A DNA stretch of 64,000 nt from Prevotella sp. (GTDB taxonomy: Bacteria; Bacteroidota; Bacteroidia; Bacteroidales; Bacteroidaceae): assembly GCA_017442825.1 (NCBI GenBank), contig JAFRYZ010000010.1:62001-126000 (forward strand), written 5' to 3'. How positions within the stretch are numbered: position 1 is the stretch's first letter; each line of letters opens with the position of its first letter. Shown here piece by piece: positions 1 to 64,000 of this stretch. The position numbers and the translations under genes are program-made. The notes beneath the pieces are model-generated. The model made no database searches, had not been told where the DNA came from, and saw only the letters and a list, made by a program, of their open reading frames with translations.

Positions 1-1651
1 CAATCGTTTCGGTAAGCTTGCCAAGGATATGCTCACGCCCAGCCTTTGCCTGCATCAGAGCCTTCTCCAGAATCTCGAAAGAGAGGCCGTCGCACTTGAT
101 GTCCATCTGTGTAGCCGTCAGACCATCCTTCGTACCTGTGGTCTTGAAGTCCATATCGCCCAAGTGATCCTCGTCGCCAAGGATGTCGGAGAGGACTGCA
201 TATTTTTCTTCTCCAGGATTCTTAATCAGACCCATTGCAATACCGCTGACAGGTTTCTTCATCGGAACACCGGCATCCATGAGTGCCAGCGTGCCGGCGC
301 AGACCGTTGCCATAGACGAAGAACCATTGGACTCCAGAATCTGGCTGACCAGACGAACGGTATAGGGGAAGTCCTCAGGAATCTGACCCTTCAGTGCACG
401 CCAAGCCAAGTGACCGTGACCAATCTCACGGCGACCGACGCCACGCTGTGCCTTTGCCTCACCCGTACAGAACGGAGGGAAGTTATAGTGAAGCAGGAAC
501 TTCATGTAACCACGATCCAACACGTCGTCAACGAGTTTCTCGTCGAGTTTCGTACCCAACGTACAGGTTGAGAGCGACTGTGTCTCACCACGAGTGAAGA
601 TACTGCTTCCATGAGGCATGGGCAGCGGAGAGACCTCGCACCAGATAGGACGAATCTCGTCGGTCTTACGACCGTCGAGACGAATGCCTTCGTCAAGGAT
701 ACAACGGCGCATAGCGTCGCGCTCAACATCGTGATAGTAACGAGCCGCCAGCGTGTGCTTCTCTTCCAACTCGTCTTCGCTGAGGTCGGTATGAGCAGCA
801 TCGTAAGCTTCGATGAAATCATTCAGAATCTTCTCGAATGCCTCAGCACGGGCATGCTTCTCCAGCGCCTGCTTGGTGACGTTGTAAGCCGGCTCATAGC
901 ACTCCTTCTGGATTTGCTCGCGCAGTTCCTCATCGTTCACCTCATGGTCGTATTCACGTTTTACGTCAACACCCAGTTCTTTAGACAGCGCCGTCTGCAG
1001 TTCGCACATCGGTTTGATGGCATCCATAGCAGCCTTGAGCGCACCGAGCAGATCCTGCTCGGAAACCTCGTCCATCTCACCTTCCACCATCATGATGTTT
1101 TCGGCAGAAGCGCCCACCATAATGTCCATGTCGGCCTCCTTCATCTGTTCGTAAGTCGGGTCAATGACATATTCGCCGTTGACACGAGCAACACGGACTT
1201 CTGAAATCGGACACTCGAAAGGAATATCTGAACAAGCCAAGGCAGCAGAAGCAGCGAAGCCTGCAAGGGCATCGGGCTGATCTACGCCATCGGCAGAAAG
1301 AAGCATGATATTAACAAACACCTCAGCATGGTAGTTGCTGGGGAATAGCGGACGGAGCACACGGTCAACCAGACGAGAAGTAAGAATCTCGTTGTCGCCG
1401 GGCTTACCTTCGCGCTTGGTGAAGCCGCCTGGGAATCGCCCTGCAGCAGCATACTGTTCGCGATAATCAACCTGCAGCGGCATAAAATCAGTACCCGGTA
1501 CTGCATCCTTAGCAGCACAAACCGTTGCGAGCAGAACCGTGTTACCCATACGAAGAGTAACAGAACCATCGGCCTGTTTTGCAACTTTTCCTGTTTCAAT
1601 TGTGATGGTTCTTCCATCAGGCAACTGAACACTTTTCGTAATTACGTTCAT
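1..1651 (-). CDS. pnp: Polyribonucleotide nucleotidyltransferase (PNPase), 3' end beyond window
   Basis: Phosphorolytic 3'-5' exoribonuclease of mRNA turnover; works in the cytoplasm as a trimer. Reading the minus strand from the ATG at 1651 gives about 550 codons with no stop before the window edge. The product starts [20 protein letters not shown] and runs through the first RNase PH domain, the helical linker and much of the second RNase PH domain ([38 protein letters not shown]). The KH and S1 domains should lie off the left edge. A Bacteroidetes -7 box sits 47 bases upstream. Identification is by family signature and near certain; only the 3' end is unseen. Confidence 0.96.
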
Positions 1652-1697
1652 CTAAAAAATCTTATTGTTTTATCTAACATCTAAAAATAAAATCGCG

Positions 1698-1705
1698 CAA
1701 AGATA
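1698..1705 (-). promoter_or_regulatory. -7 box TATCTTTG for pnp
   Basis: The minus strand reads TATCTTTG, matching TAnnTTTG. The -33 element is poor: CAAA (TTTG on the minus strand) occurs at 1722-1725, only 16 bases away instead of 19. Confidence 0.5.
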
Positions 1706-1793
1706 GTGCTTTTCCAGCAAACAAACGAATATACACGGGTTATTTTTCGTTTTTTATGAATTTCCACCGCCATCATCATTTAGCGAAGTGCCA

Positions 1794-3200
1794 CTATTTC
1801 CTGCTTATTTTCTTGCCGTTATGGACATAAATGCCTTTCCGTATCTGGCTACTTGAGATATTTCCGTCGGCTATTTTCCTTCCGCCAAGGTCGAACCAAG
1901 CATTACCATATACTGAGTGCTGGTTGCTGGCCTTATCTTCGTTTACATCATCTGATAAAAACGAAGAACGTAAGTCTGTCGTAAGGTCTTCGTCAAGATT
2001 ATCAACTTGATACCCCAGTTCTTCCATCTCCAACGAAGCCCAGACGAAAGGACCGATGCCCTTGGGATCGTTGTCACGAACGTTCTCACTCATGTAATAT
2101 TCAAACGAACCGTCACGGTTGGGTTTGTTTTCCGGTCCCAAGCCTGATACCTCACAACATTTGGTCAGCGAAATAGTGTTGTTTGTATTCTTCTTTACAA
2201 ACTCCTTGACAATACCTCGGTAGGCTTTAATGCCAGCCTGCTGGTAGGAAGCATCCAGATAGCCCATGCGGAATCCCTTCAGCAGACAATAGGCAAACAT
2301 GGAGGAGCAAGTGGCTTCGAGATAGTTCCTGTCATCAACAACATCCAACACGTCGAACCACACGCCACTCGTCTCATCCTGGTATTTAACCACCGATGCC
2401 ATCACATGTTGGAAAACTTCCACAATCTCCTGCCTGCGGGTATAATCTTCGGGAAGAGCATCCAAGACCTCCACCAACGCCATTGCATACCAACCGAGCG
2501 CACGCCCCCAAGTATGCTGACTTTGTCCTGTAACCTCGTCAGCCCAGAAAATCTTCGCTTCGCTCCAAGCATGTTTCCACAAGTCTGTTGCTGCATCATA
2601 CGTTTTCTTGTCCGTCGTCGTCATCTGGTTGACGGCATCATCGTAGATGTCGGTTTCCTTACCGGGTTTCAACAAGGGAGCAGCAAGGGTGTAGAACGGC
2701 ATCCCCATAAAAACGCCGTCAAGCCACACCTGGTTAGCATAGATGGCTTTATGCCACCATACACCGTTAGTTGTACGCGGTTGATCTTCCAACTGTGAGA
2801 AGAGTGTGTTCAGCGCCAACAACTCCTTGTTGGCTGGAAAATTCTGGTAGTAGCGTAACAAGAAGTGAGCAGGACGCACATTGTCCAGATTATAGTCGCT
2901 AATCTTGTAATTGGTAATTTTCCCATCAGAAGCAATCATCTTAGCAGGATATTCCTTCAGGTAGTTGAGCACTGCAACACTCTTATATTTCAGATAGACG
3001 TCGAGCATCGCGTCCAGTTCTATACCCACCTGATAGCTCCATTGCGCACCCCACGGGGAGAAGTTCAGGTTATAGGGATGAGCTGTTCGCTTCATTTCTG
3101 ATGCCACCATCCACTCACTATAGTGCGTATATTCTTGTGCCGTCGACATATTCCACGACAACAACAATAAGGAAACGATTAACAGAGCCCTTCTTTTCAT
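1794..3200 (-). CDS. Secreted GH105/GH88-type unsaturated glucuronyl/galacturonyl hydrolase
   Basis: Predicted to remove the unsaturated uronic acid left at the non-reducing end of oligosaccharides by pectate or rhamnogalacturonan lyases (YteR/YesR family). The 468-residue product has a signal peptide (residues 1-21, ending MSTAQ) and the alpha/alpha-barrel signature of the family: the NQVWLDGVFMGMPFY block around Asp161, an upstream Asp in DYNLDNVRP (about 106) and HTWGRALGWYAMALVE. Length is usual for secreted GH105 members. It stands alone between pnp and the B12 genes, but a PL1 lyase lies 10 kb away and could make its substrate. Exact substrate (pectin, rhamnogalacturonan, other uronides) cannot be read from sequence. 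Confidence 0.85.
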   Translation of the reverse strand: MKRRALLIVSLLLLSWNMSTAQEYTHYSEWMVASEMKRTAHPYNLNFSPWGAQWSYQVGIELDAMLDVYLKYKSVAVLNYLKEYPAKMIASDGKITNYKISDYNLDNVRPAHFLLRYYQNFPANKELLALNTLFSQLEDQPRTTNGVWWHKAIYANQVWLDGVFMGMPFYTLAAPLLKPGKETDIYDDAVNQMTTTDKKTYDAATDLWKHAWSEAKIFWADEVTGQSQHTWGRALGWYAMALVEVLDALPEDYTRRQEIVEVFQHVMASVVKYQDETSGVWFDVLDVVDDRNYLEATCSSMFAYCLLKGFRMGYLDASYQQAGIKAYRGIVKEFVKKNTNNTISLTKCCEVSGLGPENKPNRDGSFEYYMSENVRDNDPKGIGPFVWASLEMEELGYQVDNLDEDLTTDLRSSFLSDDVNEDKASNQHSVYGNAWFDLGGRKIADGNISSSQIRKGIYVHNGKKISRK

Positions 3201-3350
3201 TGCTTTAATAATTTATATTTTCATTTGTTTCAGTCACCTTTTCCTCCTGTTATGAGCAAAAAGTGGGCTAAAGGTAGTCCTTTTCCGTGAAAAACGCAAA
3301 GAAAACACTATTTTTTCTACATTTTCCTTTAACTTTTCCACACTTAGTGG

Positions 3351-3358
3351 TACTTTTG
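3351..3358 (+). promoter_or_regulatory. -7 box TACTTTTG for the reactivation-domain gene
   Basis: TACTTTTG matches TAnnTTTG and lies 62 bases before the GTG start at 3421. The -33 position reads TTTA, a 3/4 match. The predicted leader is about 55 bases. Confidence 0.5.
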
Positions 3359-3420
3359 CCAAACCAAAACGACAAAAGATACAGAAAAAACTAAAGAAAA
3401 CTCGTAAGCCCAACGCAAAG

Positions 3421-4089
3421 GTGACAACAAAAATACTGACATACAAGGATTTGAGCATCAATGTCTCCGAAATTTACGAGGCTATGGGCTACGTTGATGT
3501 TTTGCCCGACAAAAGGGTGACAACAGAAACGGAAAATATTATTACTGAAGTCAGTCAGTGGCTACGTCCGCAGTTCGCTTATATCGTTGTCAGCCAACTG
3601 CCGGCATTCCATTTGGGAACCATCATCGAAAAACAATTATGCGGTGCCGATGCTTATGCCATTTTCGTTGCAACTGCCGGAAGGGAGTTTGAAGATTTTC
3701 AGCAACGCTTGTCTCAGCAAGGCGACATGCTCAAAGTCTTCATCGTCAACACTTTAGGCAGTCTTATTGCTGAAAAGTGTGCCGACGAAATGGAACGAAT
3801 TCTTCAAGCTTCCATAGACAAATTAGGATGGAAACACACCAACCGGTTCAGTCCCGGCTATTGTGGTTGGTCTCTCACCGAGCAGCACGAACTCTTTTCC
3901 CTCTTTCCTACGCCCACCCCCTGCGGCATTTCCCTCACCGATAGTTCGCTGATGGTTCCCATCAAGTCTGTCAGCGGCATCATCGGAGTAGGCAAGTCCG
4001 TCAGCAAACAAAAATATTCCTGTGGGCGATGCGATTTTGATAAATGCTATAAGAAAAAAAAGACCCCCAAAAGACCCCCATCCCCCTAA
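3421..4089 (+). CDS. Stand-alone methionine synthase (B12-dependent) reactivation-domain protein
   Basis: In MetH this domain binds S-adenosylmethionine and remethylates the corrinoid after oxidation to cob(II)alamin. Here it is a free 222-residue protein. Evidence is the SAM-binding stretch RFSPGYCGW (142-150) in its usual context and a C-terminal Cys cluster CGRCDFDKC (201-209) common in stand-alone versions. The GTG start is the only reasonable one after the promoter. It converges on the corrinoid methyltransferase fusion (stop codons 37 bases apart), its obvious partner. Oddity: the last residues (KKKKTPKRPPSP) are encoded by A-rich and CCCCCT/GGGGG intergenic-type sequence, so the tail is probably a recent read-through extension. 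Confidence 0.8.
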   Translation: MTTKILTYKDLSINVSEIYEAMGYVDVLPDKRVTTETENIITEVSQWLRPQFAYIVVSQLPAFHLGTIIEKQLCGADAYAIFVATAGREFEDFQQRLSQQGDMLKVFIVNTLGSLIAEKCADEMERILQASIDKLGWKHTNRFSPGYCGWSLTEQHELFSLFPTPTPCGISLTDSSLMVPIKSVSGIIGVGKSVSKQKYSCGRCDFDKCYKKKKTPKRPPSP

Positions 4090-4095
4090 AGGGGG
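4082..4095. repeat. CCCCCT/AGGGGG palindromic block
   Basis: Near-palindrome of five C and five G around TAAA, spanning the stop of the upstream gene. Related blocks occur at 8327-8340, 13070-13085, 23325-23337, 60106-60126, and in looser form at 28668-28695 and 32465-32485. All lie at or just past gene 3' ends. It may act as a terminator stem, but no U-tract follows. Confidence 0.6.
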
Positions 4096-4126
4096 AGGAT
4101 GTTAAGGGAAGCTAACAAATTGTCAA

Positions 4127-7033
4127 TTATCTAATCGCGCAGCGCTTTGCTTGCAAAGAATTATCAATTGCCAACAGTTGTTTGGCAACAGCAACAGCAC
4201 TATTGGCATTGTCACTATAACCGTCGGCACCAATTTCATCGGCAAAAGCCTGACTGACCGGAGCACCACCCACCATCACCTTGACCGAATCGCGCAACCC
4301 TTCTTTCTTCAATGTTTCTACGACTTCCTTCATTTGTCCCATCGTTGTCGTCAGCAATGCACTCATACAGAGAATGTCGGGCTGATATTGCCGGATGGCA
4401 TCGATAAACTTTTCTACCGACACATCGATACCCACATTGATGACTTCAAAACCACACCCTTCTAACATAGAGGCCACCAGATTTTTTCCGATATCGTGCA
4501 AATCTCCTTTCACCGTTCCAATGACCACTTTTCCTAATGTGGTCATCTCTCCACCAGCCATCATCGGTTTCAACAACTCCAAAGCCCCCTTCATAGCCCT
4601 TCCAGCCATCAGCAACTGAGGAACGAAAGCCTTTCCGTCTTGAAACCTTTGTCCTATCTCGCCCATTGCCCTTATCATCTGGTCGTTGATAAGTTCATGA
4701 GGTGTACACCCTTCAGCAATAGCCGCGCGTGTAGCAGCCTCAGCATCATCACCATTTCCGGCAAGAATAGCATTGAAGAGGCGCTGCGAAGGAGAGGATG
4801 AAGAAGGCGAGGAGTGAGAAAAAGCGGAAGTTAGTTCTTTTATACTTTCATCAGCCTTCAGACTCACGAACTTTTCTTTTAAACGCTCACCCGTTTTTGG
4901 ACTCACAAACAATCCGCTTACCGGTTCTACCAGCTGCGCCATTTTCGCAATATGCTTGTCGGTTGTTCCACAACATCCCCCGACCACATTCAACACATGG
5001 TGTTCCACCAACGGCCATAAATCAGCCTGCAACTGTTCCGGAGACTTATCGTAGCCGCCTTTCCCATCTGGTTTTCCTGCATTCGGGTAACAGCTGATAC
5101 GCAAAGAGAAACGTTCAGCCAAGAGGTAGATGAAAGGAGTCATTCGAACGATGTCCGGTGTACAGTTGATTCCCACCGAGAAGAAATCTACCTGCAGATG
5201 TTCAGTAGTGACTTTTTCGATGAAATCGGGAATGTTCTGTCCAAACATGTTCATTCCCTCTGGTGTAGCAACATTGAAACTCAACATCAGCGGAACCTGC
5301 GTTTTTTTCTCTGCGAACACATTTTCAGCCGCCTCGATAGCCATTTCAGCGTTCATCGTATCGAAAATGGTTTCAATCAAAAGCGCATCCACCCCACCAT
5401 CGACAAGAGCCTCTATCTGTTCCTGATAAGCCTTGCGCAGCATCTCGTTGTCCAGCGTCGGTTCCCCGTCAGTCGAGAACGAGCAAGTTTTGTTTGTAGG
5501 TCCGATAGAACCCACCACAAACCGCGGTTTATTGGGATTCTTCCGCGAAAACTCGTCAGCCACCTCACGTGCAATCCTACAAGCCTCCAAGTTGATTTCC
5601 CTGATGTTCTCCTGCAAGCCGAAGTCTGCCATCGACACTCTTTGTGCGTTAAACGTATTCGTCTCTATGATGTCAGCCCCCGCCTCCATATATCGGCGGT
5701 GAACCTTCTTTACCACCTGCGGTTGAGTCAACGACAACACATCGTTGCAGCCCGCCAGACTACACGAATGAGCAGCAAAGCGCTTGCCACGAAAATCATT
5801 CTCCTGCAACCCATATTGCTGCAACATCGTACCCATTCCTCCATCAAGCACCAGTATGCGTTGCTCCGCCTGCTGCACCATCAACGAGTTGCGACTCTCC
5901 GCCTGCTGCACCATCTTATTCTTGCCAAAAGGCAACGGCATCGAGGGCGCCGTCTGATATTGCGCCACGATCTCCATAGCCTGCTCCACCTCCGTTTCGT
6001 TGTGGAAATCCATCTCGATGTGTACCCCCTCACCCCCGATGTTGTCGAGCAGTGGCCGCAGTTCGTCCAGCGTCACCCAGCAAGCCAACACACTCTTGCC
6101 GCCATCGAGAATGCTCCGATACAAGTCATACCATTTCGGGTTTCCCCCCTGCGGTTCGCCGACACCTGGTGTCCATTGTATGGCATTCAGTTCCTCAATC
6201 TCCAGCAATGCCGGCAGATGCCGAATGGCGCCCACCCCGTCGAGATGATATAGTGTATAGTCTATCTGCTGACACTGTTGCCGGATATAAGGTTGCACGA
6301 ATCGTCGGTAGTCCTCTTCGCTGATCATCGTTGAAATGTCGCATTGCAGTTTCGTCATCCTCCCCGGAGCCCAAGCCGAGAAATAGCAGAACGCCATTTC
6401 GTCACCCTCCCGGATGATGTCATAGAGTTCGTCGAAGACTTGAAAGTAGATATCGTTGATGCGTTGAACCTGTCGTTCAACCACCTCCGGCTGCATCACA
6501 GTATCGAGCAACACTTGGTCAGTACCTTTCAGCGACGCAAGCACATCAAGCCCCTCCATAAGATCGGGCATTCCCACATAGTAGTTCCCCTGTGCCAGCC
6601 GTTTACACTCCGTCAGCAACTGCTTGTGCAACAGCCAGTTGGGATGGTTGCGGTCGAAACATATGCCGTCATCCTTGAAGTTGGGGTCTGGGTGAATCCA
6701 GATGGTATCCTCACCACCCTCCAATCCGCTGCCGAGTATCGCCGCCAACGAACCCGGTCCCAGCTGGGTGTTGGCAACAGGCAGCATATCAGCTTTCAGA
6801 CAGCTGTGCGCCACATACCAGTTTAAGAATTGCGCACGCCAAACGGAATCGAACCATTTTTGGTTGAGGTTTTTGGGTGGCGGTGGTGCTTGAATGTCGG
6901 CATGAGGAGTCACCCCCTCCTGAAAATGCTCCCACATATTCAAGACGATTCCCCGATGGTTCCACCAATCCACATAGCGTCGTTTGGTTTCCTGTAGATT
7001 CTCTTTCCAAGTCTTCGTCAGTCCCTTCTTCAT
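4127..7033 (-). CDS. UroD-like methyltransferase / homocysteine S-methyltransferase / corrinoid-binding fusion protein
   Basis: A 968-residue three-module enzyme predicted to move a methyl group from an unknown donor via a bound corrinoid to homocysteine, giving methionine. Modules: UroD/MtaA-like barrel (about 1-365; YHLDGVGAIRHLP with His263, and Cys318 in VLACWVTLDE); homocysteine methyltransferase barrel as in MetH module 1 (about 385-710; Zn ligands Cys624 in GINCT and Cys687-Cys688 in GGCCGT); Ser-rich linker (about 735-750); B12 cap helices and Rossmann domain (about 750-955; GDLHDIG with the cobalt-ligand His846). There is no pterin-binding module and no reactivation domain; the latter is the convergent neighbour. 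ATG 7033 (MKKGLTKTW) is preferred over 7069, which would start upstream of the likely -7 box at 7059-7066. Donor unknown. Confidence 0.85.
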   Translation of the reverse strand: MKKGLTKTWKENLQETKRRYVDWWNHRGIVLNMWEHFQEGVTPHADIQAPPPPKNLNQKWFDSVWRAQFLNWYVAHSCLKADMLPVANTQLGPGSLAAILGSGLEGGEDTIWIHPDPNFKDDGICFDRNHPNWLLHKQLLTECKRLAQGNYYVGMPDLMEGLDVLASLKGTDQVLLDTVMQPEVVERQVQRINDIYFQVFDELYDIIREGDEMAFCYFSAWAPGRMTKLQCDISTMISEEDYRRFVQPYIRQQCQQIDYTLYHLDGVGAIRHLPALLEIEELNAIQWTPGVGEPQGGNPKWYDLYRSILDGGKSVLACWVTLDELRPLLDNIGGEGVHIEMDFHNETEVEQAMEIVAQYQTAPSMPLPFGKNKMVQQAESRNSLMVQQAEQRILVLDGGMGTMLQQYGLQENDFRGKRFAAHSCSLAGCNDVLSLTQPQVVKKVHRRYMEAGADIIETNTFNAQRVSMADFGLQENIREINLEACRIAREVADEFSRKNPNKPRFVVGSIGPTNKTCSFSTDGEPTLDNEMLRKAYQEQIEALVDGGVDALLIETIFDTMNAEMAIEAAENVFAEKKTQVPLMLSFNVATPEGMNMFGQNIPDFIEKVTTEHLQVDFFSVGINCTPDIVRMTPFIYLLAERFSLRISCYPNAGKPDGKGGYDKSPEQLQADLWPLVEHHVLNVVGGCCGTTDKHIAKMAQLVEPVSGLFVSPKTGERLKEKFVSLKADESIKELTSAFSHSSPSSSSPSQRLFNAILAGNGDDAEAATRAAIAEGCTPHELINDQMIRAMGEIGQRFQDGKAFVPQLLMAGRAMKGALELLKPMMAGGEMTTLGKVVIGTVKGDLHDIGKNLVASMLEGCGFEVINVGIDVSVEKFIDAIRQYQPDILCMSALLTTTMGQMKEVVETLKKEGLRDSVKVMVGGAPVSQAFADEIGADGYSDNANSAVAVAKQLLAIDNSLQAKRCAIR
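4137..4160. repeat. 24-bp dispersed repeat, copy 1 (inverted copy at 48112-48135)
   Basis: The 24 bases beginning GCGCAGCGCTTTG match the reverse complement of 48112-48135 at 22 of 24 positions. The repeat can fold on its CTTTG/CAAAG arms. Here it supplies the last codons of the corrinoid fusion gene. Shorter relatives occur at 22749-22770, 33890-33944 and 46879-46912. Confidence 0.55.
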
Positions 7034-7058
7034 CTTTTCAGGTAGTTGGTTTGGGCAA

Positions 7059-7066
7059 CAAAAATA
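7059..7066 (-). promoter_or_regulatory. -7 box TATTTTTG for the corrinoid fusion gene
   Basis: The minus strand reads TATTTTTG, 26 bases before the ATG at 7033, and supports that start. No good -33 element is visible at the right distance. Confidence 0.45.
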
Positions 7067-7075
7067 CAAATATAT

Positions 7076-7106
7076 TTTGATATTCTACCTTTTTCAATTA
7101 CTTTTG
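7076..7106 (+). promoter_or_regulatory. Bacteroidetes promoter TTTG-N19-TACTTTTG
   Basis: TTTG at 7076-7079 and TACTTTTG at 7099-7106 with exactly 19 bases between. It drives the lipoprotein gene starting at 7130 and shows that an in-frame upstream start at 7046 cannot be used from this promoter. Confidence 0.8.
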
Positions 7107-7129
7107 CAGCTAAAATTAGCAAACAGTAT

Positions 7130-8311
7130 ATGAAGAAATCGTGTTTTTCAAGGTTATGCTGGACTGTTGCGGCTGTCGTTGCCGTCGTGAACTTGAGTTC
7201 CTGCAGCAAGGAGAAATTCCATGTTGAGGGCGACATCACCAACGCGAAAGACTCCGTGCTCTATTTCGAGCACAATGGTCTTGACGGTTTTGCCGTTGTC
7301 GATTCGGTAAAACTCGATGAAAGCGGTGCTTTCTCGTTCAGCGGCGATAAAGCCGACAATCCCGAATTCTATCGGTTGCGCATAGCAGGTCAGATCATCA
7401 ACATTGCCATCGACTCGACAGAGACCGTCGGCATCAAAGCCGCCTATCCCATGATGGCAACAGAATATACCGTCAGCGGTTCACCTGAAAACGAGAAGGT
7501 GAAAGAGCTTGCTCTCCGCCAGATCAGTCTGCAGACGAGTTGTCAGGCTGTTGCCAACAACCCGTCGCTGGGCATCGACTCCGTTGCCTCCGTCATCCAG
7601 AAGATGGTAAATGCCTACAAAGATGACGTGAAGCGCAACTACATCTTCAAGGAGCCCATGCGTGCATACGCCTATTTCGCCCTGTTCCAGTATATCACCG
7701 TCAACGGTGAGAGCACGTTGCTCTTCAATCCGCGCGAGAATGCCGACGACGTCAAGGCTTTTGCTGCTGTTGCCACCAGCTGGGACACCTTCTATCCCAA
7801 CTCCGAACGTGGTGAGAACCTGCACAATATCGCCCTGCAGGGAATGAAAGACCAGCGCATCATCCGCAACCAGCAACAAGGTGCTACGCTGAACATCGAT
7901 CCGTCGAAGGTGCACGAGTCGGGCGTCATCGAGCTGAACCTCCTCGACAACAAAGGCATCCGTCGCTCCCTGTCATCGCTGAAAGGCAAGGTGGTGCTGC
8001 TCGACTTCCATGTCTTCGCAGCCGAAGGTTCTGTTGAGCATATCATGGCACTGCGCGAACTCTACAACCGCTACCACGCTCAGGGCTTAGAGATCTACCA
8101 AGTCAGCCTCGACGAGAACGAGCACTTCTGGAAGACGCAGACAGAAGCCCTGCCTTGGATTTGCGTCTATGACAACACGGGTGTGAGCAATGCCTACATC
8201 GCTCCTGTGAGCGCTCCTCCCGTCATCTATCTTATCGACCGCAACAACAACATCGTGAAGAACCCATCACAAATTAAGGATATAGAAGCGGAAATCAAAG
8301 CGCTGCTTTGA
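7130..8311 (+). CDS. Thioredoxin-fold lipoprotein with DUF4369-like N-terminus, lacking CxxC
   Basis: A 393-residue envelope protein. It has a lipoprotein signal with lipobox LSSC (Cys25), a beta-rich DUF4369-type N-domain (FHVEGDITNAKDSVLYFEHN), a helical middle and a C-terminal AhpC/TSA-thioredoxin-like domain (about 280-393, LKGKVVLLDFHVFA). In redox-active relatives the strand is followed by WCxPC; here the same place reads HVFAAEGSVEH, with no cysteine. The protein is therefore probably not a disulfide oxidoreductase, though the fold seems intact (conserved cis-Pro region SAPPVIYLIDRNN). Start at ATG 7130 is set by the promoter and signal peptide. Role unknown; binding or structural function is an inference. 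Confidence 0.75.
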   Translation: MKKSCFSRLCWTVAAVVAVVNLSSCSKEKFHVEGDITNAKDSVLYFEHNGLDGFAVVDSVKLDESGAFSFSGDKADNPEFYRLRIAGQIINIAIDSTETVGIKAAYPMMATEYTVSGSPENEKVKELALRQISLQTSCQAVANNPSLGIDSVASVIQKMVNAYKDDVKRNYIFKEPMRAYAYFALFQYITVNGESTLLFNPRENADDVKAFAAVATSWDTFYPNSERGENLHNIALQGMKDQRIIRNQQQGATLNIDPSKVHESGVIELNLLDNKGIRRSLSSLKGKVVLLDFHVFAAEGSVEHIMALRELYNRYHAQGLEIYQVSLDENEHFWKTQTEALPWICVYDNTGVSNAYIAPVSAPPVIYLIDRNNNIVKNPSQIKDIEAEIKALL

Positions 8312-8326
8312 GAATAAAGCCCCCAA

Positions 8327-8340
8327 CCCCCTGAAGGGGG
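8327..8340. repeat. CCCCCT/AGGGGG palindromic block
   Basis: CCCCCTGAAGGGGG lies 16 bases after the lipoprotein stop codon and belongs to the same dispersed family as 4082-4095. Confidence 0.55.
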
Positions 8341-8354
8341 AGTCCCAGGGCTAC

Positions 8355-8420
8355 TAGGAAAGGCTGGGAATTCCTAGAAAGGCTAGAAAACCTAGAATGA
8401 CTAGAATTACTAGAAAGCCT
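8355..8420. repeat. CTAG-dense degenerate array, copy A
   Basis: About six CTAG tetramers spaced 8-10 bases apart in a (A/G)NCTAGAA(A/T)-like unit, followed by short CTTTTGAC-type repeats. It fills the gap before the esterase gene. Similar arrays lie at 9859-9957 and, in the other orientation, 60050-60104. Confidence 0.7.
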
Positions 8421-8460
8421 TTGACTTTTGACTTTTTGACTAAAAATAATATTGATGATG

Positions 8461-9279
8461 ATGAAAAAGACCATATCAACATTCGTCCTTGCGGCATTGG
8501 CAATGACAGCCGCAGCACAGAAAGTATTCGACAGTCCGCTCTATAGCGGCAAGGCTCCCCACAACAACGGCGACGATCAGGACACCGCCAAGGTGCGCGT
8601 CTATCTGCCCGACAGCAAGGTGGCAACAGGACGCGCCGTCGTCATCTGTCCTGGAGGTGGCTACGACCACTTGTCCATGCAGAAAGAAGGCTACGACTGG
8701 GGCGAGTTTCTGCAGAATCAAGGCATTGCCGCCATCGTTTTGAAATACCGCATGCCTCACGGCGACGTCGATGTTCCCGTGAGCGATGCCGAGAACGCCA
8801 TCAAGTTTGTGCGCCGCAACGCCTCCTCGTGGCATGTCAACATCAACAACGTCGGCATCATGGGCTTCTCTGCCGGCGGCCATCTTGCCTCCGTCATCGC
8901 CACCCGTTCCAAGGGCGATGCCAAGCCCGATTTCCAGATTCTCTTCTACCCCGTCATCACGATGATGGAAGGTTTCACCCACGAAGGCTCGCGCAAGAAT
9001 CTGCTGGGCAACAAGCCGTCGAAGCGCGAAGAGAAGAAATACAGCAGCGACATGAACGTGACACGCAACACGCCGCGTGCCTTCATAGCCCTGAGCGATG
9101 ACGACCGCAGCGTTCCTCCAGCCAATGGTGTGAACTACTACATGGAGCTCTATCGCAACGACGTTCCTGCCAGTCTCTATGTCTATCCTACCGGCGGCCA
9201 CGGCTGGGGTTCCAAAATGGGTTTCAAGCACCACCTGGAAATGCAACTGAACCTGCAGGCTTGGCTGAACAGCTTCTGA
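8461..9279 (+). CDS. Secreted alpha/beta-hydrolase esterase, acetyl-xylan-esterase-like
   Basis: Predicted carbohydrate acetyl or acyl esterase exported by a signal peptide (MKKTISTFVLAALAMTAAAQ). The 272-residue product has the oxyanion-loop motif CPGGGYDHL, nucleophile elbow GFSAGG (Ser137), an acidic residue in ALSDDDRSV and catalytic His247 in PTGGHGW, as in the BD-FAE/CE-type hydrolases often called endo-xylanase-associated esterases. Three consecutive in-frame ATGs (8455, 8458, 8461) and a TTG (8452) precede MKK, so the exact start is uncertain by up to three codons. Neighbouring polysaccharide lyases suggest action on decorated plant or algal polysaccharide. Confidence 0.75.
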   Translation: MKKTISTFVLAALAMTAAAQKVFDSPLYSGKAPHNNGDDQDTAKVRVYLPDSKVATGRAVVICPGGGYDHLSMQKEGYDWGEFLQNQGIAAIVLKYRMPHGDVDVPVSDAENAIKFVRRNASSWHVNINNVGIMGFSAGGHLASVIATRSKGDAKPDFQILFYPVITMMEGFTHEGSRKNLLGNKPSKREEKKYSSDMNVTRNTPRAFIALSDDDRSVPPANGVNYYMELYRNDVPASLYVYPTGGHGWGSKMGFKHHLEMQLNLQAWLNSF

Positions 9280-9309
9280 CAAAGTTTTTAGGGGAATCTT
9301 ATCAAGAAT

Positions 9310-9867
9310 ATGTCCGAACGTGTTCATCCATTAGCAAAGTTTAGTTTTTGTCCCGTTTGTGGCAGCAAGCTGTGGGTAGTCAACAACTTCAAGTCGAAGC
9401 GTTGCGAGTCTTGTGGTTTCGTTTATTACGGCAATCCCAGTGCTGCCAACGTAGCGTTGATATTAAACGAGCATGACGAGTTGTTGGTAGTCCGTCGCAA
9501 GCAAGAGCCGGCGAAGGGCACGCTCGACCTTCCTGGTGGTTTCACCGATATGGGTGAGACGGGTGAAGAAGGCGTCATCCGTGAAGTGCTTGAAGAGACC
9601 GGTCTGCATGTCACCCGTGCCGACTACCTGTTCAGCATCCCCAACCTCTACCGCTATAGCGATATGGACATCCACACCCTCGACATGTTTTTCCGTTGTT
9701 GCGTCAGCGACACCAGCTCCGCCACCGCTATGGACGATGCCGAAGAAGCCCTGTGGATACCCGTCAACGAACTTCATCCCGACGAGTTCGGTCTGCGTTC
9801 CGTCCGCGAAGGCCTCATCCGCTTTCTAGAACGGGAGAACGAGAGAGAGGAAGTAACTCCTAGATAG
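9310..9867 (+). CDS. Nudix hydrolase with N-terminal zinc ribbon
   Basis: Hydrolyses a nucleoside diphosphate linked to another moiety; the substrate is not readable. The 185-residue protein has a zinc ribbon (Cys14, Cys17, Cys32, Cys35) like NudC-type NADH pyrophosphatases, then a perfect Nudix box at 77-99 (GX5E, REVLEETGL). It lacks the extra N-terminal domain of full-length NudC. It starts 30 bases after the esterase and could be co-transcribed. The stop codon lies inside the first repeat of the following CTAG array. Confidence 0.88.
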   Translation: MSERVHPLAKFSFCPVCGSKLWVVNNFKSKRCESCGFVYYGNPSAANVALILNEHDELLVVRRKQEPAKGTLDLPGGFTDMGETGEEGVIREVLEETGLHVTRADYLFSIPNLYRYSDMDIHTLDMFFRCCVSDTSSATAMDDAEEALWIPVNELHPDEFGLRSVREGLIRFLERENEREEVTPR

Positions 9868-9957
9868 CCTAGATATTCTAGAAAACCTAGAAAGACTAGA
9901 AAGGCTAGAAAGACTAGAAAGACTAGAAAGACTAGCAAAAGCTAGATTTCCTAGAAA
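9859..9957. repeat. CTAG-dense array, copy B (about 9-bp unit CTAGAAAGA)
   Basis: About a dozen CTAG tetramers, most spaced exactly 9 bases in CTAGAAAGA or CTAGAAAGG units. The array overlaps the Nudix stop codon and runs almost to the regulator gene at 10002. CTAG is normally rare in bacterial DNA, so this density is unusual. Confidence 0.8.
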
Positions 9958-10001
9958 GCCTTAGACCTTAGACTTTTGACCTTATACTTTAGACCGAAAG
10001 A

Positions 10002-13000
10002 ATGTTGCGTTTCCGTACAAGTCTGCTCCTCTGTCTGATAGCCATCAGCACGCATGCCTCCTTCTTCTGTCGCATGCACGACTACGCTTTCGGTAACGGT
10101 CTCTTGCAGTCGCACATCTCCAATGCGCAGCAAGATGCCAGCGGATTCATGTGGTTTGCCACATGGAACGGCATCGTACGCTTCGACGGTCACACGTTTA
10201 ACACCTTCAAGCCCATTCTTCTCTCCAACGGCACCATCTTCTCCAACCGCATCTATAACATCAAGCAGAACGCCTCAGGCAACCTTTGGTGCATCTCCTC
10301 CGACAACCGTCTTTTTCTGTTTGACCGCCAAAGCAACACTTTCACAGACATACTGCAGCAAATTCCTTTGACGAGAAAGAAGAAGGTGAAGGTGAAGGTG
10401 CTGACACCGTTAGCGAAAGGCGTCACCTGGGTGACATTCCGCGATTTCTCCTGTCTTCGTCTTCACGACTCCGACTATCGCCGCGGCTACCTATTCTGGG
10501 CTTCAGGCAGTCCGTCGCTGTTGGGCAGCAAGAAGATACTCGACATCGTGCAAGACGAAGGGGGCGACGAATGGGTGCTCACCGACAAGGGAGTCGTCAG
10601 TCCGACGCGCAAGGTCACCATCCGCAAGCCCATGCGCTACGTCAAACGCATAGGCGACAGCGTCTATTTCGTCAGCACCTCAGGCGAAGTTGCTGTTCTC
10701 CGCGCCGACAACAAGGTGAGCTACAGCCATCTGGTCGCCCCCGCCACCCGTGTGCAATACGTCAGTTCCACTCCCTCCAGCCTTCTCCTTGCTACCGACA
10801 AGGGACTGACAGTCTTGAACTGCCGCACACGAACAATCAGCACCCATCCGACAGAAGAACTCATTTACCTATACACCGACTCACGCCACCGCACATGGGC
10901 ATTCGGCAGAAGCAATACCGTGTGGTTGCTCACGCCCGACGGTGCCACCCTCCGTCCTTTGTCAGCCACCCCGTTGGCTGGCAGTCAGCCCATGAAAAAT
11001 CCGCAACTGATTTTCGAGAATGCCCAGCATCAAGTCATCTTGAAGCCCGAAGGCGGCGTTCTCTCCTATTACGACGAAGGCCGCCAGCAGCTCAGCGACT
11101 GCCTATTCTTCGACGGCAACCAGCAAATCAGCTATGCCCCCACCGAAATCAGCAAGTTTCTGATAGACCATCAGCACAACCTATGGATATTCCAGAAGCA
11201 TGCCGCCAACTGCATCTCCTTCTATCCCAACCACTTCAGCCATTGGCAGAATCCTTCGAAGAGCGAAGTGCGCGCCCTGTTTCACGACGATCAAGGCAGA
11301 CGATGGGTTTCCGACAAGTCGAATGCCCTCTATCTGCTGTCGGGAAGCAACAACACACCCCTATATCTCACCGGCAGCGGAAGTCTGACGCCACAGCCCA
11401 CCGCTTTCAGCCATAGCCCCATCTACAAAATCAGCCAAGACCGCCAGCACCGCCTCTGGATAGGTACCAAAGGCGACGGAGCCTATCTTTTGTCGCCTGC
11501 CAACGAAGCTCGTACGAGCTATCGCGTCATCCATTTCCTGCATCAGCCCCACGACGCCCTCTCCCTTCACAGCGACACCATCTGGAACATTCTTCCCGAC
11601 TCGCGCGGCGCAATGTGGTTGGGTTCCTACGAAGGCGGACTCGCCAAGGGAGTGGCGGCAGGCGACCGATGGACATTCCGCAAGGTCAAGAACTTCCCCG
11701 ACAGCTTGAAGATACGCTGTCTGTTGGAATATCGTCCGGGCATCCTCCTCATCGGCACCACCAACGGACTTCTCGTTGCCGACCTGCGCAACGAGCATCG
11801 CCCCGTTTACCACCACAATGCCTTCCGCAACGAAGAATGGGGTTTAAAGGGCAACGACGTCATGAGCATCGTCCGCAGCAACAACCGCTACTACGTCTGC
11901 GTCTTCGGTAGCGGTGTCAGCGAAATTGTTTCCGACAACCTGCTCAGCGACAGCATCCACTTCCGCAACCACCTCATCGGCTCCCATGCCACCGCCGACC
12001 AAGTGAAGACCGCCATAGCTTGCGGCAAAGATATCTGGCTGATGTCGGCACAAGCCATAGTCCGCTATTCCACCGCTACCAACCGCTACACCATCTTCGA
12101 CCAATCCTGTTTCCTCGGCGACTTCAACTTCTCAGAAGGTTCCCCCATCATCGACGGCAACCAGATTATTGCAGCCACCTCCGACGGCATACTTTCCTTC
12201 CCGCCCTCCGGCATCCAACCTCGCAAGTCGCACAAGCAGATAGTCTTCACGGGCATCCAATATCAGAACGATATGGCTGTGAGCCCGCTCAACGACATCG
12301 AGTCGCTGACCATCGCCCCCGACGAGCGCAGTTTCTCACTCTATCTGTCCACCCTCTCCTACGACGAGATGCGCGACTTTCATTTCCGCTATCAGTTGGA
12401 AGGCTACGACAACGGATGGAACTATGCCGGCGAAAACCAGCATGCCGTCAACTACAACAGTCTTCCTCCCGGCAACTACAAGCTCACCGTTCAGGTGCTG
12501 AACGAATCGGGCAGCTGGACAGAAATCAGCCGTTCCATCGACATTCACGTCACTCCGCGCTTTGTCGAAACCGTCTGGTTCCGCATTGCCCTGCTGTTGC
12601 TCTTTGCCGCCACCATCGTAGGCATGATCTACGCCATCATCTACCTCAGCCGTATGCGCAGCCTGCTGCAGAAGAAATACTCCCTGCTGATGACCGTCGA
12701 TCAATATTCCACCGACATCAAAATAGAAAAGCCCCTTGTCGAAGACACCGAAGACAAGGAATTCCTGAAAAAGACCATTGCCTTCTTCGAAGAAAACATC
12801 AGCAACGGCAACTTCGTCGTAGAAGACTTTGCCCGCCATCTGGGGATGAGCCGCACTGCCTACTACAACAAGCTGAAGGCGATAACGGGTCTTTCGCCCA
12901 TCGACTTCATCAAGCAGATGCGCATCAAGAAAGCCTTGAAACTCCTGGAAGACCCTTCGCTCACCGTTGCCGACATCGCCTACAAGACCGGCTTCTCCGA

Positions 13001-13079
13001 CCCGAAGTATTTTTCCAAGTGTTTCAAGGCTGAGATGGGCATGACACCCACCCAATATGTCAATAAGAAAGCCCCCTAG
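10002..13079 (+). CDS. Membrane one-component regulator: two-component-type propeller, Y_Y_Y domain, TM helix, AraC HTH
   Basis: A 1025-residue sensor-regulator. After a signal peptide come beta-propeller repeats of the kind found in hybrid two-component sensors (DASGFMWFATWNGIVRFDG, RLWIGTKGDGAYLL, GAMWLGSYEGGL). A Y_Y_Y domain (YQLEGYDNGWN, LPPGNYKLTVQ) precedes one TM helix at about 858-880. A short linker then leads straight to an AraC-type HTH pair (about 930-1020, ending GFSDPKYFSKCFKAEMGMTP). No histidine kinase, receiver or phosphorelay domain is present, so a periplasmic signal must be passed to DNA directly. It is convergent with the PL1 gene and 2.4 kb from the PL7 gene, the likely targets by position only. 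Confidence 0.88.
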   Translation: MLRFRTSLLLCLIAISTHASFFCRMHDYAFGNGLLQSHISNAQQDASGFMWFATWNGIVRFDGHTFNTFKPILLSNGTIFSNRIYNIKQNASGNLWCISSDNRLFLFDRQSNTFTDILQQIPLTRKKKVKVKVLTPLAKGVTWVTFRDFSCLRLHDSDYRRGYLFWASGSPSLLGSKKILDIVQDEGGDEWVLTDKGVVSPTRKVTIRKPMRYVKRIGDSVYFVSTSGEVAVLRADNKVSYSHLVAPATRVQYVSSTPSSLLLATDKGLTVLNCRTRTISTHPTEELIYLYTDSRHRTWAFGRSNTVWLLTPDGATLRPLSATPLAGSQPMKNPQLIFENAQHQVILKPEGGVLSYYDEGRQQLSDCLFFDGNQQISYAPTEISKFLIDHQHNLWIFQKHAANCISFYPNHFSHWQNPSKSEVRALFHDDQGRRWVSDKSNALYLLSGSNNTPLYLTGSGSLTPQPTAFSHSPIYKISQDRQHRLWIGTKGDGAYLLSPANEARTSYRVIHFLHQPHDALSLHSDTIWNILPDSRGAMWLGSYEGGLAKGVAAGDRWTFRKVKNFPDSLKIRCLLEYRPGILLIGTTNGLLVADLRNEHRPVYHHNAFRNEEWGLKGNDVMSIVRSNNRYYVCVFGSGVSEIVSDNLLSDSIHFRNHLIGSHATADQVKTAIACGKDIWLMSAQAIVRYSTATNRYTIFDQSCFLGDFNFSEGSPIIDGNQIIAATSDGILSFPPSGIQPRKSHKQIVFTGIQYQNDMAVSPLNDIESLTIAPDERSFSLYLSTLSYDEMRDFHFRYQLEGYDNGWNYAGENQHAVNYNSLPPGNYKLTVQVLNESGSWTEISRSIDIHVTPRFVETVWFRIALLLLFAATIVGMIYAIIYLSRMRSLLQKKYSLLMTVDQYSTDIKIEKPLVEDTEDKEFLKKTIAFFEENISNGNFVVEDFARHLGMSRTAYYNKLKAITGLSPIDFIKQMRIKKALKLLEDPSLTVADIAYKTGFSDPKYFSKCFKAEMGMTPTQYVNKKAP

Positions 13080-13085
13080 GGGGCT
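13070..13085. repeat. Palindromic block AGCCCCCTAGGGGGCT at the regulator stop codon
   Basis: Perfect 16-bp palindrome containing the regulator stop codon (TAG at 13077-13079) and lying between the convergent regulator and PL1 genes. Same family as 4082-4095. Confidence 0.6.
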
Positions 13086-13106
13086 GGAGGTTTCGCTCCT
13101 TCGACC

Positions 13107-15302
13107 TTATTTCACAAATTTCTTGCGTCCATTCACAATGACAATTCCCTTATAGTTCTTGCCCACCTTCTGACCGGCAAGGTTGTAGGCAGGAGCATCG
13201 GGACAATTGACAATTGACAATTGACAATTCACAATAAAATCAATCCCCGTGCTTGCTGTTGGCGACAGCGCGATATAGTAGAGATACGACTCGCCGTTGG
13301 TGCGCTTGATGGTATATTCTCCTGCTGCAGGCAGCGTACAAGTCACGGTGTTCGACTCGGGAATCGTTATTTCGGGCAGTCCCGTCACGCTGATTCGCTT
13401 GCTGGCAGAAGCAGCAAAGTAGAGCGTTATCACCATCGGTTCCGAGATAGAGAATGTCACACTCGACGACGACCCCATCTTCACACAAATGTTGTAAGTA
13501 ACATCGTTCACCGTCACCGTACCCTTGCTGTTGCTGGTGCCCCCCACGATGGTGAAGCCAGAGTTGGCATCGTTCATCAAATCTACCACATATCCACCTT
13601 TCGTCACCGTCGTAGGAGTGTCGCCAGGCGTATCACCGCCTTCACCGCCTTCGACGCCTTCGCCGCTACCTTCAGGTTCGCCCTGCACCTGCAGCAGCGT
13701 CGGCTCATACGACGTGAGCGCCGCCTTCAGTTCCGTGTTGACATCATGATTTCTGTCGTCCACCTCGTTGTTGAACACCCAGTGCAAGTCGCCGCCGTTC
13801 TCGCGTCCTGCATACGCCTCCACGATGGCAGGCACCTCGTCGGGTTGGTCGGCAGCATAAGCATACATGTCTTCAGCCGTGTCGAAGTTGTTGTAGATAT
13901 GTCCGCCTTTCACCGCCGAAACCGTTTCTGGCACCTTGTCGTTTCGGTTTTCCACGAGCCAGGCATCAAACTGCTGTGCGTCGGTGTCCTGATATTGCAG
14001 GCGCAATTCCACCGTCGTGTTGTCCACCTTATTATTATAAGCCTTGCTCATGCCACCCGCCTGACCAGAGAACGTACCCTTGTTCGGGTCGCTGGCATAT
14101 TTCGTGTCGGTGCCCTGTCCGGCAATCATCATCGGTCGCTGCACGTTGCGGAAGTAGTTGGCTTCGATAAAAGCATTCGATGCATCGGTACAACCGATGC
14201 TGTAGGTAGCCATGCCGTCGTAGTAGTTGTTATAGACATGCGCCGTAGTATGGTTCAGTCGCGGCGTGCGCGAGTCGCAGTGGTCGAACCAGTTATGGTG
14301 GAACGTCAGCAGCAGGTTCGTCTCCTCACCCGTAGCACCTCCGCAACCCATCACCTTACCATTGTCGAAGAAATGGTTGTAGGAAATGGTTGCCAGCGTA
14401 GAGCGATACTTCATGTCGATACATCCGTCGCCCTTCACCTGGTCGGCATCAGGCCCCGGACTGCCGTAGAAGAAGTCGCAGTTGTGCACCCATGCGTGGA
14501 AGTTGTCCGTATCCATTGTGATGGCATCGTCGCCATAGAGCATGATGCCCAGGTTTCTCAGTTCGATACCCTTCGTGCGCTTCATGTTAACGCCGTAGCC
14601 GTAGAGAGTGGCGTCGCAGCCTATGCCCTCCAGCGTGACATTCTCCAGCATGCGTGTGGTATTGTTCTTTCCCTCGAAGTTGATGTATTTGCCATCCTTC
14701 AGTCCCTCGTATTGCGCAGCCTTAATGGTGCCCATCACGCGGACGATGAGCGGCGTCTTGTCGTACCCCTGTCCGTATGCCGTAAGAATGTTGGCAAGCC
14801 CCGTATAGGTAGCCGTCGATTTTGAATCGCTCACCTCGCAAGTCACCGTGTTCACCGTTTTGGCAGAAACATATATGATTTTGGCTCCATTTTTCACGGT
14901 TCCATCGAGATTATAGCCACCCGGTACTACCCCCTCGGTAAAGGCAAAACCCTCACGCTTCTGAACCTTCACCGTCAGTGCGTTCGTTGTGGCAGCATCC
15001 AACTGCTGCCCCTCGGCGTCCATTGCCTTCACCGTCAGCGTATAGCTGCCCGCCTTCAGTCCCGGCACATCCACGCGCACATAGCCGTCGTAGAAGCGCA
15101 CCAGTTGTGCATCCACCTTCACGTTGGTCAGTCCCTCACCGCTATAGCTCACCTCGTAAGAGGCTGCCCCTTCCACCGGTTGCCATGTGGCATAAGCCGT
15201 CTCCAGCCATCCGCCTTCGCTCATCAAGTTGAGGGCAACAGCCTTCATCGTCGGCAACACACTCATCGCTGCCATCAGCAGCATCATCTTCATTTTGTTC
15301 AT
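13107..15302 (-). CDS. Secreted pectate lyase, polysaccharide lyase family 1, with C-terminal sorting-type tail
   Basis: Cleaves de-esterified polygalacturonan by Ca-dependent beta-elimination outside the cell. The 731-residue protein has a signal peptide, an Fn3-like domain (about 28-115), a PL1 beta-helix (about 120-540) with GDGCIDMKYRS and the RTPR signature at 345-348, an acidic/Gly linker (about 545-570), a second beta-sandwich domain (about 575-690) and the tail YNLAGQKVGKNYKGIVIV..., shared in style with two other secreted proteins here. Oddity: the linker before the tail (IDFIVNCQLSIVNC) is encoded by a heptamer tandem repeat at 13202-13236. Convergent with the propeller regulator. 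Confidence 0.9.
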   Translation of the reverse strand: MNKMKMMLLMAAMSVLPTMKAVALNLMSEGGWLETAYATWQPVEGAASYEVSYSGEGLTNVKVDAQLVRFYDGYVRVDVPGLKAGSYTLTVKAMDAEGQQLDAATTNALTVKVQKREGFAFTEGVVPGGYNLDGTVKNGAKIIYVSAKTVNTVTCEVSDSKSTATYTGLANILTAYGQGYDKTPLIVRVMGTIKAAQYEGLKDGKYINFEGKNNTTRMLENVTLEGIGCDATLYGYGVNMKRTKGIELRNLGIMLYGDDAITMDTDNFHAWVHNCDFFYGSPGPDADQVKGDGCIDMKYRSTLATISYNHFFDNGKVMGCGGATGEETNLLLTFHHNWFDHCDSRTPRLNHTTAHVYNNYYDGMATYSIGCTDASNAFIEANYFRNVQRPMMIAGQGTDTKYASDPNKGTFSGQAGGMSKAYNNKVDNTTVELRLQYQDTDAQQFDAWLVENRNDKVPETVSAVKGGHIYNNFDTAEDMYAYAADQPDEVPAIVEAYAGRENGGDLHWVFNNEVDDRNHDVNTELKAALTSYEPTLLQVQGEPEGSGEGVEGGEGGDTPGDTPTTVTKGGYVVDLMNDANSGFTIVGGTSNSKGTVTVNDVTYNICVKMGSSSSVTFSISEPMVITLYFAASASKRISVTGLPEITIPESNTVTCTLPAAGEYTIKRTNGESYLYYIALSPTASTGIDFIVNCQLSIVNCPDAPAYNLAGQKVGKNYKGIVIVNGRKKFVK
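13202..13236. repeat. Heptamer tandem repeat GACAATT x4 (+1 degenerate) inside the pectate lyase gene
   Basis: Four exact GACAATT units (13202-13229) and one CACAATA. A 7-bp unit is not a codon multiple, so gain or loss of one or two units would shift frame just before the C-terminal tail. Confidence 0.85.
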
Positions 15303-15335
15303 GGTTCGTCAAATTATTTAAAAACTATTCTGCTG

Positions 15336-15343
15336 CAAAAGTA
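15336..15343 (-). promoter_or_regulatory. -7 box TACTTTTG for the pectate lyase gene
   Basis: TACTTTTG on the minus strand, 33 bases before the ATG at 15302. No clear -33 TTTG at 19 bases. Confidence 0.5.
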
Positions 15344-15462
15344 GTCGCTTTTCACCATCGGCAAGCGCAATTATCGGCAAAAAGAGGTGGAAAAACTATC
15401 AAAGAGCCCGAAACAACCCACATAAACTTCTCCCTTTTGCTTGCAAGAATAAACGTTTTTCA

Positions 15463-15470
15463 TATCTTTG
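15463..15470 (+). promoter_or_regulatory. -7 box TATCTTTG for the alginate lyase gene
   Basis: TATCTTTG 52 bases before the ATG at 15523. The -33 position (15440-15443) reads CTTG, a 3/4 match. Confidence 0.55.
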
Positions 15471-15522
15471 CAGCGTGAAGAGATAAGAAATACAGATGAA
15501 CACCCTTCCAACTCGAAACGAC

Positions 15523-16482
15523 ATGAAGAAACGCAGCCTTGTCACATTCACCTTGCTGCTTGCTGCCCTGAGCAGCACGATGGCTCAGATGCAGTCCGCT
15601 GTCCTCATGCCCGCCGGCGGCACGACGACGGTAGAAAAGCTGCCCTCGGCAGTCCTCGACCTCACCAACTGGAAACTGAACATTCCGGTGGCTGACGCTA
15701 ACGGATACTCGAAAGAAATAGTGCAACCCGACTTGAACGACTATGCCGACGACAACTTCCATGTCAATGCTTCAGGCGACGCCGTGGTGTTCCGCGCCCA
15801 TGCCAACGGAGCCACCACCAAAGACTCTTCCTATCCGCGATCGGAATTGCGCGAGATGCAAAACAACGGCAAGGACAAAGCCAGCTGGAGCATAGCCAGC
15901 GGAGGAGGCACACACACCATGCAGATAACGCAGGCTGTCACCCATCTGCCTACACAAAAGCGCCACGTGGTGGTAGGACAGATTCACGATGCCGACGACG
16001 ACGTCATCGTGTTCAGGCTGGAAAACAAGAAACTCTTCATCGACCACAACGGCAAGGATGGTCCTGTGCTCACCAGCGACTACCAGCTTGGTACGAAGTT
16101 CACCGTAAAATTTGTTGCAGGGGGAGGAGCCGTGCGATGCTATTACAATGGGACGTTTGTCGAGAGCTATCCCTCGACGGCTACGGGCTGCTATTTCAAG
16201 GCGGGCATGTACACGCAGTCGAAACCTACGGAAAAAGGCGGCAGGGAAAATGCTGAAGATGCTGAAGCCTATGGCGAGGCGGAAGTCTATCAACTAACGG
16301 TGACCCACGACTACGCCCACGACCCCACCGACGATACGCCTACCGCTCTTGTCCCCCTTCCAGCCCCTCGCCCCGCGTCTTCCGCCATGTTCAATCTGCA
16401 AGGCATACCCTTGCACCAGTCTCCGCGCGGCATCGTCATTCAAAACGGGCGCAAAGTGTTGAGAGCCCGCCTGAATCCATGA
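15523..16482 (+). CDS. Secreted alginate lyase, polysaccharide lyase family 7
   Basis: Depolymerises alginate or a related polyuronate by beta-elimination. The 319-residue protein (from ATG 15523, the MKKRS signal peptide) carries all three PL7 signature motifs: RSELR at 106-110, QIH at 153-155 and YFKAGMYTQ at 224-232, so the jelly-roll active site looks complete. After a Pro-rich linker (VPLPAPRPASS) it ends in FNLQGIPLHQSPRGIVIQNG, the same sort of exoprotein tail as the pectate lyase. An alternative ATG nine codons upstream (15496) would place extra residues before the signal peptide. Divergent from the PL1 gene. Mannuronate/guluronate preference cannot be called. Confidence 0.9.
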   Translation: MKKRSLVTFTLLLAALSSTMAQMQSAVLMPAGGTTTVEKLPSAVLDLTNWKLNIPVADANGYSKEIVQPDLNDYADDNFHVNASGDAVVFRAHANGATTKDSSYPRSELREMQNNGKDKASWSIASGGGTHTMQITQAVTHLPTQKRHVVVGQIHDADDDVIVFRLENKKLFIDHNGKDGPVLTSDYQLGTKFTVKFVAGGGAVRCYYNGTFVESYPSTATGCYFKAGMYTQSKPTEKGGRENAEDAEAYGEAEVYQLTVTHDYAHDPTDDTPTALVPLPAPRPASSAMFNLQGIPLHQSPRGIVIQNGRKVLRARLNP

Positions 16483-16535
16483 CGCTTGTCCTGGTAAAGT
16501 TTGTAGGGTACTATCCACTTCCCTTAGTTCCTCTT

Positions 16536-16600
16536 CAATTACGGCTTGTTTCGGCGGCAATCTAAGCTTGGTTCGCCGTCAATTACGGCTTGTTTCGGCA
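16536..16600 (+). repeat. Pair of identical 21-bp direct repeats
   Basis: The sequence TCAATTACGGCTTGTTTCGGC occurs at 16536-16556 and again, identical, at 16580-16600. A weaker relative (CCAATTACGCTGTGTTTGAA) lies at 44401-44420. No function recognised. Confidence 0.8.
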
Positions 16601-16624
16601 GCATTTGAAGAAAAGGTAAATTCA

Positions 16625-16775
16625 GTCATTTAGTCATTAGTCATTAGTCAAAATGACCTCGCCGACTATGAGAAAGTGGGCACTATAATATATAATAATA
16701 TATATATATTATTATATATTATAGTGAGCTCCAATCCCCCTTCCAGGAATTGATTTTGACTAATGACTAAATGAC
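16625..16775. repeat. Nested inverted repeats: 46-bp perfect AT-rich palindrome inside a 23/30-bp inverted repeat
   Basis: 16681-16726 equals its own reverse complement over all 46 bases (outer arms CACTATAATATA / TATATTATAGTG). It is flanked by 16625-16654 and 16753-16775, reverse complements except for one extra TCATTAG unit in the left arm. The whole could extrude as a cruciform or fold as a long RNA hairpin. It sits in the 523-base gap before topA, which also holds the 21-bp direct repeats and no gene. Confidence 0.9.
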
Positions 16776-16929
16776 TATTTTTTAAAACAAGAAAGGAATT
16801 GCAGCAATCGCTGTGATTCCTTTTTTTATGATTCTCTCTATCTTCGTTCAGACAAAAGGCGTCTCTGCAGTTTTTATTAAAAATCTTTAAAACTATCCAT
16901 ATAATAAGGTGGAAAAAAAAGTTTTGATT

Positions 16930-16937
16930 TACTTTTG
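16930..16937 (+). promoter_or_regulatory. -7 box TACTTTTG for topA
   Basis: TACTTTTG 69 bases before the topA ATG at 17006. An in-frame start at 16943 would lie right at the predicted transcription start, so 17006 is preferred. No matching -33 TTTG. Confidence 0.5.
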
Positions 16938-17005
16938 CGCCCTTGAAACGCGCGACGTCCTTTATAAAAAAGGTGGAAACGAAACAAAAAGAAAAAAAAT
17001 ATAAT

Positions 17006-19354
17006 ATGCAAGAGAACTTAGTGATTGTAGAGAGTCCTGCCAAGGCTAAGACCATTGAGAAATTTCTCGGTAAGGACTTCAAGGTGATGTCGAGTTACGG
17101 ACACATCCGTGACTTGAAGAAGAAGGAAATCAGTATTGACCTCGACACACTGTCGCCAGACTATGAGATTCCAGAGGAGAAGAAGAAACTGGTGGCTGAC
17201 CTGAAGAAGAAGGCAAAGGAGGCAAAGACGGTGTGGCTGGCATCGGATGAAGACCGCGAAGGGGAGGCTATTTCATGGCACCTTTGCGAGGTCTTGGGAT
17301 TGGACAAGGAGAAGACAAACCGTATCGTCTTCCACGAAATCACGGAACCGGCGATACAGGAGGCTATCAAGCATCCGCGCCAGCTGGACATGAATCTGGT
17401 GAATGCTCAGCAGGCTCGGCGTGTGCTGGACAGACTGGTGGGATTCAAACTGTCGCCGGTGCTGTGGCGCAAGGTAAAACCACAGCTCTCTGCAGGACGT
17501 GTTCAGAGTGTTGCCGTGAGACTCCTGGTGGAGCGCGAACGCGAGATTCAGAATTTCAAAAGCGTGCCCTACTACCGCGTGAACGCTATCTTCACAACGA
17601 TGGGCGAAGACGGTGCTCTGGCTGAAATCAAGGCTGAACTTTCTACTCGCTTCAACACCCACGAGGATGCTTTGGCTTTCCTGGAAATGTGCAAGGAGGG
17701 GGAGTTCAGCGTCTCTTCAGTACAGAAAAAACCGCTGAAACGCACACCGGCACCACCTTTCACTACTTCGACGCTGCAACAGGAGGCTGCACGAAAACTG
17801 GGATTCACCGTCAGCCAGACCATGCGCGTGGCTCAACGGCTTTACGAAAACGGACGCATCACGTATATGCGTACGGACAGCGTAAACCTCTCCAGCCTCT
17901 GCATCAACGCCAGCAAAGCGGAAATCAGCAAGCTATACGGTGAGGAATACAGCAAGGTGCGCCAATATCACACCAACTCGAAGGGGGCTCAGGAAGCGCA
18001 CGAGGCTATTCGCCCAACGTATATGAAGGATACGCACATTGAGGGAACGGTGCAGGAACGCAGACTATACGACCTCATCTGGAAACGGACGGCAGCTTCG
18101 CAGATGGCTGACGCTCAGATAGAGAAAACAACGGTGGAAATTACTCTCAACGTTAGACTCTCTAATAGCGAAGCGCTTGCCAAAGCTGGAACTTCAGACG
18201 CTCAACCTTCAACCTTCATCGCAACGGGAGAGGTGGTAAAATTCGATGGTTTCCTCAAGGTATATAACATAACTCCTGACGAAGAAAACGAAGAGGAGAC
18301 AACCCACATTCTACCTCCGCTACACAAGGGCGACAAACTGGAACGCCGCGAGATTGTGGCTACGGAGCGTTTCTCACAGAGCCCGCTCAGATATACCGAG
18401 GGCTCACTCGTGAAGAAACTCGAAGAACTGGGCATCGGTCGCCCATCAACCTACGCACCTACCATCTCGACCATTCAGCAGCGCGAATATGTGCAGAAGG
18501 GCGACAAGAAGGGTGTGGAAAGAAAATACACGGTAGATACGCTGAAGGGGGCGAAGGTGACCACGAAGGATAAGAAGGAAATGGCGGGTGCCGACAAGGG
18601 CAAGCTCATTCCGACGGATATAGGATGCGTCGTCAACGACTTCCTGATGGAAAATTTCCCCAGCATCATGGACTATAACTTCACGGCAAACGTGGAACAT
18701 GACTTCGACAAGATTGCCGCAGGCAAGGAGAACTGGACAGAGGAGATGATGGAGTTCTACAAGGATTTCGACCCGGAGGTGGACAAGGTGATGAACGCCA
18801 GGACTGAACACAAGGCAGGAGAACGGGAACTGGGTACCGACCCGAAAAGTGGAAAACCGGTTTTCGTTAAGATTGGACGTTTCGGACCTGTGGTACAAAT
18901 CGGCTCTGCCGAAGACGAGGAGAAACCGCAGTTTGCTCAGTTGCCTGCCGACAAGGGTATGGAGAGCATCACACTGGAGGAGGCACTGGAACTCTTCAAA
19001 CTGCCGCGAACGGTGGGAGAGTTTGAGGGTAACCCTGTGGTCATCGGTACCGGAAGATTCGGACCTTACATCTTGCACAACAAGAAATATGTTACTCTGC
19101 CGAAAACGGAAGACCCGATGACGGTGACGCTGGAAACGGCGGTGGAACTGATTGAGGAAAAACGTAAAGCGGAGCAGCAACGACACCTGAAATCGTTTGA
19201 AGAAGACTCGAAACTGGAGGTGATGAACGGACGCTATGGTCCATACATCGCCTACGACGGAAAGAACTACAGACTGCCGAAAGCCATGCACGAGAAGGCT
19301 GCCGAACTGACATATGCGGAATGCATGGAAATTGTCAACAAGGTAAAGAGTTAA
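17006..19354 (+). CDS. topA: DNA topoisomerase I (type IA)
   Basis: Relaxes negative supercoils by single-strand passage. The 782-residue product starts MQENLVIVESPAKAKTIEKF, the usual Toprim opening, with acidic SDEDREGEAISWH, and has the active-site tyrosine in GRITYMRTDS (Tyr287). The C-terminal part has no zinc-finger cysteines but repeats of the GRFGPYI type (KIGRFGPVVQ, GTGRFGPYILHN, NGRYGPYIAYDG), typical of Bacteroidetes TopA. About 97 bases separate it from aroK, so it may head the run aroK-speA-argB, though it has its own promoter. Confidence 0.97.
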   Translation: MQENLVIVESPAKAKTIEKFLGKDFKVMSSYGHIRDLKKKEISIDLDTLSPDYEIPEEKKKLVADLKKKAKEAKTVWLASDEDREGEAISWHLCEVLGLDKEKTNRIVFHEITEPAIQEAIKHPRQLDMNLVNAQQARRVLDRLVGFKLSPVLWRKVKPQLSAGRVQSVAVRLLVEREREIQNFKSVPYYRVNAIFTTMGEDGALAEIKAELSTRFNTHEDALAFLEMCKEGEFSVSSVQKKPLKRTPAPPFTTSTLQQEAARKLGFTVSQTMRVAQRLYENGRITYMRTDSVNLSSLCINASKAEISKLYGEEYSKVRQYHTNSKGAQEAHEAIRPTYMKDTHIEGTVQERRLYDLIWKRTAASQMADAQIEKTTVEITLNVRLSNSEALAKAGTSDAQPSTFIATGEVVKFDGFLKVYNITPDEENEEETTHILPPLHKGDKLERREIVATERFSQSPLRYTEGSLVKKLEELGIGRPSTYAPTISTIQQREYVQKGDKKGVERKYTVDTLKGAKVTTKDKKEMAGADKGKLIPTDIGCVVNDFLMENFPSIMDYNFTANVEHDFDKIAAGKENWTEEMMEFYKDFDPEVDKVMNARTEHKAGERELGTDPKSGKPVFVKIGRFGPVVQIGSAEDEEKPQFAQLPADKGMESITLEEALELFKLPRTVGEFEGNPVVIGTGRFGPYILHNKKYVTLPKTEDPMTVTLETAVELIEEKRKAEQQRHLKSFEEDSKLEVMNGRYGPYIAYDGKNYRLPKAMHEKAAELTYAECMEIVNKVKS

Positions 19355-19437
19355 GTGCGCTTTTCGCTTACAAATAAAATAAAAGGGATTTAAAAAGCGC
19401 TTTTCGCAAACGAAACCTGTTGAGACGTGAGAGACGC

Positions 19438-19977
19438 ATGAAAAGAATCATTCTGGTAGGATATATGGGTGCCGGCAAGACTACTATAGGAAGGGCGCTC
19501 GCAAAGGAACTCGATATGCCGTTCTACGACTTGGACTGGTATATCGAGAACCGTATGCGCAAGACGATAAGGCAGATTTTCGACGAACGCGGAGAAGAAG
19601 GATTCAGAACGATAGAGAAAAGCATGCTGCACGAGGTGGCTGAGTTTGAAAACGTCATCATCAGCTGCGGAGGCGGAACTCCTTGTTTCTTTGACAATAT
19701 GGAATATATGAACCAACAGGGGGAGACATGCTACCTGAAGGCATCGCCGGAGGTGCTCTACAACCACCTGAAAATGAGCAAGAACGAAAGACCGCTGTTA
19801 CTCAACAAAACGCCCGACGAGGTGCAGGTGTTCATACGAGAACAATTGAAACAGCGCGAACAGTTCTACAGCAAGGCGAAACACGTTATCTACGTGGACT
19901 TACTGGACTCACGCGACAAGATTCAACTCAGCATACAAAAGGTTAAACAACTTCTACCATTAGACTGTAAACGGTAA
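19438..19977 (+). CDS. aroK: Shikimate kinase
   Basis: Phosphorylates shikimate at the 3-hydroxyl in the chorismate pathway. The 179-residue protein has Walker A GYMGAGKTT directly after the start (MKRIILVGY), shikimate-binding FYDLDWYIE, GFRTIEK and CGGGTP, and lid arginine in ERPLL. ATG 19438 is chosen because the P-loop normally begins 8-10 residues in; an upstream in-frame ATG at 19420 only adds Arg-rich residues. The stop is 19 bases before speA, suggesting co-transcription. Confidence 0.95.
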   Translation: MKRIILVGYMGAGKTTIGRALAKELDMPFYDLDWYIENRMRKTIRQIFDERGEEGFRTIEKSMLHEVAEFENVIISCGGGTPCFFDNMEYMNQQGETCYLKASPEVLYNHLKMSKNERPLLLNKTPDEVQVFIREQLKQREQFYSKAKHVIYVDLLDSRDKIQLSIQKVKQLLPLDCKR

Positions 19978-19996
19978 ACCATCAACTACCAAACTC

Positions 19997-21889
19997 ATGA
20001 AGAAATGGACTATTGAAGATGCCAAAGAACTTTACAACATCAACGGATGGGGGACTTCTTATTTTGGCATTAACGAACAGGGGAACGTCTTCGTTTCTCC
20101 ATGCAAAGACAATACACAGATTGACCTGCGCGAGGTAATGGACGAATTGGCTCTGCGCGATGTCGCTCCACCCGTATTGCTGCGATTCCCCGACATCCTT
20201 GACAACCGGATAGAGAAAACATGGAGCTGTTTCAAGAAGGCAAGCAAGGAATACGACTACAAGGGAGAAAATTATGTGGTTTATCCCATCAAGGTGAACC
20301 AAATGCAACCGGTAGTAGAGGAAATTATTTCGCACGGCAAAAAGTTCAACCTTGGACTGGAGGCGGGCTCAAAACCTGAACTGCATGCTGTCATCGCTAT
20401 GCAGTGTCAGAGCGACTCCATCATTATCTGCAATGGATATAAAGACCAAAGCTACATAGAACTGGCGTTACTGGCTCAGAAGATGGGCAAGCAAATCTTC
20501 ATCGTCGTGGAGAAAATGAACGAACTGGAGATTATTGCCAAGGTGGCTAAAAAGATGAACGTGAAACCGAATATCGGCATACGCATCAAATTGGCTTCAT
20601 CAGGTTCGGGAAAATGGGAGGAGAGCGGAGGCGACGCTTCGAAGTTCGGACTGACAAGTGCTGAACTGCTGAATGCTCTCGATACGCTCGACAAAAAGGG
20701 TTTGCACGACTGTCTGCGACTGATACACTTCCATATCGGTAGCCAGATTACGAAAATTCGCCGTATTCAGACGGCGCTGCGAGAAGCGGCACAGTTCTAC
20801 ATACAGTTGCACAAGATGGGGTATAACGTGGATTTCGTTGATTGCGGCGGAGGACTGGGTGTTGACTATGACGGCACTCGCTCACCATCGTCGGAAAGTT
20901 CGGTAAACTACTCCATACAGGAATATGTCAACGACTGTATCTACACTTTCGTGGATGCTGCTAACAAAAACGAACTGCCACACCCCAACATCATCACGGA
21001 GAGCGGACGCTCGCTGGCAGCACACCACTCGGTTCTTGTTATCGACGTATTGGAAACGGCTTCGCTGCCCGAGATGCCGGAGGAGTTTGAACCTGACGAA
21101 GACAGCCATCAACTGGTGAAGGATCTCTACGAAATATGGGACAACCTGTCGCCAAGAAACGTGTTGGAAGACTGGCATGATGCTGAGCAGATTCGCGAAG
21201 AGGTACTCGACCTCTTCAGTCACGGCATCGTCGATCTGAAAACACGGGCTGAAATTGAGGCGATGTATTGGAGCGTTTGCCACGAAATCAACATCCTCAC
21301 CAAAAGTCTGAAACATATTCCTGAAGAGTTGATGAATATCGACAAACTGCTGGCAGACAAGTATTTCTGCAACTTCTCGCTCTTCCAGTCGCTCTCCGAC
21401 TCGTGGGCTATTGACCAACTCTTCCCCATTATGCCGATTCAACGACTTACAGAGCGACCCACTCGCAATGCTACCATACAGGATATCACCTGCGACTCGG
21501 ATGGAAAGATTTCCAATTTCGTCACCAACCGACACAACTCACATTCGCTGCCGGTGCATGCACTGAAGAAGAACGACAGCTACTACCTCGGGGTTTTCCT
21601 CGTTGGAGCATATCAGGAAATTCTCGGCGACATGCACAACCTCTTCGGCGATACCAATGCTGTTCACATCTCTGTGAAAGAGGGAAAATACCACATAGAC
21701 CAGGTCATCGACGGAGAAACGGTTGAAGACGTTTTGGAATACGTACAGTTCAATCCCAAGAAACTCGTCCGCCAATTGGAAACATGGGTGACCAAGAGCG
21801 TGAAACAAGGCAAAATTTCATTGGAAGAAGGCAAAGAGTTCCTCAACAACTACCGCTCAGGACTCTACGGATATACTTATTTAGAATAA
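19997..21889 (+). CDS. speA: Biosynthetic arginine decarboxylase
   Basis: PLP enzyme making agmatine from arginine, first step of the agmatine route to putrescine and spermidine. The 630-residue length is that of the SpeA family. PLP lysine lies in YPIKVNQMQPV (about Lys99); substrate and cofactor motifs HFHIGSQI, DCGGGLGVDYDG and ESGRSLAAHHSVLV are all present. It begins 19 bases after aroK and is followed 38 bases later by argB, linking arginine use and synthesis in one stretch. Confidence 0.96.
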   Translation: MKKWTIEDAKELYNINGWGTSYFGINEQGNVFVSPCKDNTQIDLREVMDELALRDVAPPVLLRFPDILDNRIEKTWSCFKKASKEYDYKGENYVVYPIKVNQMQPVVEEIISHGKKFNLGLEAGSKPELHAVIAMQCQSDSIIICNGYKDQSYIELALLAQKMGKQIFIVVEKMNELEIIAKVAKKMNVKPNIGIRIKLASSGSGKWEESGGDASKFGLTSAELLNALDTLDKKGLHDCLRLIHFHIGSQITKIRRIQTALREAAQFYIQLHKMGYNVDFVDCGGGLGVDYDGTRSPSSESSVNYSIQEYVNDCIYTFVDAANKNELPHPNIITESGRSLAAHHSVLVIDVLETASLPEMPEEFEPDEDSHQLVKDLYEIWDNLSPRNVLEDWHDAEQIREEVLDLFSHGIVDLKTRAEIEAMYWSVCHEINILTKSLKHIPEELMNIDKLLADKYFCNFSLFQSLSDSWAIDQLFPIMPIQRLTERPTRNATIQDITCDSDGKISNFVTNRHNSHSLPVHALKKNDSYYLGVFLVGAYQEILGDMHNLFGDTNAVHISVKEGKYHIDQVIDGETVEDVLEYVQFNPKKLVRQLETWVTKSVKQGKISLEEGKEFLNNYRSGLYGYTYLE

Positions 21890-21927
21890 GAACACCATAA
21901 CGGCATAACAATAAAAAAACAACAACC

Positions 21928-22737
21928 ATGCAAGAATCTCTCACCATCATTAAGGTTGGCGGTGCAGTCGTTGAAGACGAACAGCAACTGTCACAGTTAT
22001 TAAACGACTTTGTTGCCATTAACGGCAGAAAGGTATTGGTGCATGGTGGCGGAAGACGTGCCACGAAGGTGGCAGCAAATCTTGGCATAGAGAGTAAGAT
22101 GGTAAATGGACGCCGTATCACCGACGCTCAGATGCTGGAAGTGGTGACCATGGTCTATGGCGGACTGGTGAACAAAAACCTTGTGGCAAAGTTGCAAGCC
22201 AACGGCATCAACGCCATCGGACTAACGGGGGCCGATGCCAATATCATGCTCAGCCACAAACGACTTCCCGTTCACTATGCAGCAACTGAGTCACAGCATG
22301 CCGGACAGACTATCGACTACGGCTTTGTAGGCGACGTTGACAAAGCTGATGGTAAGATTCTTGCCGATTTCATCGAAAATGGCATTACTCCCGTCATCGC
22401 TCCGCTGACTCATGACGGAAAAGGCAATATCCTGAATACCAATGCCGACACAATAGCGGCAGAAACAGCAAAGGCTCTTGCCAACTATTATAGCACCACG
22501 CTCATCTATTGCTTCGAAAAGAAGGGTGTACTGAGCAATCCCGACGATGATGACAGCGTCATCTCCAACATCACCCATGCTGACTTCGAACATTATAAGG
22601 CTGACGGCACCATCGCAGGTGGGATGATTCCCAAGATTGAGAATGCTCTCAATGCTATCGACGCCGGAGTGAGTCAAGTTATCATCACACGCGCCGATTC
22701 CATCGACGGCAAACATGGAACGAAAATAACGGGCTAA
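21928..22737 (+). CDS. argB: Acetylglutamate kinase (amino-acid kinase family)
   Basis: Phosphorylates N-acetylglutamate, or N-succinylglutamate in Bacteroidetes, which use succinylated arginine intermediates (family knowledge; not decidable here). 269 residues with the amino-acid kinase fold: KVGGAVVED, HGGGRRATKVA, substrate-binding VNGRRITD, NINADT-type NTNADTIAAETA, and AGGMIPKIENAL near the C-terminus. It follows speA by 38 bases. Confidence 0.92.
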   Translation: MQESLTIIKVGGAVVEDEQQLSQLLNDFVAINGRKVLVHGGGRRATKVAANLGIESKMVNGRRITDAQMLEVVTMVYGGLVNKNLVAKLQANGINAIGLTGADANIMLSHKRLPVHYAATESQHAGQTIDYGFVGDVDKADGKILADFIENGITPVIAPLTHDGKGNILNTNADTIAAETAKALANYYSTTLIYCFEKKGVLSNPDDDDSVISNITHADFEHYKADGTIAGGMIPKIENALNAIDAGVSQVIITRADSIDGKHGTKITG

Positions 22738-22796
22738 GAGCCCCCTATCGAGCTTTGCTCGCTTGCGAAGAACCATCAACCATAAACCCTCAACCT

Positions 22797-23300
22797 ATGC
22801 CCATCAGTTTTCAGCACGACATATTACCTCTGAAGAACGAGTTGTATAGGCTTGCTCTACGCATCACGCTCAGTCGTGAAGAGGCGGAAGATGTTGTACA
22901 GGAAACCATGATTAAAGTATGGAACAACCGAGAACGGTGGAATGACATTGATTCCATCGAGGCTTATTGCCTCACCGTCTGCCGTAATCTTGCCCTCGAT
23001 GCCTTGCGAAAGAAAGAAAACCTGCATGAGTCTATTGATGAGAACATGATGCAGTCGCCCAACTTTGCCACTCATAACTTGCAAGACCGCATCATTCAAC
23101 AAGAAAGAGTACAAATTGTCCGGAAACTGGTGGATGCGCTTCCAGAAAAACAACGCAGTTGCATGCAGCTAAGAGACTTTGAAGGAAAATCATACAAGGA
23201 AATTGCCACTATTCTTAATATCAGCGAGGAACAGGTAAAGGTCAATATCTTCCGAGCCAGGCAAGCTATAAAACAACGATTTTCCATTCAGAATACTTGA
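22797..23300 (+). CDS. ECF-type RNA polymerase sigma factor
   Basis: A 167-residue extracytoplasmic-function sigma factor: region 2 (LALRITLSREEAEDVVQETM, VWNNRERWNDIDSIEAYCL) and region 4 HTH (LPEKQRSCMQLRDFEGKSYK, then ISEEQVKVNIFRAR). ATG 22797 (MPISFQHDILP) is preferred over 22755, which would translate an intergenic repeat. It lies 59 bases after argB; the next gene encodes a small membrane protein that is its likely anti-sigma partner. Regulon unknown. Confidence 0.92.
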   Translation: MPISFQHDILPLKNELYRLALRITLSREEAEDVVQETMIKVWNNRERWNDIDSIEAYCLTVCRNLALDALRKKENLHESIDENMMQSPNFATHNLQDRIIQQERVQIVRKLVDALPEKQRSCMQLRDFEGKSYKEIATILNISEEQVKVNIFRARQAIKQRFSIQNT

Positions 23301-23324
23301 AAGGACAAACGCTTTAAAGTCCTC

Positions 23325-23337
23325 CCCCTCAGGGGGC
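23325..23337. repeat. CCCCCT/AGGGGG block after the sigma factor gene
   Basis: CCCCCTCAGGGGG, 24 bases after the stop codon; same family as 4082-4095. Confidence 0.5.
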
Positions 23338-23452
23338 AAGGAGGCTATAAAGGACTAAAACCTTACTTCCTCAAATCTTAATAAACGTTAATCACTGTAA
23401 CTTTCCACCACTTCTTATCGTCTTCCTTTTAGAGTACAACAAAAAAGGACGT

Positions 23453-23926
23453 ATGGATTACAAATACATAGAACAACTTTTGGACCGCTACTGGCGGTGT
23501 GAAACTTCTCTTGAAGAGGAGCAGATTCTCCGTGCGTTCTTCCAACAGATGGATATTCCTGCCGAGATGAAGCAGTACCAACCACTGTTCGCCTACGAAG
23601 CAGAGGAAAAGCAAATGAATGTGCTGGGTGATGATTTCGACCAGAAGATGATGAGTATCATTGGCGAAGAGAAAACGACAAAAGCTACTGTTATCACCTT
23701 GCAACAACGACTGAGACCGCTGTTTAAGGCCGCTGCTATTGTCGCTATCTTACTGACATTGGGCAATGCCATACAGGTTTCTCTGCCAAATGGCAATGAA
23801 AAAACGCCTGTTGCTGGCATCGACAAGCCTAATGACGGTCCATCTGTAGCTGCTGTACAAACCGACACTGTAAAATTGGACATCCAGCAACCTTCTGTCG
23901 ATATACAGTCGCCTGTTAAACAATGA
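23453..23926 (+). CDS. Small single-pass membrane protein, putative anti-sigma factor
   Basis: 157 residues without a confident family match by eye. The N-terminal 80 residues are acidic and helical (MDYKYIEQLLDRYWRCETSL, EEEQILRAFF), resembling cytoplasmic anti-sigma domains. One TM helix follows (about 88-104, LFKAAAIVAILLTLGNAIQV), then a short Pro/Thr-rich periplasmic tail. It lies 152 bases after the ECF sigma gene and is followed by a strong terminator. The anti-sigma role is inferred from topology and position. Confidence 0.65.
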   Translation: MDYKYIEQLLDRYWRCETSLEEEQILRAFFQQMDIPAEMKQYQPLFAYEAEEKQMNVLGDDFDQKMMSIIGEEKTTKATVITLQQRLRPLFKAAAIVAILLTLGNAIQVSLPNGNEKTPVAGIDKPNDGPSVAAVQTDTVKLDIQQPSVDIQSPVKQ

Positions 23927-24032
23927 ATATTTTCTATGCTTTCTCTATAACATCATGTTTAGTAAAACAACTTAAAACGAAGCTGTGAAGCTTCAACATT
24001 CTCTCAAATTTTTCATAACATACAAATGTTGA

Positions 24033-24067
24033 AAAGATGTGTCTTTCGAGACACATCTTTTTTTATA
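24033..24067 (+). terminator. Rho-independent terminator with UUCG tetraloop
   Basis: A perfect 12-bp stem AAAGATGTGTCT / AGACACATCTTT (24033-24044 and 24049-24060) closes a TTCG loop and is followed by seven T. It ends the sigma/anti-sigma unit. Confidence 0.92.
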
Positions 24068-24143
24068 TTTTCCTGCTTTTACTAGATATTTTCCCTAACC
24101 TTGCTTAAGGTTATAAGAGTCTACCTGCTATCAGCTATCCATA

Positions 24144-24968
24144 CTATTTCTCTTTCATGCGGATAGCTAATTGGTATAACGAAGGCAAGAAGATACACAA
24201 GGAGAATCCGATCGCCATATACAACATACTCCTGTCTCCATGAAAGAGATCAATGAGTTGACCATCGGCTAGCTGAGGCTGAATATTAAACATGACATAA
24301 GCCACTGTGTTGTTGATCCAATGCAGCACAATACCAGGGAAGACACTGCGTGTGCGATAATACATCCAACCCAACAGAAGACCTATCAACGTGGCATGGA
24401 AACCTTGAGCCAGGTTCATGTGGATGATACCGAAGACGACTGCCGAGATGGCTATGGCTATCCAATGTGAACGTCGGGCAAAGACATTCAACAAGACTCG
24501 CAGCACAGCACCACGAAAGACAAGTTCTTCGGCCACTGGAACCAGCATACCAACAACCAAGTACCCCCAAGGTTCCCGCATAATGCTTTGGAAGAGCGCT
24601 ACCGTTTGTTCTGGCATTGCCAACTGCAGTTGCTCATAAATCCACTCTGCAGGTAATATCGTGCCAAAAGTCAACAGGACAACCCATACGATAACCAACC
24701 AAGGACGTGAAGCAAGCCAGTTACGGGAAACAGGAGTCCATCTTAATAGCGTAAACAACAAAATCGTCAGCAAACTGCTGATGGCTGTCGTTGTCACCAT
24801 CAAACCACCATAAACACCATTGGTCATTCCTAATAAAACAGCATCCAACGACTGACCCTTTACAGATGCCCAAATGAAAGCTGCAGCAAACTGAACGACT
24901 ACCTGAATGAGCACGAATGCTACCAAATACCATACGGCATCTAAAAAACTTTTTGTTATCTTATTCAT
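24144..24968 (-). CDS. CPBP-family intramembrane metalloprotease
   Basis: A 274-residue polytopic membrane protein with the CPBP/Abi (Rce1-like) motifs: AEELVFRGAVLR (Glu-Glu...Arg), FGIIHMN and the second His/Asn motif VLHWINNTVAY. Such proteins cleave prenylated or small peptide substrates or act in bacteriocin self-protection; the substrate here is unknown. The start overlaps the ribF stop by four bases (ATGA), so the two are translationally coupled. Confidence 0.88.
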   Translation of the reverse strand: MNKITKSFLDAVWYLVAFVLIQVVVQFAAAFIWASVKGQSLDAVLLGMTNGVYGGLMVTTTAISSLLTILLFTLLRWTPVSRNWLASRPWLVIVWVVLLTFGTILPAEWIYEQLQLAMPEQTVALFQSIMREPWGYLVVGMLVPVAEELVFRGAVLRVLLNVFARRSHWIAIAISAVVFGIIHMNLAQGFHATLIGLLLGWMYYRTRSVFPGIVLHWINNTVAYVMFNIQPQLADGQLIDLFHGDRSMLYMAIGFSLCIFLPSLYQLAIRMKEK

Positions 24969-25921
24969 ATTGAAAAGTGATCTTCTATTTGTTTCTTGTC
25001 TTTATTCAACTGAACGGCAAGTTCTTCGGGAGAAGCAAATTTCCTTTCGCCACGGATACGGTGTAGGAATGCCACATGAAGTTTCTCACCATAAAGGTTG
25101 CCGGCATATTGCATGATATGCACTTCCAGCGTTTGTTGAGCACCGCCAAAAGTAGGACGGACACCGATATTCATCATACCGAGAAAGTCGGTCCTAGACC
25201 CAGGGATCCGCACTTTCACCGCATAGACTCCCGATGGAGGAATCAATTGCCGTGAGGAAGAGACGTCGAGATTGGCTGTCGGAAAACCCAACTTTCGTCC
25301 TTCCTTCACACCATGGACCACTTTCCCTGTCAAGAAATAAGGATGTCCCAAACAGTCATTGGCAGCTTCCAAATTACCTTTCTCTATATACGAACGCACC
25401 AACGTAGAACTGACGTTTACCTCCTGTTGGTCATCTCCATACCCTTTCACATGAGCAAAACCATCACTCTGCGTTACTTCCATGCCCAAATCCTTGCCAT
25501 ATCGAACATAGTCGTCAAAACCTTTATTCCTGTCTCTGCCAAAACGGTTGTCATAGCCAATAATGAGCCGATGCACACGCAATCCCTCCCATAGCACTTT
25601 ATTCATGAAATCGTAAGCCGACATAGACGCCAACTCCTTGTTGAAAGGAAGTACTACAACATTGTCGACACACGTCTTCGAAAGCAGCAGTAATTTATCA
25701 TCAAGGGTTGTCAGCAACTGCGGATGTTCGTCAGGATGCAGCACTTGGCGCGGATGTTTGTCGAAGGTAACAACCATAGACTGCATGCCTTCAGTATGTG
25801 CCCTCACAACAACCTGCCTTATAAGATATTGATGACCAAGATGGACACCATCGAAAAAACCGATGGTTGCCACTTGAGGCTCCAATTTCAATGGCTGTTG
25901 CTGATAGAATATCGTTTTCAT
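24965..25921 (-). CDS. ribF: Bifunctional riboflavin kinase / FAD synthetase
   Basis: Makes FMN then FAD from riboflavin. The 318-residue protein has the N-terminal nucleotidyltransferase motif GFFDGVHLGHQYLI and C-terminal flavokinase motif GRKLGFPTANLDV; length is standard. It starts downstream of a -7 box at 25941-25948 and shares an ATGA overlap with the CPBP protease gene. Confidence 0.96.
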   Translation of the reverse strand: MKTIFYQQQPLKLEPQVATIGFFDGVHLGHQYLIRQVVVRAHTEGMQSMVVTFDKHPRQVLHPDEHPQLLTTLDDKLLLLSKTCVDNVVVLPFNKELASMSAYDFMNKVLWEGLRVHRLIIGYDNRFGRDRNKGFDDYVRYGKDLGMEVTQSDGFAHVKGYGDDQQEVNVSSTLVRSYIEKGNLEAANDCLGHPYFLTGKVVHGVKEGRKLGFPTANLDVSSSRQLIPPSGVYAVKVRIPGSRTDFLGMMNIGVRPTFGGAQQTLEVHIMQYAGNLYGEKLHVAFLHRIRGERKFASPEELAVQLNKDKKQIEDHFSI

Positions 25922-25940
25922 GACATTTACTTACAAGATA

Positions 25941-25948
25941 CAAAGGTA
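25941..25948 (-). promoter_or_regulatory. -7 box TACCTTTG for ribF
   Basis: TACCTTTG on the minus strand 20 bases before the ribF ATG. No TTTG at the expected -33 position. Confidence 0.5.
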
Positions 25949-25987
25949 CGAAAAAAAAGGGTATGGAAAAGAAAAACAAATAATTCT

Positions 25988-26018
25988 TTTGCTTTTTCCC
26001 TGTTAATTTGTACCTTTG
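25988..26018 (+). promoter_or_regulatory. Bacteroidetes promoter TTTG-N19-TACCTTTG for the tRNA
   Basis: TTTG at 25988-25991 and TACCTTTG at 26011-26018, exactly 19 apart, ending 21 bases before the tRNA. Confidence 0.85.
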
Positions 26019-26039
26019 CAACCGATTTCAAAGAAATCA

Positions 26040-26113
26040 GGACTTGTAGCTCAGTTGGTTAGAGCAACAGACTCATAATCTGGAGGTCCCAGGTTCAAGC
26101 CCTGGCTGGTCCA
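26040..26113 (+). tRNA. tRNA with CAU anticodon (elongator Met, or Ile2 if lysidine-modified)
   Basis: A 74-base cloverleaf. The acceptor GGACTTG pairs with CTGGTCC apart from a G-U and one T-T mismatch; the D arm is GCTC...GAGC, the anticodon loop CTCATAA (CAT at 26074-26076) and the T arm CCAGG-TTCAAGC-CCTGG. The discriminator is A and CCA is not encoded. It lacks the G-C-rich anticodon stem of an initiator. Met versus Ile2 cannot be settled without checking TilS determinants. Confidence 0.93.
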
Positions 26114-26128
26114 CTTCCCTTACCTTTA

Positions 26129-27226
26129 TTATTTGCGAAGTGCCAACATGTGGTTGTCGTACTTGATATTGCCCGTTATGTCTTCAACTACTCGGATGAA
26201 TGGTGGAAATTTCACGTCTTCGTGGTTAGTAATACCCTTAGTTTCCATGATAACAAGATTGTTGATGGGCTGAAGGAATGTATCCAACTCAAAGAACTGT
26301 CCTTGCCAGATGAAACTCTTGCGCTTTTTGTGTATTGTCTGTCGGTAGGGGTCAGCCTGTTGTAACATAGACTGGTAGAGATTGTTGCTGACTTGCCTTT
26401 CTGTTACGAGAACTTCATGGGCAGAAATCTTCTTTTTTGTAGTGTGGACATTGACAAACTTGCTTCCCCAACCGCGACGACGCAGTCTTATCTCACATCC
26501 TGGTTCTCCGATAAGATAGGTTTGAGTGATATCGCTTTCGATAGATTCGGGGATTTCTCCCGTTACTTCTACAATATATCTTCGTTCAACTTTGATACGT
26601 TGCGGTAATTCAAGGACATCAGAAATTTCTGTCAGCACACGGTTCAGCTTGGCATTGAAATCATCGTTATTGTTGATGACACGCAAGTGTGGATGTCCTG
26701 TCCAGGCTTTTATGACTTTTTTATCCAGTTCACGTGCAATACGCAACCCCTCTTCGGTCATCTGTTCGTAACGAACGGCATTGGTTGCAGTGGTGTAATA
26801 TTGCTCTGCGCCATCAGCAGCACTCACCATGTGGAGCACAGCATCATAGCGGTTTCGCAGTTGATTAGAGTCAGTCTTAGCTTTTTGTGTGATGTCGTTC
26901 CACATCTCAGGAGTCATATAGGCAGAAATGTCCATCGTTCCGCGATCACAAACAATCAGTGTCGGTTTGGTGCAAACTTGTGCTAGTCTCAGAAAAGAGT
27001 CTTCTAGTGCTAGTTGGGTTTCCAAGATGGCACGCTCTCCTTCATAATATAGCTGCCTATTTTTTGTCAGATAGTTCCACCCTCCCTGACTATATAGCGT
27101 TGGCACTTCAGGAATCGTGAAAACTTTGTAGCCAAGGCTGGAAAAATGCTCAATGATGCGCACCAATGCCGTTGTTTTTCCAGCACATGGTCCCCCAGTA
27201 AGAACAATTCTTTTAATGTCTTTCAT
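26129..27226 (-). CDS. P-loop kinase-like AAA_28 / CYTH-like triphosphate-tunnel fusion protein
   Basis: A 365-residue cytoplasmic protein. The N-terminal half is a P-loop ATPase of NadR/thymidylate-kinase type (Walker A GGPCAGKTT at 11-19, then TIPEVPTLYSQGGW, Walker-B-like LIVCDRGTMDISAY). From about 205 the C-terminal half resembles CYTH triphosphate-tunnel enzymes: ERRYIVEV at the start, basic CEIRLRRRG, KKRKSFIWQGQFFELDTF and IMETKG. Plant TTM1/2 proteins join a uridine-kinase-like domain to CYTH, so the idea has precedent. ATG 27226 is fixed by the promoter at 27253-27283; the longer start at 27265 would be upstream of it. Substrate unknown. Confidence 0.8.
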   Translation of the reverse strand: MKDIKRIVLTGGPCAGKTTALVRIIEHFSSLGYKVFTIPEVPTLYSQGGWNYLTKNRQLYYEGERAILETQLALEDSFLRLAQVCTKPTLIVCDRGTMDISAYMTPEMWNDITQKAKTDSNQLRNRYDAVLHMVSAADGAEQYYTTATNAVRYEQMTEEGLRIARELDKKVIKAWTGHPHLRVINNNDDFNAKLNRVLTEISDVLELPQRIKVERRYIVEVTGEIPESIESDITQTYLIGEPGCEIRLRRRGWGSKFVNVHTTKKKISAHEVLVTERQVSNNLYQSMLQQADPYRQTIHKKRKSFIWQGQFFELDTFLQPINNLVIMETKGITNHEDVKFPPFIRVVEDITGNIKYDNHMLALRK

Positions 27227-27252
27227 GATCGTCTTCTCTTTTAATGTAACTG

Positions 27253-27283
27253 CAAAAGTACGCATTCATAATAAGAAAACAAA
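27253..27283 (-). promoter_or_regulatory. Bacteroidetes promoter TTTG-N19-TACTTTTG (minus strand)
   Basis: CAAAAGTA at 27253-27260 and CAAA at 27280-27283 read as a perfect -7 and -33 pair on the minus strand. Confidence 0.82.
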
Positions 27284-27457
27284 AAAAATAGTAATGAAAA
27301 ACCTAAGCATAAGTTTCTGTGCCAAAAGTGATCAATGCCATATTGGATGACCTTTCATTGACGATGGATAGAGTTTTTCCGTTTCTTATTTCCGCAGAAA
27401 TAATCCTAAAATCACAGAATATATCATTGTACTTTTCTCGTTTTCACAATAAAAGTA

Positions 27458-27465
27458 TATCTTTG
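27458..27465 (+). promoter_or_regulatory. -7 box TATCTTTG, six bases before the regulator start
   Basis: TATCTTTGCAATC directly precedes the start codon. The same arrangement occurs before the paralogue at 31264. No TTTG at the -33 distance; the sequence there is TTCT. Confidence 0.6.
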
Positions 27466-27470
27466 CAATC

Positions 27471-28661
27471 ATGCTAAGCACGATTATCATGTATATGCCA
27501 CTATTTATATCGGCTATTCTGTCGCTGATATTAGTTGTGGAGATGCTGTCCCGCTATACCCGTTCGCGTATGGTGTTGTTGATTTTTCTCATGACTTGCA
27601 CCCTTCTTTACTTCTCCCATGCCACCTTTTTCATGCATTATACGCAGTGGATTCCTGTGACCGACAGTCTATATAGTTTTTGCAATGTGGCTGTATTTCC
27701 ACTTTTCTACATCTACCTTTCCGAGTTAACTCGTACAACGCGCGCGCTCCATTTGCGGCAATGGCTCTGTCTGTTGCCGTCATTGGTCTGCTTCCTGTTA
27801 GTTTCTAGCGGCTATTTAATGATGTCGCATGAAGAAACCGTCCACTTCATCGAAAAATTCCTCTATCATAATCTGTTTGCAGACGGATCCATTTTAAGTT
27901 TCCAGGTGGTTGCTCATCTCGTTGTCAAAGTGGTTTTTGCCTTACAAATTATCCCCGTCGTGGTAGTGGGCAGTCGAAAGATTATGCGCTATAGCCACTT
28001 TGTCAGAGGCCGTCTTGACGATTCCGACAACCGTAGACTATTACAGGTGAAAGTACTTTTCATTCTCTTTATCGTCACCTCACTAACGTCTTTCGTTTTC
28101 AATTTAGTGGGGCGTTATCGTTTTGTCGACCATCCTGCGCTTTTAGTGATTCCTTCATTTTCCTTCTCTTTCCTTATCTTCACACTCAGCTACATCGGTA
28201 TTCGATTCCGTGAAGACACCTCCGACCTCGAAGAAACAGACAACAAGAGTGCCATTCACAATGACCATCACCATCGAGACGACGATGGTACGGAAAAAAA
28301 CATAAGGCTTCAAGACACAGACAACACACTCGAGTTGTGCCAACGTATAGAAGAGTTGATGGAGAAAGAGCTCCTCTACCTGAAAGCAGACCTTAAAATC
28401 AGCGACATCACTTCACGGTTACATACCAATCGTAATTACATTTATAATGCTATCAACAAAGAGATGGGGCTATCCTTTGCCGACTTTGTCAATCGCCACC
28501 GCATAGACTATGCTACCAAGATGATGGCAGAGCAACCCGAACTTCAAATAAACGAAATATCCCTAAAATCAGGCTACAACTCTTCTAGTTCCTTCTACCG
28601 GAACTTCAAGTTTTTTATGGGTTGCGCTCCTAAAGAGTATTATGCCAGCCTGCATGGGTAA
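27471..28661 (+). CDS. Membrane-anchored AraC-family regulator, paralogue 1
   Basis: 396 residues: six or seven TM helices (residues 1-245), a variable acidic/His-rich cytoplasmic linker (about 255-285) and an AraC-type HTH pair at the C-terminus (about 300-395; KISDITSRLHTNRNYIYNAI, GYNSSSSFYRNFKFFMG). It is presumed to sense a membrane or periplasmic signal and bind DNA while anchored. The paralogue at 31264 is very similar over its whole length. The first codons (LSTIIMY versus LSSIVTY) differ mostly by synonymous or conservative changes, supporting this start although it leaves almost no 5' leader. Confidence 0.88.
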   Translation: MLSTIIMYMPLFISAILSLILVVEMLSRYTRSRMVLLIFLMTCTLLYFSHATFFMHYTQWIPVTDSLYSFCNVAVFPLFYIYLSELTRTTRALHLRQWLCLLPSLVCFLLVSSGYLMMSHEETVHFIEKFLYHNLFADGSILSFQVVAHLVVKVVFALQIIPVVVVGSRKIMRYSHFVRGRLDDSDNRRLLQVKVLFILFIVTSLTSFVFNLVGRYRFVDHPALLVIPSFSFSFLIFTLSYIGIRFREDTSDLEETDNKSAIHNDHHHRDDDGTEKNIRLQDTDNTLELCQRIEELMEKELLYLKADLKISDITSRLHTNRNYIYNAINKEMGLSFADFVNRHRIDYATKMMAEQPELQINEISLKSGYNSSSSFYRNFKFFMGCAPKEYYASLHG

Positions 28662-28950
28662 CGCCCGCCCCAACCCCTCTCTGGAGGAGGGGGGAGTTAG
28701 TATAGGTAGGTGACTGGTAGGGGAGTATTTTGGTATATTCCTTGCATTTTTCAGCCGAGGAGAACTCTCGAAGGTGAAGAAGCAGTACCTTTTCCGGGGT
28801 CGTATGGGGTGGCATACTTCCCTCGTTTGTTTCCTATATTCGCAGAAAATAGCCTTTTTTGAAGAGAAATGTGAATATAGGAAAAGATTATGTATTTATT
28901 TCCTTAGCTTTGTCCATCTTAATCATAAAACCCTAAATCGAACAGAATCT
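28662..28950. other. Intergenic region: regulator 3' flank duplicated at 32455-32988
   Basis: It holds a C/G-block (28668-28695), a stretch repeated after paralogue 2 (GGTAGGTGACTGGTAGGG and the identical 22 bases at 28733-28754 / 32967-32988), and a TAGCTTTG -7 box at 28905-28912 for the next gene. No gene is seen. Confidence 0.7.
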
Positions 28951-29820
28951 ATGAAAAAAAGTAGTATTTTGGCGACAATGAGCATGATGCTCTTGTCATT
29001 GATGACCGCCTGTCATTCCGGAACGGGTGGTTCAGCAGAGTCCGAGCTTGACTCTTTGGAGAAGGTGAACAAGCAGCAGGCATTGCTGTTGGAAGGCACT
29101 AATGCCATCTTAGACGACCTGTCGCTGACGATGGACAGCGTGTTGGCAGAGGAGGGTGTGCTCTTCGTTCAGAAAAATGGCGAGTTCATCAACGACCGTT
29201 CAAAGCTGAAGGCGAATGTGAAAGCCTTCAGTGAACTCTTGGCACGGCAGCGTGGAAAGATAGGAGAGATAGAAGCACGGCTTGCCAAGAGCAGGGAGAG
29301 TGCTGCAAAGTTCCAGAAGCTTGTCGACGTGATGAAGCGCCAGCTTGACGGAAAGTCGGCAGAAATCGCCGAATTGCAGAAGAAGTTGGACGATGCCAAC
29401 TTCGACATTGAGAACCTGAACAGCCATCTCTGGGCGGCACGTCAGAAGATTGGAGAGCAGCGTGAGGTCATCCATGAGCAGCATCAGATTATAGATGCGC
29501 AAGACCAGATGCTGAACGAGTGCTACTATATCGTAGGAACCAAGAAGGAACTCCAGAACATGGGCATCCTGACCAAGGGCAACATCTTCAAAAAGAGCAA
29601 GGCCGACCTGGGCAATATTCCGCAACATTTGTTCCATCCTGTCGACATCCGGCGCTTCCGCCATCTCGATCTCGACGGCAAGAAGGTGAAGTTGCGTTCG
29701 CCGGCACCCAATGGTTCCTACCGTATAGAGGAGCATCCTGACGGTGGCTACACGTTCCGCATCCTCGATCCTTCCCAGTTCTGGAGCGTATCCAACTACC
29801 TTATCATCCAGTGCGATTGA
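28951..29820 (+). CDS. Coiled-coil lipoprotein of the Cbp1-like family
   Basis: 289 residues: lipoprotein signal (lipobox MTAC, about Cys22), a long coiled coil (about 35-190; EIEARLAKSRESAAKFQKL, AEIAELQKKLDDANFDIENL), then a globular C-domain (YYIVGTKKELQNMGILTKGN ... FWSVSNYLIIQCD). This layout and tail match the Bacteroides family named after the collagen-binding adhesin Cbp1; adhesion has not been shown for most members, so treat the function as unproven. ATG 28951 (MKKSSILATM) fits the signal peptide and the -7 box at 28905; an upstream in-frame ATG at 28774 is rejected. A LysM protein gene follows 27 bases later. Confidence 0.72.
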   Translation: MKKSSILATMSMMLLSLMTACHSGTGGSAESELDSLEKVNKQQALLLEGTNAILDDLSLTMDSVLAEEGVLFVQKNGEFINDRSKLKANVKAFSELLARQRGKIGEIEARLAKSRESAAKFQKLVDVMKRQLDGKSAEIAELQKKLDDANFDIENLNSHLWAARQKIGEQREVIHEQHQIIDAQDQMLNECYYIVGTKKELQNMGILTKGNIFKKSKADLGNIPQHLFHPVDIRRFRHLDLDGKKVKLRSPAPNGSYRIEEHPDGGYTFRILDPSQFWSVSNYLIIQCD

Positions 29821-29847
29821 CCATCAACAACTTAAAAGTACCATCCC

Positions 29848-30648
29848 ATGAAACGTAATCTGATACTGTTATGGCTGATGCTGGCGGCAATGACTGTCAG
29901 TGCTCAGCGTTCGATGACCCATCGCGTGCAACGTGGCGAGACAGCTGCCTCCATAGCACACAAATACGGCATGACAGAAGACGAGTTGTACCGCCGCAAT
30001 CCTAACGTGAGGAACTATTATGCAGGCACCTATATCAATGTTGTAGACTATTATGACGACAGTGGCAGCAATAGCAATATGTCTTTATCGGAAGCCTATG
30101 GCAATCCAGACCTGGCGGAGGCGCAGAACTACGAGCGCACTGGTGACTACAAGAAAGCCATCAAGTCCTATTCACGCGTCATCAAGGTCAACCCTACTGC
30201 CAGTAACTACTATTCGCGCGGTCTTTGCTACTACCAGACGAAGAAGTGGAAAAAGGCTATCAGCGACTTTGAATACGTCATCGATGCTCCCGACTGTTCG
30301 CGGATGATGCGCAGGGAGTGTGCCCGCTATCTCGACGATGCCTACGAACGGGCAGCAATCGCTAAGGAGAAACGCACGAATGTCATAGCCGGCATCCTTG
30401 CAGGTGTCGTTGCCGTGGGCGTAGCTGCAGATGCACTCAGCTCCAGCAGCAAGAAGCACGACAAGGGAAAACCTGCCGGAAAACCCGCCACGAAGCAGGG
30501 TGGGCAGCCTCAACAGGGTGGAAAAGTCACGAAGCAAGACGTTCAGCGTCAGTCAGGAGGTAGTGGTCAAGGCGGTAAGCGTCCTCAGGGCGGCCGCCGT
30601 CCCAACCGTGGCACCCGCAGTAATGGTGCTGGTAGCCCCAAAGGATAG
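29848..30648 (+). CDS. Secreted LysM-TPR protein with TM helix and basic Gly-rich tail
   Basis: 266 residues. Signal peptide (ending SAQ, about 20), one LysM peptidoglycan-binding repeat (MTHRVQRGETAASIAHKYGM, about 23-67), two or three TPR-like helices (about 88-160; YERTGDYKKAIKSYSRVIKV, ARYLDDAYERA), a TM helix (about 178-195, VIAGILAGVVAVGVAADAL), then a low-complexity Gly/Gln/Lys/Arg tail. It could hold a complex at the cell wall; no enzyme motif is visible. Probably co-transcribed with the coiled-coil lipoprotein. Confidence 0.75.
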   Translation: MKRNLILLWLMLAAMTVSAQRSMTHRVQRGETAASIAHKYGMTEDELYRRNPNVRNYYAGTYINVVDYYDDSGSNSNMSLSEAYGNPDLAEAQNYERTGDYKKAIKSYSRVIKVNPTASNYYSRGLCYYQTKKWKKAISDFEYVIDAPDCSRMMRRECARYLDDAYERAAIAKEKRTNVIAGILAGVVAVGVAADALSSSSKKHDKGKPAGKPATKQGGQPQQGGKVTKQDVQRQSGGSGQGGKRPQGGRRPNRGTRSNGAGSPKG

Positions 30649-30686
30649 CCTTCCCTTGCCGCCAATGTCTTACAAACAACGTAAAA

Positions 30687-30728
30687 AAGGGCAGCGACCT
30701 TGTGTGGAGTCACTGCCCTTCTTTTTTT
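30687..30728. terminator. Bidirectional terminator hairpin
   Basis: A 12-bp stem with one mismatch (AAGGGCAGCGAC / GTCACTGCCCTT), loop CTTGTGTGGA, followed by T8 on the plus strand and preceded by A6. It serves the convergent genes on both sides. Confidence 0.9.
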
Positions 30729-30746
30729 TAGTTTTAGTAATGAAGT

Positions 30747-31103
30747 CTAGTAATAGCGACGGCGGTCGTAGCGTCTGCGGTCGTAGTCGCGGCGCGGATG
30801 GTGCCTGGGACCATCGTAGCGGTGACGCGGACCAGGTGCGGGGCGTCCCATATAGCGCTCCCACTGCCTGGTGGTCAGCACGCTTCGATAGGCACGGTCT
30901 CTCTGTCCCGGGCTGATTCGTCCGCCAGCAAAGCGCAGGTTGATTTCGTAGATGCGGTCATACTGAGGTCTGCTCAGTCCCACTCTTCTGTCAACATGGT
31001 TCGTCATGCGGCGTGCCTCCTGCCTGATGCGTGGCGGTTGAGCCGATACTGCGACAGCCATCAGCAAGGCAACCAGTACTAAATAGAATCTTTTTGTTTT
31101 CAT
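30747..31103 (-). CDS. Small secreted Arg/Tyr-rich protein
   Basis: 118 residues: signal peptide (MKTKRFYLVLVALLMAVAVSAQ), a helical middle (about 23-85) with a helical-bundle look (RRVGLSRPQYDRIYEINLR, SPGQRDRAYRSVLTTRQWER) reminiscent of small periplasmic chaperone-like or DUF4890-type proteins, then a repetitive basic tail of RRYDRRR units. No family is assigned. The tail could bind polyanions (inference). It lies between the two membrane AraC regulators, convergent with the LysM gene. Confidence 0.7.
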   Translation of the reverse strand: MKTKRFYLVLVALLMAVAVSAQPPRIRQEARRMTNHVDRRVGLSRPQYDRIYEINLRFAGGRISPGQRDRAYRSVLTTRQWERYMGRPAPGPRHRYDGPRHHPRRDYDRRRYDRRRYY

Positions 31104-31250
31104 GATTTTTTATAGTTAAAGGTATAAATTAAGTTTTATCATCGGCAAAATTACGGGGTTTAGCGTAAACATTCTTCCTCATTTCACATTTTTCATTCCT
31201 AAATTCTCAGAAAATTGGTTCTCGTTTGTCCTATATTCACAATAATAGGT

Positions 31251-31258
31251 TATCTTTG
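31251..31258 (+). promoter_or_regulatory. -7 box TATCTTTG, six bases before the paralogue-2 start
   Basis: Same TATCTTTGCAATC context and spacing as at 27458-27465. TTTG occurs at 31225-31228, but with a 22-base spacer. The imperfect inverted repeat CCTATATTCACAATAATAGG just upstream may be an operator. Confidence 0.6.
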
Positions 31259-31263
31259 CAATC

Positions 31264-32454
31264 GTGCTTAGTTCGATAGTAACATACATGCCGCTGTTCG
31301 TTTGCGCAATACTTTCCTTGATACTCGTCGTGGAGATGTTGAGCAACTACAACCATTCTCGGTTGGTCTTGCTGTTGTTTCTGTTCACCAGCACCCTGCT
31401 TTATTTTGCCCATGCCACATTCTTCAGGCACAAGACGGCGTGGATTCCAGTGACAGACAGCATCTACAGCTTCTGCAACCCAGCCGTCTTTCCGCTCTTC
31501 TACATCTATCTGACAGAGCTGACGCGCCCCTTGCGTGCTCCCTGGTTGCTGAACTGGCTCTACCTCGTGCCGTCGTTGGTCTGCTTTCTGTTTGTCACTA
31601 ATGGCTACTTGATGATGAGTCCAGAGGAAACCACCCATTTCATCGAGAAATTCCTGTACCGTAATGAGTTCTCCGACGAGTCGGACCTGAGCTTCCAGGT
31701 CGTTGCCCACCTCATCGTCAAGGTGGTCTTTGCCGTCCAGATCATTCCCGTCCTGATTGAAGGCAGCAAGATGATTATCCGTTACAGTCGCTTTGTCAAG
31801 GGGCGACTCGACGACTCAGACGACCGTCGTTTGTTGCAGGTGAAGGCGCTCTTTATCCTTTTCATCGTCATCTCTGTCGTTTCTTTCGTCTTCAACATCG
31901 TGGGTCGCTATCGTTTTGCCGTCCATCCTACGCTGCTGTTCATCCCTTCTGTCGTCTTCTCTTTTTTGCTCTTTGCCCTCGGCTATATTGGTATACGGTT
32001 CGAAGTAGATACGATTTCAGAGAAGATGTTAGAGCCAAGTGTCGGCAATGGCAGGCTCTATAGGCTTCAGGCTGATAAAGACGGCGTAGCCGTCAACCGG
32101 TTCCAAGACGCAGACAGCATGCGTGAGCTCTGTGAGCGCATAGACGAACTGATGGAGGAAGAGAAACTTTACCTGAAGTGCGATTTGAGAATCAGTGACA
32201 TCACCTCGCGTCTGCACACCAACCGCAACTATATCTATAATGCCATCAACAGGGAGATGGGCATCTCCTTTGCCGATTTCGTCAACCAGCACCGCATAGA
32301 ATATGCCACAAAACTGATGAGAGAGCAGCCGGAGTTGCAGATGAATGAGGTCAGTCTGAAGGCTGGTTACAACTCTTCCAGCTCCTTCTATCGCAACTTC
32401 AAGCTCTTCATGGGCTGCGCTCCCAAGGAGTATTACGACAGGTTGCATGAGTAA
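31264..32454 (+). CDS. Membrane-anchored AraC-family regulator, paralogue 2 (GTG start)
   Basis: 396 residues, same length and plan as the regulator at 27471: membrane-embedded N-terminal half (MPLFVCAILSLILVVEML, SDLSFQVVAHLIVKVVFAVQ), a linker that is the most diverged part (about 250-285), and C-terminal AraC HTH (RISDITSRLHTNRNYIYNAI, GYNSSSSFYRNFKLFMGCAP). The HTH helices are nearly identical to paralogue 1, so both may bind the same sites, while the linkers and some loops differ. GTG aligns with the ATG of paralogue 1. Confidence 0.88.
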   Translation: MLSSIVTYMPLFVCAILSLILVVEMLSNYNHSRLVLLLFLFTSTLLYFAHATFFRHKTAWIPVTDSIYSFCNPAVFPLFYIYLTELTRPLRAPWLLNWLYLVPSLVCFLFVTNGYLMMSPEETTHFIEKFLYRNEFSDESDLSFQVVAHLIVKVVFAVQIIPVLIEGSKMIIRYSRFVKGRLDDSDDRRLLQVKALFILFIVISVVSFVFNIVGRYRFAVHPTLLFIPSVVFSFLLFALGYIGIRFEVDTISEKMLEPSVGNGRLYRLQADKDGVAVNRFQDADSMRELCERIDELMEEEKLYLKCDLRISDITSRLHTNRNYIYNAINREMGISFADFVNQHRIEYATKLMREQPELQMNEVSLKAGYNSSSSFYRNFKLFMGCAPKEYYDRLHE

Positions 32455-32573
32455 GGACCCACCCCCAACCCATCCCCGGAGGAGGGGAGTTAGTATTAGG
32501 TAGGTGGCTGGTAGGGTTTTGAGCGCAATGGTGCGATGAGTTTTGCCCTTACAGGGAATGAAAAAAGTCTAAA

Positions 32574-32907
32574 TTGAACGTGCGACGCTGATTTTGTAAA
32601 TCGCTAATAATTAGAGACTTACGTGGTTGAGGTCGCATAAAGTACTACGCTTTCGAGCGAGAGTCGAGCACTGGACCCTCCAACTACATATAGTTTGCAA
32701 GCCAACTACTATGTAGTTGCGTTCCAACTGTTATGTAGTTGGAACGCAAAGGACTATTTGTTTGTTTTTTGAAGCTTGAGTTCTTAATGGATGTTAACGG
32801 GAAGCAGCGCTCGACTTGCGCTCGATTAGCGTACGACTCTTTTCCGTCCTCTGTTACGTAGACTGCTCTGTCAGAGAAGTTTACACAACATAGCGTCGCA
32901 CGTTCAA
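32574..32907. mobile_element. 334-bp element with 16-bp perfect terminal inverted repeats, foldable end to end (MITE-like)
   Basis: Termini TTGAACGTGCGACGCT (32574-32589) and its exact reverse complement (32892-32907). Inside, further arms pair in register: 32654-32669 with 32809-32824 (14 of 16), AGTACTACGCTTT-CGAG with the complement of 32821-32838, and a central perfect 11-bp stem 32719-32729/32737-32747. CAACTAC/GTAGTTG (32703-32719) forms an overlapping alternative. No transposase. It lies in a segment absent from the duplicated flank after paralogue 1. The 88-codon minus-strand frame inside (32684-32950) runs past the element end and is not believed. The remainder of 32455-33138 has no gene. 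Confidence 0.72.
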
Positions 32908-32996
32908 ACCTTTTTATTTTTCGTCTCTGTATAGGCAGCTGGCTTTTCATGGCAGTGCTTATTTGGGTATATTCCTTGCATTTTTCAGTAAAATGC

Positions 32997-33027
32997 TTTG
33001 TAATATCACCAAAAAGTGGTATTTTTG
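32997..33027 (+). promoter_or_regulatory. Bacteroidetes promoter TTTG-N19-TATTTTTG for frdCAB
   Basis: TTTG at 32997-33000 and TATTTTTG at 33020-33027, 19 bases apart; the leader to the frdC ATG is about 105 bases. Confidence 0.85.
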
Positions 33028-33138
33028 CAACTTGAAGTAGTATGCACGATACCTACAAATGGTGTAGGCAGCTATTCATTACCGAAAAGCCAGGAAATCA
33101 ATAAAATCAAATTATAAACCAAAAAACATCAATCATTT

Positions 33139-33840
33139 ATGTGGTTATTCAATTCATCTATCGGTAGGAAAGTCGTCATGGCTGTGACCGGCATGGCACT
33201 TATCCTCTTCCTGACGTTCCACTGCGCTATGAACATCGTGGCACTGTTCTCCAAGGAAGGCTACAACATGATTTGCGAACTGTTGGGTGCCAACTGGTAT
33301 GCAGTTGCTGCCACCATCGGTCTGGCAGCTCTGGCACTGATTCACATTATCTATGCTTTCATCCTGAATGTGCAGAACCGTCGTGCTCGCGGCAGTGAAC
33401 GTTATGCTGTGACCGACAAACCAGAGAAGGTAGAGTGGGCATCTCAAAACATGCTTGCTCTAGGTATCATCATCCTGCTCGGTCTGATTCTCCACTTGTA
33501 CAATTTCTGGTACAACATGATGTTTGCAGAGCTGTTCCCGTCCATCCATTACGACCCGGCACCTGCCGATGGATTCGGTAAAATCGTGAACACGTTCGGC
33601 AATCCTGTCTATGTGGTGCTCTATGTCATTTGGATTGCAGCCATCTGGTTCCACCTCTCCCACGGTTTCTGGAGTGCTATCCAGACGATGGGTTGGAACG
33701 GCAAGACTTGGTTCTGCCGTTGGAAAGTCATCGGACTCATCTATGTAACGCTGCTCATGCTCGGTTTTCTGGTTGTCGTCTTGGCGTTCGCCTTCAAGTG
33801 TGCACCAAGCCTCTGCTGTCATGCTGCAGCTTGTTGTTGA
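33139..33840 (+). CDS. frdC: Fumarate reductase / succinate dehydrogenase cytochrome b subunit
   Basis: Membrane anchor carrying two b-hemes and the quinone site of a Wolinella/Bacteroides-type QFR. 233 residues, five TM helices with heme-ligand histidines in FHCAMN, LIHIIYAF, LILHLYNF and IWFHLSHGFWSAIQ. It heads the three-gene unit with the flavoprotein and Fe-S subunits. In fermenting Bacteroidales the complex mainly reduces fumarate to succinate with quinol. The Cys-rich end (CAPSLCCHAAACC) is odd and of unknown meaning. Confidence 0.93.
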   Translation: MWLFNSSIGRKVVMAVTGMALILFLTFHCAMNIVALFSKEGYNMICELLGANWYAVAATIGLAALALIHIIYAFILNVQNRRARGSERYAVTDKPEKVEWASQNMLALGIIILLGLILHLYNFWYNMMFAELFPSIHYDPAPADGFGKIVNTFGNPVYVVLYVIWIAAIWFHLSHGFWSAIQTMGWNGKTWFCRWKVIGLIYVTLLMLGFLVVVLAFAFKCAPSLCCHAAACC

Positions 33841-33954
33841 CAAATTTGAACCTGTAAATACCAAAATAGGACTCGCTTTTCACACTTAAGCAAAGCGACT
33901 AAAAGTAACCGCAAAGCGCTTTTACAAAGCGAAGCGACTAAAAGAATTTTCATT
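33841..33954. other. frdC-frdA spacer with short AAAGCGACTAAAAG repeats
   Basis: The 14-mer AAAGCGACTAAAAG (33892-33905) recurs with one change at 33931-33944, separated by GCAAAGCGCTTTTAC. The spacer can fold on its GCAAAGCG/CGCTTTT arms. It may set relative expression of frdC and frdA (inference). Confidence 0.45.
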
Positions 33955-35937
33955 ATGGCAAAAAAATTAGATTCCAAGATTCCTGCAGGCCCTGTGGCTG
34001 AGAAATGGACTAACTATAAGGCTCATCAACGATTGGTGAACCCCAAGAACAAGCTGAAACTCGATGTCATCGTCGTTGGAACAGGTCTGGCTGGTGCCAG
34101 TGCTGCTGCCTCGCTCGGTGAGATGGGTTTCAACGTCCTGAACTTCTGTATTCAAGACTCCCCCCGCCGTGCACACTCTATTGCAGCACAAGGAGGTATC
34201 AACGCCGCCAAGAACTATCAGAACGACGGAGATTCCGTCTATCGTTTGTTCTATGACACGGTGAAGGGTGGTGACTACCGTGCTCGCGAAGCCAACGTCT
34301 ATCGTCTGGCTGAAGTCAGCAACAATATCATCGACCAATGTGTGGCACAGGGAGTTCCCTTTGCCCGCGAATATGGTGGCATGCTTGCCAACCGTTCGTT
34401 TGGCGGTGCACAGGTAAGCCGTACTTTCTATGCCAAAGGTCAGACTGGTCAGCAGTTGCTGCTCGGTGCCTACTCCTCGTTGAGTGCACAGGTAGAGGCA
34501 GGAAAGGTGAAACTCTTCACTCGTTACGAGATGGAAGACGTCGTTATCATCGACGGACGGGCACGTGGTATAATTGCCAAAGACTTGACCACCGGCAAAC
34601 TCCATCGCTTCAGCGCCAATGCTGTTGTTATTGCTACAGGTGGATATGGCAATACCTACTTCCTTTCTACAAATGCTATGGGATGTAACTGTACGGCAGC
34701 CATCCAGTGTTTCCGCAAGGGAGCCTACTTTGCCAACCCATCTTACGTACAGATTCACCCCACCTGCATCCCCGTTCATGGCGACAAGCAGTCCAAGTTG
34801 ACGCTGATGTCAGAATCACTCCGCAACGACGGACGTATCTGGGTTCCTAAGAAAATTGAAGATGCTAAAGCTTTACAAGCAGGAACCAAGCAGGGATGGG
34901 AGATTCCAGAAGAAGACCGCGACTACTATCTGGAGCGTCGCTATCCTGCCTTTGGCAACCTTGTTCCCCGCGATGTTGCCAGCCGTGCCGCTAAGGAGCG
35001 TTGCGATGCTGGATATGGTGTCAACAATACCGGTCTGGCTGTGTTCCTCGACTTCTCAGAGAGTATCAACCGCCTCGGCATCGACCAGATTATGCAGCGT
35101 TATGGCAACCTCTTCGAGATGTATGAAGAGATTACCGACGTCTTCCCTGGCGACCTTGCCAACGAAATCAACGGTGTGAAATATTACAAACCGATGATGA
35201 TTTTCCCAGCTATCCACTACACCATGGGCGGTATCTGGGTTGACTATGAGTTGCAGACCACCATCCCCGGACTCTTCGCTATCGGCGAGTGCAATTTCTC
35301 CGACCACGGAGCCAATCGTCTTGGTGCTTCCGCATTGATGCAAGGTCTGGCTGACGGCTACTTCGTGTTGCCTTATACCATTCAGAACTACCTTGCCGAC
35401 CAAGCTATCTGGCCCCGTCTCTCCACAGAGCTGCCCGAGTTTGAGGCTGCAGAGAAGGCCGTTGAAGCAGAGACCGACCGTCTGATGAACATCAAGGGTA
35501 AGCGTTCTGTCGATTCTATCCACAAGGAACTCGGTCATATCATGTGGGAACATGTTGGTATGGGACGGACCAAGGAAGGACTGGAAGAAGGCTTAAAGCT
35601 GATGAAACAACTTCGCGATGAGTTCAATACCAACCTCTTCATTCCTGGTACTAAGGAAGGTCTCAACATCGAACTTGATAAAGCCATCCACCTTCGCGAC
35701 TTTATCCTCATGGGTGAACTTGTTGCCTATGATGCCCTCCATCGTGAGGAGTCGTGTGGCGGTCACTTCCGCGAAGAGCACCAAACCGAGGAAGGCGAAG
35801 CCAAGCGTAACGACGACGAATTCTTCTACGTCGGTTGTTGGGAATATCAAGGCGACGACACCAAGGCACCCGAACTCATCAAGGAGCCGTTGGAATATGA
35901 AGCTATCAAAGTACAAACACGTAACTATAAAAATTAA
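33955..35937 (+). CDS. frdA: Fumarate reductase / succinate dehydrogenase flavoprotein subunit
   Basis: Catalytic FAD subunit. 660 residues; dinucleotide-binding [20 protein letters not shown], the His for covalent FAD in [17 protein letters not shown], substrate loop [12 protein letters not shown]-terminal Arg-containing [17 protein letters not shown]. The length and the insertion-rich C-terminus fit the QFR-type subunit of Bacteroidetes. Starts 114 bases after frdC; frdB follows after 15 bases. Confidence 0.96.
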
Positions 35938-35952
35938 AAGGGGGGCTTAATT

Positions 35953-36711
35953 ATGGCTAAGAATATATCATTTACCATCAAGTATTGGAAGCAGAACGGC
36001 CCTAAGGATAAAGGGCACTTTGATACACGCGAGATGAAGGACATCCCAGATGACACTTCATTCCTTGAGATGCTCGACATCCTCAACGAAGAACTGATTA
36101 GCGAAGGTAAGGAACCCTTCGTCTTCGACCATGACTGCCGCGAGGGCATCTGCGGTATGTGTTCGCTGTATATCAACGGTACACCCCACGGCAAGACCGA
36201 GCGTGGTGCTACCACCTGTCAACTCTATATGCGCCGTTTCAACGATGGTGACACCATTACCGTAGAACCGTGGCGTTCTGCCGGTTTCCCCGTCATCAAA
36301 GACTGCATGGTTGACCGTAACGCCTTCGACAAGATTATCCAGGCAGGCGGCTACAACACCGTTCGCACCGGACAAGCACAAGATGCCAACGCCATCCTCA
36401 TCCCCAAGGAGAATGCCGACGAGGCAATGGACTGCGCTTCATGCATCGGTTGTGGAGCCTGCGTGGCAGCCTGCAAGAATGGTTCTGCCATGCTCTTCGT
36501 TTCGTCGAAGGTCAGCCAGCTCGCCCTCCTGCCGCAAGGTCGTCCAGAGGCAGCCAAGCGTGCCAAGGCAATGATTAAGCGTATGGACGAACTGGGCTTC
36601 GGTAACTGTACCAACACCCGTGCCTGTGAAGCCGTTTGTCCGAAAAACGAGAGCATTGCCAACATTGCACGCCTCAACCGCGAATATCTGAAAGCAAAGC
36701 TGAAAGATTAA
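35953..36711 (+). CDS. frdB: Fumarate reductase / succinate dehydrogenase iron-sulfur subunit
   Basis: Electron-transfer subunit between FrdA and the heme/quinone subunit. 252 residues with the [2Fe-2S] ligands in [15 protein letters not shown] and the ferredoxin-like cysteines for [4Fe-4S] and [3Fe-4S] in [17 protein letters not shown] and [13 protein letters not shown]. Final gene of the operon; a 14-bp-stem terminator follows 50 bases later. Confidence 0.96.
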
Positions 36712-36760
36712 CACAAATGACAATACACCTTATTATAATAATAGGGATTACAGTTACCCC

Positions 36761-36800
36761 AAAAAGGGATGCACTCATAATGGTGCATCCCTTTTTTGTT
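36761..36800 (+). terminator. Strong hairpin terminator after frdB
   Basis: Perfect 14-bp stem AAAAAGGGATGCAC / GTGCATCCCTTTTT (36761-36774, 36783-36796) with an 8-base loop and T-rich 3' side. Confidence 0.92.
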
Positions 36801-36882
36801 TTCTGTAATAATGTCTCTTTGGTTTTCTATATAGTGGAAAAAGCAATCTTCTTTTCCCAAAAATGCCTTTGGCATTGGGGGT

Positions 36883-38493
36883 TTATTGCTCCACTATCTC
36901 CAGCGCTTTCTTGACAATGTCACTATGCTCGTTCCACACCTTGAAATATGCCGTCATATCCCACAAGTCACGGGCAATAAGAGCTTTTATCTGTATGCGC
37001 AAATAGTGGTAAGTACGTTGCAGCTCTTCATCGTCCTTAGGTTTCACCTTCTGTTTCTCCCCTTCAGCCACCATCTGGTCGAGGAGAGACTGCGGCACGA
37101 TGAAATCACGGTTGAAGTCATCGAAGGTTTGGTATGTCTTATGCAGTTTTTTGCGGTTGTTGTCGATGTATTTCAGCGTTTGGTTGACAACTATGTTCTT
37201 TGCTACCAACTGGCGGTGCAGCTTCGTATATTTCATCGTATCCAACGGTACGAAATAGTCAGGCATGACACCACCTCCACCATATACCGTTCTATTGCGT
37301 CGCAGAGTGAAGAACTGCAGCGAGTCAGCAAAGTGTATGCTGTCAGGATTCGTCAGTTCACCATTCTTCAGTCTGTGTTCAATATCCATCTGGTATTCCT
37401 TCAGGTCTCCTTTCTTGTAAGGTTTCTGAATACATCTCCCACTAGGAATATAGTAATGAGCCACCGTAAGTCGTATCATAGAGCCGTCAGGCAAGTCCAC
37501 CGGTCGCTGTACCAATCCTTTGCCAAACGACCTTCTTCCCACCAACCGTCCTCGGTCCTGGTCTTGTATAGCACCAGCGACAATCTCCGAAGCTGATGCA
37601 GAAAACTCGTCGATGAGGATGGTGAGGTCTATGTCTTTGAGCGAACCGTTACCCTTGGCACGATATTCACGTCTGGGCACCGCTCTTCCCTCCGTATAGA
37701 CAATCATGTCACCGTCGTCCAGAAACTCGTTGGCTATCCTTGCCGCCGTTTCCAGATATCCTCCCCCATTCTCCTGCAAGTCAAGAATCAACCGTTTCAT
37801 TCCCTGTCCCTTCAGCGAGTCCACCGCATTCATAAACTCATCGTATGTTTTTCCTCCGAAACTCTCCAAGCGGATATATCCCACCTGTGGGCGAATCATG
37901 TATGCCGCATTAATCGTATGAACAGGAATCTTGTCGCGTTTGATAGCAAACGTCAACGGCTTCTCAACGCCCCGTCTGACGACCTGCACTCTGACGATAG
38001 TGCCCTTCTTGCCCCTCAGTCGCTTCATGATGTCCGTTCGTGACATCTTCACACCGGCAATGGCTGTGTCGTTGACTGCCACAATGCGGTCGCCGGCAAC
38101 AATACCTACCTTCTGCGACGGTCCGTTGACTATAGTCTGTATCACCAGCAAGGTATCTTCCACCATGTTAAACTGCACACCGATGCCCTCAAAGTCGCCC
38201 GTCAGCGGTTCGTTCATGGCCTTCGTCTCCTTGGCATCCGTATAGGAAGAGTGCGGGTCCAGTTCTTTCAGCATCCCCCTGATGCCGTCTTCCACCAGTT
38301 TCGCCTCATCAACAGAATCCACATACAAGTGGGTGACCGCCATCTCGGCAATCTGCAACTTGCGCAGCGGACTGTCTTCACCCAGTTTCAGTCGGATTTG
38401 CGCATCCGCATAACCCACAGCAAGCAGACAGGTGATGAACGTGCAACACATCACCAGCTTCCAATTTCTTCCTCCCCTGTTCTTTTGTTTCAT
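36883..38493 (-). CDS. C-terminal processing peptidase (S41 family, PDZ-containing)
   Basis: Periplasmic serine protease that trims or degrades proteins from the C-terminus (Prc/CtpA family). 536 residues: signal peptide (about 1-31), helical N-part, PDZ domain (about 95-185, DFEGIGVQFNMVEDTLLVIQ, VGIVAGDRIVAVND), protease domain with Ser300 in FSASASEIVAG and Lys325 in RSFGKG, spaced 25 residues as in E. coli Prc, and a helical C-terminal extension. Last gene of the minus-strand run from 44191, 43 bases after parE. Confidence 0.93.
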   Translation of the reverse strand: MKQKNRGGRNWKLVMCCTFITCLLAVGYADAQIRLKLGEDSPLRKLQIAEMAVTHLYVDSVDEAKLVEDGIRGMLKELDPHSSYTDAKETKAMNEPLTGDFEGIGVQFNMVEDTLLVIQTIVNGPSQKVGIVAGDRIVAVNDTAIAGVKMSRTDIMKRLRGKKGTIVRVQVVRRGVEKPLTFAIKRDKIPVHTINAAYMIRPQVGYIRLESFGGKTYDEFMNAVDSLKGQGMKRLILDLQENGGGYLETAARIANEFLDDGDMIVYTEGRAVPRREYRAKGNGSLKDIDLTILIDEFSASASEIVAGAIQDQDRGRLVGRRSFGKGLVQRPVDLPDGSMIRLTVAHYYIPSGRCIQKPYKKGDLKEYQMDIEHRLKNGELTNPDSIHFADSLQFFTLRRNRTVYGGGGVMPDYFVPLDTMKYTKLHRQLVAKNIVVNQTLKYIDNNRKKLHKTYQTFDDFNRDFIVPQSLLDQMVAEGEKQKVKPKDDEELQRTYHYLRIQIKALIARDLWDMTAYFKVWNEHSDIVKKALEIVEQ

Positions 38494-38536
38494 TTTTATT
38501 TGTAGTTAATGAAGTCAACGAAGATGATGAAGTCGA

Positions 38537-40498
38537 CTAATTGATTTCCTCCTCTGGCAAATCCTCTTCTATCACGAGGTTGTCGATAATGAAGTTCTGA
38601 CGCTCCATCGTGTTCTTTCCCATATAGTATTCCAGCAGCTTTGCCACCTGGTCGTTCTTGTGCAAAGTGACCTGTTCTATACGCATGTCGGGACCGATGA
38701 AATGAGCAAATTCTTCCGGACTGATTTCACCCAATCCCTTGAATCGTGTAATCTCCGGATCAGGTCCCAAGTCCTTGATGGCTTGCTGCCGTTCCTCCTC
38801 GCTATAGCAGTACAGCGTGACGAAATCCGTCTTCTTTTCGTTCTTCCCCCGTTTTTCGTCAGCCGCCTCAATCACCTTCTTGTTCTTGATTTTCGTACGT
38901 CGGTTGCGCACTCTGAAGAGCGGTGTCTGCAACACATAGACATGACCTTTCTTCACCAGCTCTGGGAAGAACTGCAAGAAGAAAGTGATGGTGAGCAGAC
39001 GGATGTGCATGCCATCGACATCGGCATCCGTCGCCACGATAACCTTATTATATCGCAGCGAGTCCAGTCCGTCTTCGATGTCGAGTGCCGACTGCAGCAA
39101 GTAGAATTCTTCGTTCTTATACACCTCGATGCGGTCCATGCCATACGAATTGAGCGGTTTTCCTCGCAAAGAGAACACCGCCTGCGTGTTCACGTCGCGG
39201 CTCTTGGTGATGCTTCCGCTGGCAGAATCACCTTCAGTGATGAAGATGCAGCTCTCCTCCTTGCGGTCGTTCTTCGTGTCACAATAGTGAATACGGCAGT
39301 CGCGCAGTTTTCTGTTGTGCAAATTAGCTTTCTTCGCCTTCTCGCGAATCTGTTTGGTTACGCCCGCCATCGCCTTTCGTTCCCGTTCGCTCTCCTTGAT
39401 TTTCGTCTCCATCACTTCCGTGATGTCAGTATGGATATGCAGGAAGTTATCAACCTGTTGCTTGATGAAGTCGCCCACATATTTGTTGATGGTATCGCCT
39501 CCTGGAGCCATATGCGTAGAACCCAGTTTAATCTTCGTCTGACTTTCGAAGACAGGTTCTTCCACATTGATGGCGATGGCAGCCACGATACCGCTGCGGA
39601 TGTCGCTGGGCTCGTATTTTCCGAAAAACTCCTTGATGGTTTTGGCAATATGTTCTTTGAACGCACTTTGGTGCGTACCGCCCTGTGTGGTATGCTGTCC
39701 GTTGACGAAGGAGTGGTATTCCTCGCCATATTGGTTGGTATGCGTAAAGGCAATCTCTATGTCCTCTCCCTTCATGTGTACGATAGGATAGAGAGAGTCG
39801 GTCGTCATCTTGTCCGTCAGCAAGTCTTTCAGTCCGTTGCGGCTGACGATGCGCCTACCGTTATACATGATGGTCAGTCCCGTATTCAGGTACGTATAGT
39901 TGCGGAGCATCGTTTCCACGATGTCGTTCTGGAACTGATAGCCTTTAAAGAGCGTGTTGTCCGGTTCGAAGAAGATGTATGTACCGTTCTCGTCGGTTGT
40001 CTTGCTGGTTTTGTCACTCTTCTGGATACCACATTCAAACGTCAGCTCCCTTACCTTACCTTCGCGATACGACTTCACTTCAAAGTGGGAGCTGAGCGCG
40101 TTCACTGCCTTCACGCCGACACCATTCAGTCCTACACTCTTCTTAAAAGCCTTCGAGTCGTACTTGCCGCCCGTGTTCAACACCGAAACCGCCTCAACAA
40201 GTTTTCCCTGCGGAATGCCGCGTCCATAATCGCGCACAGCAACCCGCAGGTTTTCGTCGATGTCCACCTCGATGCGTTTTCCGGCATTCATTTTAAACTC
40301 GTCGATAGAGTTGTCGATGACCTCCTTCAGCAGCACGTAGATACCATCTTCGGGGAGCGAGCCGTCGCCCAGTCGTCCGATGTACATACCTGGTCTTGTG
40401 CGCACATGTTCCATGTCCGACAGGTGGCGTATGTTTTCGTCGGTATATTCTACCGTCGGCTGGTTCTGAATCTCAATGGTTTCGTCGTTTGGTTTCAT
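38537..40498 (-). CDS. parE: DNA topoisomerase IV subunit B (ParE-type)
   Basis: ATPase subunit of the type IIA decatenase. 653 residues; GHKL ATPase motifs ([39 protein letters not shown]), Toprim [14 protein letters not shown] and [20 protein letters not shown] rather than EGDSAGG and the length are typical for Bacteroidetes ParE. It starts one base after the stop of the upstream GNAT-like gene, so the two are tightly coupled. The coaD gene that often sits between parE and ctp in Bacteroides is absent. Confidence 0.93.
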
Positions 40499-40499
40499 A

Positions 40500-41639
40500 T
40501 CAAATTTCCTTTATAAAGCATCTGAGTCGCTTGTTGATGAACGCCTCGAAATACTGCCAGTTGCTCAGGATGTTGTTGTTGGTTTCCATCTGCGGCATCG
40601 CCTGAGCCCATTTAAATCCGTAGTTGATGTATTGCTGCACCAAGTCTTTGAAGATGATGGCGTTGGCACCCTTAGCGCGGTATTCTGGCAGCACGCCGAT
40701 GAGCAGCATGTCCACCGTGTCGGCATGATGCCAGTAGATGGCGTTCAGCAGTCTTGCCCATCCGAAGGGCAGCAGTCTGCCGTTGCGTGTCTTCTTCATC
40801 GCCTTCGACAGCGAGGGGAAGGTGATACCGAATCCCACCATCTTGTTGTTGTCGTTGCCATCGACGATGATGGAGACGAGGTTCAAGTCGGCAATCTTGA
40901 TGTATTGCTCCACCAGCTGGTCAATCTTGCGTTCGTTCAGTTCGGCAAAGCCATACAGGTCTTTGTACGTTTTGTTCAGCATACTGAATACTTCCCTGCC
41001 ATATCCCTCCTTCATGAGTTCCTTGCGGGTGAGTTTGTGAACATGCAGGTTGTAGCGTTTCTCCACCATATCGGCAATCTTGGCAAACTTCTCGGGCACC
41101 TTCTCCGGCACCTTCACCAGCATCTCCACATAGTCATTGTCCTTTCGGAATCCGCCGTAGGCATCGATATGTTCCTTGTAATAGGGATAGTTATGGTTGG
41201 CATACATCGTGCCCATCGTGTCGAACCCTTCCACGAGCATTCCCTCGCGGTCGGTGTCGGCAAAGCCCATCGGTCCAGCCATCTGCGTCATCCCGCGCTC
41301 CTTTCCCCATGCCTTCACCGTGTCCAAAAGAGTTTTCGAGACCTCCTTGTCGTCGATAAAGTCGAACCATCCGAAGCGCACCACCTTGTTGTTCCATCGC
41401 TCGTTGGCGCGTCGGTTGATGATGGCAGCCACGCGCCCCACCGCCTTTCCGTCGCGGTAGGCGATGAAGTAGTCGGCCTCACAGTCGTCGAAGGATGCGT
41501 TTTGGTCTTTTCGCAATGTTCTTTTCTCGTCGAAGTGCAAGTAGGGAACGTCGTTCGGGTCATCCCTGTACAAGTCGTAGCGGAACTGCATAAAGCATTC
41601 CAATTCTTTGCCATTCCCTACTCTCTTAATTTCTATCAT
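40500..41639 (-). CDS. GNAT-like acyltransferase-fold protein, paralogue A
   Basis: 379 residues, starting [11 protein letters not shown]. The N-terminal half has GNAT-like beta-strand patterns ([20 protein letters not shown], then [10 protein letters not shown] and [18 protein letters not shown]), and a second GNAT-like half follows ([20 protein letters not shown]). It is clearly paralogous to the gene immediately upstream (41659-42804). The upstream start at 41810 would overlap that gene in another frame and is rejected. Annotated generally as N-acetyltransferase; substrate unknown. Position before parE argues for constitutive expression, not for function. Confidence 0.75.
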
Positions 41640-41658
41640 GTCTTTCCAGGTATTGTTT

Positions 41659-42804
41659 CTATAGTTTCTTGATATAGCAACGGCGGCGCTTGTGCAGCAC
41701 CGTTTCCAGATACTGCCATTGGCTCTGCACGTTGTCGTTGGTTTCCATCTCCACCTGACTTTCGCCCCATTCAAATCCGTATTTCTGATACCGCGGAATG
41801 AGGTAGGCAAACATCAGGGCGTTGGCACCCTTCTTGCGGTATTCGGGCAGCACGCCGATGAGCATCAGGTCCACCGCCTTCGTCTTGTGGAATTTCATCG
41901 CCCTCAGCAGGTGCCACCATCCGAAGGGCAGCAGCCTGCCCCGTCGGCATTTCTGCGCCGCCCTTGCCAGCGAAGGAATGGTGATGCCGACGCCCACCAT
42001 CCGTTTGTTGTCGTTCCAGTCTTCCACGATGACGATGAGGTTGGTGTCAGCCAGCGGCATCCACATGTTCAAGTATTGGTCTATTTGCCTGTCCGAAAGT
42101 TCAGAAAAGCCATACAGGTCTTTGAACGTATCGTTCAGCAGGTGGAACACCTCGTGTCCCTTACCCTCCTTGAAGATTTCGTGGCGCGTCATCGTGCGGG
42201 CATGCAGGTTGTAGCGTTTTTCAATCATCTGCGCCAGGGAGACGTATTTCTGCGGCACCTCTTTCGGCACAATCAGTTTGAACTCTACGTAGTCGTTGTC
42301 CTTCTCGAATCCCTCCATTGCCTCTATGTGCTCAGGATAGTAGGGATAGTTGTAGATGGTAGCCATCGTCCCCAACTGGTCGAATCCCCATGTCAGCATG
42401 CCTTCGGGGTCGAAATCGGTAAATCCCAATGGTCCGATGACCTCCGTCATGCCCTTTTCGCGTCCGTAGTCTTCCACAGCCTTCATCAAAGCTGCCGACA
42501 CCTCCCTGTCGTCGATGAAGTCAATCCATCCGAAGCGCACCGACTGGCGTCCCCACCTGTCGTTCGCCTTATGGTTGATGATGGCAGCTACCCTGCCGGC
42601 AAGCTTCCCGTCTTTGTAAGCCAGAAACAACTCAGCCTCGCAGAAGTCGAAGGCTGCATTCTTATCCTTGTTCAGCGTGTTCCAATCGTCAAGAAACAAG
42701 TTCGGAGCGTCGTAGGCATTCCCTTCATACAAGTCGTAATGAAAGTCGATGAAGGTTTTCAAGTCCTTCTTCGTTGCCACTCTCTTGATTTCTATTTGTG
42801 CCAT
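41659..42804 (-). CDS. GNAT-like acyltransferase-fold protein, paralogue B
   Basis: 381 residues from ATG 42804 (MAQIEIKRVATKKDLKTFID). Same architecture as its downstream neighbour: [100 protein letters not shown]. The duplication is tandem with a 19-base gap. Two GNAT-like lobes in one chain recall FemX- or N-acyltransferase-type double-GNAT enzymes; a role in lipid or peptidoglycan acyl transfer is possible but not supported by a diagnostic residue I can name. Confidence 0.75.
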   Translation of the reverse strand: MAQIEIKRVATKKDLKTFIDFHYDLYEGNAYDAPNLFLDDWNTLNKDKNAAFDFCEAELFLAYKDGKLAGRVAAIINHKANDRWGRQSVRFGWIDFIDDREVSAALMKAVEDYGREKGMTEVIGPLGFTDFDPEGMLTWGFDQLGTMATIYNYPYYPEHIEAMEGFEKDNDYVEFKLIVPKEVPQKYVSLAQMIEKRYNLHARTMTRHEIFKEGKGHEVFHLLNDTFKDLYGFSELSDRQIDQYLNMWMPLADTNLIVIVEDWNDNKRMVGVGITIPSLARAAQKCRRGRLLPFGWWHLLRAMKFHKTKAVDLMLIGVLPEYRKKGANALMFAYLIPRYQKYGFEWGESQVEMETNDNVQSQWQYLETVLHKRRRCYIKKL

Positions 42805-42868
42805 CAGTTTTATACCGTTGGTTTGTCTAATCGGCAAAAATAGTAAAAAATGTTGTTACAGGCAAACT

Positions 42869-44191
42869 TTACCCCGCTTTTTTGGCGATTATTAAGACAT
42901 GGGAGCCGTCAGCAAGTGTCGTAGCGAAAAGATAATCGTCGCCGCCGTCTTTCAGTTTCAGCCGTTTACGCAACTGGGCAACGCCCATCGGGAAGTTCCT
43001 CACGGTGATGTTCGCCTTGCCGATGCCCTTCATCTTGGTTGCCAACTCCCGTTTGTTCATCGTTGTGATGGCGACAATACGGAATTGCCTGCCAGGGAAG
43101 TCAGCCACCAGGCGGTCAGCCACAAACAGGTGCGAGTCCTTCGCTATCGTCGCCAACTGGAGCCGTTGGCAGAGCAGGGCAAAGCAGCCCGCTTTCATGA
43201 TGGCAGCATGGGGCTCGTAGAGATAGCTCACCCCCACTCGCTCCAAAGCCGCAGAAGAGAGGTCGCTGCCGTTAAGAGAGATTTCGATGAAACGGGCTTT
43301 TTTCGCTTCACACACGTCAAATTCAAAACGTTCCGACCCTCCTGTCACTTCAACATTGTCACTCGTCTGGGCGGCAACTTCTGCCGCAGCATTCAGGTTG
43401 ACACACACACATCTTACCGGCACCTCTCCGCCTCGCGTCGCCAGCACTACCAGCAGTTCCTTGCACTCGTTCTGCACAGCCACAAGATGTACTTCCTCTA
43501 CGCGCAGCGACGACTCCCCGTTGTGCGTCAGGTCTTCCACAGCCTTGTGCCAATCCAACATCGGCGACAGCTTCAGCACGACAAACCTCACCTTCTGCCG
43601 CCATTCGTCCACCATCTCCAGCACGTTCGGCGTACAGTCGGCAAGGGCATAAGTGCGCCCGCCCTGCTCGTTGCGGCGGGCTGGGTCAAGGAACACCACG
43701 TCGGCAGCCTCCATCCCGTGCAGATAATCACAGGCATCCGCCTGCACTACCGTTGCCTTCAACCCCAGGAGCGGGAAGTTGGTCGAAGCCAGAGCACACA
43801 AATCGGCATTCCGCTCCACGTAGATTCGTTCGTCGAAACTCCGTGACATCCAAGAGAAATCCACCCCGAAACCGCCCGTCAAATCGACAAAGCGGGTACT
43901 GCCGACCCCCTCATCCTTCAGGCGCCTTGCCTTTTCTGCAACTATGGCAGCCTTGTAGCGTGCCGTCAGTTCGCTCGAACACTGTTCCATCGACAAGTGC
44001 GGCGGATAAACGATGTCCTCGCATGCCGCCCATGTCGGCATCTTCTTCCGTGCCGTCTGCCTGCCGCTAATCTGTTGCAGCGCCAGCGTCATGTCCACAT
44101 CCTTCTTTCGTGCTGCCTGTAAAGCCAGCTGCCGCACATCGTCGTCGCTATGTTCCCGTATGAATGCCCGTGTAGCCTCGTTCATATCCAT
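42869..44191 (-). CDS. SAM-dependent methyltransferase of THUMP-like type
   Basis: 440 residues. A helical N-terminus precedes a class I methyltransferase fold (motif I FVDLTGGFGVDFSWM at about 103-117, then ERNADLCALASTNF, VQADACDYL, and catalytic-loop-like VFLDPARRN). The C-terminal half (about 260-440) is the THUMP-like extension seen in a conserved Bacteroidetes family annotated as class I SAM methyltransferase or THUMP-like. A nucleic-acid substrate (rRNA or tRNA base) is likely from DPAR and the extension, but not proven. First gene of the run ending at ctp. Confidence 0.82.
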   Translation of the reverse strand: MDMNEATRAFIREHSDDDVRQLALQAARKKDVDMTLALQQISGRQTARKKMPTWAACEDIVYPPHLSMEQCSSELTARYKAAIVAEKARRLKDEGVGSTRFVDLTGGFGVDFSWMSRSFDERIYVERNADLCALASTNFPLLGLKATVVQADACDYLHGMEAADVVFLDPARRNEQGGRTYALADCTPNVLEMVDEWRQKVRFVVLKLSPMLDWHKAVEDLTHNGESSLRVEEVHLVAVQNECKELLVVLATRGGEVPVRCVCVNLNAAAEVAAQTSDNVEVTGGSERFEFDVCEAKKARFIEISLNGSDLSSAALERVGVSYLYEPHAAIMKAGCFALLCQRLQLATIAKDSHLFVADRLVADFPGRQFRIVAITTMNKRELATKMKGIGKANITVRNFPMGVAQLRKRLKLKDGGDDYLFATTLADGSHVLIIAKKAG

Positions 44192-44213
44192 TTCGTTTCC
44201 ACTTTTTCAGCCT

Positions 44214-44244
44214 CAAAGTTACTACATTTTTCAAAACCTACAAA
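44214..44244 (-). promoter_or_regulatory. Bacteroidetes promoter TTTG-N19-TAACTTTG (minus strand)
   Basis: CAAAGTTA at 44214-44221 and CAAA at 44241-44244, 19 bases apart, 23 bases before the methyltransferase ATG. Likely drives the five-gene run down to ctp. Confidence 0.78.
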
Positions 44245-44575
44245 CGAGTGTGCCGCTGAAAGTGATGCAAATAAGAAACACATTCTAAAAAACGGGTAAG
44301 AAAAATTGTTTGGAGAAGTCAGTTTTTCGCAAATTCTTACAGCAATATACACCGATTTAAAACACATTGTGTTTGGGCTCTAAAGTGGGCTTAATTCCCC
44401 TCCAATTACGCTGTGTTTGAAGTCGGAGTAGATACACCTCGAAAATGGTCTGATGTTAAAGGTAAGGAGTAAATTTGTCCCACCGTGTGCAATGTTCTAT
44501 TTGTAGTCTAAAAAACCGAATACATTCCACTATTAACCGATGGATTATTTCATCAATTCCGACAGTAAGAGCGGT
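44245..44575. other. Intergenic region, no gene seen
   Basis: Contains a small palindrome AAACACATTGTGTTT (44360-44374) and a weak relative of the 21-bp repeat of 16536-16600 at 44401-44420. No ORF or RNA gene is credible. Confidence 0.6.
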
Positions 44576-44869
44576 TTACGTCCAGAATTCTTTCTCTTCG
44601 GTGGGTTTCATCTCTCCGGCACAGCGGGGGCAGGTGTGTTTGTTCCAGATCCGGATGTTGCTGCTACCACATTTCAGGCAGAGTCTGCCAGCTTCGCTAC
44701 GGAAGGAAGGGGCTACGTCGGCGATGATGCCGCCGACAACAATGTTCTGGATGGTATGGCAGTCGGGGCACGTCATGGGCGTAATCTTTTGATTGAACAA
44801 GCCACGACCTTCATAGACTTCGGCTTCGTAGCCGCACTGGATGCAGCGGTATTTGAGTTTGGTTGACAT
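44576..44869 (-). CDS. Small zinc-ribbon protein with four CxxC pairs
   Basis: 97 residues with CIQC (9-12), CPDC, CLKC and CPRC, enough for two zinc ribbons, and little else (MSTKLKYRCIQCGYEAEVYE at the start). Likely a cytoplasmic zinc-binding protein; partner and role unknown. It starts 7 bases after the dipeptidase stop, hence the same transcript. Confidence 0.8.
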   Translation of the reverse strand: MSTKLKYRCIQCGYEAEVYEGRGLFNQKITPMTCPDCHTIQNIVVGGIIADVAPSFRSEAGRLCLKCGSSNIRIWNKHTCPRCAGEMKPTEEKEFWT

Positions 44870-44876
44870 AAAAAAC

Positions 44877-45659
44877 TCACCGTTCGAGCTGGCGCACGGG
44901 GAAGGTGAAATAGGTATCGGGGAAAGGTTCGTTGCGGAGGGTGAAGTGCCACCACTCGCTGTCGAGGGGTTTGAAGCCGTGACGGAGCATGGCCTGACGG
45001 AGAATCATGCGGTTGCGAAACTGGGCTTCGGTGATGCTCCTGCCGGCAGGACTCTTGTGGTTGTCGCCGGTGTACTGGCCTGTCTCGGGGTTGCCGCAGA
45101 AGTCGGGATGGCTCTCTGGTCCGAACCAGTCGAACGTGCCGCCCATGTCGAGTTCTTTCTCGGTGGTCATGTCGAAGAGGGTGAGGTCAACGGTGGAACC
45201 GCGCGTGTGACCGCTCTTCTCGTAGATATATTCTTGTTCGAAGAGTACGCTCTTGTCGAGGTCGGGATAGAAATAGGTCTTCATGAGGGTGTCGGGAATG
45301 TTGGCAGCCCAGCGCACGAAATGGTCAACACCTTTCTGCGGACGGTAGGCGTCGTAGATTTTCAGTCGGTAGCCTTGCCGAATGACGTCGTCGCTGACGG
45401 CACGGAGGCTGTCGGCGGCAGCTTTGGTGAGCAGCGCGGTGGGTTGCTGATAGCCGTCGATGCGGGTGCCCACGAAGTTGTAGGTGCCGTAGTAGCGGAT
45501 TTCGAGTATGGCGTCGGGTACGGCATCGGTGAGGGTTACAAACTGGCTGGAATCATCGGTAGAACTGACCTTTTGCGGATTGTCGGTTCCTGCCAGCGTG
45601 TTGCCGGCGATGCTGAGGATGGCAGAAAGCATCCATAGTCTTGCGCGTTGTCTTTTCAT
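44877..45659 (-). CDS. Secreted D-alanyl-D-alanine dipeptidase, VanX/DdpX family (M15D)
   Basis: Zn-dependent hydrolysis of D-Ala-D-Ala or related murein dipeptides in the periplasm. 260 residues from ATG 45659 (signal peptide MKRQRARLWMLSAILSIAGN). Zinc and catalytic motifs are intact: YDAYRPQ, SGHTRGSTVDLTL (SxHxxGxxxD) and SEWWHF (ExxH). There is no vancomycin-resistance operon (no vanH/vanA), so a role in murein recycling is likelier than resistance. The longer ORF start (45821) would lie upstream of the promoter at 45686-45716. Confidence 0.9.
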   Translation of the reverse strand: MKRQRARLWMLSAILSIAGNTLAGTDNPQKVSSTDDSSQFVTLTDAVPDAILEIRYYGTYNFVGTRIDGYQQPTALLTKAAADSLRAVSDDVIRQGYRLKIYDAYRPQKGVDHFVRWAANIPDTLMKTYFYPDLDKSVLFEQEYIYEKSGHTRGSTVDLTLFDMTTEKELDMGGTFDWFGPESHPDFCGNPETGQYTGDNHKSPAGRSITEAQFRNRMILRQAMLRHGFKPLDSEWWHFTLRNEPFPDTYFTFPVRQLER

Positions 45660-45685
45660 GTTGTGACGATGTTTGTGATGATGAG

Positions 45686-45716
45686 CAAAGGTACGGGTAA
45701 GCAAACAAAATACAAA
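45686..45716 (-). promoter_or_regulatory. Bacteroidetes promoter TTTG-N19-TACCTTTG (minus strand) for the dipeptidase
   Basis: CAAAGGTA at 45686-45693 and CAAA at 45713-45716, perfect spacing. Confidence 0.85.
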
Positions 45717-45722
45717 ATAAAT

Positions 45723-45753
45723 TTTGGTTTTTTTTGCGGATGTTGTATTTTTG
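45723..45753 (+). promoter_or_regulatory. Bacteroidetes promoter TTTG-N19-TATTTTTG for the patatin gene
   Basis: TTTG 45723-45726 and TATTTTTG 45746-45753, 19 apart. The two divergent -33 elements are only six bases apart (45716 and 45723), so the promoters probably compete. Confidence 0.85.
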
Positions 45754-45779
45754 CATGTCTGAACAACTGAGAAAAACCG

Positions 45780-46868
45780 ATGAATATGACGAAATACCAC
45801 CGAAGGGGCGATGCGACACAAGCCGTCAGGCGCACGCTGGCTCTGGCTGGGCTGCTGCTATGGATGCTCTGGGGAGGACTCACGGGCGACAGGGTGATGG
45901 CGCAGGAGCGGAAGGGGGAACGGCTGAAGGTGGGACTGGTGCTCGGCGGCGGCGGTGCCAAAGGGGCTGCCCACATCGGTGCGCTGAAAATCATAGAGAA
46001 AAGCGGTATTCCTATCGACTACATCGCGGGAACCAGCATCGGGTCCATCGTGGGCGGACTGTATGCTTGCGGCTATCGGGCTGACGACATGATAGAGGTG
46101 TTTAAGAAACAGGACTGGCTGGGACTGCTGACCGACCGCGACGCGAAGCGACAGCACACACTCTTGTCGGAAGACGACGACGGCGTGGTGTATATTCTGG
46201 GATTCCCCGTCAGCCGCAAGGGGACAAGCAAGGCGAATCCGTCGAGAGGGGCTTTCCGCGGCGACAGGATTCAGGATTTGTTGGACTCGATGATTGTCAG
46301 GAAGGTGCCGGCAGCTTGCGACCAGCAGTTCGATTTCAGTCAGCTGCCCATCCCCTTCAAATGTGTTGCCTTCGACACGAAGAACCGACAGGAGTATGTC
46401 TTCAACGAAGGGCGGCTCTCAACAGCCATGCGGGCTTCGATGGCGATTCCGATGGCCTACAAGGCGGTGACGGTGGACGGAATGGAGCTTGCCGACGGCG
46501 GAATGGTAAACAATCTGCCTGTGGATGTGGTGAGGGCGATGGGGGCCGACGTGGTGATTGCCATAGACCTGTCGCAACACAAGCACGGCGAGGAGGACGA
46601 CTGCTTCTGGGTGTTCGACAACGACAGCTACTTGGGATTGTTCGACGGCATAGACATTGACGGATTGCTGGGATGGGTGCTGACGCGTCCGGACCTGGAC
46701 AAATACCACGAGAACTGTAAGCATTGCGACGTGTATATCAACCCTGACCTGGACGACTATACGGCGGCCCACTTCCGAGGGAAGGACATCAAGGATATGG
46801 TGATACGCGGATACAAGGCAGCGAAGAAGCAGCGCAAAGCGCTTAAGAAATTGAAGAAGCGCCTTTAA
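45780..46868 (+). CDS. Patatin-like phospholipase
   Basis: Predicted lipid acyl hydrolase. 362 residues with a signal or TM segment (about 17-41), oxyanion loop GGGGAKG (56-62), nucleophile Ser86 in GTSIGS and Asp239 in ADGG completing the Ser-Asp dyad. It lacks the POTRA/barrel C-terminal part of the RssA/PlpD-type fusions and ends in a Lys-rich helix (KAAKKQRKALKKLKKRL). A 7-copy 11-bp tandem repeat separates it from the prenyl synthase gene. Confidence 0.9.
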   Translation: MNMTKYHRRGDATQAVRRTLALAGLLLWMLWGGLTGDRVMAQERKGERLKVGLVLGGGGAKGAAHIGALKIIEKSGIPIDYIAGTSIGSIVGGLYACGYRADDMIEVFKKQDWLGLLTDRDAKRQHTLLSEDDDGVVYILGFPVSRKGTSKANPSRGAFRGDRIQDLLDSMIVRKVPAACDQQFDFSQLPIPFKCVAFDTKNRQEYVFNEGRLSTAMRASMAIPMAYKAVTVDGMELADGGMVNNLPVDVVRAMGADVVIAIDLSQHKHGEEDDCFWVFDNDSYLGLFDGIDIDGLLGWVLTRPDLDKYHENCKHCDVYINPDLDDYTAAHFRGKDIKDMVIRGYKAAKKQRKALKKLKKRL

Positions 46869-46878
46869 CTCCCTTTAA

Positions 46879-46912
46879 TCGAGCTTGCTCGCTTGCAGAG
46901 CGAAGCGGCGCA
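46879..46912. repeat. CGAGC/GCTCG hairpin-forming intergenic repeat
   Basis: ATCGAGCTTGCTCGCTTGC and following AGAGCGAAGCGGCGC can fold on GAGC/GCTC and GCTTGC/GCGAAGC arms; a relative occurs at 22748-22770 after argB. It belongs loosely with the 24-bp repeat at 4137 and 48112. Confidence 0.45.
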
Positions 46913-46914
46913 AG

Positions 46915-46991
46915 AACTCCCTTTTAACTCCCTTTTAACTCCCTTTTAACTCCCTTTTAACTCCCTTTTAACTCCCTTTTAACTCCCTTTT
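46915..46991 (+). repeat. Seven exact tandem copies of an 11-bp unit AACTCCCTTTT
   Basis: 46915-46991 is 77 bases, exactly 7 x 11, without one mismatch; a partial degenerate copy (TAACTCCCTTTAA) sits at 46866-46878. The array ends four bases before the prenyl synthase ATG, so it lies in the leader or promoter, where copy-number change would alter spacing. Confidence 0.95.
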
Positions 46992-46995
46992 CATA

Positions 46996-48081
46996 ATGTA
47001 CTTGAATTTTGAAACTTTTCTAGCTGAACAGCGCGAACGAATATGGGGTGTCATAGAAGCATGTCTGAAGGATTACCGAGATGCTGACACCGAGGTGCTA
47101 CGGTGGATGGGGCAGGAGGCCTACCTGCCGTTGCTGGACAACCATTGGAAAGTGGTGGAAGACTATCCGCGAAGACGAGGCAAATACCTGCGCCCTACGC
47201 TGGTCATGCTGGGCTATAAGAGCATGCTCAACGGAACGCCGCGCATCCCCGACGGAGCAGAAACAATTACGGCGGCTGCCATGCAGGTGAGCGAAGACTG
47301 GATTCTGATTCACGACGACTTGTGCGACGGCTCGCAGGAACGGCGCGGAAGGGCTGCCTTACACCGTGAGGTGGGACTGGAGATTGCCGTCAATGCCGGC
47401 GACACGCTCCACGAGGTGATGCACCGCATCTTGAGCCGCAACTACGACGTGCTGCCCCTGGCTACGGCGCGCCGCGTGCAGGAGGAGTTTTTCCGTATGC
47501 TGTCGCGGACTACCTTCGGACAATATGCCGAGATTCTATGGACACAGCAAGACCGTTTCGACATGACGGAGCAGGACGTGCTGTTCACCATTGCCGGCAA
47601 GACGGCATACTACACGATTGCAGGTCCGCTCCGACTGGGCGCCATCCTTGCCGGTGCCACCGACGAGCAGCTGGAACGCCTCTACCGCTTCAGCTATCCG
47701 CTGGGGGTATGTTTCCAGATTCGCGACGACATCCTTGACCTTACGTCTGACTTTGAAGGACAAAAACGCCAGACGTGCAACGACCTGTATGAGGGGAAAC
47801 GCACGCTGATGTTGCTGCATCTGGTGAGACAGGCTACTGCGGAAGAGTTGCAACGCATCAAGGAGATTTTGGGAAAGAGCCGCGAGGAGAAGACTGCTGA
47901 AGAGGTGGCGTGGCTGAGGACCTTGATGGATAAATACGGCAGCATCGCCTATGCTGCCGATATAGCTAGGAAATATGCCGACGAAGCGATGGAAAAACTC
48001 GACAGCCTTGACTTTATCAACGAAGACTGCCGCCCGCTGTTCCGGCAAATGGTACACTTTGTCTTGGACAGGAAACGTTGA
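46996..48081 (+). CDS. Trans-isoprenyl diphosphate synthase (polyprenyl synthetase family)
   Basis: Condenses isopentenyl diphosphate with an allylic diphosphate. 361 residues with both Asp-rich motifs: DDLCD at 107-111 (first, short DDxxD form) followed by the RRG motif, and DDILD at 244-248. Product chain length (geranylgeranyl or longer, for quinones or undecaprenyl-type lipids) cannot be assigned. ATG 46996 is preceded by the 11-bp tandem array instead of a recognisable ribosome-binding region or -7 box. Confidence 0.92.
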   Translation: MYLNFETFLAEQRERIWGVIEACLKDYRDADTEVLRWMGQEAYLPLLDNHWKVVEDYPRRRGKYLRPTLVMLGYKSMLNGTPRIPDGAETITAAAMQVSEDWILIHDDLCDGSQERRGRAALHREVGLEIAVNAGDTLHEVMHRILSRNYDVLPLATARRVQEEFFRMLSRTTFGQYAEILWTQQDRFDMTEQDVLFTIAGKTAYYTIAGPLRLGAILAGATDEQLERLYRFSYPLGVCFQIRDDILDLTSDFEGQKRQTCNDLYEGKRTLMLLHLVRQATAEELQRIKEILGKSREEKTAEEVAWLRTLMDKYGSIAYAADIARKYADEAMEKLDSLDFINEDCRPLFRQMVHFVLDRKR

Positions 48082-48111
48082 ACGCTTGCGTAAACTTATC
48101 TCCCTCAACCG

Positions 48112-48135
48112 TTCTTTGCTAACAAAGCGCTGCGC
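48112..48135. repeat. 24-bp dispersed repeat, copy 2 (inverted relative to 4137-4160)
   Basis: Matches the reverse complement of 4137-4160 at 22 of 24 positions. It lies between the convergent prenyl synthase and deoxynucleoside kinase genes. Confidence 0.55.
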
Positions 48136-48146
48136 GGTCACTCCCG

Positions 48147-48767
48147 CTAGCTCATCGGGAACAATCCAAAGAGCTTGGCGTCAATCTGATCGCAGATTTT
48201 CTGCAAGTCTGACGGGTTGTCGCCAAACTTGATGTTGTCGCCATCGACGATAATGAGATTGCCCTTGTAAGTGGAAATCCAGTCTTCGTAACGCTTGTTC
48301 AGTCCTTCGAGATAGTCAAGACGGATGGTCTGTTCGTAGTCGCGGCCGCGCTTCTGAATCTGAGCAACGAGGTTAGGAATGGTGGAGCGGATATAAATCA
48401 TCAGGTCGGGCAATTTCACCAGCGACATCATCAGGTTGAAGAGGTCGGAATAGTTGTCGAAATCGCGGTCGGACATCATGCCCTGACCGTGAAGGTTGGG
48501 TGCGAAGATGCAGGCATCTTCAAAGATGGTGCGGTCCTGGATGATGGTTTCCGACGACTTGGAGATTTCTACCACTTCCTTGAAACGCTTGTTCAGGAAG
48601 TATATCTGCAGGTTGAACGACCACCGCGCCATATCGGCATAGAAGTCGGCAAGATAGGGGTTGTTGTCAACGGGTTCAAAACGGGGTGTCCATCCGTAAC
48701 GGTGGGCAAGCAAGCGGGTGAGTGTGGTCTTTCCGCTGCCGATATTTCCAGCTATAGCAATGTGCAT
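48147..48767 (-). CDS. Deoxynucleoside kinase, paralogue A
   Basis: Salvage kinase phosphorylating a deoxynucleoside. 206 residues from ATG 48767: P-loop GNIGSGKTT, substrate motif ARWSFNLQIYFLNKRF, DRT in IIQDRTIFEDACIF and LID-type QKRGRDYEQTI. It is preceded by a paralogue 44 bases upstream; in lactobacilli such tandem pairs encode deoxyadenosine and deoxyguanosine kinase subunits of a heterodimer (family knowledge). Which nucleoside each prefers is not readable. Confidence 0.9.
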   Translation of the reverse strand: MHIAIAGNIGSGKTTLTRLLAHRYGWTPRFEPVDNNPYLADFYADMARWSFNLQIYFLNKRFKEVVEISKSSETIIQDRTIFEDACIFAPNLHGQGMMSDRDFDNYSDLFNLMMSLVKLPDLMIYIRSTIPNLVAQIQKRGRDYEQTIRLDYLEGLNKRYEDWISTYKGNLIIVDGDNIKFGDNPSDLQKICDQIDAKLFGLFPMS

Positions 48768-48811
48768 GGGAGTTTTTATGTTTCTGGTTTCAAGTTTCAA
48801 GTCAAAGGCAT

Positions 48812-49426
48812 TCAAAACAGGCTGAAGAGTTGATGGTCTATCTTATCGACGATGGCGGCGAAGTCTTTAGGATTGTTTTGGAAATCCATGTTATCGACAT
48901 CTACGGTGAGCACCTTGCCGCCATATTGATGACCGATGAATTCTTCATAGTTCTTATTCAGTCCGGAGAGGTATTCTATGGGGATGGTCTGCTCGTAATC
49001 ACGCCCTCGCTTCTGAATGTTGCTAACCAGATGGGGGACTGATGCCCGCAGATATATCATGAGATCGGGGAAGCCGGCAATGTCGGTCATCTGCTCGAAC
49101 AGTTCCATATAGGTTTCAAAGTCGCGTTCGGAGAGGTTGCCCTGCTCGTAGTTGTTGCGCGTAAAGACATAGACTCCCTCGAAGATGCTGCGGTCCTGAA
49201 CGATAGTGTGGTCGGAATGGTTGATGGCTATCATGTCCTTAAACCGTTCTTTCAGGAAGTACACCTCCAAAGCAAACGACCATCGTGGAATGTCCTTGTA
49301 GTAGTCGTCCAGATAGGGGTTGTAGTCAACGGCTTCGAATCGTGCCTCCCATCCATAGTGATGGGCAAGCATGTGGGTGAGCGTGGTCTTGCCGCTGCCG
49401 ATATTTCCTGCTATGGCAATGTGCAT
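48812..49426 (-). CDS. Deoxynucleoside kinase, paralogue B
   Basis: 204 residues, same layout: MHIAIAGNIGSGKTTLTHML, PRWSFALEVYFLKERF, IVQDRSIFEGVYVF and QKRGRDYEQTIPIEYLSGLN. The first 16 residues are identical in both paralogues, while the substrate-pocket region differs (MMSLVKLPDL versus MTDIAGFPDL). Lies 15 bases after maoC-like gene 49442-49906 and 44 bases before its partner, so the three are probably co-transcribed. Confidence 0.9.
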   Translation of the reverse strand: MHIAIAGNIGSGKTTLTHMLAHHYGWEARFEAVDYNPYLDDYYKDIPRWSFALEVYFLKERFKDMIAINHSDHTIVQDRSIFEGVYVFTRNNYEQGNLSERDFETYMELFEQMTDIAGFPDLMIYLRASVPHLVSNIQKRGRDYEQTIPIEYLSGLNKNYEEFIGHQYGGKVLTVDVDNMDFQNNPKDFAAIVDKIDHQLFSLF

Positions 49427-49441
49427 GAGGCTTAGACCTTT

Positions 49442-49906
49442 TTATTCAAAATAATAGAGGAATGCGGCAATGCCTTCGAGGGCTGGTTTGCGTTGTCCTT
49501 CTATCTCGATGTGAAACTTGATTTCTGCCTTGCAGATGCCACGCAGGTTTTGGATGTTATGCAACTTGGTGACCAGACGGACGCGAGAGCCCGTGATGAC
49601 GGGCTGTCCGAAGCGCATGTCAGTCATGCCGTAGTTGACCAGCATCTTGATGTTGTTCACCTCAATAATCTGGTCCCAGAGATAAGGCAACAAGGACAGC
49701 GTGAGATAGCCGTGGGCAATGGTAGATTGATACGGACTCTCTTTCTTGGCACGCTCCACATCGACGTGAATCCATTGATGGTCGAGGGTGGCATCGGCAA
49801 AAAGATTGATGCGGTCTTGGTCAACCTGCAACCAGTCGGAGGTGCCGAGTTCTTCACCAAGGTGGGCGGCAAACTCCTCATACGAATTGATAATCAGTTT
49901 TCCCAT
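49442..49906 (-). CDS. MaoC-family (hot-dog) dehydratase
   Basis: Predicted (R)-specific enoyl-CoA/ACP hydratase. 154 residues with the hydratase-2 motif FADATLDHQWIHVDVERA (Asp/His pair) and TIAHGYLTLSLLPYL. Genomic partners are salvage kinases, giving no pathway hint. Length standard for single-domain MaoC proteins. Confidence 0.88.
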   Translation of the reverse strand: MGKLIINSYEEFAAHLGEELGTSDWLQVDQDRINLFADATLDHQWIHVDVERAKKESPYQSTIAHGYLTLSLLPYLWDQIIEVNNIKMLVNYGMTDMRFGQPVITGSRVRLVTKLHNIQNLRGICKAEIKFHIEIEGQRKPALEGIAAFLYYFE

Positions 49907-49974
49907 GGTATGGTGGTTTATAAGTCTCGGAAGTCAGCCCTGCTTCGGCTAACTTCCGAATGTTGGATGATTTA

Positions 49975-50544
49975 CTACTTCACTCTGTTGAAACCGATGA
50001 CTTCATCACCGATGATCAAGTTCATCCTGTCGTTGCCATCGAATTTTACTTTGAAGACTCTGAAGAGCGTTGCCAGTTCACCGATTTGGCTGATTTCTGC
50101 AGCACCGTTGTTCTTCACCTCTGCTTCGATGAGCTTGAACATAGCATTGCGAGTCTCTTCGCTGGCTGCCATCGCTGCCTTCATTTCGGCATCTTTCAAC
50201 TCCAGCTGCGAAATCTTCACTTGTGCATCTTTCGCGTTGCAGACGGTCTGCACGTTGGTGCCATCCATATTGAACGTACCAGGAATAAAGAAATTGACGC
50301 CAATCTTGCCAATTTCGGCATCGTCGTTGTCGGCAGTCATCGCCACACAGAAATCTCCTGATTTAGTTGATTTCTTAGTCTTTACCTTGTCGAAAGAAAT
50401 CATCAGGTTCATGGCTGGTTCCTCCTTGTCGAATCCCATCTCCTTGCGGAAAGCCTCGTCAGCCACCCAAGTGCCGTCGATGGTCTGTGCCGTCATGCTC
50501 ATTGTAGCAAGCATCAGCAATAATGTCAAAATACTCTTCTTCAT
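49975..50544 (-). CDS. Secreted protein of unknown function
   Basis: 189 residues from ATG 50544 (signal peptide MKKSILTLLLMLATMSMTAQ). The remainder looks like a small beta-barrel or lipocalin-type domain (TIDGTWVADEAFRKEMGFDK, MNLMISFDK) with a central helical stretch (KISQLELKDAEMKAAMAASE). No family recognised with confidence. It has its own perfect promoter (50579-50609). Confidence 0.75.
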   Translation of the reverse strand: MKKSILTLLLMLATMSMTAQTIDGTWVADEAFRKEMGFDKEEPAMNLMISFDKVKTKKSTKSGDFCVAMTADNDDAEIGKIGVNFFIPGTFNMDGTNVQTVCNAKDAQVKISQLELKDAEMKAAMAASEETRNAMFKLIEAEVKNNGAAEISQIGELATLFRVFKVKFDGNDRMNLIIGDEVIGFNRVK

Positions 50545-50578
50545 AGTTCTTATCTGTTTTAAATGATAATCATGGGTA

Positions 50579-50609
50579 CAAAGATAATGCAAACCGAAGA
50601 CATGACAAA
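50579..50609 (-). promoter_or_regulatory. Bacteroidetes promoter TTTG-N19-TATCTTTG (minus strand)
   Basis: CAAAGATA at 50579-50586 and CAAA at 50606-50609 with a 19-base spacer, 34 bases before the ATG of the secreted protein. Confidence 0.82.
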
Positions 50610-50615
50610 GAAACA

Positions 50616-51539
50616 TCATTTCTTTTTTTGAAACAGGTGGGCAACAAGGCCTCCGCTGATGTTGTGCCACACACTGAAGATAGCACCAGGGATGGTTGCC
50701 ATAGGATAGGCTGCGAAATGGAGCGTTGCCAACGACGAGGCAAGACCTGAGTTCTGCATACCTACTTCAATACTGACTGCCCTACGCTTGGTTTCGCTCA
50801 TACGTAGAAGGGTGCCGATGCTATAGCCGATAGCAAGACCACCCAAATTGTGGAGCATCACCACGAGAATGACGATGAATCCGCTTGACAGCAGTTTGCT
50901 GGCATTGGCACCAATAATAATCAACACGATGGCACAGATAACAAGCGAAGACAACGCTGGGAGATAGGCTGTAGCAGCTGTTGTCAGACGGGGGAGAAGC
51001 CGCTTGATCAACAGTCCTGCCGCAATGGGGAGGATGACTACCCAAAGGATACTTAGCAGCATGCCGACGACATCGACATCGACGGTCTTACCTGCAAGAA
51101 GCCACACCAACAGGGGGGTCAGCACTGGAGCTAGCAGAGTACTGACACCCGTCATACCTACCGACAAGGCAAGATCGCCTTTGGCAAGATACGTGATGAC
51201 ATTGGACGCTGTTCCGCCAGGACAGCAACCTACAAGAACAACACCCAAAGCCAACGCATCGTCAAGGGCAAACGCTTTCGCCAACAGCCAAGCCAACAGG
51301 GGCATGACGGTGAACTGTGCCAAGCAACCTATGGTAACATCTTTCGGACGACTGAACACGATACGGAAGTCTTCTGTACGCAACGTCATTCCCATACCGA
51401 ACATGATGACTCCCAACAAGGGATTGATAATCGTGGGTTTAACATGACTGACCATATCTGGGAAAACCAACGCCACAATAGCAGACAAAAGTACCAGCAA
51501 ACCCATATAATCGGCGATGAACTTACAAATCTTTTTCAT
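50616..51539 (-). CDS. Bile acid:sodium symporter (BASS) family transporter
   Basis: 307 residues, about nine or ten TM helices, with BASS motifs GVIMFGMGMTLRTEDF, GCCPGGTASNVITYLAKGD and EVGMQNSGLASSLA (crossover and sodium sites). Members carry bile acids, pantothenate, pyruvate or other organic anions; substrate unknown. ATG 51539 (MKKICKFIADYMGLL) is set by the promoter at 51566-51596; the longer ORF start lies upstream of it. Confidence 0.9.
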   Translation of the reverse strand: MKKICKFIADYMGLLVLLSAIVALVFPDMVSHVKPTIINPLLGVIMFGMGMTLRTEDFRIVFSRPKDVTIGCLAQFTVMPLLAWLLAKAFALDDALALGVVLVGCCPGGTASNVITYLAKGDLALSVGMTGVSTLLAPVLTPLLVWLLAGKTVDVDVVGMLLSILWVVILPIAAGLLIKRLLPRLTTAATAYLPALSSLVICAIVLIIIGANASKLLSSGFIVILVVMLHNLGGLAIGYSIGTLLRMSETKRRAVSIEVGMQNSGLASSLATLHFAAYPMATIPGAIFSVWHNISGGLVAHLFQKKK

Positions 51540-51565
51540 ATTATCTTTGTTATTCAATTTGACGG

Positions 51566-51596
51566 CAAAGGTACGATTAAGAGAGAGAAAAGCAAA
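51566..51596 (-). promoter_or_regulatory. Bacteroidetes promoter TTTG-N19-TACCTTTG (minus strand) for the BASS gene
   Basis: CAAAGGTA at 51566-51573 and CAAA at 51593-51596, perfect 19-base spacer. Confidence 0.84.
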
Positions 51597-51626
51597 AGAA
51601 ACTTGTGCTTTTCGCAAAAAAGTTTG

Positions 51627-51634
51627 TACCTTTG
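51627..51634 (+). promoter_or_regulatory. -7 box TACCTTTG for the CoA-transferase gene
   Basis: TACCTTTG 25 bases before ATG 51659; the -33 position is poor (TGTG). Divergent from the BASS promoter. Confidence 0.6.
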
Positions 51635-51658
51635 TCAGCCAAAACAACAAACTTTGTT

Positions 51659-53170
51659 ATGGCTTACAGAAGAATTACTGCTGCCGAGGCAGCTGCGATG
51701 ATTAAAGACAAAGACATGATGGCTTTGTCTGGTTTTACTCCAAACGGCAACCCCAAGGCTATTTTTCGTGAACTCTCCAAGCGCGCGGTGAAGCTGCATG
51801 AACAAGGCGAAGAGTTCGGTGTGGGCATCCTCACGGGGGCTTCATCGTGCCAGAGTGTGGAAGGCGATATGGCTGCCGCTCATGCTCTGCGTTTCCGTGC
51901 CCCATTCTCTACGAATAAAGACTTCCGTACTCATACGAACTTGGGTGAGGTGGAATATGAGGATATGCACCTTGGACATATGGCGGAGCGTCTTCGTCGC
52001 GGCTTCTATGGTGAGGTGGATTGGGCTATTATCGAAGTCAGCGATATGGAAGAGGGTGACGACGTCTGCAAGGCTTATCTGACTTCTGCCGGCGGCATTG
52101 TCGCTACCATTGCCCGTATTGCCAAGCGCGTCATCATCGAGCATAACCAGTTCCATAATCCTAATTCGCGCTACTTGCACGACACTTGGGAACCGCGTGA
52201 GGTGTGGGACAACCGTGAGGTGATGGATATCCATTCTCCTTACGACCGCATCGGCAACGACTATGTTGCCATCGATGCCAGGAAAATCGTCGGTGTCATC
52301 GAAAGTAATATCCCTGAAGAAGCACGTGCCTTCAAAGAACCCGACGACGAAATCATGAGCATCGGACACCATGTGGCTGAACTCCTTGCCAACGACATGA
52401 AGTGCGGACGCATACCCAAACAGTTCCTACCTATCCAGAGTGGTGTGGGCACAACGGGCAATGCCGTGCTGAAAGCGCTCGGAACAAGTCCGCTCATCCC
52501 TCGTTTCAATGTCTATTCGGAAGTGGTGCAGGATGCAGCCATCAACTATATGCTGGAAGGCAGAATTGGTTTTGCTTCTGCAACGGCTATGACCGTCACC
52601 AACGAAGCCCTGCAGCGTGTATATGACAATATGGACTATTTCTCGAAACACCTCACTATCCGACAGAGTGAGATTGCCAACTCACCAGAGGTGATTCGCC
52701 GACTGGGTGTCATCGCTATCAATACACCGTTGGAGTGTGACTTGTATGGCAACGAGAATTCCAGCCATATTTGTGGCTCGTCTCTGATGAACGGCATCGG
52801 TGGTTCTTGCGACTACGAACGCAACGGCTATATCAGTATCTTCACGACACCATCGACAGCCAAAGGGGGAAAGATTTCTGCCATCGTACCGATGTGTTGC
52901 CATGTCGATTCTACAGAACACGATGTGGATATCATAGCCACCGAACAAGGTGTTGCCGACCTCAGAGGTAAAGGACCAGTAGCGCGTGCCATCGAGGTGA
53001 TTGAGAATTGTGCCCATCCCGACTACAAACCCCTGCTGCGTGACTATCTGAAACACATCGCCCCGATGGGACATGAACCGCAACACATGAGGGCTGCACT
53101 TGCCTTCCACGACACTTTCTTGCGTAAAGGCGACATGCGACTGACTGATTTCAGTGATTATGTTAAATAG
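51659..53170 (+). CDS. Acetyl-CoA hydrolase/transferase family protein (succinate:acetate-type CoA-transferase)
   Basis: Interconverts acyl-CoA and free acid (e.g. succinyl-CoA + acetate), matching a fermenting organism that makes succinate via the frd operon. 503 residues from ATG 51659 (MAYRRITAAEAAAMIKDKDM). Shared family motifs include SGFTPNGNPK, QSGVGTTGNAVLKALG and, in the C-domain, GIGGSCDYERNGYISIFTTP. Upstream start at 51605 would precede the promoter. Direction and acid specificity are not decidable by eye. Confidence 0.9.
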   Translation: MAYRRITAAEAAAMIKDKDMMALSGFTPNGNPKAIFRELSKRAVKLHEQGEEFGVGILTGASSCQSVEGDMAAAHALRFRAPFSTNKDFRTHTNLGEVEYEDMHLGHMAERLRRGFYGEVDWAIIEVSDMEEGDDVCKAYLTSAGGIVATIARIAKRVIIEHNQFHNPNSRYLHDTWEPREVWDNREVMDIHSPYDRIGNDYVAIDARKIVGVIESNIPEEARAFKEPDDEIMSIGHHVAELLANDMKCGRIPKQFLPIQSGVGTTGNAVLKALGTSPLIPRFNVYSEVVQDAAINYMLEGRIGFASATAMTVTNEALQRVYDNMDYFSKHLTIRQSEIANSPEVIRRLGVIAINTPLECDLYGNENSSHICGSSLMNGIGGSCDYERNGYISIFTTPSTAKGGKISAIVPMCCHVDSTEHDVDIIATEQGVADLRGKGPVARAIEVIENCAHPDYKPLLRDYLKHIAPMGHEPQHMRAALAFHDTFLRKGDMRLTDFSDYVK

Positions 53171-53173
53171 AAT

Positions 53174-53271
53174 ACATACCACACTTCAGCAACGATTACC
53201 GTATAATTAAAAAGTTGTATAGACATACCACAACTCGTTAACCATCATCGTATAATAAAAAAGTTGTAAAA
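53174..53271. repeat. Two imperfect tandem copies of a 49-bp unit
   Basis: 53174-53222 and 53223-53271 both start ACATACCACA and end in a CGTATAAT-AAAAAGTTGTA block; most differences lie in the middle. The unit sits between the CoA-transferase stop and the promoter of the next gene. Confidence 0.7.
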
Positions 53272-53298
53272 AGTGTTGCACAATTCAAAAATTGTGTT

Positions 53299-53306
53299 TA
53301 CATTTG
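53299..53306 (+). promoter_or_regulatory. -7 box TACATTTG for the helical lipoprotein gene
   Basis: TACATTTG 41 bases before the ATG; the -33 position (53276-53279) reads TTGC. Confidence 0.55.
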
Positions 53307-53346
53307 CAGCGATTTACCTAAATATTAACTAAACAACGAGAAAGCT

Positions 53347-53778
53347 ATGAAGAAAGTTATTATTGGAATGTTTGCATTCTGCCTTGGTTTAGGCATGGTT
53401 TCTTGCAACAAGGAAGTGAACGCACAGGATGTTGTGGCTAAGGTTAAGGCAGAAGGTGCCAACTGGGACGAAGCACAGTGGAAGGATGCCTTCAAGGACA
53501 TGTTCAAAGCTGCTGCCCCCATGTTCGACTACATGAAAGAGATGGAGAAGAAGATGAAGGACGCAGAAAGTGGTGACGACGCTGCCAAGATAGCAGCCGC
53601 TGCAGAAATTATGAAAGAGGCTGAAGCTAAGCAGAAGGAGTTTGAACCGCTGTCAAAGGCATTTGAAGAATTCAGCAACATAGCAGAAAAGAACCCTGTT
53701 GCCAAGAAGCTGATGGAAGACAAAGCCTTCGAACAGGAAATGAAGAAGGAATTCAACCTGCCAGAAGAAATGTTCTAA
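53347..53778 (+). CDS. Small helical lipoprotein of unknown function
   Basis: 143 residues: lipoprotein signal with lipobox GMVSC (Cys20) and a charged, nearly all-helical body (AAPMFDYMKEMEKKMKDAES, AAAAEIMKEAEAKQKEFEPL). No recognised domain. The strong promoter-like region, 49-bp tandem unit and terminator around this short gene suggest abundant, separately controlled expression (inference). Confidence 0.75.
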   Translation: MKKVIIGMFAFCLGLGMVSCNKEVNAQDVVAKVKAEGANWDEAQWKDAFKDMFKAAAPMFDYMKEMEKKMKDAESGDDAAKIAAAAEIMKEAEAKQKEFEPLSKAFEEFSNIAEKNPVAKKLMEDKAFEQEMKKEFNLPEEMF

Positions 53779-53812
53779 TCCATTTCATACCCGTTTCAAC
53801 GGGAAGATAAAG

Positions 53813-53847
53813 AAAAATGGATGCGCTGCAGCGTATCCATTTTTTTT
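53813..53847. terminator. Bidirectional terminator hairpin
   Basis: Stem 53813-53826/53831-53844 (AAAAATGGATGCGC with GCGTATCCATTTTT, one G-T pair), TGCA loop and T8 on the plus strand. Serves the convergent lipoprotein and hydrolase genes. Confidence 0.9.
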
Positions 53848-53862
53848 GTTTCCCATGTTGCA

Positions 53863-54789
53863 TCAATACTTGATTTGTCGGGCATAATCTTCGGGATAGT
53901 CGGTATAGGAGAGAGCGTGTTGGGCTCCCTTAGTAATCCACAGGCGTTTGGGTTGGGGCTTGACGCGGTAGAGTTGGTGTACCATAAAGGTAGGGACGAA
54001 GTCGTCGCTGTCGCCATGGATGAAGAGCATGGGGTGAGGGCTGTGCTGGATTTTGTTAAGGGAGGAGGCTTCACCGAAGCTCCATCCGTATTTGAGTTTG
54101 CAGAGCAGGGAGGTGGTGTAGAGCAGGGGAAATGCAGGGAGCCCGAACTCTTGACGCAGCTGATAGCCAAATTCATCCCACACGCTGGTATATCCACAGT
54201 CTTCGATAAAACGGATGCTTTTCAGCCACGACGGCATGGTTTCGCCTGCAACATTCATGGCGGTGGCTGCCCCCATAGAAACACCATGTACGATGATGGT
54301 GTCGGCACCCCACTGGTTGTGGGCAATCTCCATCCATTGAAGGATGTCGAGACGGTCGTGCCACCCCATGCCAACGGCATCGCCCTCGCTGAGTCCATGG
54401 GCATGGAGGTCGGGCATGAGGACATGGCAGCCGTGCTGCTGATGGTAGAGACGGGCGATATCAAAGAAGTCGATGGCACAGTCGCGCCAACCGTGAATCA
54501 CGATGGCGGCGGTATGGCTGCTGCCGTTGAGGGCATAGTAGGCATGGTGGCGCTCGCCTGTGGGCATGACGACGAAGGTGTCGCGCAGACTGTGCCCAGC
54601 CTTGAGACTGTCGAGCCAGGGGGTTACTTCAGGATGAAGGCGGCGAAGCTCACGGAAGCAGAAGGCTGTGTCGCGGCGTGCAGAGTCGGGTGCCAGAGAA
54701 TAATCGAGCATATAGAAACTGGCACCGACAGTTGCTACAGCAAAGATGCCGACGATGGCGACTGGAATGGCGAAGACGAGTTTCTTCAT
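53863..54789 (-). CDS. Membrane-anchored alpha/beta hydrolase
   Basis: 308 residues with an N-terminal TM/signal segment (KLVFAIPVAIVGIFAVATVG). Hydrolase-fold motifs: VIHGWRDCAIDFF, nucleophile elbow GVSMGAAT, acidic residue in FIHGDSDDFVP and His in GAQHALSY. It resembles the YqkD/BEM46-like serine hydrolases of unknown substrate. Convergent with the lipoprotein gene and sharing its terminator. Confidence 0.85.
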   Translation of the reverse strand: MKKLVFAIPVAIVGIFAVATVGASFYMLDYSLAPDSARRDTAFCFRELRRLHPEVTPWLDSLKAGHSLRDTFVVMPTGERHHAYYALNGSSHTAAIVIHGWRDCAIDFFDIARLYHQQHGCHVLMPDLHAHGLSEGDAVGMGWHDRLDILQWMEIAHNQWGADTIIVHGVSMGAATAMNVAGETMPSWLKSIRFIEDCGYTSVWDEFGYQLRQEFGLPAFPLLYTTSLLCKLKYGWSFGEASSLNKIQHSPHPMLFIHGDSDDFVPTFMVHQLYRVKPQPKRLWITKGAQHALSYTDYPEDYARQIKY

Positions 54790-54838
54790 AGCGTTTTAAC
54801 TTTCAGCGGACGAAGGTACTTCTTTTTTATGATAAGAA

Positions 54839-54868
54839 TTTGTTTTTAGCTGTTTTTTTGTACATTTG
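54839..54868 (+). promoter_or_regulatory. Promoter TTTG-N18-TACATTTG for the DUF4421 gene
   Basis: TTTG at 54839-54842 and TACATTTG at 54861-54868; spacer one base shorter than consensus. Confidence 0.65.
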
Positions 54869-54885
54869 CAGGCAAAATAATACCT

Positions 54886-56088
54886 ATGAACAAAAATACA
54901 GCCAAGGTTAGGATATGGAGAACTACGCGATGTCTCTTTCTTGCCATGGGTGCCTTGTTGATGGTAGTACCGAGTGTTGCCACCCCTGCTGACGACGGTG
55001 ACACGCTGAGAGTGGAGAAAAAACCGAAAGGTGTGATGAGGCTCATCTACGGCATCAAAAACTTCATGGACTCTTCTGCAGTAAGGGGGTTGGACAAAAA
55101 CTTCATAGAGGCACCCCAGCGTCCGTGGCAGGTTATCTTGAAAGGGAACGTAAACCAGTCTGACTTGCGGATGGAAGCTACCATCAACGGTGCCGGTCTC
55201 ATAGGCGAAGGTGCCAGCGACATGCTGTGGGCTCCGCGCATCAAGACTGTGCCCTCAACGTATGTCGGTCTTTGGGCAGGCTACAGAGGCTACGGTTTCG
55301 GCTACATGAAGAACATCGGTGGCGACAACGGTACCTACCTGACGCTGGGAGCCACCGGCGGCAGCTATGGTGTGAACTTCCGCAGTCATAAGTTTGATAC
55401 TTCGGAGCCGATAATACGGTTTAAGGGTCAGTTGACAGACGAGCCTTTCGACATCACGGAGAAAGCAAATCTGGACGAACCTATTGACGTTCATACCATC
55501 TTTACTGATGCCTATTACCTGTTCAACGGCAAGCATTTTTCGTATGCTGCAGCCTACGACCAGTCGGTGATACAGCGTCGCTCAGCTGGTTCGCTAATGG
55601 TGGGAGCGACTTTCTACCACATCAACATAGACTATGCAAAGCACAAGAATGCACCGTTTATCAACCTGATGAACGACATTGGGAGATTCAAGCAGTGGCA
55701 GGCAGGCGTTGGCATTGGCTATGCCTACAACCTGGTGCCGTGCCGTGGACTCTTGATCAGTGTTATGGCGATGCCTGTATTGGTCTTCTACAATCGCAGC
55801 ACCTCCTACCACTATGACTCCAACTTCAACGAGATTGTGGATTTGGAAGACCTCCTCAGCGACGATGACTCGTATATGGACAAAGTCAAGATTACACCTA
55901 CGGGGAAAGATTCTCAGAACAACCACATGGTGCTGAACTACGATGCCAGACTTTCTGTGGTGTATAACTGGAAAAACATGTTCTTGAACGTAAGTGGTCA
56001 GTACAACTACTTCCACTACGAAAAACAGTCGTACAGCGGACGGCTTTATGACTGGTTTATCAATGCCTCAGTGGGTATAAGACTCTGA
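54886..56088 (+). CDS. DUF4421 family outer-membrane beta-barrel-like protein
   Basis: 400 residues: signal peptide (about 1-35), then many alternating amphipathic strands (STYVGLWAGYRGYGFGYMKN, GSLMVGATFYHINIDY, GIGYAYNLVPCRGLLISVM) and a terminal strand ending NASVGIRL. Pattern and length fit DUF4421, common in Bacteroidetes and of unknown function. Followed 32 bases later by the LOG-family gene. Confidence 0.8.
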   Translation: MNKNTAKVRIWRTTRCLFLAMGALLMVVPSVATPADDGDTLRVEKKPKGVMRLIYGIKNFMDSSAVRGLDKNFIEAPQRPWQVILKGNVNQSDLRMEATINGAGLIGEGASDMLWAPRIKTVPSTYVGLWAGYRGYGFGYMKNIGGDNGTYLTLGATGGSYGVNFRSHKFDTSEPIIRFKGQLTDEPFDITEKANLDEPIDVHTIFTDAYYLFNGKHFSYAAAYDQSVIQRRSAGSLMVGATFYHINIDYAKHKNAPFINLMNDIGRFKQWQAGVGIGYAYNLVPCRGLLISVMAMPVLVFYNRSTSYHYDSNFNEIVDLEDLLSDDDSYMDKVKITPTGKDSQNNHMVLNYDARLSVVYNWKNMFLNVSGQYNYFHYEKQSYSGRLYDWFINASVGIRL

Positions 56089-56120
56089 GAAAAGGATGAA
56101 GACAAAGACTCTTAGAAACG

Positions 56121-56675
56121 ATGAAGATAGCAGTTTATTGTTCGGCTAACAACAACATTGATCCAGACTTCTTCCACCTGACGGAGGAACTGGGACAATG
56201 GATAGGGAAAGAAGGGCACACGGTGGTCTTCGGCGGATGTGCCATGGGGTTGATGGAATGTATTGCCAAAGCTGTCAGGGATAACGGCGGCAGAACCATC
56301 GGCGTAGTGCCCTCTATCGTGGAGAAAGGCGGCAGAATGTCGGACCATGTTGACATTCACATCCCCTGCGACAACTTGGACGACCGCAAGGGACTGATGG
56401 TGGCACATAGCGACATCAATATTGCACTGCCAGGCGGCGTGGGTACACTGGACGAGATTTTCACCGTCTGTGCGGCAGCCTCGATAGGTTATCACCACAA
56501 GAAGGTGATTCTCTATAACATGAAAGGTTTCTGGAACTCGCTGTTAGCCATGTTGGACGATCTAGAAGGAAAAGGAGTCATCCGCGAAGGTTTTCGCGAA
56601 CAACTCCTTGTTGCCAACAGCTTGGAAGAAGTGAAGCTGCTGCTATCAAAGTTTACATCTAACGCAGAGCATTAA
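56121..56675 (+). CDS. LOG-family nucleoside 5'-monophosphate phosphoribohydrolase (TIGR00730)
   Basis: Predicted to release a base from a nucleoside monophosphate, as cytokinin-activating LOG enzymes do; bacterial members often act on AMP-like substrates. 184 residues with the two family motifs: GGVGTLDE (LPGGVGTLDEIF) and the DRKGLM variant of the catalytic Arg/Lys segment. Rossmann start KIAVYCSANNNIDPDF. Confidence 0.9.
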   Translation: MKIAVYCSANNNIDPDFFHLTEELGQWIGKEGHTVVFGGCAMGLMECIAKAVRDNGGRTIGVVPSIVEKGGRMSDHVDIHIPCDNLDDRKGLMVAHSDINIALPGGVGTLDEIFTVCAAASIGYHHKKVILYNMKGFWNSLLAMLDDLEGKGVIREGFREQLLVANSLEEVKLLLSKFTSNAEH

Positions 56676-56745
56676 GCTAGACAGTTCTTACTTTCCAATG
56701 AAAAGCAATCAGCGCCATATAACCTATCTCATGACCCATCACGCT

Positions 56746-57936
56746 TTAACGTTCGGCAATCAGTTTCTCTGCCATTGCCTTTCCTAAGGCAGCACACTGC
56801 TCCTTTGTCTCTGCCGTGAGCGCCTGCTTCATATCGACAGGAGTACCCACCGGCTCGAACTTCAGGCGTTCGTCGTTGAGTTTTTGAATCTCTGCCACAG
56901 CCTTGCTTGCCCAACAGTGAGAACCAAACCATCCGATGTAGTGGTTCTTGATGTCTTTGTTGGCAAGTTCGTTGAGCAACACATCCATTTCGTGATAGAG
57001 TCCGGCATTGTAGGTGGGAGCACCCACGATGAGAGCTTTGTAGCGGAAGACGTCGCGGATGATATAGGAGTGGTGAGTCTTCGATACGTTATACATCACG
57101 ATGTTCTTGATGCCAGCCTGCGAGGCGGCACGAGCTATCTGCTCTGCCATGCGCTCGGTGTTGCCATACATGGTGCCGTAACAGATGACGATGCCTTCCT
57201 CCGTCTCGTAACGCGACATGCGGTCGTAGAGGGCGATGACCTTGTCGATGTACTGGTGCCATACCGGACCGTGAGTGGCACAGATGTAGTCGAGTTTCAC
57301 GTCGGCAAGTTTCTTCAGGGCGTTTTGTACCGGTACACCGTATTTACCAACGATGTTGGAATAGTAGCGCACCATCTCCAGCCAGAACGTGTCGCAGTTG
57401 ATTTCTTCGTCGATGATGCCGCCGTTGAGGGCACCGAAGCATCCGAAGGCGTCGCCGGCAAAGAGTATATTGTCGGTTGTGTCGAGAGTAACCATCGTCT
57501 CAGGCCAGTGCACCATCGGCGTGAGCACGAAGTGGAGCGTATGGTGACCGAGTTCGATAGAATCGCCGTTTTTTACCTCCACAATGCCGTCGTCAATGCC
57601 ATAGAAACCCTGCATCATGCCGAAAGTCTTCTTGTTGCCCACAATTTTGATATTGGGATAATATTTGCGGATGAGAGCAATGGATCCGCTGTGGTCGGGT
57701 TCCATATGGTTGATGACGAGGTAGTCGAGGGACCGGCTGCCGATAACTTCCTGGATGTTTTCGATGAACTGTGTAAAGAAATCAACCTCCACGGTATCAA
57801 TCAGCGCCACCTGTTCGTCGTCGATGAGGTATGAGTTGTAGGAAACTCCGTTCGGAAGCGGCCAGAGCCCTTCGAACAATGCTTTGTTGCGGTCGTTTAC
57901 ACCAACGTAATAGACTTTGTTCTTGATTTCTATCAT
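56746..57936 (-). CDS. Flavodiiron protein (A-type flavoprotein, FprA)
   Basis: Reduces O2 to water (or NO to N2O) with electrons from rubredoxin or a reductase, protecting an anaerobe. 396 residues: metallo-beta-lactamase-like domain with diiron ligands in HMEPDHSG, TPMVHWPE, FAGDAFG and CATHGPVWH, then a flavodoxin domain (VICYGTMYGNTERMAEQIA, APTYNAGLYHEM). No rubredoxin fusion. ATG 57936 (MIEIKNKVYYVG) fits the family; the longer ORF start at 57999 would read through the 19-bp repeats. Confidence 0.94.
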   Translation of the reverse strand: MIEIKNKVYYVGVNDRNKALFEGLWPLPNGVSYNSYLIDDEQVALIDTVEVDFFTQFIENIQEVIGSRSLDYLVINHMEPDHSGSIALIRKYYPNIKIVGNKKTFGMMQGFYGIDDGIVEVKNGDSIELGHHTLHFVLTPMVHWPETMVTLDTTDNILFAGDAFGCFGALNGGIIDEEINCDTFWLEMVRYYSNIVGKYGVPVQNALKKLADVKLDYICATHGPVWHQYIDKVIALYDRMSRYETEEGIVICYGTMYGNTERMAEQIARAASQAGIKNIVMYNVSKTHHSYIIRDVFRYKALIVGAPTYNAGLYHEMDVLLNELANKDIKNHYIGWFGSHCWASKAVAEIQKLNDERLKFEPVGTPVDMKQALTAETKEQCAALGKAMAEKLIAER

Positions 57937-57944
57937 ATCGTATA

Positions 57945-57993
57945 TTGTTAAATGAATGATTCTATATAGGTTTGTTGTTAAATGAATGATTCT
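57945..57993. repeat. Two exact 19-bp direct repeats, 30-bp period
   Basis: TTGTTAAATGAATGATTCT at 57945-57963 and 57975-57993. The first lies just upstream of the flavodiiron start; the second encodes the last codons of the PfkB kinase. Position suggests an operator pair or a local duplication. Confidence 0.85.
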
Positions 57994-58906
57994 TACCAAA
58001 CTCCAAGGAGACGTAGTTGTAGAGGTCTTTGCAGCATTCGGAAGAGAAGCACATAGCTTCGGCGATGAGTTCGTCCCACTGCTGTTCTGTCAGTCCCTGC
58101 TGCAGCATGTCGCAGGTGATGCCGGCTTGAATCAATCCGAAGATGAATCCAGCATTGAAGTTGTCGCCAGCCCCGATGGTGCTGATAACAGTTGTGCTGC
58201 CGTCGATGGGGTATCGTTTTGCAAATGTAGCATGGCGCACTTCAACGGGCAGATCCCCTTGGGTGTAGATAAAGTTTTTGCAATAGAAGGAAATCTCCGA
58301 GCGATAGACAGCATCAGCATCTTTCTTTTTGAAGAGCACATCGAAGTCTTCGTGGCTACCTCGGACTATGTCAGCCATTCCGAAGTTCTCCAAGAGATTG
58401 GGGGTGAGCTTCATCACCTCGTCTTGATGGGAAGGTCTGAAGTTGACATCATAGTAGATGATCGCCCCACGACTACGGGCATAGTCGAGAAAACCCTTCA
58501 CCTGCGGACGGATGACGGGGTTCAAGGCATAGTAGGAGCCGAAGAGTACGATGTCGTCGGCATTAATCTCCGAATAAACGAAGTCCAGTTGGTCACGGGG
58601 ATGGTCTTTATAGAAGATGTATTCAGCATCGTTGCTGTCGTTGAGGAAAGCCAGCGACAGCGGCGACTTAGAGTCGGGAAACACGTTGACGTGTTCTGTG
58701 TTGACTCCGTTCTCTTGCAGGAAGTCGATGATGCGCTTCCCTATTCTGTCATTACCCGTTTCGCTGATGAAGTCGGTAGGCACGCCGCAGCGTCCCAGCG
58801 AAATCATGGCGTTAAACGTCGACCCACCTGGTACAGCAGCCGTAGGTTGGTCGTTTCTGAAGATGATATCGAGGACGGTCTCCCCGATTCCTATTACCTT
58901 TCGCAT
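57962..58906 (-). CDS. PfkB-family carbohydrate kinase (fructokinase-like)
   Basis: 314 residues: MRKVIGIGETVLDIIF start, substrate region GGSTFNAMISLGRCG, anion hole and catalytic base in TIGAGDNFNAGFIFGL. Usually annotated as fructokinase or sugar kinase in Bacteroidetes; the sugar is not readable. Probably co-transcribed with the flavodiiron gene downstream and dprA upstream (7-base gap). Confidence 0.9.
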   Translation of the reverse strand: MRKVIGIGETVLDIIFRNDQPTAAVPGGSTFNAMISLGRCGVPTDFISETGNDRIGKRIIDFLQENGVNTEHVNVFPDSKSPLSLAFLNDSNDAEYIFYKDHPRDQLDFVYSEINADDIVLFGSYYALNPVIRPQVKGFLDYARSRGAIIYYDVNFRPSHQDEVMKLTPNLLENFGMADIVRGSHEDFDVLFKKKDADAVYRSEISFYCKNFIYTQGDLPVEVRHATFAKRYPIDGSTTVISTIGAGDNFNAGFIFGLIQAGITCDMLQQGLTEQQWDELIAEAMCFSSECCKDLYNYVSLEFGKNHSFNNKPI

Positions 58907-58913
58907 AGTTGTT

Positions 58914-60041
58914 CTAAATTGTCAACAAATGATACACTCCCCCAGCCATAGTTTTGACAATACCTTTCATCTCCATTTCGAAGAGAATCGCCGTCAGACT
59001 GGCGACGGGTATTCCTGTTTTCACGACAAGGATATTCATCTGCAGGTCGTTGTTCTGTTGTAACACGTCAACGATGCACCGCTCCTCGTCCGTCAGCTGT
59101 GGAAACATGTCTCGCTCAATGCCTTGAGCCTTAGCCTGTCTCACCTGTGCTTCCGCCTGCCACCCCATAGCCAGCACCAAGTCGCGGGCAGAAGTGATGA
59201 GGGCAGCACCATTGTCGCGGATGAGGTTGTTGCACACTTCCGAAGCAGCAGCCCCCACCGGTCCGGGGAAAGCAAACACGTCGCGGTTGTAGCTTCGGGC
59301 AATACCAGCAGTAATTAGTCCGCCCCCCTTCTTGGCACTCTCTACGAGGATGCAGGCATCCGACATGCCAGCAACGATGCGGTTGCGCTGTATGAAGTTT
59401 TGTGGCAGGGGTTGCGTCTGTGTGGTATATTCGGTGAGCAGTCCGCCCTGAGTCACCATCCTCCTTGCCGTCTCCTTGTGGCGAGCCGGATATAAGTCGT
59501 CTAGTCCATGAGCCAACACCCCTACTGTGTCGAATCCGTTGGCAAGCGCATTGCGGTGGGCACAGATGTCGATTCCGTAAGCCAGTCCGCTGACGATGAG
59601 CACGTCGGGGCACAGTTGTCGCAGGTCTATGCAGAAGCGGTGTATGAGTTCCTGTCCGTATGGGGTGCAGTGGCGTGTGCCGATGATGTTGATGACATGG
59701 TGCGCATTCAAGTCGGCAGAACCTCGATAGAAGAGCACCAGCGGTGCATCAGGACACTGCTTCATCCGCTGAGGATATCGGTCGTCATTTAGACACAGCG
59801 GCAGTATGTTGTAGCGTTGGGCAAATTCTAATTCTTTTTCTGCCCGTTTCATCGGCTCGTCCATGTCTTTCAAGGCTTCCACGAGACGGGGGTGCATGTC
59901 GGGCATCACATCGCCAATGTTGTTGCGATGCTCCACGATAGCCGTTGCCGATCCCAACCGTTCGTGCAGCTGCCGAAGGGTGGAGAGCGAGAAGTTCGTC
60001 ATGCACGTCAGTGCGATGCTATGTAGTTTTTCTTGTTCCAA
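58914..60041 (-). CDS. dprA: DNA-processing protein DprA (TTG start)
   Basis: Loads RecA on incoming single-stranded DNA in natural transformation. 375 residues: N-terminal SAM-like helices (MEQEKLHSIALTCMTNFSLS), Rossmann core (GTRHCTPYGQELIHRF, VSGLAYGIDICAHRNAL, ESAKKGGGLITAGIA, VFAFPG) and C-terminal winged-helix-like segment. TTG at 60041 is chosen because relatives carry the IALTxMTNF block; the next ATG (60002) would delete it. No other competence gene is in the window. Confidence 0.93.
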   Translation of the reverse strand: MEQEKLHSIALTCMTNFSLSTLRQLHERLGSATAIVEHRNNIGDVMPDMHPRLVEALKDMDEPMKRAEKELEFAQRYNILPLCLNDDRYPQRMKQCPDAPLVLFYRGSADLNAHHVINIIGTRHCTPYGQELIHRFCIDLRQLCPDVLIVSGLAYGIDICAHRNALANGFDTVGVLAHGLDDLYPARHKETARRMVTQGGLLTEYTTQTQPLPQNFIQRNRIVAGMSDACILVESAKKGGGLITAGIARSYNRDVFAFPGPVGAAASEVCNNLIRDNGAALITSARDLVLAMGWQAEAQVRQAKAQGIERDMFPQLTDEERCIVDVLQQNNDLQMNILVVKTGIPVASLTAILFEMEMKGIVKTMAGGVYHLLTI

Positions 60042-60049
60042 GTTTTTTT

Positions 60050-60104
60050 TCTAGACGTTTCTAGGTTTTTCTATATTTTCTAGCCTTTCTAGATTTATCT
60101 AGGC
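60050..60104. repeat. CTAG-dense array, copy C (opposite orientation)
   Basis: Six to seven CTAG tetramers in TTTCTAG(A/G)-type units, reverse complement in style of 9859-9957. Lies between the thioesterase stop and the dprA start. Confidence 0.7.
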
Positions 60105-60532
60105 TCCCCCTTTAGAAGGATGGGGGCTTCCTTTATAAACGGAGCGAAGGCACGGTCGTAGTCCTCGCTCTGCGACAGTCTGCCGTTGATGAGGCAGACA
60201 AGTTCCACGGAGGCTCGCAGACTGAGTTTCTCGTCGCTGGCACGGAAAATGTCGTGGTGGAAGATATATCGCATACCGGCTTTTTCCAACCAGAGTCGCG
60301 AGATGAACTCATCGTCGCAGCGCAGGGGAGTCTTGTATTGCAGGTTCATGCGTGCTACGACGGCATCGATGCCCCGTTCATGCAGTTGTGCAAAGCTGAC
60401 GCCCAGACTTCGCAGGAAGAGATGGCGCGTATGCTCGGTATAGTGCAGGTAGTTGGCATTGTTCACGATGCCCTCTATGTCGCATTCATAGTCGCGCACC
60501 TCCATTCGGGTTTCAAATATATATTTTTCCAT
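60095..60532 (-). CDS. Hot-dog acyl-CoA thioesterase (YbgC/4HBT type)
   Basis: 145 residues: RMEVRDYECDIEGIVNNANY (catalytic-region Asp and conserved NNA), HTRHLFLRSLG, then strands MNLQYKTPLRCDDEF and RYIFHHDIF. Typical length for single-domain 4HBT thioesterases; substrate unknown. Oddity: the final residues (ILLKGEPR) come from a CCCCCT/GGGGG block (60106-60126) joined to the CTAG array, so the original stop was probably displaced. Confidence 0.88.
   Translation of the reverse strand: MEKYIFETRMEVRDYECDIEGIVNNANYLHYTEHTRHLFLRSLGVSFAQLHERGIDAVVARMNLQYKTPLRCDDEFISRLWLEKAGMRYIFHHDIFRASDEKLSLRASVELVCLINGRLSQSEDYDRAFAPFIKEAPILLKGEPR
60106..60126. repeat. CCCCCT...GGGGG block at the thioesterase 3' end
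   Basis: CCCCCTTTAGAAGGATGGGGG; family of 4082-4095, here inside the last codons of the gene. Confidence 0.5.
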
Positions 60533-60587
60533 ATTCCGTGTTGTTTGCTGTCAATTTGCTCTGAATTATAGGGTAATGGTTAAGTTG

Positions 60588-60890
60588 TCAATACTCCCTG
60601 ATGTTGTCGTCTTCCATCGCCTTGTAATTCTTTGTCCTCGGCAGGAAGTCTTCCAAGTCCCATACGTAAAAGTACGAGGGATAGAGGAATCGCGACCTGA
60701 CGCCACCATACCCCTCTTCATCCTCCTCAAAGTCGAATAGGTCGTCTATCATCGACGGCTCTTCCACCTTCGGCATGTCAGGGTCTTCGAACATCGCATC
60801 GTAGATACCGAAGAGATTGCCCCTGATGGCGAAGAACGCCAGCAGGAAAAACAAAGCCGTTTTTATGATTCGTGCAGTAGTAGGTTTCAT
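60588..60890 (-). CDS. Small single-pass membrane protein, acidic
   Basis: 100 residues from ATG 60890, overlapping the DUF2851 stop by ATGA. One TM helix (about 10-24, IIKTALFFLLAFFAIRG), then an acidic segment (MIDDLFDFEEDEEGYGG) and a Tyr/Phe-rich end. Unknown; translational coupling suggests it works with the DUF2851 protein. Confidence 0.72.
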   Translation of the reverse strand: MKPTTARIIKTALFFLLAFFAIRGNLFGIYDAMFEDPDMPKVEEPSMIDDLFDFEEDEEGYGGVRSRFLYPSYFYVWDLEDFLPRTKNYKAMEDDNIREY

Positions 60891-62182
60891 ACACGTTTCA
60901 AATATTCGTAGCCGATGCGGCAGCGCAGGCAGTCGCGTCGGTTGCAGTAGTTGTTCTTCAGTTGGATGAGCGCCTGTGAGTCGGCAGCCGTCTTCACGCT
61001 GATGCCGCACTGGCTCCACATGCGGGTGATATGGTTGTTCTCAGCCTTCATCTGTTCCAGAAAGAGGAAAGCCCTGTCGCAGAGTTCCTCGTCGCCCCGA
61101 TAGCGTCCGTAGGCAAAGAGCATGGGCACAACGGTGTTGATGATGAGCAAGTTCAGTGATGCCGCCGACAGACGCTTCGCCTGTTTGTCGCTGGCAGAAC
61201 CAAATGTATAGTGAGTCTGCCAGTAGGGCGTCACCTTAGCACAGAGAAGTTGCTGCACCTCCGTGATGGTCATACAGTCGGTCAGAGCCGCCAAGCCTGT
61301 TTTCCGCTGGTAGTAGAGGTGAGCCAACTGTGCCAGCCGGATGTGTGGGAAGTTTTGCGGACGCAGTCGTAGGAATCGCCAAAGGCGGGAATCCATCGGC
61401 TGCAGCGAGAACTTGTGAGCCAGATAGCGGTATTCCGATTGCAGCCTGTCGAAGTATCCTTCAGTCCGAGCCTGCTCCCGATAGCGTTCGGGGATGGTGT
61501 CCTCCTCCAAGAGTCCTGCCTGTCCCAGGAAGAAGGCTTCCACCTGGAACAAGTCGTCGCGGTGATGGGCAACAGCCTGCAGCGGCATGCTTCGTGCCCA
61601 TGTCTCGAAGGCATCGCCGTTGATGCCGAAGCCGAAGCTGCGTGCCAGCGTCACGAAGTAGGCATCTTCCCACGACCCGTTGGCGGCAGCCACCCGTTGC
61701 TTCACCGCCTCCGTGCGCTGTTCCAGCCGCTCCGTCAGCAGCGCACTCATCCAGGCGTGCAGCACCAGCACCGACAAGTCTGGAATCACCCTGTAGCACG
61801 GCGGATAGGTGTCGGTCTTCAGCAATTCCTGATAGTTGGCAACAACAACGGCAGGGACCTCCAGCACCAGCTGCGGCAACCGTCTGCCGGCGGCAGTATG
61901 CACCTCGCCGTCAGCCCTCCCCACCACGTGCAGCACCACGTTGTCGTAGCGGCTGTCCTTGTCGTGTCCGTGCTGATACCAGTCGGTGGACTTGTCGTGC
62001 ATCTCTACATTGCCAATCCACAGCGTACCGTCGATTTTCACCTTCGCATTGAAGAAATCGGGACCGGCGTTGCGGTTGCTGAGGCCTGGGTCGATAACTT
62101 CAACCCGTTTTCCCGTTGTTGTCAGTAAACTTGTCATAGGGAAAAGCTTGTGTTTCCAAGTATAGTGCAGGAGTTGTTCCAT
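60887..62182 (-). CDS. DUF2851 family protein
   Basis: 431 residues, starting MEQLLHYTWKHKLFPMTSLL, with conserved NRNAGPDFFNAKVKIDGTLW and GNVEMHDKSTDWYQHGHDKD blocks typical of DUF2851 in Bacteroidetes. The invariant His/Asp/Glu residues in that stretch and the terminal CNRRDCLRCRIG cysteines suggest a metal-dependent enzyme, possibly nuclease-like (inference; function unknown). A TATTTTTG -7 box lies at 62243-62250. Confidence 0.85.
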   Translation of the reverse strand: MEQLLHYTWKHKLFPMTSLLTTTGKRVEVIDPGLSNRNAGPDFFNAKVKIDGTLWIGNVEMHDKSTDWYQHGHDKDSRYDNVVLHVVGRADGEVHTAAGRRLPQLVLEVPAVVVANYQELLKTDTYPPCYRVIPDLSVLVLHAWMSALLTERLEQRTEAVKQRVAAANGSWEDAYFVTLARSFGFGINGDAFETWARSMPLQAVAHHRDDLFQVEAFFLGQAGLLEEDTIPERYREQARTEGYFDRLQSEYRYLAHKFSLQPMDSRLWRFLRLRPQNFPHIRLAQLAHLYYQRKTGLAALTDCMTITEVQQLLCAKVTPYWQTHYTFGSASDKQAKRLSAASLNLLIINTVVPMLFAYGRYRGDEELCDRAFLFLEQMKAENNHITRMWSQCGISVKTAADSQALIQLKNNYCNRRDCLRCRIGYEYLKRV

Positions 62183-62242
62183 TGTAAGGTTGAGGGTTTA
62201 GGGTTGACAGACTTCAGTTATCGTTTAGATTATATTTGCTTG

Positions 62243-62250
62243 CAAAAATA
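62243..62250 (-). promoter_or_regulatory. -7 box TATTTTTG for the DUF2851 pair
   Basis: CAAAAATA on the plus strand, 61 bases before the ATG. A CAAG at 62271-62274 is a weak -33. Confidence 0.5.
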
Positions 62251-62884
62251 TATTAATTATGACAATCCTGCAAGAAAATTCATGATTTTGTGTAGTTTGA
62301 TTGGAATCTACCAAATTCTGGTACTGTCGATACTGCCCCATTGATACGTTCTGTGATTGATATTTTTAAATTTATTTTTGGGCAAAAAATGCCTTCAACC
62401 ATCACACTTTTAATTAACTTCTTAATAATCAATATGTTAACCCGTAATGGTTAGTCGCTCAACCCTCACCAACCATCACATACCATCAGGCTTTTTTGAA
62501 ACTTTCCAACATTTTTTACGTGTCTTTGAGTTCCAATGAATTTAGTTTTGCTTTGGTATTCACATTTGGTACTAATAGTTTTTGTCGATAAAACTGATAG
62601 TTTTTGATTGAAAAACTATCAGTTTATGGTTTATATACTGTTGCTAAACTACTGATTATTAGAGACTTAAAGCAATATTTAGCGTAAAAAGGTGTGATTT
62701 TTCTTATTTTGTGAGGGTAGCGTGATGGTTTGTGAGGGCTACCATCACAACTTAACTTATTGTTATACTGACGTTTAACGAATAGTGTGATGGTTCAAGC
62801 AAAAATTAGCTAAAAACTCTCAGCAATTATAATTAAACGATAACATCATTTTGAAGAAAACGGACAATCATTATTAAAGGCAAA
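62251..62884. other. Intergenic region with CCATCACA/TGTGATGG elements and a perfect hairpin; no gene
   Basis: CCATCAC or its complement occurs at about 62399, 62475, 62722, 62741 and 62788 in both orientations, the middle two forming a small inverted repeat around GGGTAGC/GGCTACC. A perfect 15-bp stem with GATTG loop lies at 62591-62625. No convincing ORF, tRNA or known RNA family. Confidence 0.6.
62591..62625. repeat. Perfect 15-bp stem-loop
   Basis: AAACTGATAGTTTTT (62591-62605), loop GATTG, AAAAACTATCAGTTT (62611-62625), not next to any gene end. Could be a terminator of an unseen transcript or a protein-binding hairpin. Confidence 0.8.
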
Positions 62885-63013
62885 GATTACGGGGTCTCTG
62901 CTGATCATGAGAGTCTCTGCTGATCATGAGAGTCTCTGCTGATTACGGGGGTCGCTGCTGATTACGGGGGGCGCTGCTGATTACGGGGGTCGCCTCTGAT
63001 TATGAAAGTGGGG
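62885..63013. repeat. Degenerate tandem repeat, 19-bp unit, six full copies plus a partial
   Basis: Units begin at 62885, 62903, 62922, 62941, 62960, 62979 and 62998. Two sub-types alternate: GATTACGGGGGTCGCTGCT and GATCATGAGAGTCTCTGCT. Lies about 95 bases past the stop of the truncated secreted protein. Confidence 0.85.
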
Positions 63014-63040
63014 GGTCGATGATCACCTCATCTAATATAT

Positions 63041-63074
63041 CAAGGGACTGGTATGAAGTTACACACCAGTCCCT
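63041..63074. terminator. Perfect 12-bp hairpin after the truncated secreted protein gene
   Basis: CAAGGGACTGGT (63041-63052) and ACCAGTCCCTTG (63063-63074) with a 10-base loop, 34 bases past the minus-strand stop at 63108. The U-tract is weak (ATATAT). Confidence 0.65.
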
Positions 63075-63107
63075 TGAAAGGGTTGTATCACAAAGAGAGA
63101 AATCTTC

Positions 63108-64000
63108 TTAACGGACGTACTTTTTACCGTTTCGAATAATGATTCCGCGATAGTTCTTGGGGGCACGGACGCCCGTCACCGTATAGGCCGCACCAGACTT
63201 GTCATCCTCGGTGGTGATGCTTTGGATTGCCGTCGGAACGCCCATAACAAACTCCAAGTCAGACTTACCATAGTTTATGTTACCACCGTCGTAGCTGGCT
63301 ATGATTTCGTACTCCATCGAGTAGGTCTTGCCTTGGGTCAGCCCGCTGAGCAGGTCAAGGGCAGGCATTGTCTTCCAGGTACCGTCGCTCTGCTTCTGCA
63401 TAGGACATTGCTGCCAAGTGGCCGATTCATGCTGTCCACTTAGATAGACCCTATAGTTCATGTACATCTCTGTTATCGGCTGGCCTTCCCACTCATGAAC
63501 AACGGCGCTTATGTTGTTCACACGGAACACATTCAGCGTTCCCAGATTTTCACTGGAGATGCCAGTTTCCAACAGATTTATAGTTTGTGTTTTATCGTTG
63601 GCGGTCACGTTGATAGCCGCACTCTCTATGTATGATCTGTATTCACTCATATAGGTAAACGTGAACTTGTAGGCATCGCCACCCTTCAGATAGTACGTGT
63701 GTCCGTCTGTCGTTTTCAGTTCATATCTGACTTCCAGCGTGTAGTCATCATAATCATTAAGATACCACTGACTCTTCCGATACCCCAGCAAATCTACAAC
63801 GCCGCCGTTGCTGCTGAACTGCGTCACCCCAGAACCTTGGTCGGCCTGCTCCGTGAGGTCAACATAGTACCAGTTGCCGCTCTTGTCGTTTTGCCAACCA
63901 TAGATGACGTATGCCATTCGGACGCTGCTAAATGCCAGTCCGCTCTTGAGCAGTTGTGCCTTCACCCATGATGCGTCGCAGGTAAGTGTTGAGAGGCTGC
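63108..64000 (-). CDS. Secreted multi-domain protein, C-terminal part only
   Basis: The minus-strand frame is open to the window edge (reads ...SLSTLTCDASWVKAQLLKSG before the GTG at 63965), so the true start is off the right end. The visible 297 codons show beta-sandwich-like segments (VRMAYVIYGWQNDKSGNWYY, TLEVRYELKTTDGHTYYLKG, MEYEIIASYDGGNINYGKSD) and the exoprotein tail VTGVRAPKNYRGIIIRNGKK, matching the style of the pectate and alginate lyases. Catalytic identity cannot be judged from this end. Confidence 0.82.
   Translation of the reverse strand, partial: SLSTLTCDASWVKAQLLKSGLAFSSVRMAYVIYGWQNDKSGNWYYVDLTEQADQGSGVTQFSSNGGVVDLLGYRKSQWYLNDYDDYTLEVRYELKTTDGHTYYLKGGDAYKFTFTYMSEYRSYIESAAINVTANDKTQTINLLETGISSENLGTLNVFRVNNISAVVHEWEGQPITEMYMNYRVYLSGQHESATWQQCPMQKQSDGTWKTMPALDLLSGLTQGKTYSMEYEIIASYDGGNINYGKSDLEFVMGVPTAIQSITTEDDKSGAAYTVTGVRAPKNYRGIIIRNGKKYVR

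Follow-up and report, generated by a model that had tools for sequence, protein, structure and literature searches.

A candidate corrinoid-dependent sugar O-demethylase fused to a homocysteine methyltransferase in Prevotella

The window analyzed here, a stretch of 64,000 nucleotides from Prevotella sp. (contig JAFRYZ010000010.1, positions 62,001 to 126,000), encodes a 968-residue fusion protein that would act as a corrinoid-dependent O-demethylase on a methylated sugar of plant origin, most probably the 2-O-methyl-D-xylose of chain A in rhamnogalacturonan-II (RG-II), a pectin, and that would be joined in one chain to a homocysteine methyltransferase; we give this reading, which was derived from sequence, a probability of roughly 0.65. 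It builds on the observed module anatomy and its motifs, on an operon that recurs among relatives, on genome co-occurrence, and on a GH141-GH31-symporter trio that the same genome carries in an RG-II-type locus.

Module anatomy and relatives of the fusion

The following features were considered (window coordinates, strand, description and basis):

3421..4089, plus strand: free MetH-type reactivation domain (PF02965) with an R.SPGY motif and a C-terminal CxxCx4C motif (Pfam, 1.4e-15)
4127..7033, minus strand: the fusion, 968 aa, consisting of UroD-type module, homocysteine methyltransferase, B12 cap and B12 domain (ORF, Pfam and comparison with homologues)
5939..7033, minus strand: UroD-type module, approximately residues 1-365, proposed methyl-ether demethylase (identities and a superfamily bridge)
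6239..6247, minus strand: H263-L-D265 of the UroD module, invariant in the 56-row alignment, at the position where MtaA-type proteins have their HxC zinc motif
4931..5854, minus strand: homocysteine S-methyltransferase module (PF02574), GGCCG retained (Pfam and motif)
4568..4786, minus strand: B12 cap (PF02607; Pfam)
4193..4534, minus strand: B12-binding domain (PF02310) with DLHDIG (Pfam and motif)

The frame of the fusion starts with an ATG at 7033 and stops at 4127 on the minus strand; an alternative TTG at 7069 would extend it to 980 aa, and the start sites of relatives lie a few residues at most from the ATG. The reactivation gene is convergent with it. Pfam matches were obtained for S-methyl_trans (residues 394-701, 6.5e-85), B12-binding_2 (750-822, 5e-20) and B12-binding (834-947, 9.4e-30); no pterin domain was detected at E 0.01. 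The motifs YHLDG (UroD module), GGCCG (homocysteine module) and D.HDIG (B12) were each found in 85/85 three-module sequences, the window counted (82 distinct, as three are the same records twice), and a second pattern for the other zinc-module cysteine, G[IVAL][NS]C, in 81 of the 85. Both the module set and the absence of a pterin module described in the sequence-only reading are thus borne out.

The contig search recovered relatives of the fusion in 223 of 227 candidate stretches, and the three modules were encoded in a single frame in all of the best 80 of these 223, hence the architecture, for which a search had been suggested, is not a product of chance. These 80 were ranked on the full-length query, so that shorter forms rank lower and would be missed. 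A phylum-wide search gave 2/395, namely the window's own genome and one match of 47 positions. After removal of 3 duplicates from 92, 89 distinct loci were available (80 from the contig search, 8 from genome searches, and the window), and in 7 of them the homocysteine module is absent, with UroD and B12 parts staying in the same operon. A tree of the 92 UroD modules (3 duplicates included, unrooted, bootstrap not settled) required three label changes between presence and absence of the homocysteine module. Conservation between the fusion and the 80 relatives was highest for the UroD module (71-84%), followed by the B12 (62-81%) and homocysteine (50-63%) parts.

The partner reactivation domain proposed from the letters alone is confirmed by its PF02965 match. 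A test of co-occurrence had been suggested, and a short free reactivation domain was present in 12/12 genomes with the UroD module. The domain is not exclusive to the system, as matches at 1e-5 were also obtained in 19 of the 239 genomes that lack the UroD module, 12 of these 19 belonging to one genus (42-50% identity).

Operon context and the putative methyl donor

In many relatives the fusion is encoded in an operon with the order GH141 > GH31 > fusion > sodium:solute symporter (adjacent same-strand pairs among distinct loci, window excluded: GH141>GH31 40, GH31>fusion 31, fusion>symporter 26). Among the 89 distinct loci, a GH31 was located near the fusion in at least 50, the reactivation domain in at least 47, GH141 in at least 45, the symporter in at least 40, and an MtaA-like protein in at least 39, all of them lower bounds since greedy frame choice hid genes such as the reactivation gene of locus L075 (detected by BLAST) and the window's BD-FAE gene. 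The UroD module was present in 12 of 251 family genomes, and a GH31 of the operon type (≥67% identity; query taken from G036, the G008 copy being split over two frames) in exactly the same 12, the next best GH31 reaching 45% (Fisher 1e-20, kinship ignored). The GH31 gene lies beside the UroD gene in 11 of these 12 genomes. The exception is the window's genome, where it is found on another contig as part of a GH141-GH31-symporter trio, in an RG-II-type locus that also holds BT_1020-like, apiosidase, GH95, GH78 and GH127 genes and a second GH141 protein. A DUF5703/GH78 gene adjoins the fusion in 8 of the 80 contig-search loci, with a BT_1020-like gene beyond it in four of those. The operon of the relatives and the trio locus link the system to RG-II-specific enzymes. 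At 31 of the 80 contig-search loci, some of whose contigs end early, neither GH141, GH31 and symporter genes nor an RG-II marker were in view; the window's own tree fork has 12 other members, 10 of which are among these loci, and no GH141, GH31, symporter or RG-II-type gene occurs at the window locus itself.

BT_1002, with which the GH141 family was founded, liberates 2-O-methyl-D-xylose-alpha-1,3-L-fucose from RG-II chain A (described in the available text of PMC10154630). The GH141 of the window's genome matches it at 6.2e-115, and the two columns taken as the catalytic Asp residues hold D in 46 of 48 rows, with gaps in the other two. Four fucosidase genes, namely BT_0338 (GH141), BT_1002, BT_0984 and BT_4136, showed differences of more than 2.8-fold in a co-culture of B. 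theta (excerpt of PMC8264420). Two of the four, BT_1002 and BT_0984, are RG-II genes. The first two operon genes seem to carry adjacent numbers in this species (BT_0338, GH141, and BT_0339, alpha-xylosidase), and by synteny a UroD-B12 gene and the symporter would be expected next to BT_0339.

The best NCBIfam model for the operon GH31 was the PRK10658 alpha-xylosidase, at 461-478 bits, under the cut-off of 606, and its nearest solved relative is listed as an alpha-glucosidase. HLDTGW is present in 52 of 53 sequences; the YicI residues at this site, which we take to be its xylose gate, are not kept, and their loss weighs against assuming an alpha-xylosidase specificity. The usual catalytic residues of GH31 are retained in 51-52 of 53, which suggests that the 2-O-methyl group may not fit before demethylation.

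We infer from these sequences the demethylation, the exact sugar, its import, the place of GH31 cleavage relative to demethylation, and a methionine route in vivo. A secreted GH141 would free 2-O-methylxylose-alpha-1,3-fucose, which would be taken in by the sodium symporter and cleaved by a cytoplasmic GH31, either before or after demethylation. The UroD module would transfer the ether methyl to the cob(I)alamin of the B12 module, so that xylose is released, and the methyl would pass through the homocysteine module to methionine, while corrinoid that became oxidised would be reactivated by the free domain together with AdoMet.

Several plant and algal polysaccharides contain methylated sugars, and the same chemistry could be directed at another of them, such as 2-O-methyl-L-fucose of RG-II chain B or 4-O-methylglucuronic acid of xylan, which we regard as unlikely. 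The operon points to the disaccharide through GH141 alone, a family that includes a xylanase (PMC10154630, available text), and GH31 is a broad family; nevertheless, the pairing of GH141 with an alpha-xylosidase-like GH31 (PRK10658, 461-478 bits, cut-off 606) suits 2-O-methylxylose-fucose, and the trio of the window's genome sits in an RG-II-type locus.

A smaller chance is given to a donor that is freed alongside the sugars and is either a methyl ether of an aromatic or some other small methylated molecule, for instance feruloyl or syringyl groups or the methanol of pectin esters. MtvB, OdmB and VdmB, demethylases of the UroD superfamily, use methoxyaromatics (PMC13222342, as excerpted), and a gene for a BD-FAE-type esterase (feruloyl/acetyl-xylan esterase family) is found in the window at 8452-9279 and near the fusion in loci L008 and L033. 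This esterase would suit an aromatic donor. By clustering, the BD-FAE family was found in 2 of 89 loci (a longer antisense frame masked the window copy), such proteins do not necessarily release aromatics, the recurrent operon contains sugar hydrolases and a symporter, and the other recurrent families in the subset that was scanned are not of an aromatic type.

The sequence-only reading had already proposed a non-folate donor that could be released from plant polysaccharide. The idea is strengthened by the operon of the relatives, whereas the pectin and alginate genes of the window, on which it had drawn, were rejected as evidence: the few genes of the window that are met again next to the fusion in other loci are of other types, families recurring in L008, L039 or both being a DUF4369/thioredoxin protein, a NUDIX protein, the BD-FAE esterase and polynucleotide phosphorylase.

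Relation to methionine synthase and placement of the UroD-type module

The fusion scored 514.7 bits against TIGR02082 (MetH), with a cut-off of 1010.85. It has the MetH-type zinc homocysteine module with intact cysteines (PF02574 at 6.5e-85, GGCCG), and its homocysteine part scored alone is MetH-like (366 bits), but the MetH order of homocysteine, pterin, B12 cap, B12 and activation modules is broken by the missing pterin module. Scored alone, the B12 part reached 228 bits against MtgC-type corrinoid proteins vs. 154 against MetH, and by this comparison it is of the methyltransferase type. A MetH with a swapped module, as in the original suggestion that the UroD module had taken the pterin place, was rejected, the B12 part being nearer to MtgC and the homocysteine module dispensable (7 of 89 distinct loci).

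An ordinary full-length MetH, which had been named as something to look for, is present in the window's genome, so that the fusion is an addition there. In the relative G206 (estimated 99% complete) no other methionine synthase was detected, and this organism would rely on the fusion or on external methionine. That genome and the MetH-like homocysteine and reactivation parts would suit a methionine synthase variant working on methyl-tetrahydrofolate, with the UroD module in the pterin role. We hold this to be very improbable given the lack of a pterin domain, the linkage to GH141, GH31 and the symporter, and the 7 of 89 distinct loci that retain the operon without the homocysteine module.

The UroD module is far diverged. 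Its own URO-D match has an E of only 0.12, 4 of the 56 aligned members match URO-D at E up to 1 (the best no better than 0.11), a PDB profile search gave no credible match, and hhalign against the MtaA-like neighbour protein returned a probability of 0.7%. The one bridge, through which we tentatively place the module in the UroD superfamily, is a Subdoligranulum protein with 22% identity to it along 241 aa (pairwise E 1e-12; E 1e-5 in the plasmid search) that itself matches URO-D (PF01208) at 1.2e-9. The module has HxD (H263-L-D265) in place of the MtaA-type HxC and lacks the matching C-terminal Cys, while the separate MtaA-like neighbour has both HNCGN and SSGCD motifs, whose HxC...C residues are presumably the zinc ligands of MtaA/MtbA-type proteins. 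The analogy with MtaA/MtbA drawn earlier is weak in this respect. The motif E-X14-E-X20-H, a zinc motif of aromatic O-demethylases, was also looked for in the window's UroD module and not found.

A putative UroD-type methyltransferase, a methyltransferase-type corrinoid protein and an activase occur together here, as in the component set of a corrinoid-dependent O-demethylase, the activase being MetH-type and not Ram/RACE. A module that is no methyltransferase, in a cluster with another role and B12 parts for regulation or scavenging, would agree with its divergence from every characterised UroD enzyme compared, and is the least probable reading, as B12 cap and B12 domain are fused to it or adjacent at every locus examined and the reactivation domain accompanies it in 12/12 genomes.

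Comparison with known systems and implications

MtvB, OdmB, VdmB and MtoB with their corrinoid proteins likewise belong to the UroD superfamily and transfer the methyl of an ether to a corrinoid protein (PMC13222342, excerpt). By their descriptions they use methoxyaromatics, the components are separate proteins and the acceptor is a further methyltransferase, in contrast to a single chain with a homocysteine acceptor module in a sugar-catabolism context. CmuA combines methyltransferase and corrinoid protein in one chain (same excerpt), like the 600-aa UroD-B12 relatives, but has a haloalkane (chloromethane) donor, no homocysteine domain and no glycoside hydrolase operon. MetH shares the homocysteine module, B12 cap, B12 domain and the reactivation domain (free in the window), and split forms of it exist, e.g., in Phaeobacter inhibens (PMC5764234, in part); the fusion differs in lacking the pterin module, in its MtgC-like B12 part, and in being encoded besides a true MetH. 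Folate-independent methionine formation would be shared with the core methionine synthases MesA-MesD, of which MesA-C are thought to use a corrinoid-protein methyl; these, however, are MetE-related, and the partners proposed for MesA-C are corrinoid proteins that serve methanogenesis or the Wood-Ljungdahl pathway (PMC7857596, excerpt). Type 1 mlp clusters of anaerobes combine UroD-superfamily proteins, a corrinoid protein and an activase as proposed here, yet their activase is Ram/RACE, and methylated compounds of sulfur or selenium have been proposed as their substrates (PMC10418091, excerpt). The MtaA-like protein next to the fusion is related to MtaA in a way similar to the Mlps.

We are aware of no corrinoid enzyme that uses a sugar methyl ether as substrate. 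In the literature consulted, mostly openly accessible papers, we found neither a demethylase for the methyl sugars of RG-II, corrinoid-dependent or otherwise, nor a GH31 acting on them, and the sugar demethylation found was of the oxidative type only (PMC10033563, excerpt). There, a marine bacterial P450 strips the methyl ether from the algal sugar 6-O-methyl-D-galactose for use, by an oxidative monooxygenase reaction that yields formaldehyde, whereas the fusion system would be anaerobic and save the methyl.

According to the available part of a 2025 paper, B. thetaiotaomicron breaks all RG-II linkages but one (PMC12282258). Judging from sequence and gene order, we lean slightly towards the view that gut and rumen Bacteroidales have a B12-dependent 2-O-methyl-D-xylose O-demethylase which, with GH31, would complete the breakdown of the RG-II disaccharide released by GH141, and that in Prevotella a methyl ether of pectin would become the methyl of methionine. 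The linkage left over in B. thetaiotaomicron is, as we assume, the 2-O-methylxylose-fucose bond, possibly the very one that would be opened here. The operon is a candidate for the fate of this end of RG-II, and, if the proposal is true, it would represent an oxygen-free demethylation route in which the methyl group is saved and pectin breakdown is tied to methionine and B12.

Module composition and spread of the fusion

The fusion and its convergent neighbour lie on contig C23 of their own assembly (2.31 Mb, 79% complete), which its closest named relatives mark as Prevotella-like. The following features were delimited, the domains with Pfam:

3421–4089, convergent with the fusion: free MetH-type reactivation domain (PF02965)
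7033–4127, minus strand: fusion, 968 aa (980 aa if an upstream TTG is the start)
fusion residues 394–701: S-methyl_trans
fusion residues 750–822: B12 cap
fusion residues 834–947: B12 domain

The sequence-only reading had described a UroD-like, a homocysteine methyltransferase and a B12 module with the pterin module missing, and this description was borne out by the Pfam search, which found no pterin domain in the fusion, with the UroD assignment coming through a bridge protein. Residues 1–365 were nearly undetected by Pfam (URO-D at 0.12) and nearly blank in the PDB profile search; a Subdoligranulum protein matches this module at 22% over 241 aa and itself matches URO-D at 1.2e-9, which on sequence grounds places the module in the UroD superfamily. 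Its invariant H263-x-D265-G falls where MtaA-type proteins have their HxCG motif.

In the genome_contigs scan, 223 of 227 stretches were relatives of the fusion. The locus comparison used the best 80 of these, whose titles point mainly to Prevotella-type bacteria and other Bacteroidales of rumen or gut origin; shorter forms would score less well, and some may sit in the other 143. The same three-module architecture, for which the earlier reading had proposed a search, was present in one frame in all of these best 80, with the UroD module best conserved (71–84% identity), followed by the B12 (62–81%) and homocysteine (50–63%) modules. The UroD module was detected in 12/251 family genomes (4 of 30 genera) and, among 395 phylum genomes, in the own genome only, plus one 47-position match. 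A 76% relative of this module was also seen in MT840006.1:3612-4682, a 4.85-kb human faecal record labelled Bacteriophage sp. that is probably a mislabelled bacterial contig.

Gene neighbourhood and reactivation domain

The comparison drew on 92 loci: the window, 80 loci taken from genome_contigs and 11 found with search_genomes. Of the 11, 3 repeat records already present in the 80, so that 89 loci are distinct. The recurrent families were GH31 (50 loci), the reactivation domain (47), GH141 (45), a sodium symporter (40) and an MtaA-like protein (39). GH141, GH31, fusion and symporter usually follow one another in this order, and the opposite strand carries the MtaA-like and reactivation genes. 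Adjacent pairs were GH141–GH31 (40), MtaA-like–reactivation (34), GH31–fusion (31) and fusion–symporter (26), and the reactivation domain was the convergent next gene to the fusion in 37 loci. Among the genome_contigs loci, 45/80 had GH141, GH31, the symporter or several of these in view, a number that rose to 49/80 when the rhamnogalacturonan-II (RG-II) markers c8 (DUF5703/GH78) and c16 (BT_1020-like) were counted; none of the five was in view in 31/80. The window's fork in the UroD tree has 12 other members, of which 10 fall among these 31.

The window's own neighbourhood (window:1-9867) recurs in part, as a DUF4369/thioredoxin protein, fusion, reactivation domain and polynucleotide phosphorylase are found together in loci L008 and L039, and L008 also shares the NUDIX and BD-FAE esterase genes. 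The MtaA-like URO-D protein (L048:625-1638 and 38 other loci; best PDB match MtaA 4ay7, 1.9e-18; HxC...C motif) was not found in the own, incomplete assembly; in L008 its gene occupies the place of GH88 in the window, which suggests a loss or replacement.

Constant co-occurrence of fusion and free reactivation domain, which the earlier reading had proposed testing, held in the protein search of the 251 family genomes, where a short free domain accompanied the UroD module in 12/12 genomes vs. 19/239 without it (Fisher 1e-12, kinship uncorrected). Twelve genomes of genus g24 carry the domain at 42–50% with no UroD module found, and there it may serve another corrinoid protein. R.SPGY is kept in 46/47 free domains, and 44/47, the window's included, carry CxxCx4C at the C-terminus together with other cysteines, which could form a metal or iron-sulfur site aiding electron delivery.

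Operon-type GH31 (≥ 67% identity; next best GH31 45%) was present in exactly the same 12/251 genomes as the UroD module (Fisher 1e-20, kinship uncorrected). As the two are neighbours in 11 of the 12, the link is put to the test free of proximity in the own genome alone. Here the GH141-GH31-symporter trio (about 61, 75 and 82% to the operon members) lies on contig C20 in the company of BT_1020-like, apiosidase, GH95, GH78, GH127, BT_3657-like and second GH141 proteins, and we read this gene content as that of an RG-II locus.

Candidate substrate

The founding GH141 enzyme, BT_1002, frees 2-O-methyl-D-xylose-alpha-1,3-L-fucose from RG-II chain A, according to PMC10154630. The own-genome GH141 matches BT_1002 at 6.2e-115, and the two presumed catalytic Asp columns, placed by the numbering in that paper with an assumed 5-residue offset, hold D in 46/48 rows (2 gaps). 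By a crude rule, signal-like N-termini were present in 33/46 GH141 frames vs. 0/51 GH31 frames, which makes a cytoplasmic location probable for the operon GH31. Among NCBIfam models alpha-xylosidase fits it best, with a score below cut-off, and it keeps the usual catalytic residues but lacks those of the YicI gate. The solved GH31 5f7c (1514 bits), which we take to be BT_0339, is about as close to it as its nearest relatives. BT_0339 is listed as an alpha-xylosidase in PMC10434189, and, as a literature hint, PMC8264420 gives the four fucosidase genes BT_0338 (GH141), BT_1002, BT_0984 and BT_4136 as differing > 2.8-fold in B. theta co-culture.

To use the 2-O-methylxylose-fucose disaccharide, a cell would need a set like this one: secreted GH141, an uptake system, an alpha-xylosidase-like enzyme in the cytoplasm and an enzyme that transfers the methyl group. 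For the last of these we propose the fusion, as corrinoid-dependent O-demethylase of 2-O-methyl-D-xylose (probability roughly 0.65). An aromatic methyl donor instead of the sugar ether seems quite improbable beside this gene set; the BD-FAE-type esterase near the fusion in the window and in L008 leaves some room for it. A Subdoligranulum plasmid (OY725838.1, L117:1337-12192) carries four genes of URO-D type along with a sugar-type solute-binding protein, a GH38 alpha-mannosidase and, judged by eye, two permease-like proteins; in Bacillota this may be a further methyltransferase system tied to sugars.

Proposed methyl transfer and methionine formation

UroD-family corrinoid enzymes split aromatic methyl ethers, some with zinc and some without, as stated in PMC13222342. 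The proposed chemistry thus has a precedent in aromatic ether cleavage. Compared with an aromatic methyl ether, an alkyl sugar ether has the more difficult leaving group, and we know of no precedent for its corrinoid cleavage.

The earlier reading had also raised the question of an ordinary metH or metE. The own genome was found to have a full MetH (1232-aa frame), and MetE was not found in this 79% complete assembly. Between the two PF02965 matches of this MetH's activation domain lies a tandem repeat of 21 bases, in frame and present in 5.9 copies (L002:2402-2526). Of the 12 UroD-module genomes, 10 show PF02574 once more in a frame of MetH size (916–1232 aa), read in the own genome alone. 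G109 (88% complete) has one 310-aa homocysteine methyltransferase besides the fusion, and in G206 (99% complete by estimate; its locus L106 is the L069 record) no MetH, MetE or other reactivation domain was found besides the fusion.

In five loci, a UroD-B12 gene of about 600 aa without homocysteine module stands between GH31 and symporter, and two more loci encode UroD and B12 apart, in genes for 354 aa and 212 aa. The constant core in loci without the homocysteine module is UroD, B12, GH31 and symporter, and there MetH or the MtaA-like protein may be the methyl acceptor. Scored alone, the B12 part is nearer to MtgC-type corrinoid proteins (228 bits) than to MetH (154 bits) and the homocysteine part resembles MetH (366 bits), and we therefore read the fusion, from its sequence, as a putative ether demethylase with a methionine-forming domain grafted on, or lost in the other forms. 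Methionine formation is an addition or was lost in some lineages, the tree favouring neither order.
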